Positions 1 to 54,342 of a DNA stretch of 54,342 nucleotides are shown one piece after another. The notes under the pieces are model-generated. The model was not told where the DNA came from and made no database searches. It was given only the letters and a program-made list of their open reading frames with translations. The translations under genes and the position numbers were made by a program. The DNA is from Methanomicrobiales archaeon (GTDB lineage Archaea > Halobacteriota > Methanomicrobia > Methanomicrobiales > Methanoculleaceae). The stretch covers positions 1 to 54,342 of the forward strand of contig JAAZGM010000017.1 in the NCBI GenBank assembly GCA_012511245.1, read 5' to 3'. Position 1 is the first letter of the stretch; each line of letters opens with the position of its first letter.

Positions 1-86
1 AGAGGTAGGCGGTGCTCCCACATCAACTATTACCGAACAGAAGGGTTGATTCACCTCACCGGCAAACACTTCAGGAGATCATGGGT

Positions 87-1733
87 ATGCTGTTTCTGGA
101 GTTCGCCCGCGTCTGCGAACGTCTCGAAGGGACCCCCGGGCGCCTCGATATGATCGGGGTGACCGCCGAAGTCCTCCCCGGACTCGACGACGAGGAGCTC
201 CCCATATTCGTCCGGTTCATCATGGGCAGGGTCTTTCCCGACTGGAGCACGAAGAAACTCGGCGTTGGTCCGAATCTTCTCTACGACGCCGTGGCCTACG
301 TCGCTGGGACAAAGCGGAAAGTCGTCCGGGAGGCGATCAACGCGACCGGCGACGTCGGTCTTGCCGTCGAGGATCTGCTCGCGAAGAAAGAGCAGACGTC
401 GTTCTTCATCCAGGAACTCGAACTCGCCGGGGTCTACCGGGAACTCGAGCGGATGGCGGCCACCGGCGGGCAGCGGTCGCAGCGGGAGAAACTCCGCGTG
501 GCGCAGGGCCTCTTCGGGAATGCCCGGCCGCTTGAGGGGCGGTACCTCGCGCGGCTGATGCTTGAGGAACTCCGGATCGGTATGGGGGAGGGGAACGTCC
601 GCGACGCCATCGCACAGGCGTTTGAGATCGACGTCGATCTCGTCGAACATGCCCATCAGGCGATGAACGACCTCGGAGAAGTCGCCCTCCTCGCCCGGCG
701 CGACCCGGACGCGCTCTCCCGTGTCACGATCGAACCGTTCCGGCCGGTGAAGATGATGCTTGCGCAGGCGGGAACCATCGCCGCCCAGATCGAGGAGCAC
801 GGCGAGGTCGCGGTCGAGTACAAGTATGACGGAAGCCGGTTCCAGTTCCACAAAGTGGGCGATGTCTGCCGGATCTACTCCCGGAGGCTCGAGGACGTCA
901 CGGAGAGCCTCCCCGACATCGTAGCCCTCCTCCGGGAGGCAACCGACCACGATGTCATCCTTGACGGGGAGGCGGTCGCCGTCCGGGACGGGAGGCCGAT
1001 GCCGTTTCAGTATGTCATCCGGCGGTTCCGGCGCAAACATGAGGTCGACGCCATGATGGAGAAGATCGAACTCGTCCCCCGGGTCTTCGATATCCTCTAC
1101 CTCGACGGCGAGACGCTGATGGACCGGCCTTTCTCCGAGCGGCGAAAACTCCTCGAAGGGGCGCTCCGCGACCACGTCACCGGGCAGTTCCTGGCTGCCG
1201 ACGTCGCTGCGGCGGAGGCGGTCTACGATGCAGCGCTCGATCTCGGGCATGAGGGTGTGATGGTGAAGGTCCTCGATGCGCCCTACACCCCCGGTGTCCG
1301 TGGTCGCCTCTGGGTGAAGGTGAAGCCCGGCGTCGAGACGCTCGATCTCGCGGTCATCGGGGCGGAATGGGGCGAGGGGCGGCGGGCCGGGACGTTCGGG
1401 TCGTTCCTGCTCGCGGTCCAGGACCAGGGCAGATTCCTCCCGGTCGGGAAGGTGGCAACCGGGATCAACGACGAGACGCTCGCAGAGCTCTACGCCCTCT
1501 TCAAGGAGAAGGTGATCGCCCGCTCAGGAAAAGAGGTGACGGTCGAGCCGGAAGTGGTCTTCGAAGTCGGCTACTCCGAACTCCAGACGAGCCCGAACTA
1601 CGCAAGCGGCTACGCCCTCCGGTTCCCGCGGTTCGTCCGGGTGCGCGAGGACAAGAGCGTCGACGAGGTCGAGAGCCTCGATTCCCTCACGGAGCGCTAC
1701 ATCCAGCAGAGGAACGGGCAGGGCTCTCTCTAA
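87..1733 (+). CDS. lig: ATP-dependent DNA ligase (archaeal type)
   Basis: ORF 12..1733. Contains the nucleotidyltransferase motif [14 protein letters not shown] and the later EGVMVK and WVKVKPG motifs. Start trimmed to [20 protein letters not shown]. Confidence 0.95.
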
Positions 1734-2878
1734 AAGTCAAAGAGCGTCCTTTGTGTTGCCAGCTCCGGGATGAGTCTGCTGTGGGGCTGCCAGTGGGTGA
1801 ACCCGATCAGCCGGGAGGCGAGATCAGTCGCCGCGCCGATATCGGCGCATACCGTTTTTTCGCCCCGCATGGCGTTTCGCGTCGCTTCCCGCACGACCCA
1901 GGTCCCGAGCGGCGCCCAGTACTCGCCGGTGACGTTCCTGAGGATGAGCGCTCGTGCCGAACGGCGCACGCCCTCCAGGTGTTCAGCGACTGCGAGGCGC
2001 GCCGAGTAGTAGGCGCCTGCAAGCGGCGAGTAGTTGGATTTCGTGAGTCCTTCACTGTCAACGGCGATCGTCTCGCTCCCTCCGCCCCAGAGCGACTGCT
2101 TCCCCCAGACCTCGATCATCTCAAACTTCCAGTCGCCGGGGATGAGGATGCAGACGATGTGGTTGCCGTAGAGCGACGCCGAGTAGACCTCGATCTCGGA
2201 GAGCGGCGGGTACCTCGCGATCTTCTTTACGAGCTGCTTTGAGACCGTATCGTCGACCGCCGTGATCGCCCACCGTGTGGGGACGACCCGCCGCCTCTTC
2301 TCGCTCCCGAGGAGCCCGGCGGTGAGGAGCTGGGTGATCCGGTAGACGTCGATGCCGGAGGCACTGAGGATCCCGCAGGCGTCGGTCGCGCCGAGATCGG
2401 TATCCGACGTCGCCCGGTCGACCGCCCGGTCCACCCGGGCGTTCCCGAGGACATCCATATCCCGTATGGCGCCGGTGAGACCGACCGGGGCGATCGTCCC
2501 ATCGAACCGGAGATCGAACGAGACGGGTTTTACAAACCTGACCTCGACGTCGAGCGGGCTGCTTGAGAGCGCGATCTCCTGGATGTCCCCGGAAAGCCCC
2601 TTTGCCTCCCCGGCACCGCGGATCGTCCGGGCACGGAGTCCCACGATATCCTCGATCCCGAGCCCCTGCGCCACCCAGTCCGGCGGATGGTCGGCGTCAT
2701 CGATCATGAGCGGCCCCCCCGCGACCTTCGGGTAGCCGTAACTCCCGACAAAGACTGACGGCGCCGACCCCTCGTAGTGGTCGCTCTGCCGGACCGGGAG
2801 CCGGGCGTAGAACCGGCTCATGATCGGGCAGCGTTCGAGCCCGCAGAACCCCCTCCCCTTGCACTCAGCGCACTGCAT
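1730..2878 (-). CDS. nreA: NreA-type DNA repair protein (Nre family)
   Basis: N-terminal Cys cluster [16 protein letters not shown], conserved Nre body, and C-terminal PIP-like QRTLFDF. Start trimmed from 2950 to MQCAECKG. Confidence 0.88.
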
Positions 2879-2880
2879 AC

Positions 2881-3900
2881 TCACTCCTCCCTGAGATCGA
2901 GGACGACCCGCACCCTTCCTGCAAGGCCGCGGAGCGTCTCCCCGACCCACTCATCCCAGCAGTCCGCCAGGAGATCGCGCCCCTCTGCAATCTCACGGCC
3001 GAGATCGTCGTCCCGGCCATCGAGAACCTCGACGACGACCGAGCCCGGGGCGAACCCCGGCGCCACGATACCGTCGGCATCGCCGTCGACAACCCCAAAG
3101 ACAGGAATCCCCGCATGAGAGCAGATATGCCCGCAGATGGCGGTGGTATCGTCGCCGACGGCGAGAACCCCACAGACGTCCTCCTCGATCCCATCGTAGA
3201 GGGTGTGGCCGCAGTGGTCGACGACCATGACCCGGCCGCCGCGAACGGTCCGTTTCCCCTGGCGAGGCAGGGTGCGCCGCACCATCCCGCTCTTGCACCA
3301 GGCCGTGCTGATATCCGGGACACCCGCCCGGAGGAGTTTCTCAAACCCGTGAGGTTTCGGGTCAAGCCCCGAGATAGCCCGGAAGCTCCCGCCGTCGCTT
3401 GCGAGGACGACCGTCTCCGCCGTCGCCGTCCCGACGACGATCCCGTTCACGAAGACCGCCTCCCCCGGGATGCATCCGCGGACTTCCCGCACTCCCTCCT
3501 GTCGGGCGCCGACGCTCTTTGCACGGCAGAGGGTGTAGCCCGCCCGCCGCGCAATCTCCTCTGCAAGTGCATCATCGCCGCGATTCCAGCAGTAGACGGT
3601 ATCACTTGAACACTCGACGTGGATGAGCCCGGGAAGCCGGGCGGAGACGAGTTCTCCGAATATCCGGCCGGACTCCGGGGTTTTTCCCCGGTTGACCAGG
3701 CACGCTGGACTGGCCAGCGCGCCGAGCACCACGCTCGGCCGCTCACCCGTGCAGATGACCGGAAGCCCCGACTCCTCAGCGGCCGTCCTGGCCATCACCC
3801 CTGCGACCAGCACCTGCCGGGGCGAGAAGAGGCCAATCAGGCGCCGGACGTCCCCGGCATCGAAGGCCTCCGGGCCGTGCACCACCATGACAAGGTTCAT
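2881..3900 (-). CDS. DUF2117-like archaeal conserved protein
   Basis: Full-length ORF MNLVMVVHGPEAFDAGDVRRLIGLFSPRQVLVAGVMARTAAEESGLPVICTGERPS..., recalled as the methanogen DUF2117 type. Confidence 0.75.
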   Translation of the reverse strand: MNLVMVVHGPEAFDAGDVRRLIGLFSPRQVLVAGVMARTAAEESGLPVICTGERPSVVLGALASPACLVNRGKTPESGRIFGELVSARLPGLIHVECSSDTVYCWNRGDDALAEEIARRAGYTLCRAKSVGARQEGVREVRGCIPGEAVFVNGIVVGTATAETVVLASDGGSFRAISGLDPKPHGFEKLLRAGVPDISTAWCKSGMVRRTLPRQGKRTVRGGRVMVVDHCGHTLYDGIEEDVCGVLAVGDDTTAICGHICSHAGIPVFGVVDGDADGIVAPGFAPGSVVVEVLDGRDDDLGREIAEGRDLLADCWDEWVGETLRGLAGRVRVVLDLREE

Positions 3901-3938
3901 CGGGTACTCATCTCTCGGCGTGGATTATCAGACTGCCG

Positions 3939-4622
3939 TCACGACGAACTCTGTGTGGGGAGGTAAGGTATCAGGGAGTTAGCGAGTTTTGCGACGTTCA
4001 TCGACTGCAGGATAACCCGGCCTGGCCCCGTCAGCGTGGCGAGGAAAAGCCCCTCCCCGCCGAAGAAGACGGTCTTGACGCCGCCGGCAAGCGCTATGTT
4101 GTAGTCGACGGTCTTCTCAAACCCGACGACGAGCCCCGTCTCGACCCTGACGACCTCGCCCGGCGCAAGCGTCATCTCCATGATATCGCCGCAGCAGTGG
4201 AGGAACGCCATCCCCGCCCCGGAGAGCCGCTGGAGGATGAACCCCTCCCCGCCGAAGATCCCCGAGCGGAGGCGTTTCGTGAATGCTATATCGAGATCGA
4301 CACCTGGCTCAGAGCAGAGAAACGCCGTCTTCTGAGCGATGAATTCACCTTTCGTGAGGTCGAGCGTGAATATCTTTCCCGGGACGTTCCCGGCGAACGT
4401 GACGAACCCCCCACCACCCTCAGGGGTGAACTCGGTCATGAAGAAACTCTCACCGGTCGTTATCCGTTTGAGCCCTTTGAAGAGTCCCCCCTTCATGTTG
4501 GTGGTCATCTGCATGTTCCCGCTCATGTTGACCATGGCGCCGGCCTCAGCACAGGCCTTCTCACCCATGGCGAGGCGGAGAGTCACCATCTGGAGGTTGT
4601 CTCCAATGATCTCGTACTGCAT
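3939..4622 (-). CDS. AIM24/TIGR00266 family protein
   Basis: MQYEIIGDNLQMVTLRLAMGEKACAEAGAMVNMSGNMQMTTNMKGG and the Gly-rich repeats typical of the family. Confidence 0.9.
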   Translation of the reverse strand: MQYEIIGDNLQMVTLRLAMGEKACAEAGAMVNMSGNMQMTTNMKGGLFKGLKRITTGESFFMTEFTPEGGGGFVTFAGNVPGKIFTLDLTKGEFIAQKTAFLCSEPGVDLDIAFTKRLRSGIFGGEGFILQRLSGAGMAFLHCCGDIMEMTLAPGEVVRVETGLVVGFEKTVDYNIALAGGVKTVFFGGEGLFLATLTGPGRVILQSMNVAKLANSLIPYLPTQSSS

Positions 4623-4762
4623 ACCACAAGTATCTCCAATTCAGAAGAGTTGGGCTTTTCTCTTCTTTTGTCGGAGATGAGTGGTGAATCTCTGGAAAAC
4701 TCAAACCGATGCCGCGGCACCCTCACCGCAAAATATATCCGATAGAAGTATAATCTCTCCAC

Positions 4763-5050
4763 GTGAGATCCAGGCGCACGGAGTATTCCGACGATACACC
4801 CATCGGAAACGCATATATTACGCATGAGGCCACCCGGGCCGTCCTTGAGCGACAGGGCAGCCGGTGTGCCGGATGCCGCGCCCCGCTCGACGTCCGCACA
4901 ACACACTTTGATCTCCGGCGGCCGGCGATATGCGGCGGACTTCGCACGCTCGGAAACCTTGATGCCCTCTGCCTCACCTGCCACCGGGACCATATGCGCC
5001 GGATCCGGGAGCAGCTTAGCAACCATCGGAATACTCCCCCGATACCATGA
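4763..5050 (+). CDS. Small HNH-endonuclease-like protein
   Basis: CxxC pair (CAGC) followed by LGNLDALCLTCHRDHMRR, the HNH zinc-knuckle pattern. Confidence 0.65.
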   Translation: MRSRRTEYSDDTPIGNAYITHEATRAVLERQGSRCAGCRAPLDVRTTHFDLRRPAICGGLRTLGNLDALCLTCHRDHMRRIREQLSNHRNTPPIP

Positions 5051-5316
5051 CCTGCAGACGAGATGCCCCGCAGACGGATGTGTGGCGCTCAGCGACCATG
5101 CGGGCGGCAAGCGGCCTCGCGGAATGGGTCGCGCCTCCCGCCCCCTCCTACGAATGGCGCTCCTCGACGATGCAGACGCTCAACGCCGCCGTCACCCCCG
5201 GAACCGCGGCCAACTTCGCGGTCACGTTCACGGTGACGACACTCCTCATCCCCCGGATCCCGTACCGGCCGCTCGCGATGGCCGTCGGGTTTGCCGCCGG
5301 CTCGATCCTGCACTGA
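5047..5316 (+). CDS. Hypothetical small protein
   Basis: ATGA overlap with the upstream HNH ORF; ends just before the convergent YgiQ gene. Confidence 0.4.
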   Translation: MTCRRDAPQTDVWRSATMRAASGLAEWVAPPAPSYEWRSSTMQTLNAAVTPGTAANFAVTFTVTTLLIPRIPYRPLAMAVGFAAGSILH

Positions 5317-5321
5317 TCACT

Positions 5322-7115
5322 TCATCTCTTCTTTGTCCGCCGCGCCGGGACAAGACACTTCCATGCGCTCCCGATGAGGTCCTCCCTCCCGGCGGCGCGG
5401 AGCCCTTCGCAGACGAGTCCATAGTTTGCCGGATCGCGGTAGTGCATGAGCGCCCGTTGGACGCGCTTCTCCCGGCCTTTCGGGACGTAAACCTCTTTGA
5501 GGGTGAAGGGGTCGAGCCCGGTGTGGTAGATCGCCGTCGATATGCTCATCGGCGTCGGCGTGAAGTCCTGGACCTGCTCGGTGTAGAGCCCGGTGTCCCG
5601 GACGTACTCGGCGAGTTCGACCATATCCTCCATCCGGCAACCGGGGTGGCCGGAGATGAGGTAGGGGACGAGGTACTGCCGTTTCGCCTTCCCCTCCTGG
5701 AGTGCCTCGAACCGATCCCTGAACGCATCGAAGACCGCCCGGGGGGGTTTTCCCATGCAGGCAACGACCCGCTCAGAGATGTGTTCGGGGGCGACCTTGA
5801 GGTGGCCGGAGACGTGGTGGGCACATATCTCGGCGAGGTATTCGCTGTCATCCGGGATCAGGTCGTAACGGATGCCTGATGCGATGAAGACCCGCCGCAC
5901 CCCCGGGATCACCCGGAGACGGCGGAGGAGGGCGACCTGTTCGGCGTGGCTCCGGCCGAGTGTGGGGCAGTCGATACAGCGCCGCTCAGGACAGGTCCCG
6001 GCGGTCTCCCACCGGCCGCAGTGGATGGCATACATGTTCGCCGTCGGCCCCCCGACGTCCTGGACGACGCCCGTAAACTCTGGCATCCGTGCCATCCGCT
6101 CCACCTCGCGGACGATCGAGTCGGCGCTCCGGCTCTGGATGATCCGCCCCTGGTGGTGGGTGAGGGCGCAGAACGAGCAGGCCCCAAAACATCCCCGGTG
6201 GGTGACGACCGAGAACCTGACGGGCTCGAGGGCGGGTATGGGTTCGGCGTAGGAGGGGTGCGCCCTCCGGGTGTAGGGAAGTTCGTAGACCCGGTCGAGT
6301 TCGGCACCCGCAAGCGGCATAGCAGGCGGGTTCTGAACTATGACGGTCTTTGGATGCGGCTGGGCAACCGGTCTCCCCCGGACGGGGTCCTGCTCGCCGT
6401 AATGGAGGGCAAACGCTCTCGCGTAGGCATACCGGTCGTCCTTCACCTCCGGGTAGCCCGGGATGACGACGTAGCCGGACTGGTCCATGCCGCGCCAGAC
6501 CTTCTTCTCGACGCGGTAGGCGGTGCCGGGGATATCGGCGAGGGACGTTTCACCGGCGGCAAGGCGGTCGGCGATCGCGACGACCTGGCGTTCGCCCATG
6601 CCGAAGACGAGCAGATCGGCAGGCGCATCGGCGAGGATGGACTGCCGGACGGAGTCCGACCAGTAGTCGTAGTGGGCGAACCGCCGGAGGCTTGCCTCGA
6701 TCCCGCCGATGACGATCGGGGTCTTCGGGAAGAGGGCGTGGATGCGGTCGGTGTAGACGAGTGTCGCCCGGTCGGGCCGGAGGAGTCGACCGCCCGGCGA
6801 ATAGACGTCGGAACTCCGGCGTTTGAGGTTCGGTGTAAAGGCGTTCACCATTGAATCGACGTTCCCGGCCGAGACCGAGAAGAAGAGCCGGGGCTCGCCG
6901 AGGCGCCGGAGGTCGTCGGAGCTCCTCCAGTCGGGCTGGGCGATGACGCCGACCGAGTAACCGGCGTCGACGAGGACCCGCCCGATGAGCGCCGTCCCGA
7001 ACGATGGGTGGTCGACGTAGGCGTCGCCGGAGACGAGGATGACATCGAATTGATCAATCCCGAGTTGTTCCGCCTCTGCGGCCGTCATCGGGAGATATTC
7101 AGGCTGTCCGGTCAT
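5322..7115 (-). CDS. YgiQ family radical SAM protein (UPF0313)
   Basis: CFGACSFCALTHHQGRIIQSRS radical SAM motif and GQPEYLPMT..LGIDQFDVILVSGDAYVDHPSFG N-terminus. Start trimmed from 7250. Confidence 0.95.
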   Translation of the reverse strand: MTGQPEYLPMTAAEAEQLGIDQFDVILVSGDAYVDHPSFGTALIGRVLVDAGYSVGVIAQPDWRSSDDLRRLGEPRLFFSVSAGNVDSMVNAFTPNLKRRSSDVYSPGGRLLRPDRATLVYTDRIHALFPKTPIVIGGIEASLRRFAHYDYWSDSVRQSILADAPADLLVFGMGERQVVAIADRLAAGETSLADIPGTAYRVEKKVWRGMDQSGYVVIPGYPEVKDDRYAYARAFALHYGEQDPVRGRPVAQPHPKTVIVQNPPAMPLAGAELDRVYELPYTRRAHPSYAEPIPALEPVRFSVVTHRGCFGACSFCALTHHQGRIIQSRSADSIVREVERMARMPEFTGVVQDVGGPTANMYAIHCGRWETAGTCPERRCIDCPTLGRSHAEQVALLRRLRVIPGVRRVFIASGIRYDLIPDDSEYLAEICAHHVSGHLKVAPEHISERVVACMGKPPRAVFDAFRDRFEALQEGKAKRQYLVPYLISGHPGCRMEDMVELAEYVRDTGLYTEQVQDFTPTPMSISTAIYHTGLDPFTLKEVYVPKGREKRVQRALMHYRDPANYGLVCEGLRAAGREDLIGSAWKCLVPARRTKKR

Positions 7116-7295
7116 GGGAGCGCCTTCCCGGCGCCGGCCCTGCCCGTTCCTGTACTGCATGGATTCACTCTCTGAATAGATGGTTTCCAGAGATGATAAG
7201 TGCTTGACCGCTTTTCCCGGCGGGCAGGGTTGATATGTGCCGCCCTGCAAATCCTGTTATTATCCGCCGGACGGCGGTTGTGAGGTGCGGCGGGG

Positions 7296-8381
7296 GTGGT
7301 CTGGTTTGACGAGGTTGGGTATCTGCGGGGGTTCGCCGCCCTTGCCGTGATCGCTGTCCACGTCTCGATGAACTACATCCGAATCCCCGTCGTGAACCTG
7401 CTTGCGCTCACGAACGCCTTCATCTACGTCGCCGCCCATTTCGCCGTCCCGGTCTTCCTCTTCATATCCGGGTGGGTGCTTGCGGCGCGGTATACCGGGG
7501 ACTTCTCGCTTCGTGAGTTCTACCGCCGCCGGGCATGGCGGGTCATCCCGCCCTACCTCTTCTTCACCGCGCTCTACCTTCTCGTGCGGGTGGACGGCAC
7601 GATCGGGTTTGCCGGCATCCCCTCCCTGGAGCGGGCGGCGTCCGCCCTCCTCCTCGGGACGGCGGCCTACCACCTCTGGTTCTTTGCGCTGATCATCCAG
7701 ATCTACCTCCTCTTCCCGCTGATCGTACGGGGCTACGATATATTTGACCGGGCCGGGGCTGCGCTCTACCTCCTCTTCTCGCTCTTCTTCCTCATGATCC
7801 TCTGGAACACGGGCGCCCACCTCATAGGAGCCTTTGCAGGGGCAGAGTGGTATACCGTCCTGATCCGGCTCATCCCCTCACACCTCTTCTACGTCGCGGC
7901 CGGGATCCATGTCGCCCGGCACCCGGGGGTGCTCTCATCACTCTCGCCGGCGTGGGTGCTCGCCGCGGCCGGTGCGGGGGCGCTCCTCTCTGGCGGCGTC
8001 TGGGTGGCGGCCATCCTCGTCTCGGGGAGCCTCACAGCCACGTCGCTTGCAATCTTCTGCATATACCGGATTTTCGAGCCTTTCTACTGCGTTCCGGCCA
8101 TCGCCGCACTCGTCCTTGCGGCCCGGCGGCTGGATGCAGGAGGTGGACGGGCTTCTGAAGCGGTCCTCTCGTTCGGAGAGTATTCCTACGGGATCTACCT
8201 CATCCATCCGCTCGTCATCGCCGCCGGCGCGAGCCTCTGGTTTGCCCTCACGGGGCTTTTGTGGGCGGACTGGGTGACCTACCCGGTGATATTTGTCGTG
8301 GCCGTGCTCGCGAGTTACGCGGCGGTGCGAGTTCTCTCCCACGTCCCGTATGCCAGGTGGGTGCTCGGGGTGCGGGGATAG
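7296..8381 (+). CDS. Acyltransferase 3 family membrane protein
   Basis: EVGYLRGFAALAVIAVHVSMN..., multiple hydrophobic segments; GTG start. Confidence 0.88.
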   Translation: MVWFDEVGYLRGFAALAVIAVHVSMNYIRIPVVNLLALTNAFIYVAAHFAVPVFLFISGWVLAARYTGDFSLREFYRRRAWRVIPPYLFFTALYLLVRVDGTIGFAGIPSLERAASALLLGTAAYHLWFFALIIQIYLLFPLIVRGYDIFDRAGAALYLLFSLFFLMILWNTGAHLIGAFAGAEWYTVLIRLIPSHLFYVAAGIHVARHPGVLSSLSPAWVLAAAGAGALLSGGVWVAAILVSGSLTATSLAIFCIYRIFEPFYCVPAIAALVLAARRLDAGGGRASEAVLSFGEYSYGIYLIHPLVIAAGASLWFALTGLLWADWVTYPVIFVVAVLASYAAVRVLSHVPYARWVLGVRG

Positions 8382-8571
8382 CGACGGAGGTACAGGGGGG
8401 ACACAAGACCAGAAACAGAAGTCAGCGGTTCAGCATCCAGAGGGAGAGTCGTTTCACGCACGGCAGCAGAGCATAGAACCCACGCCTGTAACAACCCCCC
8501 CGGAGCCGCCCGGGGCGATCCGGCATGACCATCCCCGGTCTTAAATACCCGTACCACCCACAATTTCTACA

Positions 8572-9357
8572 ATGGAACTGACCGTCCTCGCGAGCGGAAG
8601 CAAAGGAAACTGCACCTACATCCGGGGGGAGCAGGGTGCACTGCTCATCGATGCAGGGCTCTCCGCACGTGAGACCCTTCGCCGCCTCAGTGCCGCCGGA
8701 GGAGATAAATCGCTCATCAAGGCGATACTCGTCACACACGAGCATATCGACCACATCCGGGGCGTCGACGTTCTGGCAAGACAACTCGGCATCCCCGTCT
8801 ACGCAACCGGCGGAACACTTGATGCGTTCACCGCGAAGTGCAGGGGAACCTCTGCGGAAATACGGCGGTGCCGCAGCGGCGAGACGTTCACCGTCGGCGA
8901 CTTTCTGATCGAACCGTTCGCCGCCTCCCACGACGCCCGGGAACCCTGCGGGTTCTGTGTCGCCGAGGGCGACCTTCGTATCGGGTGCTGCACCGACACC
9001 GGCATCGTTACCACCGCGATGTTCGACCGGTTCGCGTCCTGCGACGCCGTCCTCCTCGAGAGCAATCACTGCCCGGAGATGCTCGAGAACGGCCCATACC
9101 CTGCCTACCTGAAGAGCCGGATACGGTCAAAACACGGCCACCTCTCAAACCCCGATGCCGCCCGCTGCCTCCAGCAACTCGCCGGCCACATCCACATGGC
9201 GATGCTCGCTCACGTAAGCGAGATCAACAACACACCAGAAAGAGTGCTCGACACCGCACTTGAGGGGCTCGGGCTCTACTCCGACCAGATAGGGGTCGCT
9301 GTGGCGCCCCAGGACCCGGGGGCGGTGCACCCCGAATCCTATGGCTTCCGGCTCTGA
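8572..9357 (+). CDS. MBL-fold metallo-hydrolase (YycJ/WalJ-like)
   Basis: LASGSKGNCTYI...LIDAGLS...ILVTHEHIDHIRG motifs. Confidence 0.93.
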   Translation: MELTVLASGSKGNCTYIRGEQGALLIDAGLSARETLRRLSAAGGDKSLIKAILVTHEHIDHIRGVDVLARQLGIPVYATGGTLDAFTAKCRGTSAEIRRCRSGETFTVGDFLIEPFAASHDAREPCGFCVAEGDLRIGCCTDTGIVTTAMFDRFASCDAVLLESNHCPEMLENGPYPAYLKSRIRSKHGHLSNPDAARCLQQLAGHIHMAMLAHVSEINNTPERVLDTALEGLGLYSDQIGVAVAPQDPGAVHPESYGFRL

Positions 9358-9361
9358 AGAC

Positions 9362-10618
9362 TCACGCCCGGCGGAATGTACAGACCATACCGATGACGGT
9401 CCCGGCGCCGTCGGCGATCGGATCGCCGGAGACGCAGACGGCCTCCCTTGATCCATCATGCTTCACGATCTCCGCAGATCCCTCATACCTCGCCGGGCTG
9501 CCCCGCCCGAGCACCTCTCCCAGGAAGAACTCCTGGAGGCCGTCACCCCTAAAAAGTGACCAGACCGGCTTCCCGGTCAGTTCATCTCCCCTGTAGCCGA
9601 TGAGATGCTCGGCCGCCATATCCACGATGACGACCGTTCCCGTGACATCGGTGGTGATCCGTGCTTCTTCCAGCTCACCCGATCCAGAAGAGCCCTGTTC
9701 GACCGATAAGTTCAGCCAGCTCTCCGCAGCCTTACGCTCGGTCACCTCAATGTAGGAGAGGAGTTCCTCAAGCCGCTTGTTTGCGCGCTCGAGTTCAGCA
9801 GTCCGTTCGGCGACGAGTTCCTCCAGATGCTCGCGGTGGCGGTGCAACTCCTCCTCTGCCACCTTGCGCTCCGTGATCTCCCTGATGATGACCATCAAGT
9901 GCAACTCGCGGAGCGGCATAACCCGCGCCTCGAAGTACCGGGCTTCCCCGGCCATCGTACGGCAGAACTCAAGGGGTGCAGCCGGGGTGTTCGTCCTGGC
10001 AGCCTCCTGGAACGCGGCCGAGAGGGCCTTCCCCACCCCGGCCGGGAGGAGATCCTGTATCCGCCGTCCGAGATGCGCCCGGGAGATGAGCTGCGTCTCC
10101 GCAAGTTTTCCCGCCCAGACCTCAAGGATAGTACCATCGGCATTCAACCGGATGAAGAGATCGGGGAACGCCTCGATCACCGCGGTCAGTTCAGACGTTG
10201 CCTGCCGGAGACTATCCTCATTCAGGGTCCGCTCGGTGATATCCCGGATAACGATCATGATACAATCGTCCCCGATCGGCGCCCGGCGGAACTCGATATC
10301 CCGCACCCTCCCGTCCCGGCAGACCACACCACTGACAAGGGCATCCCGGTCTCCTGAGAGGAGCGCCTCGCTCAGTTCCTGCACCTTCTGCCGGTATGCA
10401 GGGTTCGGATGGGCATGCTCGAACCACTGCGCAAGTGTCGGGATATCCTCCCCGGTATATCCGGTGATCCGGGTAAACGCCGGATTCACGTACCGGCATC
10501 TTCGCTCACCATCCACCAGGACAAGGCCGTCCGACGCCTCACAGAGGATCGAGAGGCAGACATCCCCTCCGGGAGGGAACTCATGGGTTCCGCCCCGGAA
10601 TCTCTTCTTTTCAGTCAT
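9362..10618 (-). CDS. PAS-domain S-box sensory protein lacking an obvious kinase domain
   Basis: Repeated PAS motifs (YVNPAFTRITGYTGEDIP, IVIRDITERT, VIIREITERK, HLIGYRGDELTGKPVW). ORF ends after the last PAS with no HisKA/HATPase seen. Confidence 0.85.
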   Translation of the reverse strand: MTEKKRFRGGTHEFPPGGDVCLSILCEASDGLVLVDGERRCRYVNPAFTRITGYTGEDIPTLAQWFEHAHPNPAYRQKVQELSEALLSGDRDALVSGVVCRDGRVRDIEFRRAPIGDDCIMIVIRDITERTLNEDSLRQATSELTAVIEAFPDLFIRLNADGTILEVWAGKLAETQLISRAHLGRRIQDLLPAGVGKALSAAFQEAARTNTPAAPLEFCRTMAGEARYFEARVMPLRELHLMVIIREITERKVAEEELHRHREHLEELVAERTAELERANKRLEELLSYIEVTERKAAESWLNLSVEQGSSGSGELEEARITTDVTGTVVIVDMAAEHLIGYRGDELTGKPVWSLFRGDGLQEFFLGEVLGRGSPARYEGSAEIVKHDGSREAVCVSGDPIADGAGTVIGMVCTFRRA

Positions 10619-10883
10619 TCTAACCGGTCCTCCATGGCATATCCGGTTATTCGAGCCGGTAAACGCCGTTCACAGAGATTCTCTCTTTTTGAGATAGATA
10701 TATACATTGCTCTGTCATCCCACGTTATTTTTGAAATACGTCGATTTAACCGACCATCTGTGAGAACATCGACATTTTGACCCCGGTCTGAAGCAATAAA
10801 TAAGCCAGGGGTGGAACGGGCAGTTCCTCGTTCCTTTGACCTGAACACCTCATAAAACCGTTGCAGCACAACAACCATCCCTA

Positions 10884-12116
10884 TCACACCTTGATCTTCA
10901 GAACCTGCATGCAATACTGATCCACAGACATGAAGAACACGGATCTTGCACGTTTCGCCCGCTCCTCATCCCCTTCGATGAAGTCGCGAAGGACATACTC
11001 CAGCACCGTGATGTAGTATTCCCGCCCGGACGAAGCCTTCTTTGCCCCCTCAAAGCAGACGTAACTCTCCGTCTTGTGGTTGCACATGACCTCGATGACG
11101 GCATCGAGCAGCAGGAGCAGGTGCCGGGGGAAGTCCTTCAGGATCGCCAGTTTCCGGAAACTCGCATATGACCTCGACTGGGCTCCGAGGATGGCGAGTT
11201 TCATCCCATAGTAGAGCGGTTCAAGATCATCAGGATACTGCTGCATCATCTGTTTAACGACAGCAGCAGCGTCGTTTCCGTTGCGCATCTCCACATGCAT
11301 GTTGAACGCCTCCACAAGGAAGAAGCGATCGTCTGAGAACTGCTCCGTCGCATGGGTAAGGAGGTTGTTCCGGCGTTCAAACTCACCATCATCCTTCGTT
11401 TTGGTTATACCGATGCGGTAAAACTCCGGATTGCTCGGAAACCACGTGAACGCCAGATCCAGCATGAACCAGAAGATCAAATCCAGCCGGTTGTCCTTGC
11501 GATTGAAGAAGTCGAGACGGTTGAGCGGGGCGCAGGTGCGGGAGACGCTCAACATCTCCTCACGGGCATGCAGTTCCATGTCGTCGGGTTGAAACCTCGG
11601 CTTCGGATTCTTCGCAAGGGAGAGCGCGTAGAAACAGTAGGCAATTGCTGCGTTGATGCGGCCATCGTATCCTTTATGGGGAGCAAGGTACTCAATCGCC
11701 TGATAGTAGTTGCCGGAATCGATCAGTTTGAGAGCCACGACCACATCGAGCGCCATCCGCCCCTTGCGGCGGCGCTTATTCCCCATGGCGTGGCGCAAAA
11801 CCTTCTCAAGAAATTCCGGAGTAGGGGCCTCGCGCACGGTGTTGAGAAGTGTAGAAACGGTTGCATCGATGAAATCATCGTATGTCTGGTCATCGAGCTC
11901 GGGAAACGTCTTATCGAGCGTGGCAGCAACGTGCCCAAAAAAGACCGGGAGATTTCCTTCGACCTGTCCGATGTTCTTTATGATGTAATCATCCATGGTA
12001 GCCCGGAGCTGCTCAAGCCGCCTGTTCCGGAGCGCCTCGGGCTGCCACGTATCTTCCATACCGTATCGGTTGAAAGCAGGAGAGATATTTGTTGTTATAT
12101 GATTTTCAGGGATCAT
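10884..12116 (-). CDS. Conserved hypothetical protein, alpha-helical/TPR-like
   Basis: 410-aa ORF with natural amino-acid composition in lower-GC codons; no family recognised. Confidence 0.7.
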   Translation of the reverse strand: MIPENHITTNISPAFNRYGMEDTWQPEALRNRRLEQLRATMDDYIIKNIGQVEGNLPVFFGHVAATLDKTFPELDDQTYDDFIDATVSTLLNTVREAPTPEFLEKVLRHAMGNKRRRKGRMALDVVVALKLIDSGNYYQAIEYLAPHKGYDGRINAAIAYCFYALSLAKNPKPRFQPDDMELHAREEMLSVSRTCAPLNRLDFFNRKDNRLDLIFWFMLDLAFTWFPSNPEFYRIGITKTKDDGEFERRNNLLTHATEQFSDDRFFLVEAFNMHVEMRNGNDAAAVVKQMMQQYPDDLEPLYYGMKLAILGAQSRSYASFRKLAILKDFPRHLLLLLDAVIEVMCNHKTESYVCFEGAKKASSGREYYITVLEYVLRDFIEGDEERAKRARSVFFMSVDQYCMQVLKIKV

Positions 12117-12271
12117 CTGCCGAAAAATAGCATAAAATCACATATTTGCTGCATTAAGGGCAAATTTTGCAGAAAAAGATTTAAAAAGAATCAGGAGCGG
12201 CAACAGGGTGCACCGCCGGGGAGCGCAGTACCCCGCCGGGGTTCTTGAGTCGGCACCCGACCCACACCCCC

Positions 12272-12574
12272 TCATTCCGCGATAGGGATCTCTTTTGTCT
12301 CCTCCGGGACGGGCTGCATATAGGGAACGTCCACAGCGAGCAGGCCGTTTCGGAACGTCGCCTTCGCCTTGTTGGTGTCGACCGGGCAGCCGATCGCGTA
12401 GGTGCCGACGTAACGAACGTCGCCCCGGGCTGCGTCGATGGAAAAACTGGTCTCCTGCATCTTGAACGTGATATCCTTCTTATCGACCCCGGGTAGCTCG
12501 ATCTCGATGTGCAGGTTCTCCTCGTTCTCGTCTGAGTAAGCGCAGACGTAGGGTGCAACTCTCAATGCTGCCAT
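12272..12574 (-). CDS. hsp20: Hsp20/alpha-crystallin family small heat shock protein
   Basis: ENLHIEIELPGVDKKDITFKMQETSFSIDAARGDVRYVGTYAIGCPVDTNKAKATFRNGLLAVDVPY. Confidence 0.9.
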   Translation of the reverse strand: MAALRVAPYVCAYSDENEENLHIEIELPGVDKKDITFKMQETSFSIDAARGDVRYVGTYAIGCPVDTNKAKATFRNGLLAVDVPYMQPVPEETKEIPIAE

Positions 12575-12681
12575 CTTACAACCTCGGCACCAGAGGTGCG
12601 GGAATGCTATTTAATAGTTGCCTCCCGGCACGGCCGGGTCAGGGTGCGGAGGCTTTATCCCCTCCCCATCGAGTATCATGC

Positions 12682-13071
12682 ATGAGCGAGCGGTTCATCA
12701 TCACCCGGCACCGCACCGACTGCTACCATTGCGGCAAAGACGCCGACCAGGTCATAACGGTGGTCTCCACGCAGGCGCAGGTGGTCTGCTCGGCCTGCGG
12801 TGCAACACGGGTATTCATCCCGCGATTCGAGGATACAGGGTCGATCGGAACCTGCACACCGATCGGACGCTACGATCTCTGGACCATCAAGGCCGTCGGC
12901 CGGTGCAAAAACTGTGGGGTCACGGGTCCGCACGACCTTGTGGTCGGGAGCGGGCACCTCACGACCCGGTGCCGGAACTGCGGTTACACGCACTTCTACC
13001 GGTTCAATCTCGAGTATATAGAGCAATGCCCCCCGGGCGAAGGGGAGGTCAGCGCTCCTCCCGAACCATAG
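12682..13071 (+). CDS. Zinc-ribbon protein with four CxxC motifs
   Basis: CYHCG, CSACG, CKNCG and CRNCG in a 129-aa ORF; start trimmed to MSERFIITRHRTDC. Confidence 0.75.
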   Translation: MSERFIITRHRTDCYHCGKDADQVITVVSTQAQVVCSACGATRVFIPRFEDTGSIGTCTPIGRYDLWTIKAVGRCKNCGVTGPHDLVVGSGHLTTRCRNCGYTHFYRFNLEYIEQCPPGEGEVSAPPEP

Positions 13072-13294
13072 CGATCGCCTGCTTCGGGCACTCGTTTGCG
13101 CAGATACCACATCCTTTGCAGTAATCGAGGTCGATGTTGAGTTCCTCGTCGATGACACCGTCCGGGCAGTACTGGATGCAGAGGCCGCAGGAGTTGCACG
13201 CCTCCTTATCTACGACCGGCCGGAACGTCCGCCACGTCCCGGTCTTACCTGACGCGGCCTCCTTCGGCCTGCTGAGCGCAAGTCTCTCTCTCAT
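13049..13294 (-). CDS. porD: Pyruvate synthase (pyruvate:ferredoxin oxidoreductase) delta subunit, 2x[4Fe-4S]
   Basis: CNSCGLCIQYCPDG and CKGCGICANECPKQ; last gene of a tightly coupled four-gene operon. Confidence 0.92.
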   Translation of the reverse strand: MRERLALSRPKEAASGKTGTWRTFRPVVDKEACNSCGLCIQYCPDGVIDEELNIDLDYCKGCGICANECPKQAIAMVREER

Positions 13295-13818
13295 ACCTTC
13301 AACTCCTCATATGCCGCTCTGGCAGCCTTCACGTTCCGTTCATCGGTGAACATCTCGCGGATCGCCTGCTCTGCCGACGGGAGGGTGACGACCCCCATCT
13401 TCGCAAGCGCACCAAGCACCGGGGTGTTCAGGATAGGACTTCCCGCAATCACGAGGTTCTCAGCGAGTGCGATCCCGGTCAGGTCGACGTAACGGCAGGT
13501 CCCGTTGCACCCCGGAAGGGGGTGCGCACTGTTCAGGAGGACCTCGCCGTCTGCCCTGAGACCGTCGAGGACGTCCACCACGTCCATGATGCTCGTGTCG
13601 AGCACGATCACGAGATCCGGTTCGTGGATCTGGCTGTAGACCTTGATCGGCTCATCGTCGATCCGAACAAACGAGACGACCGGCGCCCCACGCCGCTCCG
13701 CCCCGTAGAACGGGCAGGCGGTCGCGTGCTTCCCGTCCCTGAATGCCGCAAGGGCAAGGAGTTTCGCGGCGGTGACGCCGCCCTGCCCGCCCCGGGAATG
13801 GATCCGTATCTCATACAT
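13291..13818 (-). CDS. porC: Pyruvate synthase gamma subunit
   Basis: EIRIHSRGGQGGVTAAKLLALAAF...PFYGAERRGAPVVSFVRID. Confidence 0.93.
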   Translation of the reverse strand: MYEIRIHSRGGQGGVTAAKLLALAAFRDGKHATACPFYGAERRGAPVVSFVRIDDEPIKVYSQIHEPDLVIVLDTSIMDVVDVLDGLRADGEVLLNSAHPLPGCNGTCRYVDLTGIALAENLVIAGSPILNTPVLGALAKMGVVTLPSAEQAIREMFTDERNVKAARAAYEELKV

Positions 13819-14923
13819 GGTCGCTCACCCCGAACCAGGTCTCGGTGCCGGGACGACGGTTCCGGACGAAGTCCGCTATGTCGTTGTAGGTGACTTCCTG
13901 GCCGCCGAGACCGGCGATGACGCTGTAGGGCTCGATACCGGTCTTCGACCGGATGGCATGCGCCACCACGCCGCCAAACCCGAACGAGTAGTCGCGGTCG
14001 ATGACAACGACATCCCGCCCGGCAAGGTCGAGGTCAGGGAAGGGCCGGAACCAGCGCAAACGCATCGATCCGGCCTTTATACCCTCATCGCGGAGGCGGT
14101 CGATCGCCACCTCGGCCTCTTTTCCGAGCGTTCCCATCGCGACGACGATGACGTCGGCGTCCTCACACCGGTAATCCTCTGTTGGGCCGTAGGAGCGGCC
14201 GAACCGTTCCGCAAACTCGCGTTCGACCTCTGCGATCACGCCTCTCGCGTCGCGCATCGAGCGTTCGATATCCCACCGGAACCGGAAGTAGTCGGCCGGC
14301 CCGGTCATGGGCCCGTAGCCGCAGGGGTTCTCCGTGTCGATGGCGTGCGGGAGGTGGTAGGGCGGCAGGAAATCCCCGATCTCCACCGTATCGAGCGATT
14401 GTGTGATATGACTCAGGGCAAACCCATCCAGGTTGACCATCATCGGGAGGAGGACCCGCTCGTCCTCGGCGATCTTGAACGCCATCAACGTGGCGTCGTA
14501 GGCCTCCTGGACGGTGCCGACGAAGACCTGAAGCCATCCCGTGTCGCGCTGGGAGAAGGCATCGGTATGCTCCGCCCAGGTGTTCCACCCTGGCCCGAGG
14601 GCGCGGTTGACGTTTGCCATCACGATCGGGAGACGCGCGCCCGCCGCCCAGTGGACCATCTCATGCATGTAGAGGAGGCCGTGGGAACTCGTCGCCGTGA
14701 ACGTCCGCACCCCGGCAACACTCGCCCCTATGCAGGCAGCCATCGCCGAGTGCTCGCTCTCCACCGGGACGTAACGGCTCTCAAGGTCGCCAGCGGTGAC
14801 GTACTCGGCGATCTGCTCGACAATCTCCGTCTGGGGGGTGATCGGGTATGCGGCGATGACACCCGGTTTTGCGGCTTTCACCGCATCGGCCACCGCCTTG
14901 TTGCCGGTCGCGATCGTCAACAT
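13811..14923 (-). CDS. porA: Pyruvate synthase alpha subunit
   Basis: GNKAVADAVKAAKPGVIAAYPITPQTEIVE...ESEHSAMAACIGASVAGVRTFTATSSHGL. Confidence 0.94.
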   Translation of the reverse strand: MLTIATGNKAVADAVKAAKPGVIAAYPITPQTEIVEQIAEYVTAGDLESRYVPVESEHSAMAACIGASVAGVRTFTATSSHGLLYMHEMVHWAAGARLPIVMANVNRALGPGWNTWAEHTDAFSQRDTGWLQVFVGTVQEAYDATLMAFKIAEDERVLLPMMVNLDGFALSHITQSLDTVEIGDFLPPYHLPHAIDTENPCGYGPMTGPADYFRFRWDIERSMRDARGVIAEVEREFAERFGRSYGPTEDYRCEDADVIVVAMGTLGKEAEVAIDRLRDEGIKAGSMRLRWFRPFPDLDLAGRDVVVIDRDYSFGFGGVVAHAIRSKTGIEPYSVIAGLGGQEVTYNDIADFVRNRRPGTETWFGVSDHV

Positions 14924-15834
14924 ACGCCTTCCTCCTCACGTGCGATCCGTTCGATATTCTGCCGCACCTGCTGGCGCATCAGATCAAGGGTCGCCGGGTC
15001 CAGGTTCTTGAACCTGCCCTGGCCCCGTATATAATCCTCGAGGGGCGCGGGACGCTTCATCGCCGCTCTTGACGGGCCGCTGATCGAGAGTTTCCCGAAC
15101 TCGCGCTCGTAGAGGATCCATGTTCCGGTCTTCACGGCGAGTTTTCCCATCTCGACCGTCTTCTCCGTGGGGTAGCGCCACCCCGGCGGGCACGGCGCGA
15201 GGATATGGATGAACTTGGGCCCCTCGATCGAGAGCGCCTTCTTGACCTTCTTGTAGAGGTCAAGAGGATAGGCGCTGCAGGCGGTCGCCATATAGGGCGG
15301 GTTGTGCGCCGCGATGATCCGGTCGAGGTCTTTCTTGGCGGTGGGCTTGCCGCCGGGGGTCGTCGTCGTGCGCGCCCCGAGCGGTGTCGAACCCGATCTC
15401 TGCATGCCGGTGTTGCCGTATGCCTCATTATCGTAGCAGATGTAAAGGAAATTGGTGCCGCGCTCGAAAGCGCCGGAAAGCGCCTGGATCCCGATATCAA
15501 CCGTTCCGCCATCACCTGCATAGGCGATGACGTTGGTCTCTCTTCCCATGGCTGAAAACGCCTCGCTCATGCCGGAGGCGCAGGCAGCAGCAGCCGCGAA
15601 CGCCACGTTATAGACAGGCACGTTCATCGCCGTGCCGGGGTAGATCCCCTGGATGACGCTGGTGCAGCAGGCGGGTACGACCAGGACAGTGTCGGGTCCG
15701 GCGGCTTTGAGCACGTAGCGCAGGCACAGGGAAGAGCTGCACCCCGCACAGGCGGATGTGCACTTATAGAGATACTCCTCCTTTGGAATCGCTGACAAAT
15801 TGGTTACACTCCTCTCGACTATATTTGTCATCAA
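14917..15834 (-). CDS. porB: Pyruvate synthase beta subunit (TPP binding)
   Basis: CAGCSSSLCLRYVLKAAG, AYAGDGGTVDIGIQALSGAFERGTNFLYICYDNEAYGNTGMQRSGSTP. Confidence 0.95.
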   Translation of the reverse strand: MMTNIVERSVTNLSAIPKEEYLYKCTSACAGCSSSLCLRYVLKAAGPDTVLVVPACCTSVIQGIYPGTAMNVPVYNVAFAAAAACASGMSEAFSAMGRETNVIAYAGDGGTVDIGIQALSGAFERGTNFLYICYDNEAYGNTGMQRSGSTPLGARTTTTPGGKPTAKKDLDRIIAAHNPPYMATACSAYPLDLYKKVKKALSIEGPKFIHILAPCPPGWRYPTEKTVEMGKLAVKTGTWILYEREFGKLSISGPSRAAMKRPAPLEDYIRGQGRFKNLDPATLDLMRQQVRQNIERIAREEEGVC

Positions 15835-15934
15835 TTGTAATGAGGGTTTTTACGATCCGGCTCCCGGGAACCCGGCAGTCTCCCGAAAAATAGCCGGCCG
15901 GAACGGGGGGTGCGCCGGAAAGCCGCACATCCAC

Positions 15935-17044
15935 TCAGTTCCCGGCGTTCTGTCCGGGCATCTGCATTCTCGTCGCCGACTCCGGGCGAAAGAACCGCCG
16001 GATGAGGCCGGCATAGCACCTCAAACAGAACGGTGTGAAGAACCAGACTCCCATCTCCATGAGCGGCAGAAGACCCCGCCGGCGTATCCGGTAACGGTAA
16101 CTCTCGATGTTCATCTTCATGTAGACCGGCGCGATCTCCTCAAACCACTGTGCCCGGGTGAACCTGCCCTCGGCGACCGGCTGCGATATCTCTGAGAGGA
16201 AACTCAGGATCTCCCCGGCCATCGGCTCTTCCGCAGGACGGGGTATGCAGTCGTCGTCGATGACGAGCGGCACCACCTCATGCGCCCCGACGATGCCGTT
16301 CTTCTGCAGATCGACCGAGAGCAGGATCGCCTCCCGCGAGAGGTTGTGCGGCCAGCGCGGCTCGAACTGGAACATGCCAAGAGAGTAAGCGATAAGCCCC
16401 CCGTTGTAGCGCTCTACCGCCTGCATGGTGTGGGAGTGGTGTCCGAGGATCAGGGTGGCACCCGCATCGATGAGCCGGTGGGCAAGCTCGATCTGCTCAG
16501 GAGATGGGTAGTAGGCCATCTCCGTTCCCCAGTGCAGCGATATGGCGATATGGTCGCATCGGCCCGCAAGGGTAGCAATGTCCGCGAGGATATCCTCTTC
16601 GACCAGGCGGTTGACCGAGATTTCACGTGATATAGCAAGTTTTCCGGTTGTGTAGGCCGCAAACCCAATTGAGATGCCGTTTCGCTCGATGATGACCGGT
16701 TCTTGCCGATCTGCACTCGCCGATCCGCCGATAGCGAGGATACCTCGCCGTTCAAGCGCATCCAGGGTGTTTCTGAACCCTTCGACACCGAGGTCGCCGG
16801 AGTGGTTGTTTGCAACGCTCATGACATCGAACCCGGCCGCCTCAAGGTGTCGGGCAGCATCCGGGCTGGTGAAGATCACATGATGCTTCTCTGCCGGTTT
16901 CCCTGTATCCGAGAGCGTGGTCTCCAGGTTCCCAAAGAGGATATCCTTATCCTGGAGGAGATGGTCGACCTCCTCGAAGGGGTATCGGTGGTCTGCTGTA
17001 CGAACCCATATGTCGCCTGCTGCGATCAATCGTAGCCTTTGCAT
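15935..17044 (-). CDS. CapA family protein (PGA_cap metallophosphatase fold)
   Basis: RLIAAGDIWV..., ILFGNLETTLSD, MSVANNHSGDLGVEGF, HWGTEMAYYPSPEQIELAHRLIDAGATLILGHHSHTMQ. Confidence 0.92.
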   Translation of the reverse strand: MQRLRLIAAGDIWVRTADHRYPFEEVDHLLQDKDILFGNLETTLSDTGKPAEKHHVIFTSPDAARHLEAAGFDVMSVANNHSGDLGVEGFRNTLDALERRGILAIGGSASADRQEPVIIERNGISIGFAAYTTGKLAISREISVNRLVEEDILADIATLAGRCDHIAISLHWGTEMAYYPSPEQIELAHRLIDAGATLILGHHSHTMQAVERYNGGLIAYSLGMFQFEPRWPHNLSREAILLSVDLQKNGIVGAHEVVPLVIDDDCIPRPAEEPMAGEILSFLSEISQPVAEGRFTRAQWFEEIAPVYMKMNIESYRYRIRRRGLLPLMEMGVWFFTPFCLRCYAGLIRRFFRPESATRMQMPGQNAGN

Positions 17045-17049
17045 GGTTT

Positions 17050-18474
17050 TCACATCAGATTGTCCCATTGATCCGGCGGGAGATCCTGTACCAGGAACCG
17101 GTGCTTCCCGCTCCGGGTGCGGGGTATTTCATCGACGAAACGGATGGTCACATCCACATTGCCGTCGAACTTTCTGTTGAGTTCCCGGAGGATACGTTGC
17201 GTATCGCGGTCGCTGTACCCGGGTTTTCGTACGATCCGGAGCAGCGCCATTCCTCTCATTTCCTGGTGGAACTGGAACTGTACAACGTTGTCGAAGATAT
17301 CGGAGTGCATGTTGACTGCAGTCATCGATATGAGGCGGTGATCCTTCGTCACGATGAACTCCTGGAGGCGCCCCTCGACCCGTTCGAGCATCGGGTAGGG
17401 CCGGCCGCAGGCACAGGAGTTCGTCCCGAGCACCGCGACATCCATGGTGCGGTAACGGATGAGCGGGCAGATATAGTTGGTGAGGTTGGTAGAGACCACC
17501 TCCCCCATAGCCCCCGGTTCCTCGACCGGTTGACCATCCTGCCCGATCAACTCGACGATACCGTACTCGGGGAAGATGTGGTAACGGGTGCTCTCTTCGC
17601 ACTCGCCGGCAAGCACCGTCTGCTCGGAGTTGCCATACCAGGAGAAGACCCGGCAGCCGAAAGCCTCGGTGAGGAGGTCACGCTGCCAGGGGTAGAGGTT
17701 CTCTGAACCGCAGAGGATCGCCCGGACAGTCGGGAACGGTTCGATCCCGTGCTCCCGCATGTACCGGGCGAGGATCACGACCGTGGAGGGGTAACCCTGG
17801 ATGAACCGGGGTTTGAACCTCCGGATCTGGTCGATGTAGGCGGGCAGGGTCTCTCCAGTCATATGGTGGGAGGACATCAGGAGCCACCGGCCAAAGAGGG
17901 TCTTTTCCCAGTAAATACTATCTTTTGCCGATCCAACAATATGGCCTCGGAGGACGACGCAACGGTCGGTAAACCGGTATCCGACGCGATCCCACTGGGT
18001 CTTCATGAACGCCCATTCCCGGGCGCGGGATGCCCCTTTCTCATAGTAGAAGCCGACCGGGATGCCGGTTGATCCGCCGGTGGTGACGTACTCGAAGGCA
18101 GACTCAGGATAGTTCTGGGCCTTCAGGTCAGGGAGGTTGTTCTGGAGGTCAGCCCGGGTCAGGAAGGGAAGGAGGGCGAGATCGGCAGGGGTCATGATAT
18201 CCTCCGGGACAAGGGAGCGCTCCTGAAAGATCCGGCGGTAGTAGGGAACGTTCTCATAGGCATGATCGAGCAGGTGTGCAAGCGTTTTCGTTTGATAGGC
18301 TGCAATTTTTTCCCGGTTCCACCGGCAGGACTCCCGGAGGAGTGCATAGGTCTCCCTATATACAGAATACATAGGGAGGAGACGAAGCACCCTCACTGTC
18401 ATCGAATCTTCAAGACGGGATACCCCTAGCTCCCGATGATTCACCTGCACACCTATCGACATCGCACATTGCAA
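17050..18474 (-). CDS. Phenylacetate-CoA ligase-like / CapK family adenylate-forming protein, copy 1
   Basis: HLLDHAYENVPYYRRIF, GGSTGIPVGFYY, VFSWYGNSEQTVLAGEC, CPLIRYRTMDVAV. Confidence 0.9.
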   Translation of the reverse strand: MQCAMSIGVQVNHRELGVSRLEDSMTVRVLRLLPMYSVYRETYALLRESCRWNREKIAAYQTKTLAHLLDHAYENVPYYRRIFQERSLVPEDIMTPADLALLPFLTRADLQNNLPDLKAQNYPESAFEYVTTGGSTGIPVGFYYEKGASRAREWAFMKTQWDRVGYRFTDRCVVLRGHIVGSAKDSIYWEKTLFGRWLLMSSHHMTGETLPAYIDQIRRFKPRFIQGYPSTVVILARYMREHGIEPFPTVRAILCGSENLYPWQRDLLTEAFGCRVFSWYGNSEQTVLAGECEESTRYHIFPEYGIVELIGQDGQPVEEPGAMGEVVSTNLTNYICPLIRYRTMDVAVLGTNSCACGRPYPMLERVEGRLQEFIVTKDHRLISMTAVNMHSDIFDNVVQFQFHQEMRGMALLRIVRKPGYSDRDTQRILRELNRKFDGNVDVTIRFVDEIPRTRSGKHRFLVQDLPPDQWDNLM

Positions 18475-18929
18475 TACACCGTATTAAATGTTATGATCAC
18501 CATGGGACACGGCAATACCAGCACCACGGGGGAGAGGGCAGGAGTCCCCGGACACTGCGCCCGATCAGAAGAAGTTCTCAGAGCACGGGAGAGTGACCAG
18601 ATCCCGGCTGGATGCGCGGTTAAAATGCTTCAAAAACTCAGGAAAAAGATTGTTCTCGGTGATTATCACCCAGATGTCACCATACACACCTGCTGAATTG
18701 CCCGCCCACGAGCAGAACGAGACATCATCCATGGCAAGGAGGCGGAGGGCAACCATGCCCCTACCTCACATGTCCCGACATATAATAGTTGCTGCCGGGG
18801 AGCAGACGCTGCCGCTGCGACCGGGCGTCCATGTCCGCTCGTTCCGTGCCCCATCATGCAAACCGGCAGGTGTGAAGAAAGATATATAGAGATGGGGGAT
18901 AAGGGAGTGGTCACCGGGCGCCGGAGATC

Positions 18930-19970
18930 ATGACCCGGCGTGGGGTGAGAAGAAGGATGGCCTTGAACATCGTAGAGGATAGGGATGCCTGGGACACATT
19001 CATCGACGAGAGCCCATCGGGGCTCCTCTTTCACCGATGGGACTATCTGCACCTGACTGCAAAACACACGAACTGCACTCTTTTCCCGTATGCGATCTAT
19101 AAAGGCGACGAACCGATCTGTGTATTCCCGCTCTTCTGGAAGCGGGTGCACGGCATCAACACTGTTTTTTCACCCCCGCCCCTCACGGTGATCCCCCACC
19201 TCGGGTGTGTGATGAACACCGGGTTCTATTCGCTCAAGCGGAGCAAGAAAGAGGGCTTCCTCAGACTGATTGTAGAAGACATCCGCGGGGAACTCCGCGA
19301 TCTCTCGCCGAATTACCTCTCGATAGCCTTCGTCCCGGGGTTTGACGATATACGCCACTACCTCTGGGACCGGTGCGACGCACGGGTCCGATATACCTAC
19401 ACCATCGATCTTGTGCGACCGCTTGAGGAGATCTGGAACAACCTCAATTCCAAGCTCCGCAACAAACTGAAGCAGGAGTTGAACGCCGGTCTTCGGCTGG
19501 AGAGATCCAGTGATACCTCCAAGCTCCATGCGTTCATCTCCGATCGTTATCGCGATCCATCGCTCGATATCCCCCCGATCAAACGCAACTACCTCGATGA
19601 CCTCGTGCATGCCTACCCGGAGATCGGAGTCTACACCCTCTACGATGCAGAGGACGAGGTCGTGGCCGTTGTGGCCGCCCAGGAGTACAAACGGTTCCTG
19701 CTCTGGTTAGGAACGCCGCGAATCGAGAGTGCTCATGCAGGAAATGAGTATCTCCAGTGGCTCCTGATAGAACGGGCGCATGCCGAAGGCTACAGAACAT
19801 TTGAGAATATGGGTGCAAACAACCCCGGTCCGGCCCTCTTCAAATCACGATTTAACCCGGATCTCACGATGTACTTCGAGATCGAGAAGAAAGATACTCT
19901 CGGAGCAGTCTCCGAATGGGCATACATTACTTTTGTCAAACGCCTGATGATGGCGACCGGAAGGGTTTAG
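18930..19970 (+). CDS. FemAB/GNAT-like (BioF2-type) acyl or aminoacyl transferase, copy 1
   Basis: LNIVEDRDAWDTFIDESPSGLLFHRWDYLHL and C-terminal GNEYLQWLLIERAHAEGYRTFENMGAN. Start may be downstream of the annotated Met (e.g. MALNIVED). Confidence 0.82.
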   Translation: MTRRGVRRRMALNIVEDRDAWDTFIDESPSGLLFHRWDYLHLTAKHTNCTLFPYAIYKGDEPICVFPLFWKRVHGINTVFSPPPLTVIPHLGCVMNTGFYSLKRSKKEGFLRLIVEDIRGELRDLSPNYLSIAFVPGFDDIRHYLWDRCDARVRYTYTIDLVRPLEEIWNNLNSKLRNKLKQELNAGLRLERSSDTSKLHAFISDRYRDPSLDIPPIKRNYLDDLVHAYPEIGVYTLYDAEDEVVAVVAAQEYKRFLLWLGTPRIESAHAGNEYLQWLLIERAHAEGYRTFENMGANNPGPALFKSRFNPDLTMYFEIEKKDTLGAVSEWAYITFVKRLMMATGRV

Positions 19971-20136
19971 GCCGCCGGGTGGCGAGAAGGATTCCAGGAG
20001 TCCTGGCCGCCCTCTCCTCCGCTAAAAACCATGCAGGGCGATACTCCTGAAGTTTCCGGAGAAGGCATATATATACCTCCCGCCATCCTGTAGCAGGCAT
20101 AGTCTGATATGACTGCTCGGCCGGGGGCAGGGTTCT

Positions 20137-21168
20137 ATGACACTCAAACTCGTGAACGACAGAGAAGAATGGGATGCTTTTGTCGACGGGAGCCCATACG
20201 GGCTGCTCTTTCATAAATGGGACTACATCACGATCACCGCACGGCATGCAGGATACCGTCTCCTCCCGTATGGTATCTACAATGGAGAGGAACCCGTCTG
20301 CCTCGTCCCGCTCTACTTCAGGAGTACACACGGGGTAAAGATGCTCTTCTCGCCGCCGCCCATGCAGGCCGTCATCCCTTATCAGGGGTTTATTCCGGCA
20401 CGCGGGTTTGATACGATGAGACAGAGCAAGAAAGAGGCGATCATAGACCTCATCGCGAGCGACCTTTCCGCCGAGATCGACGCGATCTCGCCGCACTACT
20501 TCTCCCTGACCCTTGTGCCGGGTTTTGCCGATATCCGGCAGTTCACCTGGCGAGGGTACACCCCGAAGGTTCACTACACCTACACGATCGATCTTTCGCG
20601 ATCGATTGAGGCGATCCAGAGCGACTTCCACCACAAACTTCGCAACAGTATCCGGAAGGCCGAGGAAGCAGGCATGAACCTTGTGCAGAGCAACGACATC
20701 TCGGAGTTGTATACCGCGATCTCCCGGCGGTTCAGCCACCCTGATAAGCAGATCCCTATGATCAGGCAGCGCTATTATGAGGAACTCTTCCAGGCATACC
20801 CCGAACACCTTGTCGCCTACTACCTCTATGACCGGGAAGGCACACTCACGGGCGCACTTGCTACACAGGAGTACAAGCGTTTCCTGCTCTGGATAGGAGC
20901 GCCGCGGATCGAGGGGGCGCATGCGGGAAACGAGTACCTCCAGTGGCTCCTGGTCAAGCGTGCAAAAGATAAAGGCTACCGGACGTTTGAGAATATCGGG
21001 GCGAATACACCGGATCTTAACTCATTCAAATCGCGGTTCTGTTCGAACCTGGAGATCTACATGGAGATCTACCGGAAAGATATGATCGGGACGCTGGCGG
21101 AATGGGCGTATAGTTCCATCGCCGGTACATCCTGGCTGAAACGCCGGGTCGCCCCCTACATCGAGTGA
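20137..21168 (+). CDS. FemAB/GNAT-like (BioF2-type) acyl or aminoacyl transferase, copy 2
   Basis: Clear paralog of 18930..19970 (WDAFVDGSPYGLLFHKWDYITI; QEYKRFLLWIGAPRIEGAHAGNEYLQWLLVKRA; GYRTFENIGANTPD). Confidence 0.84.
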   Translation: MTLKLVNDREEWDAFVDGSPYGLLFHKWDYITITARHAGYRLLPYGIYNGEEPVCLVPLYFRSTHGVKMLFSPPPMQAVIPYQGFIPARGFDTMRQSKKEAIIDLIASDLSAEIDAISPHYFSLTLVPGFADIRQFTWRGYTPKVHYTYTIDLSRSIEAIQSDFHHKLRNSIRKAEEAGMNLVQSNDISELYTAISRRFSHPDKQIPMIRQRYYEELFQAYPEHLVAYYLYDREGTLTGALATQEYKRFLLWIGAPRIEGAHAGNEYLQWLLVKRAKDKGYRTFENIGANTPDLNSFKSRFCSNLEIYMEIYRKDMIGTLAEWAYSSIAGTSWLKRRVAPYIE

Positions 21169-22553
21169 TCCGTCGAGAAATCCCTGATCGTGATCGGGAG
21201 GTTCTGGATGAGATACCGGAACTTGCCGCCTCTGGTGCGGGGGATCGCATCGACGAAGCGGATATGGACATTCACCTCGTCGCCGAGCTGCCACTGGAGT
21301 TCCCGGATCAACTTCTCCGTATCCTTCCCGGTGTAGGCGGGTTTTCGGACGATCTTCATGATGAGTTCGCCCCGCTCCTCCTGGTACATCTGGAAATGCT
21401 GGATGTTCTCGAACGCATCCGATTCGTAGTTGATGGGGGTGATGGAGATCAGGTGCCCGTTCCGGGTTACGATGAACTCCTGGAGCCTTCCCTCCACCTT
21501 CTCAAGCAGGGGGTACTGTCTCCCGCACAGGCACCGGTTCTCTGTCGCAACCGCAACGTCCATGGTGCGGTAACGGATGAGCGGGCAGACATAGTTGGTG
21601 AGGTTGGTTGCAACCACCTCCCCCATAGCGCCCGGGTTCCTGACGGGCTGCCCATCCCGTCCGATCAGCTCGACGATGCCATACTCAGGAAAGATGTGGT
21701 AGTGGGTGCCCTCCTCACACTCCCCGGCAAGCACCGTCTGCTCGGAGTTGCCGTACCAGGAGAAGACCCGGCAGCCGAACGTCTCGGTGAGAAGGTCGCG
21801 CTGCCAGGGGTAGAGGTTCTCAGAGCCGCAGAGGATCGCCCGGACGGTCGGGAACGGTTCGATCTCGTGCTCCCGCATGTACCGGGCCAGAATCACGGTC
21901 GTGGAGGGGTAGCCCTGGATGAACCGGGGTTTGAATCTCCGGATCCGGTCGATATAGACGGGGAGTGTCTCCTCGGTCATCTGGTGGGAGGACATGATCA
22001 GCCACCGGCCAAAGAGCGCCCACCGCCAGTAGGTTCCCACATCCACGACGTGCCCACGGAGGATGACACATCGGTCGGTGAACCGGTAGCCGACACGGTC
22101 CCACAGACTCTTCATGAACGCCCATTCCCGGGCGCGGGAGGTCCCCCGCTCGTAGTAAAACCCCATGGGGGTGCCGGTGGAGCCGGATGTGCGCACGTAC
22201 TCGAATGCACTCTCAGGGTAATTCCGGGCCTTTAAATCCGGGAGGTTGGTCTGAACGATCTCTCTGGTCAGAAACGGGAGAAGGGTGAGATCCTCCGGGC
22301 TCCCGATGTCCCCGGGTACAAGGTTGTGTTCCTGAAATATCCGGCGATAGTAGGGGACGTTCTCATAAGCATGGTCGAGCAGATGCGAGAGCGCCTCCGC
22401 CTGGTAGGCTGCAATATCCTCCCGGCTCCACCGCTGCGATTGCTGGAGGAGCGTATACATCTGCCGATATGTGCGGTAAGACGGCACCAGGCTGAGCGCT
22501 TTGACGGTGAGTGGATTTGCACTCGGCGCCCATCGACGAAGACCAGATATCAT
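21156..22553 (-). CDS. CapK-like adenylate-forming protein, copy 2
   Basis: HLLDHAYENVPYYRRIFQEH, SGSTGTPMGFYYERG, WYGNSEQTVLAGECEEGTHYHIFPEYG. Tail-to-tail 13-bp overlap with the preceding FemAB-like gene. Confidence 0.9.
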   Translation of the reverse strand: MISGLRRWAPSANPLTVKALSLVPSYRTYRQMYTLLQQSQRWSREDIAAYQAEALSHLLDHAYENVPYYRRIFQEHNLVPGDIGSPEDLTLLPFLTREIVQTNLPDLKARNYPESAFEYVRTSGSTGTPMGFYYERGTSRAREWAFMKSLWDRVGYRFTDRCVILRGHVVDVGTYWRWALFGRWLIMSSHQMTEETLPVYIDRIRRFKPRFIQGYPSTTVILARYMREHEIEPFPTVRAILCGSENLYPWQRDLLTETFGCRVFSWYGNSEQTVLAGECEEGTHYHIFPEYGIVELIGRDGQPVRNPGAMGEVVATNLTNYVCPLIRYRTMDVAVATENRCLCGRQYPLLEKVEGRLQEFIVTRNGHLISITPINYESDAFENIQHFQMYQEERGELIMKIVRKPAYTGKDTEKLIRELQWQLGDEVNVHIRFVDAIPRTRGGKFRYLIQNLPITIRDFSTDHSM

Positions 22554-22568
22554 ACGTGCACCTCCCGG

Positions 22569-24071
22569 TCAGGCGAACAGATCGGGGGGGATATATTCGG
22601 CAAGTCCTCCCTCACGATCCCCAAAATGTATCGGGAGATCCTGGACGAAGTAACGGTACTTGCCGCGAGCGGTGAGCGGTATGTTGTCGACGTACCGTAT
22701 GGTGATCAGAACATCATTCCCGCAGCTCCTGCTCACCTCCTGGTAGAGATACTCCGCATCCCGCCCGTCAAACGCTGGTTTCCTCACGATATTCAATATA
22801 ACCTCCCCAACCTTCTCCTGGTAGAACTGAAATTGTTTAACGTTATCGAACGCATCGGTATCGATGTTCATGGCAATCCCGGAGAGAAGTTCACCTTTCC
22901 CGGTCACGATAAAGTCCTGAACCCGGCCTTCCACCTTCTCAAGCAGGGGATACTGCCTCCCACATGAACACCGATAATCTGTCGCAACCGCGACGTCCAT
23001 GGTGCGGTAACGGATGAGCGGGCAGACATAGTTGGTGAGGTTGGTCGCAACCACCTCCCCCATAGCGCCCGGGTTTCTGGCGGGCTGTCCGTCTCGCCCG
23101 ATCAGCTCGACGATGCCATACTCAGGGAAGATGTGGTAGTGGGTGCTCTCTTCACACTCGCCGGCAAGCACTGTCTGTTCGGAGTTGCCATACCAGGAGA
23201 AGACCCGGCAGCCGAACGTCTCGGTGAGGAGGTCGCGCTGCCAGGGGTAGAGGTTCTCAGAGCCGCAGAGGATCGCCCGGACGGTCGGGAACGGTTCGAT
23301 CCCGTGCTCCCGCATGTACCGGGCAAGGATCACGGCTGTGGAGGGGTAGCCCTGGATGAACCGGGGTTTGAATCTCCGGATCCGGTCGATGTACGCGGGC
23401 AGGGTCTCCTCAGTCATATGGTGGGAGGACATCAGGAGCCACCGGCCAAAGAGGGTCTTCTTCCAGTAGATGCTATCTTTTGCCGATCCAACGATATAAC
23501 CCCGGAGGACGACGCAACGGTCGGTGAACCGGTAACCGACGCGGTCCCACTGGGTCTTCATGAACGCCCACTCCCGGGCACGGGATGCCCCTTTCTCGTA
23601 GTAGAAACCGACCGGGATGCCGGTTGATCCACCGGTAGTGACGTACTCGAAGGCTGACTCAGGATAGTTCTGGGCCTTCAGGTCAGGGAGGTTGTTCTGG
23701 AGGTCGGCACGGGTCAGGAAGGGGAGGAGGACGAGATCGGCGGGAGTCATGATATCCTCCGGGACAAGGGAGCGTTCCCGGAAGACCCGGCGGTAGTAGG
23801 GAACGTTCTCATAAGCATGGTCGAGCAGGTGTGAGAGCGCCTCCGCCTGGTAGGCCTTAAGTTCTTCCAGGGTCCAGCGGCGGGATTCCTGGAGGAGGGC
23901 ATAAGTCTTCTGATAGACGGTATAGACCGGAAGAAGCCCGAGAGCTTTTGCGGTGAATGATTCCCTGCCGTAAATCCTCTCCCCCAGGCGAATCATGATT
24001 CCCGTCCCCTCCCTTATGTGCTCATCAGTCATAGACACCGAAAATGTAAGGCTGCACTGGTTCCCGACCAT
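22569..24071 (-). CDS. CapK-like adenylate-forming protein, copy 3
   Basis: Same domain; N-terminal half nearly identical to copy 1 and central part closest to copy 2. True start probably MIRLGERIYG, downstream of the ORF Met. Confidence 0.9.
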   Translation of the reverse strand: MVGNQCSLTFSVSMTDEHIREGTGIMIRLGERIYGRESFTAKALGLLPVYTVYQKTYALLQESRRWTLEELKAYQAEALSHLLDHAYENVPYYRRVFRERSLVPEDIMTPADLVLLPFLTRADLQNNLPDLKAQNYPESAFEYVTTGGSTGIPVGFYYEKGASRAREWAFMKTQWDRVGYRFTDRCVVLRGYIVGSAKDSIYWKKTLFGRWLLMSSHHMTEETLPAYIDRIRRFKPRFIQGYPSTAVILARYMREHGIEPFPTVRAILCGSENLYPWQRDLLTETFGCRVFSWYGNSEQTVLAGECEESTHYHIFPEYGIVELIGRDGQPARNPGAMGEVVATNLTNYVCPLIRYRTMDVAVATDYRCSCGRQYPLLEKVEGRVQDFIVTGKGELLSGIAMNIDTDAFDNVKQFQFYQEKVGEVILNIVRKPAFDGRDAEYLYQEVSRSCGNDVLITIRYVDNIPLTARGKYRYFVQDLPIHFGDREGGLAEYIPPDLFA

Positions 24072-24448
24072 TATCAGATTGTTTCAGGATGACCCACCAG
24101 GATGGCCACCCCGGATGCACAGGGATAGTATACCCACAAACAACGTATATAAAAAGTGGCATGGTATCACATCTCTCATCCGTAATCAAGGGCCCATGAG
24201 CAAACAGATCTCCACTTGAAGAGGGAAAAGGAGGGGAGAGACCTGATCCATCTCGTCATATTACCCGGTTTCACGAATTTCCTGTTAAAAAATACTTTTT
24301 TCGCAAACATAACCCGACAACCCCCTGATTGGACAAGATATAAATATGCGAAAGCCTATCAGGGATACGTCTTAGTAAGATAAGGCGGCAGTCACCGGGA
24401 TGTGCATCCTCGATCAGAGGGCGCATACCCGGAACAGGGGGGATAATT

Positions 24449-25633
24449 ATTCTGGATAGGGCTATACCTGACATCAGTAGCAGTGCAGAGGTTTTTACAG
24501 GCCGTTCATCGGATAATGAGACTCTGGCCGAGGTCCGGGCACTGGCCGGCGAACTGCGTAAACGGAATGGAAACGCTCCGCACAGTCTTGACTTTACGGT
24601 TCCCATCGGATGGGAGGAACGGATCGGGCACCTTGACGATCAGCCCATCAGGCGACTGATAATCTTCCTCCGCTCCACGGGGTGCGAGTGGGTCGAGAAG
24701 ACCGGGGGGTGCACTATGTGCGGGTTTTACTGTGCAACGTCCCGGGGCAGGGAGATATCGGCGGCCGAGTACATCGCCCAGTTCGAGCACGTGATGGATG
24801 CCGTCGATCTCGGTGACTACCCGATCGTCTCGATCTACAACGACGGCAATATATTCAACGAACGCGAGATGCCGGTTGCCGCCATCGAGAAGATCTGCTC
24901 GTACATCGACGGCTACAAAAATATCAGGAAGGTGGTCGTCGAATCGAGGATCGATTATTCCCCCGATGAACATGTGGCAAAGATGAAGAAGGCCCTGAAC
25001 GGGCGGCAGCTCGAGGTGGCGTTCGGGTTTGAGTCGGCGAACGCCCGGGTGATGAACCTCTGCATCAATAAGGGATTCTCGGCAAACAACTTCGACGTCT
25101 TCCACTCAAGGATGCGGGGGATGGGCGTGTTGACAAAGCCGCTTCTCCTGGTAAAACCACCGTTCCTCACCGAGGGTGAAGCTATAGACGATATCCTGCA
25201 GACCATATCTTACTGCGTCTCCCGCGGGATCGACTATGTCGACCTCGAGGTGACGACGGTCGAGAAGAACACCGTCGTGCACGAACTCTGGAAGAACAAC
25301 CTCTACCGCCCGCCATGGCTCTGGACACTCATCGAGCTCCTGCAGCAGTGCCGGGAATGGTTCGGGGACCGCGCTCATGTCTATGTCAGCCCCTGGAACT
25401 ACTCGGTCGAGTCGCTTGACTGGGCGCGGAACTGCGGGAAGTGCGATGCCGAGATCACCGGGGCGATCCAGCGCTACAACTCCCACTTTGATACAACGGA
25501 GTTCGAGAGTCTGGACTGCTCGTGCCGGGATGAGTGGCATGAGGGGGCTATGGTGCAGGACATCCGTTCGATCCCGGACCGTATCCAGGAGCAGCTGGCG
25601 TATATCCGGAGTACCCGGCTTTCATCCCCGTAA
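24449..25633 (+). CDS. Radical SAM protein, TIGR01210/archaeosine RaSEA-like; start codon uncertain
   Basis: RSTGCEWVEKTGGCTMCGFYCATS (CxxCxxxC). The first in-frame ATG (24716) lies inside this motif; the frame is open upstream to a stop at 24341 with no in-frame ATG/GTG/TTG. The start given is only a candidate ATT. Confidence 0.65.
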   Translation: MLDRAIPDISSSAEVFTGRSSDNETLAEVRALAGELRKRNGNAPHSLDFTVPIGWEERIGHLDDQPIRRLIIFLRSTGCEWVEKTGGCTMCGFYCATSRGREISAAEYIAQFEHVMDAVDLGDYPIVSIYNDGNIFNEREMPVAAIEKICSYIDGYKNIRKVVVESRIDYSPDEHVAKMKKALNGRQLEVAFGFESANARVMNLCINKGFSANNFDVFHSRMRGMGVLTKPLLLVKPPFLTEGEAIDDILQTISYCVSRGIDYVDLEVTTVEKNTVVHELWKNNLYRPPWLWTLIELLQQCREWFGDRAHVYVSPWNYSVESLDWARNCGKCDAEITGAIQRYNSHFDTTEFESLDCSCRDEWHEGAMVQDIRSIPDRIQEQLAYIRSTRLSSP

Positions 25634-25760
25634 CCGCTTTTTTATATCACATGTGAGCCCACCATCCGGCGTTCGGGCTCTCCCCGGGCGTTCTTTGTAG
25701 GTGCGATGTTTTGAGGCGAGAGGAGCATGAGATACCGTTAGTGGAACGTTGCACCCGGAT

Positions 25761-25783
25761 TCCCCCCTGAGGGTGTGGGGGGA
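25761..25783. terminator. G/C hairpin between convergent genes, possible bidirectional terminator
   Basis: TCCCCCC-tgagggtgt-GGGGGGA, perfect 7-bp arms, in the intergenic region between a + gene end and a - gene end. Confidence 0.4.
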
Positions 25784-25935
25784 GATTACAGATGGTTGCG
25801 GCGGGGTAGAGACAGGGGTGGGGGCTATAGATACCCTGTTTACGCGGCGAAGAGAAGAGTAGAAACTATCGCCGGAGCCATACGTGATTGAAACGGTAGC
25901 AAACTGTCGGCCCCACCCTCAACACCCGGAATGCA

Positions 25936-28083
25936 TCACAACCCAACCCGCCCGAGATCGATCTCCTGCGCCGTCCCGGTATCGATCGACTCCCATGCCG
26001 CAAATGTTGCGATGGTCGTCGCAACACTCCCCGCGAAGTCCGGTTCATCGCCCTTCACGAACGCCAGAAGTTCCTCGGCAAACCCCTTCTCCTGGGTGAG
26101 CCAGCGCCTCTCCCTTGAAGCCTTCCCGTCCCGCCGGAGTTCGAGGTCGCGGAAATCGGTGATCCTCCCGACGGCACCACCGGCAAAGACCTCGATGGTC
26201 TCTTTGGGATACGAACGATCCCCGAGCGTCGTGTAGGTGACGGTGCCGAGCGACCCATCGTCAAACGCCAGGGTCGCCTGGAAGTTGTCGTACTTCCGGA
26301 GCGTCCCCGCCGGCTCGATCGCCCGGGCATAGACCTGGATCGGTCGTGCCCCGGTGACATACTGCATGAAGTCGATGAAGTGGCAGCACTCCGATATCAG
26401 CATACCACCGCCCTGTTCATCGTCGTGCACCCAGTGTTCGGGCGGGATCTGCCCGGCGTTGATGCGGTAGTGCAGGACGACAGGGGTTGCCCGGTCTGCA
26501 AAGAACCCCTTCATCCTCACGGCTAATGGAGAGTGGCGGCGGTTGAACCCGACCATCAACCTCTGCCCGGACTCACCATATGCCTCGACGATCCGGCGGA
26601 GCCCTTCGATATCGGTCGCAAGCGGTTTCTCGACGAAGACATCCTTTCCGGCATACAGCGCCTCGACCGCCATCGGTGCATGGAGATCGTTTCTCGTCGC
26701 GATCACCACCGCATCGATATCGGGATCGTCGAGGATCTTGCGGTGGTCGGTTGTGCAGTAGGCAAACCCGTACTTCTTTGCGACCGTCTGCGCCGAGAGC
26801 CCTGTTGCGGTCGCAAGCCCGGCAAGGTTCACCGGGAGGGCGGGGAGGTGCGGATAGAGGGAGCTCTGGGCGTGGATCCCGGCACCGATGCACCCGAGCG
26901 TCCGGGACGCGGCCGGAGCCTTCCGTACCCGTGTTCCAGGCTTCTGGAGGCGGACGACGGTACCGGAAGCACCAGAACCGTTCGGGCTATACTGCAGGAG
27001 GACCCCGATGAACCGCTCTTTTCCGGTGTTGATGAGGTCGTAGGCCGCCGGCGCATCGTCGAGCGGGAACGTATGGGTGATCAGGCGATCGAGATCGATC
27101 TTCTTCTGGCGCACCAGTTCAAGGAACGCCTCCATGTTCCTCCTCTCCGTCCACCGGACGTAGATAGGGTAGTCGATCCCCCGTTCCTCGTAGTTCCGGT
27201 CGTAGCGACCGGGGCCGTATGAGCGGGAGACGACGACCTCCGCCTCTTTTGCATAGAAGACATCCCGGGGCACGTCCATACCGACGTTCCCGACGACGAC
27301 GACCCTCCCCCTGTCCCTGACCAGACGGCCGGCGGCCTCGATGGGTGCGCTTGACCGGGTTGCTGCGGTGATGACGACCGCATCCGCCCCAAACGGCGAA
27401 AAATTCTGCATCCTCTCTGAGAGGCCGTCGTAATTTGAGACGACATCCGCACCGAAGTCTGCCGCAAGCGCGAGTTTCTTGCGATCGATATCGATCCCGA
27501 TCACCCGGCACCCCGCAGCCTTGAGGATCTGGACGGTGAGAAGCCCGATCAACCCGAGTCCGATCACCGCGACGTTCTCGCCCACCGAGACCTCGGCGTT
27601 TCTCACGCCGTGCATCGCGATCGCCCCGACAGTCGTGAACGCCGCCTCTCTGAAGGTGACACCGTCGGGGATCCTGACACAGAGGTTCTTGGGGACGGAG
27701 ACGTACTCGGCATGGACCGCATATCCGGCCCCGGCACAGGCAACACGGTCGCCGACCTCGAACTCATCGGATCTCGTCGTCACCACTGTGCCCGCACAGC
27801 TGTAGCCAAGCGGTTCTGGTTTTGTGAGACGGCTCATCGCCTGCCGGTAAGCCGGAAAGAGACCGTCCGTCCCGATCTTCTGGACGACTTTCTTCACATC
27901 ATCGGGACGCGCTTTTGCCTTGCCGACGAGCGACTGACCTGCAAGATTGATCAGCGATGACTCCGTGCCGGCACTGATGAGGGAACAGGCATTTTCGACG
28001 ATGACCCCCCTCGTTACAGCAGGAACGGGAACGTTCTCCACCTGGATAGACCCTGATTGTAGATCGAGCAATACCTGTTTCAT
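25936..28083 (-). CDS. Bi-domain oxidoreductase: zinc-type alcohol dehydrogenase fused to Gfo/Idh/MocA dehydrogenase
   Basis: N-terminal GDRVACAGAGYAVHAEYVSVP...VAVIGLGLIGLLTVQILKAAGCRVIGID; C-terminal LGCIGAGIHAQSSLYPHL...EKPLATDIEGLRRIVEAY...GFNRRHSPLA. Confidence 0.93.
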   Translation of the reverse strand: MKQVLLDLQSGSIQVENVPVPAVTRGVIVENACSLISAGTESSLINLAGQSLVGKAKARPDDVKKVVQKIGTDGLFPAYRQAMSRLTKPEPLGYSCAGTVVTTRSDEFEVGDRVACAGAGYAVHAEYVSVPKNLCVRIPDGVTFREAAFTTVGAIAMHGVRNAEVSVGENVAVIGLGLIGLLTVQILKAAGCRVIGIDIDRKKLALAADFGADVVSNYDGLSERMQNFSPFGADAVVITAATRSSAPIEAAGRLVRDRGRVVVVGNVGMDVPRDVFYAKEAEVVVSRSYGPGRYDRNYEERGIDYPIYVRWTERRNMEAFLELVRQKKIDLDRLITHTFPLDDAPAAYDLINTGKERFIGVLLQYSPNGSGASGTVVRLQKPGTRVRKAPAASRTLGCIGAGIHAQSSLYPHLPALPVNLAGLATATGLSAQTVAKKYGFAYCTTDHRKILDDPDIDAVVIATRNDLHAPMAVEALYAGKDVFVEKPLATDIEGLRRIVEAYGESGQRLMVGFNRRHSPLAVRMKGFFADRATPVVLHYRINAGQIPPEHWVHDDEQGGGMLISECCHFIDFMQYVTGARPIQVYARAIEPAGTLRKYDNFQATLAFDDGSLGTVTYTTLGDRSYPKETIEVFAGGAVGRITDFRDLELRRDGKASRERRWLTQEKGFAEELLAFVKGDEPDFAGSVATTIATFAAWESIDTGTAQEIDLGRVGL

Positions 28084-29258
28084 GCATCTTTCTCCCATAC
28101 ACCCGACTGGCTGAGGCAGTCGAGCACCTCTGCGGTCATGAAGAGATCAGGGAAGTTGTTCGACGGCTCAACAGTCGACGATCGGATCCCGAGCAGACGG
28201 GAGAACACCTCAAACGACCGTGTTCCGGCAGCCTCGCCATACCGCCGGCGGGCGATCTCGCGGTACATACCGTAACCGAACCGGAACGCCTGATGTTGCA
28301 GGGGATAATCACCGAGCGACGCCGTCCGCGCCACTGTGGCAACGGATGGGACGAGACCCGCCCATGAACCGGGCTCCCACCTGGGGGCGAGCCCCTGCAC
28401 ATCCTGTTCAAGCCGTGCAAGGCAGCGGGCGGCGTGTTCCCGGTAACGATCGTCCATCCGTGCAGCGTAGACGAACGAGGCAAGGGCAAACGCATACGCC
28501 CCGGAGAGGTAGGAGGCAAAGGAGAGGCCGCTCCTCGACCAGTCGAACCGTCCATCGGGCCGTTGGGCTGCCGCAAGCCACTGCACACCCCTCATGATGC
28601 TCTCGTCGATCCGATCGTCGCAGAGAACTTCGTTCGCTTTTGCGAGATAGTAGATCGTCACCCCCTGGTAGTGCACACAGGGGAGGTTGAAGATGTAGGG
28701 GTATGTCCCCCGATCAACGGTATAGGGGTAGGCACTGTCGGGATGCTGGTGGTGGACGACGTTCTCCGCCGCCCGCAGTGCGGCCGCACGGGCATCCCTG
28801 TCGTCGTAGCGCTCCGCGTACCGGGCGAGGAACGCCCCGCAGGAAGCGTCGACGTTCAGGTGATCGGCGGTGTACCCCCGGGATTTCAGGAAATACCCCG
28901 GCCTCAGCTCCGCCGCGAGGACGCAGTCCCGGGCCTTCTGGAGCGCCTCATCATGCAGACACTGCTCCTTCCCCTCCAGGAGCGCATCGCCGATGAACGC
29001 CGTGATCAGGGCTGATGGTTCGTTGTAGTTCACGTGAACCTCGTTCCATGACCCGTCAGGGTTCTGGCATCCCACGGCATAGTTGAGGAGCGGGGCAACG
29101 AGCGGATCGCCACCCAGCCGGAGCATCGCTTTTGCAACCTCGGCATGCACCCGGTTCCGGATGACGGGAAAGACCGGGTCGCGGATGTATGCGGTCTCAC
29201 CATCGACGACAGCGAGCTTTCGGACCTCCCCGATAACCCGAGAGAGAAGCGAACTCAT
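28080..29258 (-). CDS. Alpha/alpha-toroid (prenyltransferase/glycosidase-like) hypothetical protein
   Basis: CQNPDGSWNEVHVNYNEPSALITAF..., repeated QNPDG / QRPDGRFDW helical-toroid style repeats. ATGA overlap into the bi-domain oxidoreductase gene. Confidence 0.6.
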   Translation of the reverse strand: MSSLLSRVIGEVRKLAVVDGETAYIRDPVFPVIRNRVHAEVAKAMLRLGGDPLVAPLLNYAVGCQNPDGSWNEVHVNYNEPSALITAFIGDALLEGKEQCLHDEALQKARDCVLAAELRPGYFLKSRGYTADHLNVDASCGAFLARYAERYDDRDARAAALRAAENVVHHQHPDSAYPYTVDRGTYPYIFNLPCVHYQGVTIYYLAKANEVLCDDRIDESIMRGVQWLAAAQRPDGRFDWSRSGLSFASYLSGAYAFALASFVYAARMDDRYREHAARCLARLEQDVQGLAPRWEPGSWAGLVPSVATVARTASLGDYPLQHQAFRFGYGMYREIARRRYGEAAGTRSFEVFSRLLGIRSSTVEPSNNFPDLFMTAEVLDCLSQSGVWEKDA

Positions 29259-30463
29259 GCGCCCGTCCATGCAACCCTCTCGATGTAATACTTCAGTCTC
29301 AGGGCGACCGACCGCCGGTCATAGTGCTCCGCGACGTACTCCCTTCCCCGACGGCCCATCTCCTCCATCCTTCCTGGATCGTCGAGGAGTGCCGAGAGTG
29401 TCGTGGCGATCGCCTCCGGCGTATTCTCAGCGATGACTCCGGCGCCTGATTCCTGCGCAAGATGAGCGATCTCACCGTTCCCGCAACCGACGAAGGGTAT
29501 GCCGCAGGCCATGTACTCATAGGCCTTGGTGGGAGCGGCGTACTCGAGGTTCTCGAGCCTCTTCAAGGGCGCCACCCCCACGAGAGATTCAGAGAGCAGC
29601 CGCGGGATATCTTCACGCGGGAGGATGCCCGTGAAAACGACGGATTCGGCAAGGCTCTCCGCCTCCACCAGCCGTTCGAGGCTCTCCCTCGTATCACCGT
29701 CCCCGACGATGATGAGCTTCAGGTTGTATGTGCCGTTCATCGACTTGACGGCGAGAGCCACCTTGTCGAGGTCCTGAGCGTGGCCGACGTTTCCAGCGTA
29801 GATGATCTGTTGTTTCTTTCCATTGCTTGTGGGGCGGAAGACGTCGGTGTTGACGCCGTTCGGCATCAGTTCCATGGGGGCGGTAACCCGGTAACGCGCC
29901 GAGATCCTGCGCCCGAGTTCCTCCGTCGTGACCCCGACGAGATCTGCCCGGGAGAGGCATGCCTGCTCGAACCTCCGGCTCAGCCTCTCATAAAGGCTCC
30001 CTTCCCTGAGGAAGCCAAGACCTATCGATGCGTCGATCCAGAGGTCGCGGATATCGAGGATCCACTTCACCTGCGATGTCCGTTTCAGGACATACCCCGG
30101 GATCCCGGTGAAGAGCGGCGGTGCCGATGTCATGATCGCATCGAACCGGTTCCGGGTGAGGAGGAGCCAGAGTGCGGCGTGGATGGGAAAGGATAGGTAA
30201 TAGGCCATCCTGCTCACAAACCCGGGATCGCCGGCGCCTGGCTGCCACGCCCAGAGGCGGACGACCCGGATCCCATCGACCTCCTGCACGCTCGAACGCT
30301 TCCAGGTGCGTGGGAACGAACCGGTGGGAAACGTCGGGTGCGGGGCAAGCACGGTCACGCCAACGCCCAGTCCGGCAAGGTGTGCAGCGGTGTCGTAGAT
30401 GCGCGATGCATTTCCGGATTTTTCCGGTGGAAAATGCTGTGATACGATGCATATCCGTTTCAT
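29255..30463 (-). CDS. Glycosyltransferase family 4 protein
   Basis: MKRICIVSQHFPPEKSGNASRIYDTAAHLAG...IIYAGNVGHAQDLDKV...PTKAYEYMACGIPFVGCGNGEIA. Confidence 0.93.
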   Translation of the reverse strand: MKRICIVSQHFPPEKSGNASRIYDTAAHLAGLGVGVTVLAPHPTFPTGSFPRTWKRSSVQEVDGIRVVRLWAWQPGAGDPGFVSRMAYYLSFPIHAALWLLLTRNRFDAIMTSAPPLFTGIPGYVLKRTSQVKWILDIRDLWIDASIGLGFLREGSLYERLSRRFEQACLSRADLVGVTTEELGRRISARYRVTAPMELMPNGVNTDVFRPTSNGKKQQIIYAGNVGHAQDLDKVALAVKSMNGTYNLKLIIVGDGDTRESLERLVEAESLAESVVFTGILPREDIPRLLSESLVGVAPLKRLENLEYAAPTKAYEYMACGIPFVGCGNGEIAHLAQESGAGVIAENTPEAIATTLSALLDDPGRMEEMGRRGREYVAEHYDRRSVALRLKYYIERVAWTGA

Positions 30464-30535
30464 GGAATTCCTCATGGCATCGAGATTGAGATCGCGGGAT
30501 GGGGTCCTTCCCCTGTGAAACCGTGTACAGGAGGA

Positions 30536-31909
30536 TCAGAGGAAACCTTCCCGCCCGTTTTGAGAGAGCAGGGATATGGGCGGCGGCGATGAGGATACAA
30601 TTGACTGCGGGGTATCTACAGGGTACAACCCGCCCGGGACCGCAATATCTCCCGGGACAATCTGCGGCATGGGCGAACCGTCACCCAGCACGCGGACGGC
30701 AAAACCCTGGTTGGTCCACTTCTCGTGGTCGAGGATGTTCCGGGCATCTATGACGAGTTTCGTCCTCACCTGGAGCATTGCCGGATCAAGTTCCCTGAAG
30801 AGATCGTGATCGGTGAGGATGACAATACAGTCGCTCCCGGTGGTCGCCTCCGGGATGTCCATGAGAGGGTGAGCGAACTCCACGGCGTACGGATCGTGGC
30901 AGCGGATGGCATACCCCTCGTTCTCAGCAAGTTGAGCGAACTTGAATGCCGGACTCTCTCTGGTGTCGCCGATGTTGCCTTTATAAGCGACGCCGAGGAT
31001 GCTTATCGCCGGGTTCTGAATACCAGCGAGAAGGCTGCGTGCGATGCGCAGCACATAGTTCGGCATGGAGTCATTGATATCCCGTGCAGTGCTGACCATC
31101 CGGCACCGGGTCGAGTTCTCGGCCAGGAACCAGGGGTCGATGGCGATGCAGTGTCCTCCGACACCCGGGCCGGGACTGAGGATACTGACCCGGGGGTGTT
31201 TGTTTGCAAGGGTGATGGCCTCCCAGACATTGATCCCGCACTCCTCTGCAAGCTGGGCGAACTCGTTTGCGAGCGCGATGTTCACATCCCGGCAGGTGTT
31301 CTCCATCAACTTGACAAACTCCGCCGTCCGCGCGTCGGTCTGGTATATCTGCCCGCGGACGAATGTCTGGTAGACTGCAGTCGCCCGGTCGGTGGAGCTC
31401 CGGTCGTAGCCGCCGATGATGCGGCTGTTGCCCGTCATCTCCGGGAGGGTGTGGCCGGGTATCGCCCGTTCAGGACAGTGGGCGTAGAGGAAATCGCCGA
31501 TGGAAACACCGCTCTTCTCGAGTCGCGGTATGATGACCCGCTCGCTGGTTCCAGGGGGAACGGTCGACTCGAGGATGACCAGATTCCCCCTGCGAAGGTG
31601 AGGGACGATCATGTCCGCTGCACTCCTGGCATAGGCGAGGTTGGATACCCGCGTTGCCGGATCAAGGGGCGTCGGCACGGCGATCAGGAAGACATCCGCG
31701 GCCTCCGGCTCGCTCCGGACGCAGAACCGGCATCTGGCCTTGCTGTAGAGATCTTCGAGCCCAGGCTCTGAAAACGGCAGGTTTCCAAGGCTCAGACAGT
31801 CCACCACGCTCTGTTTCACGTCGACGCCCACAACATCCGCTCCATGAGCCGCAAGCAACAACGCAGTCGGCAATCCTATGTATCCCAATCCCAGTACACA
31901 GATCTTCAT
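30536..31909 (-). CDS. wecC: Nucleotide sugar dehydrogenase, UDP-ManNAc dehydrogenase type
   Basis: MKICVLGLGYIGLPTALLLAAHGADVVGVDVKQ, GPGVGGHCIAIDPWFL, GVAYKGNIGDTRESPAFK. Confidence 0.9.
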   Translation of the reverse strand: MKICVLGLGYIGLPTALLLAAHGADVVGVDVKQSVVDCLSLGNLPFSEPGLEDLYSKARCRFCVRSEPEAADVFLIAVPTPLDPATRVSNLAYARSAADMIVPHLRRGNLVILESTVPPGTSERVIIPRLEKSGVSIGDFLYAHCPERAIPGHTLPEMTGNSRIIGGYDRSSTDRATAVYQTFVRGQIYQTDARTAEFVKLMENTCRDVNIALANEFAQLAEECGINVWEAITLANKHPRVSILSPGPGVGGHCIAIDPWFLAENSTRCRMVSTARDINDSMPNYVLRIARSLLAGIQNPAISILGVAYKGNIGDTRESPAFKFAQLAENEGYAIRCHDPYAVEFAHPLMDIPEATTGSDCIVILTDHDLFRELDPAMLQVRTKLVIDARNILDHEKWTNQGFAVRVLGDGSPMPQIVPGDIAVPGGLYPVDTPQSIVSSSPPPISLLSQNGREGFL

Positions 31910-31928
31910 GCACATCCTCCGCAAGCGC

Positions 31929-33008
31929 TCACTGGGAGCGCGTGGCAGCACAGACCATCACAATCATCTTTCCCGCAATTCCGTCGCCATAAGGGTTCTT
32001 CCAGTCAGACTTCCAGGATTCCGTGGAACGAACCGTCTCGAGTATCTTTTGTGAGTCGGCGCCGACCAGGATGTTCGACCCGACATCCAGTGTCTCGGGC
32101 CGCTCCGTGTCGTACCGCATCGTGGCGCAGGGGACACCGAGAACACAGGTCTCCTCCTGGACACCGCCGGAATCGGTCAACACAAGTTTCGCCTGCGATT
32201 CCAGCTGCAGGAACTCCAGGAACCCGAAGGGTTTGGTGAGATGCAATCCGTTCACACCGATGCCGAGCTCCTTGATCCGTTTCTCGGTTCGCGGGTGGAC
32301 AGGAAAGACAACCGGGAGGGAGAACTCTTTCTGCACTCTTTCAAGCCCTTTCAAGATCTCTTTGAGCCTTGTGCGGTTGTCCACGTTCTCCGGCCGGTGG
32401 ACGGTGACGAGGAAGTATTCCCGGGGCTTGAGGTCGAGTTCCCCCAGTATATTGCTTTTTTTCTTTGCTATCCCGAGATTCTGGTAGACTGCATCAACGA
32501 TGGTGTTGCCGGTCACGCAGATCTTCCATTCACTGATCCCCTCGCGGAGGAGGTTCTCTCTCGCGTTCTCGGTCGGGGCAAAGAGGTGATCCGATACGTG
32601 ATCGGTGAGCACCCGGTTGATCTCCTCCGGCATCCGGCGATTTAAACTCCGGAGGCCTGCCTCGATATGCCCGATCCTTACATGCAGTTTCGACGCCGTA
32701 AGAGCCGTAGCCATGACGGTGTTCGTATCCCCCTGCACCAGGACGATATCAGGCGCCTCTTTCAGGAGAATATCCTCAACACCGGTCATGATCTTTGCCG
32801 TCTGCTCGGCGTGGGTGCCGGAACCAACATCGAGACTGTAGGTAGGGTCGGGAAGCTCGAGCTCCTCAAAGAAGAGCCGGTCCATCTCGTAGGTGTAGTG
32901 CTGCCCGGTATGAAGGATAAAGTAGTCAATACCCCTGCGTTCACACTCCCTGATGACAGGGGACATCTTGATGATCTCTGGCCGTGTGCCGAGTACCACT
33001 CCAATCAT
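31929..33008 (-). CDS. wecB: UDP-N-acetylglucosamine 2-epimerase (non-hydrolysing)
   Basis: MIGVVLGTRPEIIKMSPVIRE, VQGDTNTVMATALTASKLHVRIGHIEAGLRS, TDSGGVQEETCVLGVPC. Confidence 0.95.
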   Translation of the reverse strand: MIGVVLGTRPEIIKMSPVIRECERRGIDYFILHTGQHYTYEMDRLFFEELELPDPTYSLDVGSGTHAEQTAKIMTGVEDILLKEAPDIVLVQGDTNTVMATALTASKLHVRIGHIEAGLRSLNRRMPEEINRVLTDHVSDHLFAPTENARENLLREGISEWKICVTGNTIVDAVYQNLGIAKKKSNILGELDLKPREYFLVTVHRPENVDNRTRLKEILKGLERVQKEFSLPVVFPVHPRTEKRIKELGIGVNGLHLTKPFGFLEFLQLESQAKLVLTDSGGVQEETCVLGVPCATMRYDTERPETLDVGSNILVGADSQKILETVRSTESWKSDWKNPYGDGIAGKMIVMVCAATRSQ

Positions 33009-33036
33009 TCCATACACCTCCTCTGCACCGTCTCAC

Positions 33037-34191
33037 TCACCTTCGCATCCGTATTACGAGGGCAAGCGCCAGGCCCAGCATGAGTGCGACAACCCCGGGG
33101 ATCAGGCAGAGCGATGCAAGCATGCCCAGCTCGATCGGGACGAGGCCGGTCTCACTGAATCCCCGGAGAAACTGGAAGAGGAAGAAGACTCCGAGAAACG
33201 TCACAGCGAGTCCGGGGAGGCCGATGTGCAGGAGCGGTCTTCTCTCTATGGTGAGCCAGAATAACGATCCAAGCACCTCTACCCCGTGAGAGAGAGGGTT
33301 CTTTGTGGATGTATCGAAATCACCATACCTGCAGTTTATAGGCGCCTCACCGATGCGCAGGTCTCTCTCCCGGGCTATCCGGAGCATCTCCGACTCCGTC
33401 GAAAAATCATCCATCCGGAGTGTTCCGAGCATTGATCTCATGGTCTTCTTGTTCAGCGCCCGGAAACCGCATTGCGAGTCGGTTATTGAGGTCCCGTTGC
33501 TGGAGACGATATCGAGCACCGCCCGGCCGATCCGCCGGTAAAACGGCATCTGATCGAATGTTCGAAAACCGATGACGAGATCAGCGGTATCTGCACGAAC
33601 CAGTTCTACCAGGAGGGGAATCTCCCCAGGATCGTGCTGACCGTCGCCATCCATGAGAACCAGGCAGTCGTAGTCGTGATCGACAGCATATCGCAGAGCA
33701 CTCTTGATCCCCTGTCCTTTCCCCATCTGTGCCCCGTGCGAGATGACGGTTGCTCCTGCATCCCGGGCGACCTTCGCGGTATTGTCTGTGCATCCGTCGT
33801 CTATCACCAGAACTTCATCGACATGTTGCCGGGCCTGCAGGACGACAGAACCGATCGCGACCTCCTCATCGAGGCAGGGGATCGCTGCGAGTGTCCGCAT
33901 CCCGCTTGATCGCCGGGGCGTGGCGGTCGCTGTTTCAGCGATATCGCCCACCACGCGCCGATTTTCTAGAACAGTGGGCGTCCTCAGGGGATTGATCACC
34001 TCCTGAACCTCACAGCGGAGAGGCTGGATGCTTCTCGCACCCTCCTGCCCGATGTTCCATGGGGGATGGCGGTCGAACCATCGTTCTCGCTCTGCATCTA
34101 GATACTGCGGCAATGGCACAGCTGCTTCTTCGGCGAACCACCCCTCAGAATGAACGGGTGGCCTCGCCCGAATCGGATCCTTGTCGTACAT
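33037..34191 (-). CDS. Glycosyltransferase family 2 with an approx. 97-aa N-terminal extension and C-terminal TM segments
   Basis: MRTLAAIPCLDEEVAIGSVV...VLVIDDGCTDNTAKVA...LVLMDGDGQHDPGEIP; hydrophobic C-terminus; extension MYDKDPIRARPP... Confidence 0.88.
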   Translation of the reverse strand: MYDKDPIRARPPVHSEGWFAEEAAVPLPQYLDAERERWFDRHPPWNIGQEGARSIQPLRCEVQEVINPLRTPTVLENRRVVGDIAETATATPRRSSGMRTLAAIPCLDEEVAIGSVVLQARQHVDEVLVIDDGCTDNTAKVARDAGATVISHGAQMGKGQGIKSALRYAVDHDYDCLVLMDGDGQHDPGEIPLLVELVRADTADLVIGFRTFDQMPFYRRIGRAVLDIVSSNGTSITDSQCGFRALNKKTMRSMLGTLRMDDFSTESEMLRIARERDLRIGEAPINCRYGDFDTSTKNPLSHGVEVLGSLFWLTIERRPLLHIGLPGLAVTFLGVFFLFQFLRGFSETGLVPIELGMLASLCLIPGVVALMLGLALALVIRMRR

Positions 34192-34232
34192 CCACTTTCC
34201 CCTCTTGACGTACTGGAACGGGACTGTTCCGG

Positions 34233-34270
34233 CATATATTAATAGGTTATCATTAATGTATTCACATTAA
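34233..34270. promoter_or_regulatory. Putative archaeal promoter/operator: TATA-like AT tract plus TTAATGT-attc-ACATTAA palindrome
   Basis: catatattaatag followed by the perfect 7-bp inverted repeat 34253-34259 / 34264-34270, upstream of the - strand GT2 gene. Confidence 0.4.
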
Positions 34271-34630
34271 CTTTTAGCAAAAGTAAATAATAAATAGTTT
34301 ACAAAGGGGCCCCCAAAATAGTGTCAATCTAGTTAAACATTCTGGATCCTGGACAGGGATGCCCCTTATCTATCCCGGGTGTACAGGGTTTCTGCACGGC
34401 CTAATTTTCATCACCACCAGCCTTATCAGCCATCGACCTTCAGAAAGATTAAGTAGAATCTGACTGTGATGATGGTCAGAACGGTTCTTTCCCCTGCCGC
34501 ACCTCTACGCGAAGACCCATTATCCGCGGCTCGTTCCTTTTAAAACAGTGCCAATACAGGAGGTCAGCATCCCGAACCCTTCTGGATCACGGTGCTCCAT
34601 TAGAAAGTATTATATCCCGGATTGATCGGG

Positions 34631-35422
34631 CTATCGAGGCTCTTTAGCAAGACATGCCGAGATATTGGCCATAAGGGCGTGATAACGGTGGTGATCGGCC
34701 AGATGTCGTTTGCTTTTCCCATCTACAGAAAGTGGCGTGAAGGAGATCCTGTGATCGATCTCCCATAAGATCAGTCCTTCGGGTGGAGCAGCAGCGACCC
34801 CCTGCTCCGTAGACTCCGTGAAGAGTCGCACGATCTCGCCGGGTTCCGCCTCGTCCTTCCCCACCCGCTCGAGCATCGTTGCCATGCGCCGGACCATGTT
34901 CCAGAGGAAACTCTCACCCGTGACCTCAAACACGGCAAAACGCCCATCCACAAAGACCCGTGCCGCAAGGATCTTCCGTTCAGGGTTCCGGTCATTGGCA
35001 CGGGCGAACGCCGAGAAGTCATGCTGTCCGAGAAACACCTGTGCCGCTTCGTGCATGGCAGCGACATCACCCGGATCGGCGAAGTAGTAGCGGTACGTCC
35101 TTGATACGGCGCTGTACCGGGGATGGAACCCCTCCGACACCTCAGCCCATCCCGTACACCAGATGTCTTCCGGCAGAACCTGATTCAGCGCCTCGATCGC
35201 CCGCTCGGGCTTATCCGTCAGGAACGAACAGACCTGGCACCGGGCATGCACCCCGCGGTCGGTGCGGCCGGCGGTGGCAAACCTCGCCTCCCGCCAGTCG
35301 GCAAAAAGCCCGAGATACCCGCAGGCTTCGATGAATTCACCCTCCACTGTACGGAGATCGGGCTGCATCTGAGAACCGGAGAACCGGTCGCCGAGGTATG
35401 AGAAGCGGAACGCCAGTTTCAT
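34631..35422 (-). CDS. truA: tRNA pseudouridine synthase A
   Basis: [49 protein letters not shown]. Confidence 0.93.
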
Positions 35423-36084
35423 CGGTGTACCGTGCGTCGGATCCGCCGGAAAGCGCCCTTGAGCGACTGGCGGGTATAGGTTCGAAGCGGTGTCATCTTC
35501 CCGCCTGCCATCGTCCGGCCTTCCCGGATCGCGGTGAGGATGGAGGTCACATCCGGTTCGGCCGAGACGTAGGTGACCCCGAACCCGACATAACGGGCGT
35601 TGTGGGCATCGCTTCCAGCAACGCCGGGTTTTCCGAATTTTCGCGCTATGACTGCGGCTTTCCGGTTCGCCGATCCGGTGATGTACCGGCTGTTGAAGAC
35701 CTCCACGGCATCCACCGCGCTGATACCGGCCGCAAGCCTCCGCCCGACGCCGTGGCGCCAGCGATGGTAGGGGTGCGGGACGATCAGGAGGGCGCCCCGG
35801 GCACGTGCCAGAGCAACGGTCTCAAAGAAGTCGAGACCTGCCGGGAGGGGCTCTGTGACGCCGAGTGCGAGAAGGTGGCCCTGTTTCGTCGAGATCTCGA
35901 TACCCGGGATAACGGTCAGGGGGGTCTTGCACGTAAGGGCGTAGAGAGCACCCTCCACCGTGTCGTGATCGGTGATCGCGATGGCGTCGAGGCCGACCGC
36001 CTCCGCCCGCCGGAGAATTTCTTCCACACTGCTCTCCCCGTCTTTTGAGAACCTGGTGTGGACATGCAGATCGCACCGCAGCAT
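35419..36084 (-). CDS. PHP domain metal-dependent phosphoesterase
   Basis: [42 protein letters not shown]. Confidence 0.92.
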
Positions 36085-36127
36085 GAGATCAGATTATTTG
36101 TCATCCCCTGAATAATAAGTGAAGTGT

Positions 36128-37552
36128 ATGCACATCCTTCTCCCGACCGGATCGGCAACAGCCGGGATTGTGAAGTCGGCAGCCCGGAAGTTTGGCGATC
36201 GCCATGACATCGATGTGGCGGTCACCGGCGAGATCGCATCGTTCCTCACCCCCCAAAAGCTCAGGGGGTTGATTGCCGGCAGCAGCTACGACATGGTGAT
36301 CGTCTCCGGGATGTGCACCGCATCGTTTGCGGATATCGAGCGCGAGACCGGCATCCCTGTCTACCGCGGCCCGCGGCACGCGGCCGATCTGGCACTGGTC
36401 CTCTCCGTCCTTGAGACCACCCCGTTCTCAAAGACCATCCCCGCCGACGAATTCCTTGCAGAGACGCGCCGCGAGGAGGCATACCGCCGGGTGGCGCTCC
36501 ACGAGGCGGAGGCAGAGGCAGATTTCATCATCCGCGGTGTGAAGATCGGCGGCGGGTCACGGATGAAGGTGCTCGCGGAGATCATGGATGCACACAGGCG
36601 CGACGATCTCCTCTCCGACGTCCAGCGGTTCTTCGCCGACGGGGCGGACATCGTCGATCTCGGGTTTGGATTCGATGCGACACCGGAAGACGTCAAACGA
36701 TGTTTTTCAGCCCTTGCGGATATCGAAGGCCCTCTCGCCGTCGATACCCAGGATCCCGACCTCATCGCAGCGGCGCTCTTCCGTGCCGACCTGGTGCTCT
36801 CCCTGCACGAGGGAAACATCCCCGCAGTCGGCCGGGCGGTCGCGGATGCCGGGGCGGCGGCGGTCGTGGTGCCGCGTGAGAGGACGCTCCAGGAGAATCT
36901 TGCCGCAGCAGAAGAGATCGGGATCCGCTGCCTGATCGCCGACCCCCTCCTTCAGCCGGCGGGCTCAGGGCTCGTCAGGTCGCTCGCCGGGTTTTCCGGC
37001 ATCCCCCAACCGCTCTTTTTTGGGGCGGGAAACGTCGTCGAACTGCTCGATGCCGATTCTCCCGGGGCAAATGCCCTGCTTGCCGGGATGGCCTACGAGG
37101 TTGGTGCCGCCGTCATCTTCACGAGCGAGCACAGCGACAAGACGCAAGGGTCGGTCGCGGAGATGCGGCAGGCGACCGCGATGATGGTCCTCACCACCGG
37201 CCGCCCGTACCCAAAAGACCTCGGGCTCGATCTCCTGATCCTGAAGGAGAAGCGGCGACGTCGTGAACCACCGCTGGATTACCGGTGCATCGAGGATGCC
37301 CGCCCCATGCCGGACGAGATCGTCTACGACCCCCTGGGGTGCATCCGCATCGGTATCGAAGGAGACTGTATCGTTGCGGTGCATGGGGACCGCGCCGTGC
37401 GGGGGAGGCGATGGGAGGACGTCTTCTCGACACTCCTTGAGGATGGGTGCCTCTCCCGGCTAGACCATGCCGCCTACCTTGGAAAGGAGCTCTTCAAGGC
37501 GGAACTCGCCATCCGGATGGGAAGGAGTTTCGAGCAGGATGGGCAGTTCTGA
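36128..37552 (+). CDS. Dihydropteroate synthase-like protein (TIGR00284 type)
   Basis: MHILLPTGSATAGIVKSAARKFG...GADIVDLGFGFDATPEDVKRCFSAL...PLAVDTQDPDLIAAAL. Confidence 0.88.
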   Translation: MHILLPTGSATAGIVKSAARKFGDRHDIDVAVTGEIASFLTPQKLRGLIAGSSYDMVIVSGMCTASFADIERETGIPVYRGPRHAADLALVLSVLETTPFSKTIPADEFLAETRREEAYRRVALHEAEAEADFIIRGVKIGGGSRMKVLAEIMDAHRRDDLLSDVQRFFADGADIVDLGFGFDATPEDVKRCFSALADIEGPLAVDTQDPDLIAAALFRADLVLSLHEGNIPAVGRAVADAGAAAVVVPRERTLQENLAAAEEIGIRCLIADPLLQPAGSGLVRSLAGFSGIPQPLFFGAGNVVELLDADSPGANALLAGMAYEVGAAVIFTSEHSDKTQGSVAEMRQATAMMVLTTGRPYPKDLGLDLLILKEKRRRREPPLDYRCIEDARPMPDEIVYDPLGCIRIGIEGDCIVAVHGDRAVRGRRWEDVFSTLLEDGCLSRLDHAAYLGKELFKAELAIRMGRSFEQDGQF

Positions 37553-37659
37553 GCGCCCGCCATGTACCTTTCGTGTCCGGGTGGATCGGGAGGGCATGCG
37601 ACCGGACGCATCGCCCGACACGAGGGCTTATGTCTCCTCCCCGCCCACTTCTGGGTAGA

Positions 37660-38031
37660 ATGGCCATACGCGGGATCAGCAGGGATCTGCTTTCGATGCT
37701 TTTTGAACTCGGGCGGGAACACCACCCGGACGAATTCGTTGCCGCGCTGCGGGAACAGAACGGCGTTATCCGGGACCTCGATCTGGTACCCGGCACCATC
37801 GTCGGGGAAGAGAGCGCCTCATTCTCGATCAATATGCTCCCGCTAGATGTCCGCAAGATCGGCAGCGCCCACAGCCACCCGAACGGAGTTCTCTCCCCAT
37901 CGACGGCGGATCTCCGGTTCTTCCCCACGATGGGGCGCTACCATATCATCGTCGGCTACCCCTACGGGCAGAGGGACTGGCGGTGCTACCGGGCAGACGG
38001 CAGCCCCGTACAGCTTGAGGTGATCGGATGA
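37660..38031 (+). CDS. Mov34/MPN/PAD-1 (JAMM) family protein
   Basis: JAMM motif HSHPNGVLSPSTAD (HxHP-x6-S-x2-D); start trimmed to MAIRGISRDLL. Confidence 0.88.
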   Translation: MAIRGISRDLLSMLFELGREHHPDEFVAALREQNGVIRDLDLVPGTIVGEESASFSINMLPLDVRKIGSAHSHPNGVLSPSTADLRFFPTMGRYHIIVGYPYGQRDWRCYRADGSPVQLEVIG

Positions 38032-38477
38032 TCCGCGTCGTCGCAACAGGGACGTTTGATATCCTCCACCCCGGCCACATCTACTACCTCGAAGAATCAC
38101 GGAAACTCGGCGATGAACTCTCCGTGATCGTGGCGCGGGACGCGAACGTGAAGCACAAACCAAGACCGATCCTCCCTGAAGAGCAGAGGCTCCGGATGCT
38201 CCGGGCGTTGAAACCGGTCGATCATGCACTCCTCGGCGACCTTCACGATATGTTCAGGCCGATAGCGGAGATCCAGCCTGATATCATAACGCTCGGGTTT
38301 AACCAGCACTTCGACGAGGAGCATCTCCGGCAGAAGCTCCGGGAGCGGGGACTCGACGCGGATGTCGTCCGGATACCGGGATATCCAGGTTCACTTGCCA
38401 GTTCGTCGAAGATCGTCGAGTACATCCTGAACACCCGGAGCACCCCGGGCCCCACCACCCCTGCCGGTGAGGAGTGA
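38028..38477 (+). CDS. ribL: FAD synthase, archaeal RibL-type cytidylyltransferase family
   Basis: VVATGTFDILHPGHIYYLEESRKLGDELSVIVARD; ATGA overlap with the JAMM gene. Confidence 0.9.
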   Translation: MIRVVATGTFDILHPGHIYYLEESRKLGDELSVIVARDANVKHKPRPILPEEQRLRMLRALKPVDHALLGDLHDMFRPIAEIQPDIITLGFNQHFDEEHLRQKLRERGLDADVVRIPGYPGSLASSSKIVEYILNTRSTPGPTTPAGEE

Positions 38478-38515
38478 CTCTCGGTCCCGGAAAGCGCGGG
38501 AATCACCCGCAGGGG

Positions 38516-39199
38516 ATGGCGATCGTGCAGCAGATCGATACATGGGGTGATGATGGCGACACGACGAGCTGGCTGAAGGTCTCGGTTCCATTCCTGCTCT
38601 GCGGCCTCTATCTGGTCATCGTATGGCTCTTCCTTCCAGCGGAGCAGTGGCTCATCCTCTTTGGTATGATGGTCGCCTACATCGTCCCGCCGCTCGGTCG
38701 GGAGACGATCATCCCGGTCTGCATCCTCTGCGGGATCCCCTGGTGGCTTGTCGCGTTCACCCTGGCGTTCCTGGACTTCGCCGGCGGTCTGTTTATGGCC
38801 TGGAACTTCCCGCTGGTTCTCCGCATCCCCTATGCCGGCCCCTGGATCAGCCGCTTCATGGAGGCGGGCAGGACGTTCCTCGACCGGCGACCGTGGCTTG
38901 AACGGTTCTACTTCGCCGGCCTCGTCGCTTTTGTGGCTCTACCTTTCGATGGGTCGGGGAGCATCGTCAGCTCCATCGTCGGGAGGATGCTCGGGATGAC
39001 GAAGGTGGCGGTGATCTCCTGCATCACCATCGGCGGGTTCATCGGCAGTTTTGCCATCGCCCTCGGCGTCGATTATGCCGTGAACCTCATCCCGCCGGGC
39101 GCCGGGACCTGGGTCTCGATCGGCATCTTCCTCCTGATCGGCGTCGCGCTTCTCGCAACGTACCTGAGTTACTCGCGAGGCGCCGGGACGGATGCCTGA
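38516..39199 (+). CDS. Small multi-drug export family membrane protein
   Basis: Multiple TM segments, PPLGRETIIPVCILCGIPWW...GSGSIVSSIVGRMLGM. Confidence 0.82.
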   Translation: MAIVQQIDTWGDDGDTTSWLKVSVPFLLCGLYLVIVWLFLPAEQWLILFGMMVAYIVPPLGRETIIPVCILCGIPWWLVAFTLAFLDFAGGLFMAWNFPLVLRIPYAGPWISRFMEAGRTFLDRRPWLERFYFAGLVAFVALPFDGSGSIVSSIVGRMLGMTKVAVISCITIGGFIGSFAIALGVDYAVNLIPPGAGTWVSIGIFLLIGVALLATYLSYSRGAGTDA

Positions 39200-39247
39200 T
39201 CCAGGGATCTTTTGCAGGGAAAAAAGGAGAGATCTGCGCGGAAAAGG

Positions 39248-39946
39248 TCAGTCCGGGCCGCTCCGTCCGGCATCCTGCATCGCCCTCCACACCCGGTTCC
39301 GCTCCAGGATGACCCAGTAACGCCGCAGTTCAGCTTCTGCTGTCCGGTAATCGGCGTAATGCTCGCCGACAAGATTCCAGAACCGCATTGAGTGGTTCTG
39401 CTCGCGGAGGTGGGCAGCCTCGTGGATGACGACGTACTCCCGCAGCGTCTCCGGGAGCGCTATGACCCGCAGGTTAACGTTTATGTTGCCGGATATCGAG
39501 CAACTCCCCCATCGTGTCTTCTGCATCTTCACCGCGATCCGCCCCTGCCGCCGCCCGGCAAGCTCCGGATATGCATCCAGACGACTGAGAACCTCCTCCT
39601 TCAGCATCCCGGAGAGCCTGCGTTTGAGAGCAGGGAGGGAGGGAAAAGCGACAGTCGCCGCGGTTTCATCGATCTCGAACCGCGCATCAGGAACCGCATG
39701 AAAGAACCGCCCGTGCAGGAGGAGCATCCCTTCCCGACCGCGCCCTTCAGCGGCCATCCGGTCGAACTCCAGGCGCCGCATATCTATCCAGGCTGCGTTG
39801 CGCTGCAGGAACCCCTCGACGTCGAATGATGGGGGGACGACCACGCGCAGGGTTCCGTCCGGCCGCACCTGAAGCCGGGCAGACCGCACCGCTTTTACGA
39901 CGATGGTTATCTCGCCTGTGCCGCTCCCCCTCTCTCTCTGGTCCAT
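39248..39946 (-). CDS. YgjP/SprT-like zinc metallopeptidase (DUF45)
   Basis: KTRWGSCSISGNINVNLRVIALPETLREYVVIHEAAHLREQNHSMRFW. Confidence 0.93.
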   Translation of the reverse strand: MDQRERGSGTGEITIVVKAVRSARLQVRPDGTLRVVVPPSFDVEGFLQRNAAWIDMRRLEFDRMAAEGRGREGMLLLHGRFFHAVPDARFEIDETAATVAFPSLPALKRRLSGMLKEEVLSRLDAYPELAGRRQGRIAVKMQKTRWGSCSISGNINVNLRVIALPETLREYVVIHEAAHLREQNHSMRFWNLVGEHYADYRTAEAELRRYWVILERNRVWRAMQDAGRSGPD

Positions 39947-40059
39947 TATACCAGTTATAGGGCGCCGGCAGAAAAAATATGATCCGGCACGTACCTATAC
40001 CTGATAGCGACAAAGAAGTACGCAGGATTCCCGCCCGGGGGCGCGGGCGGGTGCTGAGG

Positions 40060-40647
40060 ATGGCAATGAACGAGAAGGAACTGAAGATCGGTGATATCGC
40101 GCACCTCACAGGGCTCTCGGAGCAGGATGTCCGGACTCTCGTCCAGACCCACGACAGCCTCTTTACCTACCGGACGATCGGACGGGTCAGGCTCTTCCCA
40201 CAGAAAGCGGCAAAGATCGTCGGAAAACTCGCTGAACTCTCCGGGCGCGGGCTCACCCCGGATGAGATCACCGAGGAGATCAGATCCGGAAGAGATCGGG
40301 CGCCGGCAGAAGGACCGGCTGAGAAGGTAGATCAGACTGCTGTTTTGCTCCCGCCCGAGGTCGTGATCGAACTCGGGGTGATGCGGGATACGCTGGCCCG
40401 GCAGGAGCGCCAGATTGTGCGCCTGACCGGGGAACTTGAGCAGGAGCGTGAACTGAGGGTTGAAGAGACCGTCCGCCTCCAGAATATCGTAGACGATCTG
40501 CAGGAACGCCTCGCCACACAGCAGGAGCAACTATTCCTCGTCGCAAAATGGGTGGATTACTTTGATCACCAGATGGATGAGGTCACCCGTCCGGTGCTGG
40601 AGAGGCTCCGGGGGACTGGCACGAGAAAAGACCGTTCAGGTCGATGA
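40060..40647 (+). CDS. MerR-like HTH plus coiled-coil protein
   Basis: LKIGDIAHLTGLSEQDVRTLVQTHDSLFTYRTIGRVRLFPQKAA, then a long Glu/Arg/Gln coiled coil. Confidence 0.6.
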   Translation: MAMNEKELKIGDIAHLTGLSEQDVRTLVQTHDSLFTYRTIGRVRLFPQKAAKIVGKLAELSGRGLTPDEITEEIRSGRDRAPAEGPAEKVDQTAVLLPPEVVIELGVMRDTLARQERQIVRLTGELEQERELRVEETVRLQNIVDDLQERLATQQEQLFLVAKWVDYFDHQMDEVTRPVLERLRGTGTRKDRSGR

Positions 40648-40787
40648 GAGCTCCTCTCTCGCAGATACCGTCCCGGTGAACTGCCGGGCATGCGGACGGC
40701 CGGTTGGTGAGCGGTTCACCGGCCGCATACTCCCTCGTCGATCATCAGACAGCGGAGATCCCGGGGAGAGATCCACTCTCTTCTTAT

Positions 40788-41219
40788 TTACCCCATCACG
40801 ATCTGCATGACCGTCGGGTACCTGCTCATGACGGCGTAGACGATGGGTTTTGCTATCCAGAGCCTCCCGCCCTGCATCTCGCGGAGGGTACTGATCTCCC
40901 CGAGACTCTGGAGCGCCTGGACCGCGGCCTCATCCGCAAGGAAGAAACTATCCGGAACCGTCGAGTCGAAGTAGAAGAGGATCGGGAGCCGGAGCCGTCT
41001 CTGGAGTTCGGCCGGGAGCGCCTGTTCGAGACGGAGGAGGACGCCCCTGTCAAAGTCGTAACGGTCGCCCCCCTTCGTGACGGACGATGGGTGCTCCTCC
41101 CGCAGAAGCAGGGAGAGTCGTTTGCGCTCTGCAACAACCCCGTCGTTGATCCTGCCGAGTTCAAGCCGCATCCATCGCAGGAAGGTAGGCTCGTCGCTTG
41201 CTGATGGTCGGTCGGGCAT
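40788..41219 (-). CDS. UPF0216 family protein
   Basis: FLRWMRLELGRINDGVVAERKRLSLLLREEHPSSVTKGGDRYDFDRG...AKPIVYAVMSRYPTVMQIVMG. Confidence 0.9.
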   Translation of the reverse strand: MPDRPSASDEPTFLRWMRLELGRINDGVVAERKRLSLLLREEHPSSVTKGGDRYDFDRGVLLRLEQALPAELQRRLRLPILFYFDSTVPDSFFLADEAAVQALQSLGEISTLREMQGGRLWIAKPIVYAVMSRYPTVMQIVMG

Positions 41220-41390
41220 ATCTGCTCCTGTGACGATCCTTCACCGGGTCGGTCATGAACTTTCTCTCTGGCCTGCAATATATATCTGGCCCCGGAACCC
41301 GCCTCTCTTCTCCGATCGTAACCTCCTCTCTTCTCCGGGAGAAAGTATATACCTCCCCCTCCCCTTTCGACGTCTCCTGCGTGATCATCC

Positions 41391-41755
41391 ATGAAACAGG
41401 ATTCAGTGCACGGAAAGCAGACCGGGCGGCGTGCTCGCTCTCATGGGGCGCTGCTCTCTCTCCCGCTCCTCGCCGGCGTAGCGGTTCTCCTTACAGCTGC
41501 CCCGGCATCCACCACCGGTATATCCGGGGAGATTACAATCCCGGGATCGCTGCGATGCTCAGCGAGATCGACGAGTTGGTGAAGACGGCCTACGACCTGC
41601 AGAACTTCTCTACCCGGGTCTACGACACCGACGCCAACCGGGAGGCGGGTGACTGCCTCTTCGAGAGATTTGCGGCCATCCCCGGGCCCGAGGTGGAGTT
41701 CCAGGGCGGGGATGTCAGGAACATCGTCGCCACCTGTCGCGCAGGCAGTAGGTAG
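41391..41755 (+). pseudogene. Frameshifted, truncated secreted M28-like peptidase remnant
   Basis: Signal-peptide-like start MKQDS...LLSLPLLAGVAVLLTAAPAS in one frame; continuation RGDYNPGIAAMLSEIDELVKTAYDLQNFSTRVYDTDANREAGDCLFERFAAIPGPEVEFQGGDVRNIVAT in another frame, then stop. Confidence 0.6.
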
Positions 41756-41786
41756 TTCACAAGTAGATTTACTTGAGCATTTTTTT

Positions 41787-41823
41787 AACACATTTTTGTT
41801 AACATAAACACATTCTTGTTAAC
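41787..41823. repeat. Tandem pair AACACATTTTTGTTAAC / AACACATTCTTGTTAAC (20-bp period)
   Basis: Copies at 41787-41803 and 41807-41823, 16/17 identical, just upstream of the methyltransferase gene. Confidence 0.85.
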
Positions 41824-41844
41824 GAGGTCCTTACTATAGGATGG

Positions 41845-42747
41845 ATGACCGCCTTGAGTGGGGATATAACGATAGACTGGAACGAGGTCTGGCGCTCCAG
41901 AATGGAGATAAGTACCACCCTGAAACGAAATAAAGGATGTTCAGACTTCTGGAACAACCGCAAGAGGGCCAGAAGCCGTGCCGCCTCTTCCACCGGGGAC
42001 GACTGTGAGCGTGTTGCCTGGGTCACCTCCTCTCTTCCAGTCACCCCCAGAGCCCGCATCCTTGATATCGGGGCCGGTGCCGGCGCGGTTGCGGTCCCTC
42101 TCTCCCGGCGAGTGGCAGCGGTCACGGCGGTCGAACCGGCACGGGCGATGCGTGAAACCCTGGAACAGGCCGTCAGGGAAGCAGGGATCGAGAACACCAC
42201 GATCGTAGGCAGGCATTGGGAGGAGATTGACCCGGAGCGCGACCTCGATCCACCCTATGATATCGTCTTTGCGTCATTCTCGCTCGGGATGCTCGACCTG
42301 AGAGCAGCGATAGAGAAGATGAACCGGGTCTGCTCAGGGACCGTCGCTGTCTTCCATTTTGCCGGGCTGCCCTATTGGGAGCAGGTCATGTTCGATACCT
42401 GGCCGGACCTCCATGGGGTGGCGTACCAACCGGGGCCAAAGGCCGATGTCATCTTCAACCTCCTCTACCAGATGGGTATCTACCCTGACGTCTCGGTCTC
42501 CTCGTATGAGCACAGGCTCCGCATCCCTGACGTTGATGCCGGGGTGGATGCGCTCAGGGATCGCCTCCTCATCGAGACCCCGGAGCAGGAGGAGTTCCTC
42601 AGGGGGTATCTTGCCGCCCGTCTCATCGAGGATGGCGACGGGATGGTGCTCAGGCACCAGGTGCACCGCGCCTGCCTTAAGTGGGAGCCGCGTTCTGTGG
42701 GGGGCGGCATGAACGAGCCTCCCCGGAGGATCCGGTCAGGCCACTGA
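41845..42747 (+). CDS. Class I SAM-dependent methyltransferase
   Basis: ARILDIGAGAGAVAVPLSRRVAAVTAVEPARAM...YDIVFASFSLGMLDLRAAIEKM. Confidence 0.85.
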   Translation: MTALSGDITIDWNEVWRSRMEISTTLKRNKGCSDFWNNRKRARSRAASSTGDDCERVAWVTSSLPVTPRARILDIGAGAGAVAVPLSRRVAAVTAVEPARAMRETLEQAVREAGIENTTIVGRHWEEIDPERDLDPPYDIVFASFSLGMLDLRAAIEKMNRVCSGTVAVFHFAGLPYWEQVMFDTWPDLHGVAYQPGPKADVIFNLLYQMGIYPDVSVSSYEHRLRIPDVDAGVDALRDRLLIETPEQEEFLRGYLAARLIEDGDGMVLRHQVHRACLKWEPRSVGGGMNEPPRRIRSGH

Positions 42748-42948
42748 AACAGCGCCGTTATCTATCGCGCAGGGGGAGAGGTGCAGACCATCTCGTCCGG
42801 TTCGCCATCCTGCAGGATAACCGGGTCTGGTCCCTCCCCTTGAGGCGGAAGGAAACCTCTTCTGCAGCCTCCGGCCGGTTCCCTCTCTCTCGCCGGATAC
42901 GGAGCGAAGAGCACGCTTTTATACGGTCGAGGACAATGTAAAAAAAAT

Positions 42949-44454
42949 ATGAATGATTCTGAGATCCTGATGAACCCAAACGAGCTGGTACGTTTTTTAA
43001 AGAAAGATCCAGCGGAATTTACAAGAGAAGATATCATACAGTTCTGCGAGGAAAACGGGATCGAGATGGTCAACTTCCGCTACGCTGCCGAGGACGGCAA
43101 GCTCAAGACCCTCAACTTCGTCATCGCCTCAAAAGAACACCTCGATACCATACTCTCGGACGGCGAGCGCGTCGACGGCAGCAACCTCTTCTCGTTCATC
43201 GAGGCGGGGAGCAGCGATCTCTATGTCATCCCCCGGTATCGCACGGCGTTCATGAACCCTTTTGCTGCAGTCCCGACACTTGAGTTCCTCTGCTCGTTCT
43301 ACGACAGCGATGGAAAGCCCCTTGAGAGCTCGCCGGAGTATGTGCTCCGCAAGGCGGACGCGGAGTTCACCCGCCAGACCGGGTGTACATTCAAAACGCT
43401 CGGCGAACTCGAGTACTACGTCATCAGCCCACGGGACGACCTCTACCCTGGCCGTGACCAGAAGGGCTACCACTCGGCCGAACCCTTTGTCAGGTTTGCA
43501 GATCTCCGGGACGAGGCGATGCTTCTTGTCGCCCGCGCCGGGGGCAGGATCAAGTACGGCCACTCCGAGGTCGGGTGCTTCTATAACGGCGACACCTACT
43601 ACGAGCAGCACGAGATCGAGTTCCTGCCGATGCCGGCGGAGCAGGCGGTCGAGCAGCTCATCCTCACGAAGTGGGTTCTCCGGATGCTCGGCTACCGGTA
43701 CGGTGTCGAGATCAGCTTCGCCCCGAAGATCACCGTCGGGAAGGCCGGGAGCGGGATGCACTTCCACATGCTCGTCGAGAAAGACGGAGATAACCTCATG
43801 GTCGAGGATGGCAGGCTGAGCCCGCTCGCACGAAAGATGATCGCCGGCATCCTCGACGCCTCCGACGCCCTGACGGCCTTCGGGAACACCATTCCGACGT
43901 CCTACCTCCGTCTCGTCCCGCACCAGGAGGCACCGACGACGGTCTGCTGGGGCGACCGCAACCGCTCGGTCGTGGTCCGGGTCCCTCTCGGCTGGGTCGG
44001 CGCGGACGGCATGACCCGTGATGCCAACCCCTGCGAGAACGACCGTCGGCAGGATCGCACGTCGAAGCAGACGTTCGAGTACCGGGTCGCCGACGGTTCG
44101 GCCGATCCCTACCTGATCGTCGCCGGCCTCATTGTGGCGGCGCTCCGGGGGATCGAGATGCCCGACGCGCTCGATATGGCCGAGAAACTCTACGTCAGCG
44201 GGAACATATTCCGCCCCGAGTTCAAGGAGCACCTCGCGGAGTTCCGGCAGCTCCCTGCCTCCTGCGTCGAGTCGGCCGAGGCGCTCGAGGCGAAGCGGTC
44301 GATCTTCGAGGCGAACGGGATCTTCCCCGCGGGGATGATCGAGAGCCGGATCGCCGCTCTGACGGCCTTCGGCGACCGGGGCCTGAGCGAGAGGCTCTAC
44401 GGCGACAACGACGGGATTCGCGAACTGGTCAGGCAGTATATCCACGTTGCGTGA
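42949..44454 (+). CDS. glnA: Glutamine synthetase family protein
   Basis: ELEYYVISPRDD, YYEQHEIEFLPMPAEQAVEQLILTKWVLR, SFAPKITVGKAGSGMHFHMLVEKDG, TFEYRVADGSADPYLIVAGLI. Confidence 0.9.
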   Translation: MNDSEILMNPNELVRFLKKDPAEFTREDIIQFCEENGIEMVNFRYAAEDGKLKTLNFVIASKEHLDTILSDGERVDGSNLFSFIEAGSSDLYVIPRYRTAFMNPFAAVPTLEFLCSFYDSDGKPLESSPEYVLRKADAEFTRQTGCTFKTLGELEYYVISPRDDLYPGRDQKGYHSAEPFVRFADLRDEAMLLVARAGGRIKYGHSEVGCFYNGDTYYEQHEIEFLPMPAEQAVEQLILTKWVLRMLGYRYGVEISFAPKITVGKAGSGMHFHMLVEKDGDNLMVEDGRLSPLARKMIAGILDASDALTAFGNTIPTSYLRLVPHQEAPTTVCWGDRNRSVVVRVPLGWVGADGMTRDANPCENDRRQDRTSKQTFEYRVADGSADPYLIVAGLIVAALRGIEMPDALDMAEKLYVSGNIFRPEFKEHLAEFRQLPASCVESAEALEAKRSIFEANGIFPAGMIESRIAALTAFGDRGLSERLYGDNDGIRELVRQYIHVA

Positions 44455-44539
44455 GAGGCGGTCTTTCCGTTTCTCCGTGAATACTTTTTTAGCGGCCGGC
44501 AGCGCACAGCGCAGGGTTCCAGGCCGGATACGTATCACC

Positions 44540-44667
44540 CCCCTCACTGGAAACTGTGAGGGGCAAGGTATTATTAACCGGAGGTTCAGAGGAGATGGCT
44601 CTCCAGGGTGGCGCCTGACCTATGGGAGTGAGGGGGGGTTGTCTCCAGAGGCGGCCCTGGAAACCCC
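44540..44667 (+). other. Hairpin-rich intergenic segment, candidate structured leader RNA or terminator plus leader
   Basis: CCCCTCAC(540-547)/GTGAGGGG(556-563); GGAGA-tggc-TCTCC (591-604); GGGGTT-gtc-TCCAG-aggcggcc-CTGGA-AACCCC (635-667); all offsets +44000. Confidence 0.45.
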
Positions 44668-44705
44668 ATGCGATCGGCGGCATGCCTGGTAATGGAGGAA
44701 CGCGT

Positions 44706-45011
44706 ATGAAAGGGAAAACTGAAGAGAGCACGGCAGAAGAGGGAAGCCCGGTCACGTTTACCTGCTACCGGGTGGCGCCGGGAGAGGATGTCCCTGAAGA
44801 GGGTATGAGCACCTACAGCATCGTGGTGCTGCTGCCTGACGGGGACTTCAGGCACCAGATCGTCTGGGCGCGTGCGCCCGAGGATATCGGGGATGCGATC
44901 CGGGTACCTGCCGGTTCACGGGTGATCATGACTGAGATGAAGACATCCCTTGTCTGGGATAGCGAGGTCGCCGAGGAAGAGGAGACTGTGGAGGCCACAC
45001 CAGCCCCCTGA
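44706..45011 (+). CDS. Small acidic hypothetical protein
   Basis: MKGKTEESTAEEGSPVTFTCYRVAPGEDVPEEGMSTYSIVVLLPDGDFRHQIVWARAPEDIGDAIRV; preceded by ggagg. Confidence 0.65.
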   Translation: MKGKTEESTAEEGSPVTFTCYRVAPGEDVPEEGMSTYSIVVLLPDGDFRHQIVWARAPEDIGDAIRVPAGSRVIMTEMKTSLVWDSEVAEEEETVEATPAP

Positions 45012-45128
45012 ATCTCTGTTTTTTGTTCATATCAACGAAAAAAAACTGTAAACGTAGCCGACTACCTGCGCCTGCCCGTGAGAGAGGCCGGGCCATACAT
45101 TAGATAGGAGCAGCCCCCCATCCCGATC

Positions 45129-45710
45129 ATGGATCACTTTCCGGGCGGTCAACCCGATACGATGCCGGCGGCCATCACTATCACGACAACGTTCGGCCCG
45201 GTTCACATCACCTGGACCCGGTCACAATCAGGGCCGAAGGTGCAGAGGATCATCCTCCCCCATGATCTGCCGGGCGGCGCGACGGCACAGGATGACGTGC
45301 CCGGGTGCGGGGAAACCCCGGACGATCGTATCCAGGCTCTGGCCGCCGGGATGCAATCGTTCCTCCAGGGAGACGACGTGCGGTTCGATATCGATCTCCT
45401 CGATCTCGACCGGTGCCCGCCCTTCCAGCGGCGTGTGCTCCTCGCCGAGTACGGCATACCCCGGGGATACGTCAGCACCTACGGGCGCATCGCCCGGCAC
45501 CTGGACTCCCCTGGAGCCGCCCGTGCGGTCGGGAATGCGCTCGCTAAAAACCCATTCCCTCTCGTCATCCCCTGTCACCGCGTCCTCCGGTCGGACGGGA
45601 GACCGGGTGGATTCCAGGCGGGCCTTGCCATGAAATGGAGGCTGCTTGAGATGGAGGGGATCCGGTTTCGTGAAGACGGCAGGGCATTCATGGAGCATAT
45701 CTGGTACTGA
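45129..45710 (+). CDS. ogt: Methylated-DNA--[protein]-cysteine S-methyltransferase
   Basis: GYVSTYGRIARHLDSPGAARAVGNALAKNPFPLVIPCHRVLRSDG (active-site PCHR). Confidence 0.93.
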   Translation: MDHFPGGQPDTMPAAITITTTFGPVHITWTRSQSGPKVQRIILPHDLPGGATAQDDVPGCGETPDDRIQALAAGMQSFLQGDDVRFDIDLLDLDRCPPFQRRVLLAEYGIPRGYVSTYGRIARHLDSPGAARAVGNALAKNPFPLVIPCHRVLRSDGRPGGFQAGLAMKWRLLEMEGIRFREDGRAFMEHIWY

Positions 45711-45790
45711 ACCTCCTCCGCGGGGTGAGCCCCTCCCGCTCATAGAGAGATATATGTGGGAGTGCATCCACCCACCCCCGGGGTGATTGA

Positions 45791-46483
45791 ATGGCGAATG
45801 TTACCCAGCAGATGGCAAAAGAGGCGGAATACACCGCGGCGGACCTGATGAAAGATGCCGGGGTGGATGCAGAGCGGTGGAACCGGATGCCCGACGATGA
45901 AACGATCGCAAGGACGGTTGAGGCGATCGAGAACCGGAACATCCGGGTTATCCTCGTGAATACGGCACAGGAGGCGCTCCAGGCAATCATCGACCTGATC
46001 CCGGAGGGGGCCGAGGTCATGAACGGCCACTCGACGACCCTTGCGGAGATCGGGTATAATCGGGCGCTCGAGGAGAACCGGAAGAGATGGCATGACTTCC
46101 ACGCGGTCATCACCGCCGAGAACGATGCAGAGAAGCGGCACGAGCTCCGCCGAAAGAGCGTGGCCGCCGACTACTTCATCTCCGGGGTGCAGGCGATCGC
46201 CGCCTCAGGCGAGATCGTCGGGTGCGACAAACTCGGGAGCCGGATGGGAGCATGGCCTCACGCGGCGGCACACCTCATCCTCGTCTCGGGGACAAACAAG
46301 ATCGTGCCGACCGTTGATGACGGGCTCAGGCGGTGCCGGGAGTACTGCCTGCCGCTTGAGAACCAGCGCGTTCAACGCGCCCAGAACACCGAGAGTTACA
46401 TCGGCAAGCACGTGATCATCGACCGCGAAGACGTCGACGGGAGGATAACCCTGGTCCTGATCAAGGAGCCGCTCGGGTATTGA
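45791..46483 (+). CDS. Lactate utilisation (LUD domain) protein
   Basis: IPEGAEVMNGHSTTLAEIGYNRALEE...AADYFISGVQAIAASGEIVGCDKLGSRMGAWPHAAAHLILVSGTNKIV. Confidence 0.85.
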   Translation: MANVTQQMAKEAEYTAADLMKDAGVDAERWNRMPDDETIARTVEAIENRNIRVILVNTAQEALQAIIDLIPEGAEVMNGHSTTLAEIGYNRALEENRKRWHDFHAVITAENDAEKRHELRRKSVAADYFISGVQAIAASGEIVGCDKLGSRMGAWPHAAAHLILVSGTNKIVPTVDDGLRRCREYCLPLENQRVQRAQNTESYIGKHVIIDREDVDGRITLVLIKEPLGY

Positions 46484-46702
46484 ACCCGGGTGTCTATCTC
46501 CGCCGGGGCCCGGGCAGCGTGAGCACCAGGACCCCCTGCGCAAGCGGGGGGCGGTTCACCTCCCTTGCAGGCCAACCTTATTCTCTCCTCAGTTCTTCAG
46601 CCCCGCAGAGACGGTGTGATCGCAGCTGTAGCGGTGCTCCCTCTCCTCCTTTCGCCCACCCGGAGGGTTCGGTATATCGGGACTCCCGTGCTATATTAAC
46701 GC

Positions 46703-47524
46703 ATGGAGATCGCAGAAATTCTCAACATCAATGTTCCGCTCTCCGATATCACGCTCGAAAGTATTCTTCTCGCTGTGATTGTCGCGATCGTCGGGTGGAT
46801 CGTGGTGAGGGTGCTCACGGCAGCCTTCACGCAGATGCTCACCCGGGCCTCGAGACTGCCCGGTCTGATCGTCGAGTTCCTTGTCCGGTTCTTCTCGATC
46901 CTGCTCTACGTGATCCTCATCCTGATCGTCATCGCGACGATCGGGTTCGACATCTCCTCCATGGTGCTCGGTCTCTCGGCGGTGATCGGGCTTATCCTCG
47001 GTTTCGGCATGCAGGACACCGTCACCAACCTCGCTGCCGGGGTCTGGTTGGCGGCGTTCCGCCCCATCGATAAGGGCGAGCTCGTCGAGGTCAACGGTAT
47101 ATCCGGGAAGGTCGTCGCGGTCGGCATCATGGCGACCGAGCTCCTGAAGCCCGACAACATCTACATCACCATCCCGAACTCCCTTGTCTGGGGGAGCCCG
47201 GTGATCAACTCCACCAGGATGGAGACCCGCCGGGTCGAGGTCAGGGTCAGGGTCGCCTATGACAGCGACCTCAACCTCGCCATCCGGGTCGCGACCGACC
47301 TGATGACGGCCCACGAGCGGGTGCTCCCGTCGCCGAAACCCGCGGTCATCGTGACGGATCTGGGCGATTCATCAGTGAATCTCGCCCTCCGGGCGTGGGT
47401 GAAGACGTCCGATATGTGGAGTGTGCAGTGGGACCTGAACCGCGACGTTGTCAGGGCGTTCAGAGAAGCCGACATTGTGATCCCCTTCCCGCAGGTGGGC
47501 ATCAACCTGGAAAGGGGAGAGTGA
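46703..47524 (+). CDS. MscS family mechanosensitive ion channel
   Basis: VLGLSAVIGLILGFGMQDTVTNLAAGVWLAAFRPIDKGELVEVNGISGKV...VWGSPVINST. Confidence 0.93.
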   Translation: MEIAEILNINVPLSDITLESILLAVIVAIVGWIVVRVLTAAFTQMLTRASRLPGLIVEFLVRFFSILLYVILILIVIATIGFDISSMVLGLSAVIGLILGFGMQDTVTNLAAGVWLAAFRPIDKGELVEVNGISGKVVAVGIMATELLKPDNIYITIPNSLVWGSPVINSTRMETRRVEVRVRVAYDSDLNLAIRVATDLMTAHERVLPSPKPAVIVTDLGDSSVNLALRAWVKTSDMWSVQWDLNRDVVRAFREADIVIPFPQVGINLERGE

Positions 47525-47550
47525 CCCTCTCTTTTTTTCTGAGCCGCCCC

Positions 47551-49011
47551 TCACCCGGTATGCTCGAAGTCGATGAACCCCCGGTAGGGGTCCGCCGCCA
47601 CCAGGCGAACCTGCACCCTCTGGCCGACCCTGAGCCCTTCTTCGCCGAGGACCACCTTCCCTTCGGCCGGCGGCTCGATCAGCCTGACATACGTTCCCTT
47701 CTCCGAGGCGCCGGTGACGAACGCCTCAAACGTCTCACCCATCCTATCCCGGAGGAGGACAGCGGCTGCTGCCTTTCGCATGAAGCGCTCGACCTTCTGC
47801 GAAGCCTTCTCGCGGTCGGTGAGGTGAAGGGCGAGGTCGTCGAGTTCTTCGGGCGCATAAGGCGGATAGCACTCCCCGCCGAGGACTGATTTCACCAGGC
47901 GCTGGATGATCACATCGACGTAGCGTCGGTTCGGGGCGGTGCCGTGGGTGTAGTCGGTGACGGCAAGTGCGAAGTGACCTACAGGGATCTCGCCCGGCTG
48001 GAACGCCACGTACTCGCCCGCCCCCATCAGTTTCACGATCGTGAGGGAGAGGTCGGGGAAACGGTCGGGGTCGGCCGCTTTCTGCCGGATGAGGAACCGG
48101 GTGAGCGCTTCCGCGTCAGGCCGCGCGGGCAGTTTTTCACCGTGTTCGGCAACCTCCCGTACAATCCCCTCCCAGTTCTTCGGGATGCGGACGATCCGGT
48201 GGATCATGGGGAGGCGGGCAGCGGCGAGGAACGCCGTAAACGTCCCGTTTGCCGCGACCATGAACTCCTCGATGAGGCACCGGGCGAGGTTCTGCTCCTG
48301 GACGGCGAGCTCCAGGACCCGTCCGCCGGCGACGACCGGTTCGGCCTCGATCGTCTCAAGGGCGAGTGCGCCCTTCTCGGTCCGACGCTTCTTCATCCGC
48401 ATCGCGGCCTCGTGCTGGAGGAGGACCTGCTCCGCAAGGCAGGGCGTCTTCGCGACCATCTCCGGGACGGGTCCCGCCCCCTCGAGCCAGTCGCCGACCT
48501 CTTCGTAGACGAGTTTCGCATGGTTCCTGACGACTGCCCGGTAAATCCTGCCGGGCCGCGTGCTCCCGTCGACGAGGACGGTATACTCGATGACGATTGC
48601 AGCCCGGTCTTTGTCGGGCAGGAGTGAGGTCGCGCCCGCCGAGAGGCGGTCGGGGAGCATGGGAAACGTCACGACGCCTGTGTAGACTGAGGTTCCGTTA
48701 TGAGCGGCATGCCGGTCGGTCGCTGAGCCTTTCGGGACGAGTGCATCGACATCGGCGATGGCGACCCGGACGTGGATCTCCCCGTCCTTTCCCTGCTCGC
48801 AGTGCTCGATCTGGTCGAGATCCTGCGAGTCGTAATTGTCGATCGATGACCAGAGGAGTGAACGGAGGTCTTCAAGGGGCTCTGAAGGGGTGTTCGTGGT
48901 GAGAGCCCCGACTTCCCGGGCGACAGCCGGCGGAAACGCCGGGATGAACCCGTACTGCTCCATCGCCGCCCACGCGATGGCCTCAAGGTCGACGTATGGC
49001 TGGTTCTGCAT
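47551..49011 (-). CDS. RNB-domain ribonuclease (RNase II/R family)
   Basis: DNYDSQDLDQIEHCEQGKDGEIHVRVAIADVDALVPKGSATDRHAAHNGTSVYTGVVTFPMLPDRLS. Confidence 0.93.
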   Translation of the reverse strand: MQNQPYVDLEAIAWAAMEQYGFIPAFPPAVAREVGALTTNTPSEPLEDLRSLLWSSIDNYDSQDLDQIEHCEQGKDGEIHVRVAIADVDALVPKGSATDRHAAHNGTSVYTGVVTFPMLPDRLSAGATSLLPDKDRAAIVIEYTVLVDGSTRPGRIYRAVVRNHAKLVYEEVGDWLEGAGPVPEMVAKTPCLAEQVLLQHEAAMRMKKRRTEKGALALETIEAEPVVAGGRVLELAVQEQNLARCLIEEFMVAANGTFTAFLAAARLPMIHRIVRIPKNWEGIVREVAEHGEKLPARPDAEALTRFLIRQKAADPDRFPDLSLTIVKLMGAGEYVAFQPGEIPVGHFALAVTDYTHGTAPNRRYVDVIIQRLVKSVLGGECYPPYAPEELDDLALHLTDREKASQKVERFMRKAAAAVLLRDRMGETFEAFVTGASEKGTYVRLIEPPAEGKVVLGEEGLRVGQRVQVRLVAADPYRGFIDFEHTG

Positions 49012-49082
49012 CTGCTGGAGAGGTTCGTTTGTGGGTATAAAAACTGCCTGAAAGCGTCCGGGGTTCTCGCGAGTCTGCCGGT

Positions 49083-49649
49083 ATGGTTAACATCCCCGAC
49101 GTGAACCCATATCCGAATATGCGGATCGTCACACCGGGTTCCGTACTCCGCAACTGGACGCCCCGAGATGCCGGATCTCTTGCACAGCACGCGGATAACC
49201 CCCGGATCGCAGCCATGATGCGCGACAGGTTCCCCTCTCCCTATACGCCTGCAGACGCCCACCGGTTCATCGGGGTGGCCATGGATACGGTGTCGCACCT
49301 CTACCTCGCGATCGACGTCTGCGGCGAAGCCGTGGGCGGTATCGGCGTTCAACCTCTGGATGACATCAACCACAGGACAGCAGAGATCGGCTACTGGCTC
49401 TCAGAACCGCTCTGGGGCAGGGGTATCGTCACCGATGCGGTCCGTTCGATCGTCCCGATCGCTTTCGAGCGGTTCGATATCATCAGGCTTGAGGCGGGCG
49501 TCTTCTCAAACAACCCGGCCTCAATGCGTGTCCTTGAAAAATGCGGCTTTACCCGCGAGGCGGTCCACCGGATGGCCGCGACAAAGAACGGCACCACCCT
49601 CGATCTGGTCATCTATGCCTGCTTTGGCAGTGAGGATGCCGACCGGTGA
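49083..49649 (+). CDS. GNAT family N-acetyltransferase (RimJ/RimL type)
   Basis: HRTAEIGYWLSEPLWGRGIVTDAVRSIVPIAFERFDIIRLEAGVFSNNPASMRVLEKCGF. Confidence 0.92.
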   Translation: MVNIPDVNPYPNMRIVTPGSVLRNWTPRDAGSLAQHADNPRIAAMMRDRFPSPYTPADAHRFIGVAMDTVSHLYLAIDVCGEAVGGIGVQPLDDINHRTAEIGYWLSEPLWGRGIVTDAVRSIVPIAFERFDIIRLEAGVFSNNPASMRVLEKCGFTREAVHRMAATKNGTTLDLVIYACFGSEDADR

Positions 49650-49660
49650 AGGGCATCCCC

Positions 49661-50500
49661 TTATCTCCCTTCCTTCTCCCACCAGACCGCTGCGGTCGGC
49701 CTCACCGTCGTCTCGATATACTTTCCTGCCCCGTCACGTTGGAGCGTCTTCGCGAAGTAGTCCCTGACCGGCGAGAGATCGTCCATCCCGGGATTGTGCA
49801 TCGCTGCCCAGGCCCGGGCGGCATCCTCGACCGAGTCGTAGACTGCGTCCCAGACGGCGTGGTAGATCCGGACGTTCGGGTAGATCCCGGCGTCGTGGAG
49901 GATGTTGACCGGGTAGATGTAGTCGGGGTAGCCCTTACGCATGGTCGCTTCTTCCCCGAAGACCGCCCGGTAGAGCGCCATCTCGTCGGGGTCCCGCCAC
50001 TCACCCGCGTGCCAGAAGAGGTAGACCGCCCGGCGGGCCGCAGCGTCGAGTTTTTCGAGGGCGGTGGCGAGGTCGTAGAACCCGAGCGAGAACGCCGCGA
50101 TGACGACGTCGTGGGGCTCTACGTCCCTGCCGATGACGGTATCCTCCCAGCGTTTCTGGAGGCAGGAGTAGTTCGTCCACCCCGCGGCGGCCATCTGCTC
50201 CCGGAGGACGGCGAGCATCCCCTCCGAAGGATCGAGGGCGGTGACGTGGGCGGCGGTCCGGGCAATCGGCACGGCAAGTCTCCCCGTCCCGGCACCCACA
50301 TCGAGCACGGTCTCGCCCGGCCGTGTATCCAGAACTGCGAGTTCCTGCTCGGTTGCCCGTCTCTCGTCACGAGTAGCCCGGCGGTAGGCGGCGGCGCGCC
50401 TGTTCCAGTGAGCGGCCGGTTCGCGGCCTTTCTCGACGCGGTCGGGCGAACTTGCGTATATTGCCTTCCAGAGTTCGTTCCAGTCGATGATCCGATGCAT
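49661..50500 (-). CDS. Class I SAM-dependent methyltransferase (paralog of 41845..42747)
   Basis: GETVLDVGAGTGRLAVPIARTAAHVTALDPSEGML; start trimmed to MHRIIDWNELW. Confidence 0.88.
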   Translation of the reverse strand: MHRIIDWNELWKAIYASSPDRVEKGREPAAHWNRRAAAYRRATRDERRATEQELAVLDTRPGETVLDVGAGTGRLAVPIARTAAHVTALDPSEGMLAVLREQMAAAGWTNYSCLQKRWEDTVIGRDVEPHDVVIAAFSLGFYDLATALEKLDAAARRAVYLFWHAGEWRDPDEMALYRAVFGEEATMRKGYPDYIYPVNILHDAGIYPNVRIYHAVWDAVYDSVEDAARAWAAMHNPGMDDLSPVRDYFAKTLQRDGAGKYIETTVRPTAAVWWEKEGR

Positions 50501-50577
50501 GAAAGTTCTCCTCCGTGGAGGGTCATATATGTTCGCGGCTCCGGAGCCCAAAAATAGTGATAGGGTCTCTCCAGCGC

Positions 50578-51942
50578 TCAGTTCTTGAAACTGTGAATCG
50601 GTGCGGGGATCCGCCCGCCGCGGTTGATGAAGTCCGCGCAGCCGAACCTGTTCACCCTCTGGACCGGCGCATGCCCGAGCAACCCGCCGAACTCAACGGT
50701 ATCCCCGACATCCTTCCCGATCACCGGGATCAACCGGACGGCGGTCGTCTTCTGGTTGATCATCCCGATCGCGGCCTCGTCTGCGATGACGCCGGATATC
50801 GTCGAGGCCGGGGTGTCGCCCGGTATCGCGATCATATCCAGGCCGACCGAGCATACGCAGGTCATCGCCTCGAGCTTCTCGATCGTGAGGGCACCACGGT
50901 TCACCGCATCGATCATCCCCTGGTCCTCGCTGACCGGGATGAACGCGCCCGAGAGTCCGCCGACAAACGAGCTCGCCATGATCCCGCCCTTCTTCACCTG
51001 GTCGTTCAGGAGCGCGAGAGCGGCCGTCGTCCCCGGGGCGCCGACCGACTCGAGCCCCATCTCCTCGAGGATCCCGGCGACGCTGTCCCCGACGGAGGGT
51101 GTGGGGGCAAGAGAGAGATCCACGATCCCGAACGGAATCCCGAGCCGCTCAGAGGCCTCCTGGGCGACGAGCTGGCCTGCGCGGGTGACCTTGAAGGCCG
51201 TCCGCTTGACCGTCTCGCAGAGTACCTCGAAGTTCTCTCCCCGGACACCCTCGAGTGCATGCTTGATGACGCCCGGGCCGCTTACGCCCACGTTGACGAT
51301 CGCATCGGCCTCAGAGACGCCGTGGAACGCCCCGGCCATGAACGGGTTGTCGTCGGGGGCGTTGCAGAAGACGACCAGTTTCGCGCAGCCGATGGAGTTT
51401 CGCTCCTTCGTTGCTTCAGCCGTCTCCCGCACGATCTCTCCCATCAGTTTGACGGCGTCCATGTTGATCCCGGTCTTTGTGGAACCGACGTTCACCGAGC
51501 TGCAGACCCGCTCGGTCGCGGCGAGAGCGGCCGGGATCGATCGGATGAGCGCTTCCTCGTTCGGGGTCATCCCCTTTGAGACGATAGCCGAGTACCCGCC
51601 GAGGAAGTTGACCCCGGTATCCCGTGCCGCGCGGTCGAGCGTCTCTGCGATCGTCACGAAGTCCTCCGGCGACCGGCAGGCCCGCCCGCCGACGAGCGAG
51701 ACGGGGGTTACAGATATTCGTTTGTTGACGATCGGTATGCCGTACTCAAGTTCGATCTCTCTTCCCGTCGAGACGAGGTCTCGTGCGAGCCCTGTGATCT
51801 TGTCGTATATGTTCTGGTTCAGGGCATCGAGATCGGCGTCGCAGCAGTCGAGGAGGCTGATGCCGAGGGTTATCGTCCGGACGTCGAGCTTCTCCTGCTC
51901 GATCATCTTGTTGGTCTCGTTCACCTCGAGGATGTTGATCAT
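50578..51942 (-). CDS. PFL family protein (UPF0210/DUF711)
   Basis: [44 protein letters not shown]...[24 protein letters not shown]. Confidence 0.93.
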
Positions 51943-51951
51943 GCCACTACC

Positions 51952-52224
51952 TCAGATGCGGTGCATCTTCGTGAAGATGTCCTCGCGCTGGCACCGGATA
52001 CGGACGCCGATCGCGCCGCCGAGTTCGTCGAGTTCGGCCACCATCGCGGCATACGGCTTTGTCGAGGCGCCGGTGTCGACGATCATCATCATGTTGAAGT
52101 AGCCCTGCACGATCGTCTGCGAGATGTCTTCGACGTTGATCTGGTTGTTGGCAAGGTAGGTGCAGACCTTCGCGATGATCCCCACGGCATCCTTCCCGAC
52201 GACGGTAATGATAGTCTTACTCAT
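51952..52224 (-). CDS. ACT domain-containing protein (UPF0237)
   Basis: MSKTIITVVGKDAVGIIAKVCTYLANNQINVEDISQTIVQGYFNMMMIVD; directly upstream of the PFL family gene. Confidence 0.94.
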   Translation of the reverse strand: MSKTIITVVGKDAVGIIAKVCTYLANNQINVEDISQTIVQGYFNMMMIVDTGASTKPYAAMVAELDELGGAIGVRIRCQREDIFTKMHRI

Positions 52225-52385
52225 GCTCTCTCCTGATCGTTGTGTATACCGATGGGTCCCTCAAGGCATTAATCCGACGAGGTGGCGGTGTCGGGAGCGA
52301 GTACTGATCGATGCAAGAAGCAGTTTTTCTTCGTCAGGGCGCAGCTGTGGCATTAATCCTGTGCCAACAGGGGTTGATGGAGAGG

Positions 52386-52623
52386 CGATGCAGTCATGTG
52401 TTACGCCAACATCGGTTTCCTTATGCCCTGGTCACGATCTGTAAAGTCCATTTCGTTGACTTAGAGATGACAGTCAGGTGTAAGGTAACAGTAGTTACCA
52501 TAGGGGGTGCAGTCACACGCTACGTCAACAATGGTTACCTTACACTCCAGTCGCGACCTGTAAGATCCACTTAGTTGACTTAGAAGAGACGGTTCGATGT
52601 AAGGTAACAAAAGTTGACTTACA
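52386..52623. repeat. Imperfect tandem duplication, 119-bp period, with embedded inverted motifs
   Basis: Copy 1 about 52386-52504, copy 2 about 52505-52623. Matched landmarks: gcagtc 52390/52509, gtaa 52441/52560, gttgactta 52455/52574, gtaaggtaac 52480/52599. Confidence 0.85.
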
Positions 52624-52635
52624 GGGCCACTTATA

Positions 52636-53817
52636 TTGCCATACTGTGAATTATACTCTATGGAGAGGTACCCTGAGAACAGAGCAGGAGTTTTTGCCCC
52701 CCAGAAGGGCGGGTACGATGCGTTCATCCCGCACCCATTGCCTCCACTGGATCTTGTTCTCGATGAAGGACTTTTGTATCTGCTATCAAAAGCTGACGGT
52801 GCCCTTGCTCGCCTTGATGGAGTCACTCAGGTGCTCCCGAACCCGGATCTTTTCGTGGCGATGTACATCAAGAAAGAGGCTCTGTTAAGCTCGCAGATCG
52901 AAGGCACGCAGGCATCTTTACAGGGAGTACTTGAGTTTGAGGCGCACCTCCGACCCAGGGATGATATCAACGAGATACAGGAGGTAGTGAACTACATAAA
53001 GGCGCTCCATCATGGTATCGAGAAACTGGAGTTCGCACCGTTCTCTCTTGACCTGATGAATGAAATCCATCGTTTTCTCATTCAGGGGGCACGGGGTTCA
53101 CATAAGTTCCCGGGTCAACTGCGGCGTGTTCAGAACTGGATCGGTCTATCGGGAGGGACTATCCGGGATGCAGTATTTGTCCCGCCGCCGCCGGAACAGG
53201 TTCCGGGGCTCATGCAGGATCTGGAACAGTTTATCCAGAGCAATGACAGGACGCCGACACTGGTAAAGGCCGCTCTCATCCATGCCCAGCTGGAGACGAT
53301 CCATCCGTACCTGGATGGTAACGGAAGAATGGGGAGACTGATGATAACGTTTTACCTCTATTACAAGGATGTTCTGGCGAGGCCATTGCTCTACCTCAGT
53401 TACTATCTGAAGAAGAACCGGGAGAAGTACTATATGCTCCTCAACGGGATCCGATACCACGGGAACTGGGGGGCGTGGCTTGAATTCTTCCTTCAGGGCG
53501 TCATCGAGGTCTCCAATAACTCTCTTGAGACGGCGAAGAGAATAATCCAGCTCAAAGAGACACTGATCGAGAAACTGCTGGAGAACAACGTCGGCGGTGT
53601 TCACGCAGTAAAGCTGATCGATATGCTTTTTAACCGCCCTATCATCACAATCGCACAAATTACAGAGGAATTACAGGTCAGCCGCCAGACTGCAACCAAA
53701 CTGGTGGGGCGGTTTGAGGATATCGGTATCGTGGAAGAGATTACCGGGAAAGTGCGGTATAAGCAGTATATGTTTGTGGATTACGTCCGGATCATCGAGG
53801 AAGGCACACGGATGTAG
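52636..53817 (+). CDS. Fic family protein with C-terminal winged-helix DNA-binding region
   Basis: Fic motif HPYLDGNGRMGR, inhibitory-helix-like SSQIEGT in the N-terminal region, C-terminal ITEELQVSRQTATKLVGRFEDIGIVEEITGKVRYKQYMF. True start may be slightly downstream (MERYPENRAG). Confidence 0.93.
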   Translation: MPYCELYSMERYPENRAGVFAPQKGGYDAFIPHPLPPLDLVLDEGLLYLLSKADGALARLDGVTQVLPNPDLFVAMYIKKEALLSSQIEGTQASLQGVLEFEAHLRPRDDINEIQEVVNYIKALHHGIEKLEFAPFSLDLMNEIHRFLIQGARGSHKFPGQLRRVQNWIGLSGGTIRDAVFVPPPPEQVPGLMQDLEQFIQSNDRTPTLVKAALIHAQLETIHPYLDGNGRMGRLMITFYLYYKDVLARPLLYLSYYLKKNREKYYMLLNGIRYHGNWGAWLEFFLQGVIEVSNNSLETAKRIIQLKETLIEKLLENNVGGVHAVKLIDMLFNRPIITIAQITEELQVSRQTATKLVGRFEDIGIVEEITGKVRYKQYMFVDYVRIIEEGTRM

Positions 53818-53862
53818 TCTTTCATCTCCGCAGGCAACGAACCGCCGGGAGGCCGGCAACCG

Positions 53863-54342
53863 ATGAAGAAATACAGCAGAGATGATCAGATAACGATGGC
53901 GTTCTGGGCTGCTGATTGCGCCGAACGAGTCCTCCCGCTCTTTGAAGCGGCACATCCGGGGGACGACCGCCCGCATAGAGCCATCGCGGCGTGCCGGGCG
54001 TGGGCCAGGACAGGCATATTCCGGATGATCGATATCCGTGGGGCATCTCTTGGGGCTCATGCCGCCGCCCGCGATGCGGAGGAGGGGAGCGCGGCCCGGT
54101 TTGCCGCCCGGGCTGCGGGTCAGGCGGTGGCGACCGCTCACGTTCCCCAGCACGCCTACGGGGCGGCGTGGTACGCCCTCAAAGCCGTCGCGGCGGCGAA
54201 CCCGGCGGAGGTCACCCTGGAGCGGGAGTGGCAGGCGGCGCGGCTCCCGGAGGGACTCAGAGAGGAGATCATGGGGAGGATTGTTGTTTTTGAGCGTGGA
54301 GGCGGGGTTACTGTTAAACTGAGGAAGGGGGAGGGGTTTTGA
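53863..54342 (+). CDS. Putative immunity protein, Imm5-like family
   Basis: FWAADCAERVLPLFEAAHPGDDRPHRAIAACRAWARTG...AARAAGQAVATAHVPQHAYGAAWYALKAVAAA. Confidence 0.72.
   Translation: MKKYSRDDQITMAFWAADCAERVLPLFEAAHPGDDRPHRAIAACRAWARTGIFRMIDIRGASLGAHAAARDAEEGSAARFAARAAGQAVATAHVPQHAYGAAWYALKAVAAANPAEVTLEREWQAARLPEGLREEIMGRIVVFERGGGVTVKLRKGEGF

Follow-up and report, generated by a model that had tools for sequence, protein, structure and literature searches.

The 54,342-bp stretch of DNA analyzed here (the window) carries, immediately upstream of the promoter of a SoFic-type fic gene, a regularly phased array of six palindromic sites, and arrays with the same pitch precede most of the orthologous fic genes that were scanned. 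With a probability of roughly 0.7, this array is an autoregulatory operator to which Fic dimers bind cooperatively, most likely repressing their own promoter; in this reading, the binder, the cooperativity, and the sign of the regulation are what we infer.

The repeat unit is a 26-bp dyad, which consists of two 11-bp arms separated by 4 bp (N4) and occurs six times across positions 52400 to 52623. The dyads start at positions 52400, 52440, 52479, 52519, 52559, and 52598, i.e., in steps of 40, 39, 40, 40, and 39 bp, leaving gaps of 13 to 14 bp between the neighbors. The distal dyad 1 (GTTACGCCAAC-atcg-GTTTCCTTATG, 52400 to 52425) is the most degenerate one; it is followed by dyad 2 (TGTAAAGTCCA-tttc-GTTGACTTAGA, 52440 to 52465), dyad 3 (TGTAAGGTAAC-agta-GTTACCATAGG, 52479 to 52504), dyad 4 (GCTACGTCAAC-aatg-GTTACCTTACA, 52519 to 52544), dyad 5 (TGTAAGATCCA-ctta-GTTGACTTAGA, 52559 to 52584), and the promoter-proximal dyad 6 (TGTAAGGTAAC-aaaa-GTTGACTTACA, 52598 to 52623), which shows the best match. 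The original prediction had described this region as a 119-bp tandem duplication. Two diverged copies (52383 to 52501 and 52502 to 52620) are indeed present, with 72% identity in a gapless 119-nt alignment, but each of them comprises three dyad steps, so the duplication was dropped as the basic unit in favor of the smaller dyad and its 40-bp step. All the short motifs quoted in that prediction were found where it had placed them, including the inverted repeat CTTACA-ctcca-GTCGCGAC-c-TGTAAG; the latter, however, straddles two dyads and consists of the right arm of dyad 4 and the left arm of dyad 5 with the 14-bp spacer between them.

In a search of the window with a dyad weight matrix, the top six sites were the six dyads, with scores from 31.8 to 8.9; the next site scored 6.1, and the maximum in three shuffled windows was also 6.1. 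This matrix was trained partly on the six dyads themselves, so the independent evidence comes from a de novo chain scan that assumed no particular sequence, in which the array region scored 28 and no other 320-bp stretch of the window exceeded 10. The strict dyad pattern, allowing 0 to 3 mismatches, had zero matches beyond the array in the whole Methanoculleus-like genome G000 (365 contigs).

Dyad 6 ends 36 bp ahead of the ATG codon of fic (position 52660), in agreement with the original placement of the repeats next to this gene, and about 7 bp ahead of a TATA box (CTTATATTG, 52630 to 52638, plus strand) that is located ∼26 bp before the ATG and is conserved in the orthologs. The distances between the dyad end, the TATA box, and the ATG are constant in 15 of 15 aligned loci of the Fic1 clade, which come from Methanoculleus, Methanocalculus, and an f2 genus. 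Wherever the upstream region of a Fic1 ortholog was retrieved, an array was present, and its final dyad stops precisely 36 bp ahead of the ATG, with the conserved TATA box coming next. Given this proximity of the TATA box to the start codon, the fic mRNA is probably leaderless, and the array, being upstream of the core promoter, is probably outside that mRNA. The array region is intergenic, with a divergent ACT-domain/DUF711 gene pair (50578 to 52224, minus strand) on one side and fic (52660 to 53817, plus strand) on the other. The next gene, 45 bp after fic, encodes an Imm5-like protein of 159 residues (PF21805; 53863 to 54342, plus strand); in relatives that lack fic, this gene has its own pair of dyads. 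The same ACT-domain/DUF711 neighborhood is found in three other genomes (G002, G018, and G028), in which there is no Fic gene between the dyads and the Imm5-like gene.

The fic product is predicted to be a class II AMP-transferase. It matches the PADLOC SoFic model with an E value of 9.4e-118 over residues 18 to 380 and contains the Fic motif in the form HPYLDGNGRMGR, with Tyr replacing the Phe of HPFx[D/E]GN[G/K]R (PF02661 score of 79.2 bits against a cutoff of 24), as well as the class II N-terminal inhibitory helix [S/T]xxxE[G/N], represented by SSQIEG at residues 77 to 82. The C-terminal winged-helix domain (residues 314 to 380; 53599 to 53799, plus strand), with the recognition helix at about residues 342 to 354, is recognized by the HTH_13 (33.1 bits; cutoff of 26.1) and SoFic-like_C (28.2 bits; cutoff of 27) models. 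The structure model has a pLDDT of 90.9, with a confident winged helix, and matches the SoFic structures 3zcn and 3eqx in the PDB. The NCBIfam SoFic equivalog model NF046030 gave 179.8 bits, under its cutoff of 550 bits, so this Fic is a relative within the SoFic family rather than a member of the same equivalog. Judging by these sequence matches, the protein is a member of the SoFic anti-phage family, with AMPylation and phage protection as its predicted functions.

When up to 3 mismatches were allowed, the dyad pattern matched 39 of the 232 genomes of the order; its reversed version, used as a control, matched none. The strongest sites, which are also the most common, are located before Fic1 (4 to 7 dyads, weaker in the f2 genome G040), before Fic2, a paralog with 62% identity (1 to 2 dyads), and before Imm5-like genes with no adjacent Fic (a pair of dyads). 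The few single weak matches (in a phage-like coding region of G017 and in G132) are likely due to chance. A de novo scan of the orthologs for chains of 11-4-11 sites with a shared arm at 39- to 41-bp intervals (with a threshold score of at least 12 and shuffled sequences reaching at most 10) revealed arrays ahead of 50 of 61 Fic orthologs, whose identity ranges from 54 to 100%. These arrays come from families f1 to f6 of Methanomicrobiales and from four more families of the phylum (f8, f28, f30, and f34), which we take to belong to Methanosarcinales. When the period was pooled over 18 representatives, there was a single peak at 39 to 40 bp, and no other period clearly exceeded the background. 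In several more distant loci, the last dyad extends to the start codon. Conservation upstream of orthologs was the check proposed along with the original prediction, and the array indeed precedes both close and distant Fic genes; this recurrence, the fixed distance to the TATA box and the ATG, and the strict 39- to 40-bp pitch all support the multisite operator that had been envisaged.

The chain scan detected no arrays in the distant Fic3 clade (36 to 39% identity), and bacterial plasmid-borne Fic relatives (L161 to L169) had no clear 40-bp arrays. Dyads 39 to 40 bp apart were seen at an archaeal Fic with 44% identity (L183) and at Fic genes from Bacteroidales (L041) and Alcanivoracaceae (L042). 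On a Citrobacter plasmid (L170), three dyads of the form TTATTAAAG-N4-CTTTAATAA are located in 31-bp steps upstream of the gene at position 569, which encodes a Fic protein and had no match in the E. coli collection; this is possibly a bacterial counterpart of the array that differs in pitch. Such bacterial arrays are represented by few cases and are only suggestive.

The arms of the dyads are clade specific: TCTAAGTCAAC in Methanoculleus Fic1, TCTAAGTTAAC in Fic2, TCTACGTCAAG/GATATGTCAAG in f4, TGTAATTCTGG in part of g34, and TCTAAGTAAAG and TTTAAGTTAAC in the other families. They also differ between paralogs encoded in the same genome. Thus, in G032 the arms are GTCAAC for Fic1 and GTTAAC for Fic2, with the Fic2-type arms also present at a second promoter beside Fic2, and in G188 one paralog (L160) has TTCTGG arms and the other (L149) has, by eye, GTAAAC-like arms that are not called by the scan. 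At four Fic2 loci (L105, L107, L108, and L109), a second Fic2-type dyad site or pair is found between Fic2 and a gene for a small membrane protein (MAGAKKY...), which may share the regulation of Fic2.

At one f6 locus (L143), both the GTCA arms and the Fic protein itself are of the f4/f5 type, so the operator type tracks the Fic gene and not the host. The binding protein would have to move together with its operator, and no gene other than fic is constantly linked to the arrays. The dyads are likely to be bound by the winged helix of Fic itself, as suggested by the clade-matched operators, the distinct arms of the paralogs, and the precedents of CccR and CbFic2 discussed below. Clade-matched operators support self-recognition but do not prove it, since mere linkage would also be enough for the operators to track the gene tree. 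Covariation with the recognition helix was considered as such a proof and rejected: RQ/KE in this helix coincides with GTCA in every one of the 61 rows, yet this involves just two changes in the tree. Operator distance correlates with the Fic phylogeny (r = 0.63), and in a Mantel test that controlled for the catalytic domain the recognition helix added nothing (partial r = -0.04), making its covariation inseparable from phylogeny.

Ten Methanoculleus genomes retain, ahead of an orphan Imm5-like gene, two dyads with nearly invariant arms. In the seven of these that encode neither Fic1 nor Fic2, the arm difference per site is 2.6% at site A and 5.2% at site B; the respective values for N4 are 63% and 46%, and those for the spacer, the upstream flank, and the downstream flank are 19%, 37%, and 15%. 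One genome with dyads before an orphan Imm5-like gene, G003 (four contigs, 99% complete), encodes zero PF02661 proteins, and no stand-alone Fic-type HTH repressor was found in the Fic-less genomes, G003 included. The constrained dyads in such genomes may be bound by another protein, or Fic may have been lost recently or be supplied by related strains. Arrays are absent from the Imm5-like genes of other genera, and dyads are absent from those of f4, so the dyads probably arrived together with Fic. Remnants of Fic are found next to the array in G029 (L113), where an N-terminal scrap accompanies an intact array, and in G053 (L098), where a C-terminal scrap lies beside a decaying one; these arrays are therefore relics. 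A C-terminal Fic scrap is also found near the Imm5-like gene in G022 (L115). In G050 (L095, positions 1501 to 1566), a genome with no close Fic ortholog, two dyads 40 bp apart precede a gene that presumably belongs to a DUF4331-like family. In the Fic1 and orphan Imm5-like loci (L004 to L039), the loop of a dyad often matches the precise reverse complement of the loop in an orthologous dyad (GCAA/TTGC, ATAG/CTAT, ACAA/TTGT, and ATAA/TTAT). Over all sites, 5 such pairs were seen, compared with about 0.5 expected, which looks like repeated inversion of the palindrome loop.

A separate host-encoded regulator, with the dyads as its binding sites and a small regulon under its control (fic, the Imm5-like gene, and the gene beside Fic2), could explain why dyads remain constrained ahead of Imm5-like genes even where Fic1 and Fic2 are missing (one such genome has no Fic at all); the Fic winged helix would then serve some other role. 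Such a regulator would also account for dyads ahead of non-Fic genes, namely, the one beside Fic2 and the one in G050. However, the variation of the operator type by Fic clade, and between paralogs of the same genome, would require several such factors; in addition, fic alone is constantly linked to the arrays and Imm5-like genes of other genera do without them, making this explanation unlikely. It is quite improbable that the DNA-binding role belongs to the Imm5-like protein, either alone or as a corepressor with Fic, in the manner of an antitoxin at its own operator. Its gene follows fic in the window and retains a dyad pair when alone, but G031 and G036 have Fic2 with dyads and no Imm5-like gene at all, the gene is located elsewhere in the genome in Methanocalculus and f4, with no dyads in the latter, and the protein has no recognizable DNA-binding domain.

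Regularly spaced palindromes with loops that appear to invert also resemble iterons, and the array might be a recombination, partition, or replication element that precedes fic by chance. This is very improbable given that the distance to the TATA box and the ATG is fixed in all close orthologs and that the array is found before Fic genes in differing neighborhoods and orders, with no accompanying recombinase or rep gene seen. The original prediction had named a transcribed structured RNA as the alternative to an operator, and each dyad could in principle fold into a hairpin with an 11-bp stem and a 4-nt loop. However, among 59 distinct sites, 8 compensated deviations were counted versus 201 one-sided ones, with a chance mean of 10.9 compensated. 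With arm-arm compensation at no more than the chance level, each arm behaves as a separate half-site for a protein; there was no Rfam match at E values of up to 1, and the array is upstream of the TATA box. Hairpins in an RNA are hardly credible, and the operator reading stands. The operator of NrpR is GGTAA-N6-TTACC, which dyad 3 fits, but only this species and G023 were seen to have GGTAA, other orthologs having GTCAAC, and this candidate was rejected.

In the preferred reading, autoregulation by Fic, the dimers would bind the 26-bp dyads via their C-terminal winged helices, each dimer either spanning both arms of one dyad or bridging the 13- to 14-bp gap between two dyads, and the combination of a fixed 39- to 40-bp pitch with several sites would allow the neighboring dimers to touch and hence to bind cooperatively. 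The row of sites ends against the BRE/TATA elements of the fic promoter, so that sufficient Fic would occupy the array and repress fic, along with the Imm5-like gene that would be read through from it. Repression is judged to be about twice as likely as activation because the dyads abut the TATA box here and reach the start codon in some other orthologs, and because of the CccR precedent. CccR of Yersinia pseudotuberculosis, which similarly combines a Fic domain with a C-terminal HTH, binds inverted repeats in its own promoter and exerts negative autoregulation via dimers (PMC9755527). The CccR operator is a single pair of 10-bp half-sites with a 26-bp spacer, unlike the 4 to 7 dyads of the 11-4-11 type at 39 to 40 bp seen here; the arms are also different, and the reported identity between CccR and SoFic is only 29% (PMC9755527). 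Autorepression by a Fic-HTH protein is thus already known, and the multidyad phased array before a SoFic-type gene would be a new variant of it.

CbFic2 of Coxiella burnetii (PDB 8cil) is likewise a class II Fic with a C-terminal HTH. According to the available portion of its description, DNA binding by the HTH leads to dimerization and a switch from AMPylation to deAMPylation; the assays described there used random DNA, with no mention of a specific site or a promoter array (PMC10628234). The EcSofic-AS1 anti-phage system, from the same protein family (PDB 3eqx and 3zcn), is described as consisting of a dimer-forming toxin and a small downstream antitoxin, AS1, of 47 residues. The likeness of AS1 to the 159-residue Imm5-like protein, whose gene occupies a comparable place, is positional alone. 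The accessible part of that 2025 paper describes no operator and calls the mechanism that regulates EcSofic toxicity unclear (PMC12249575). In the operators of AbiE and other toxin-antitoxin systems, as outlined in the parts of the reports at hand (PMC7319586, PMC3985639), winged-helix proteins bind repeated palindromes cooperatively for autoregulation. In those systems the binding protein is the antitoxin, whereas here the winged helix is part of the toxin-like enzyme, which would be the putative binder.

By analogy with CbFic2, the array might additionally work as an enzyme switch, with promoter-held Fic dimers being inactive or deAMPylating and a loss of occupancy, e.g., upon infection, releasing the active AMP-transferase and raising its expression. 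This extension is doubtful, but if it is true, SoFic defense proteins would generally be toxins that repress themselves and are kept in store on their own promoters; the operators would be specific to the clade and the pitch to the lineage (40 bp here and 31 bp on the Citrobacter plasmid). The array with its clade-changing arms offers a directly testable answer to the problem of SoFic silencing, namely, autorepression through the winged helix of the toxin itself. More tractable hosts could be used for this purpose, since archaeal orthologs from several other families have similar arrays. The array may also serve as a sequence signature for locating the regulatory DNA of other Fic-HTH proteins.
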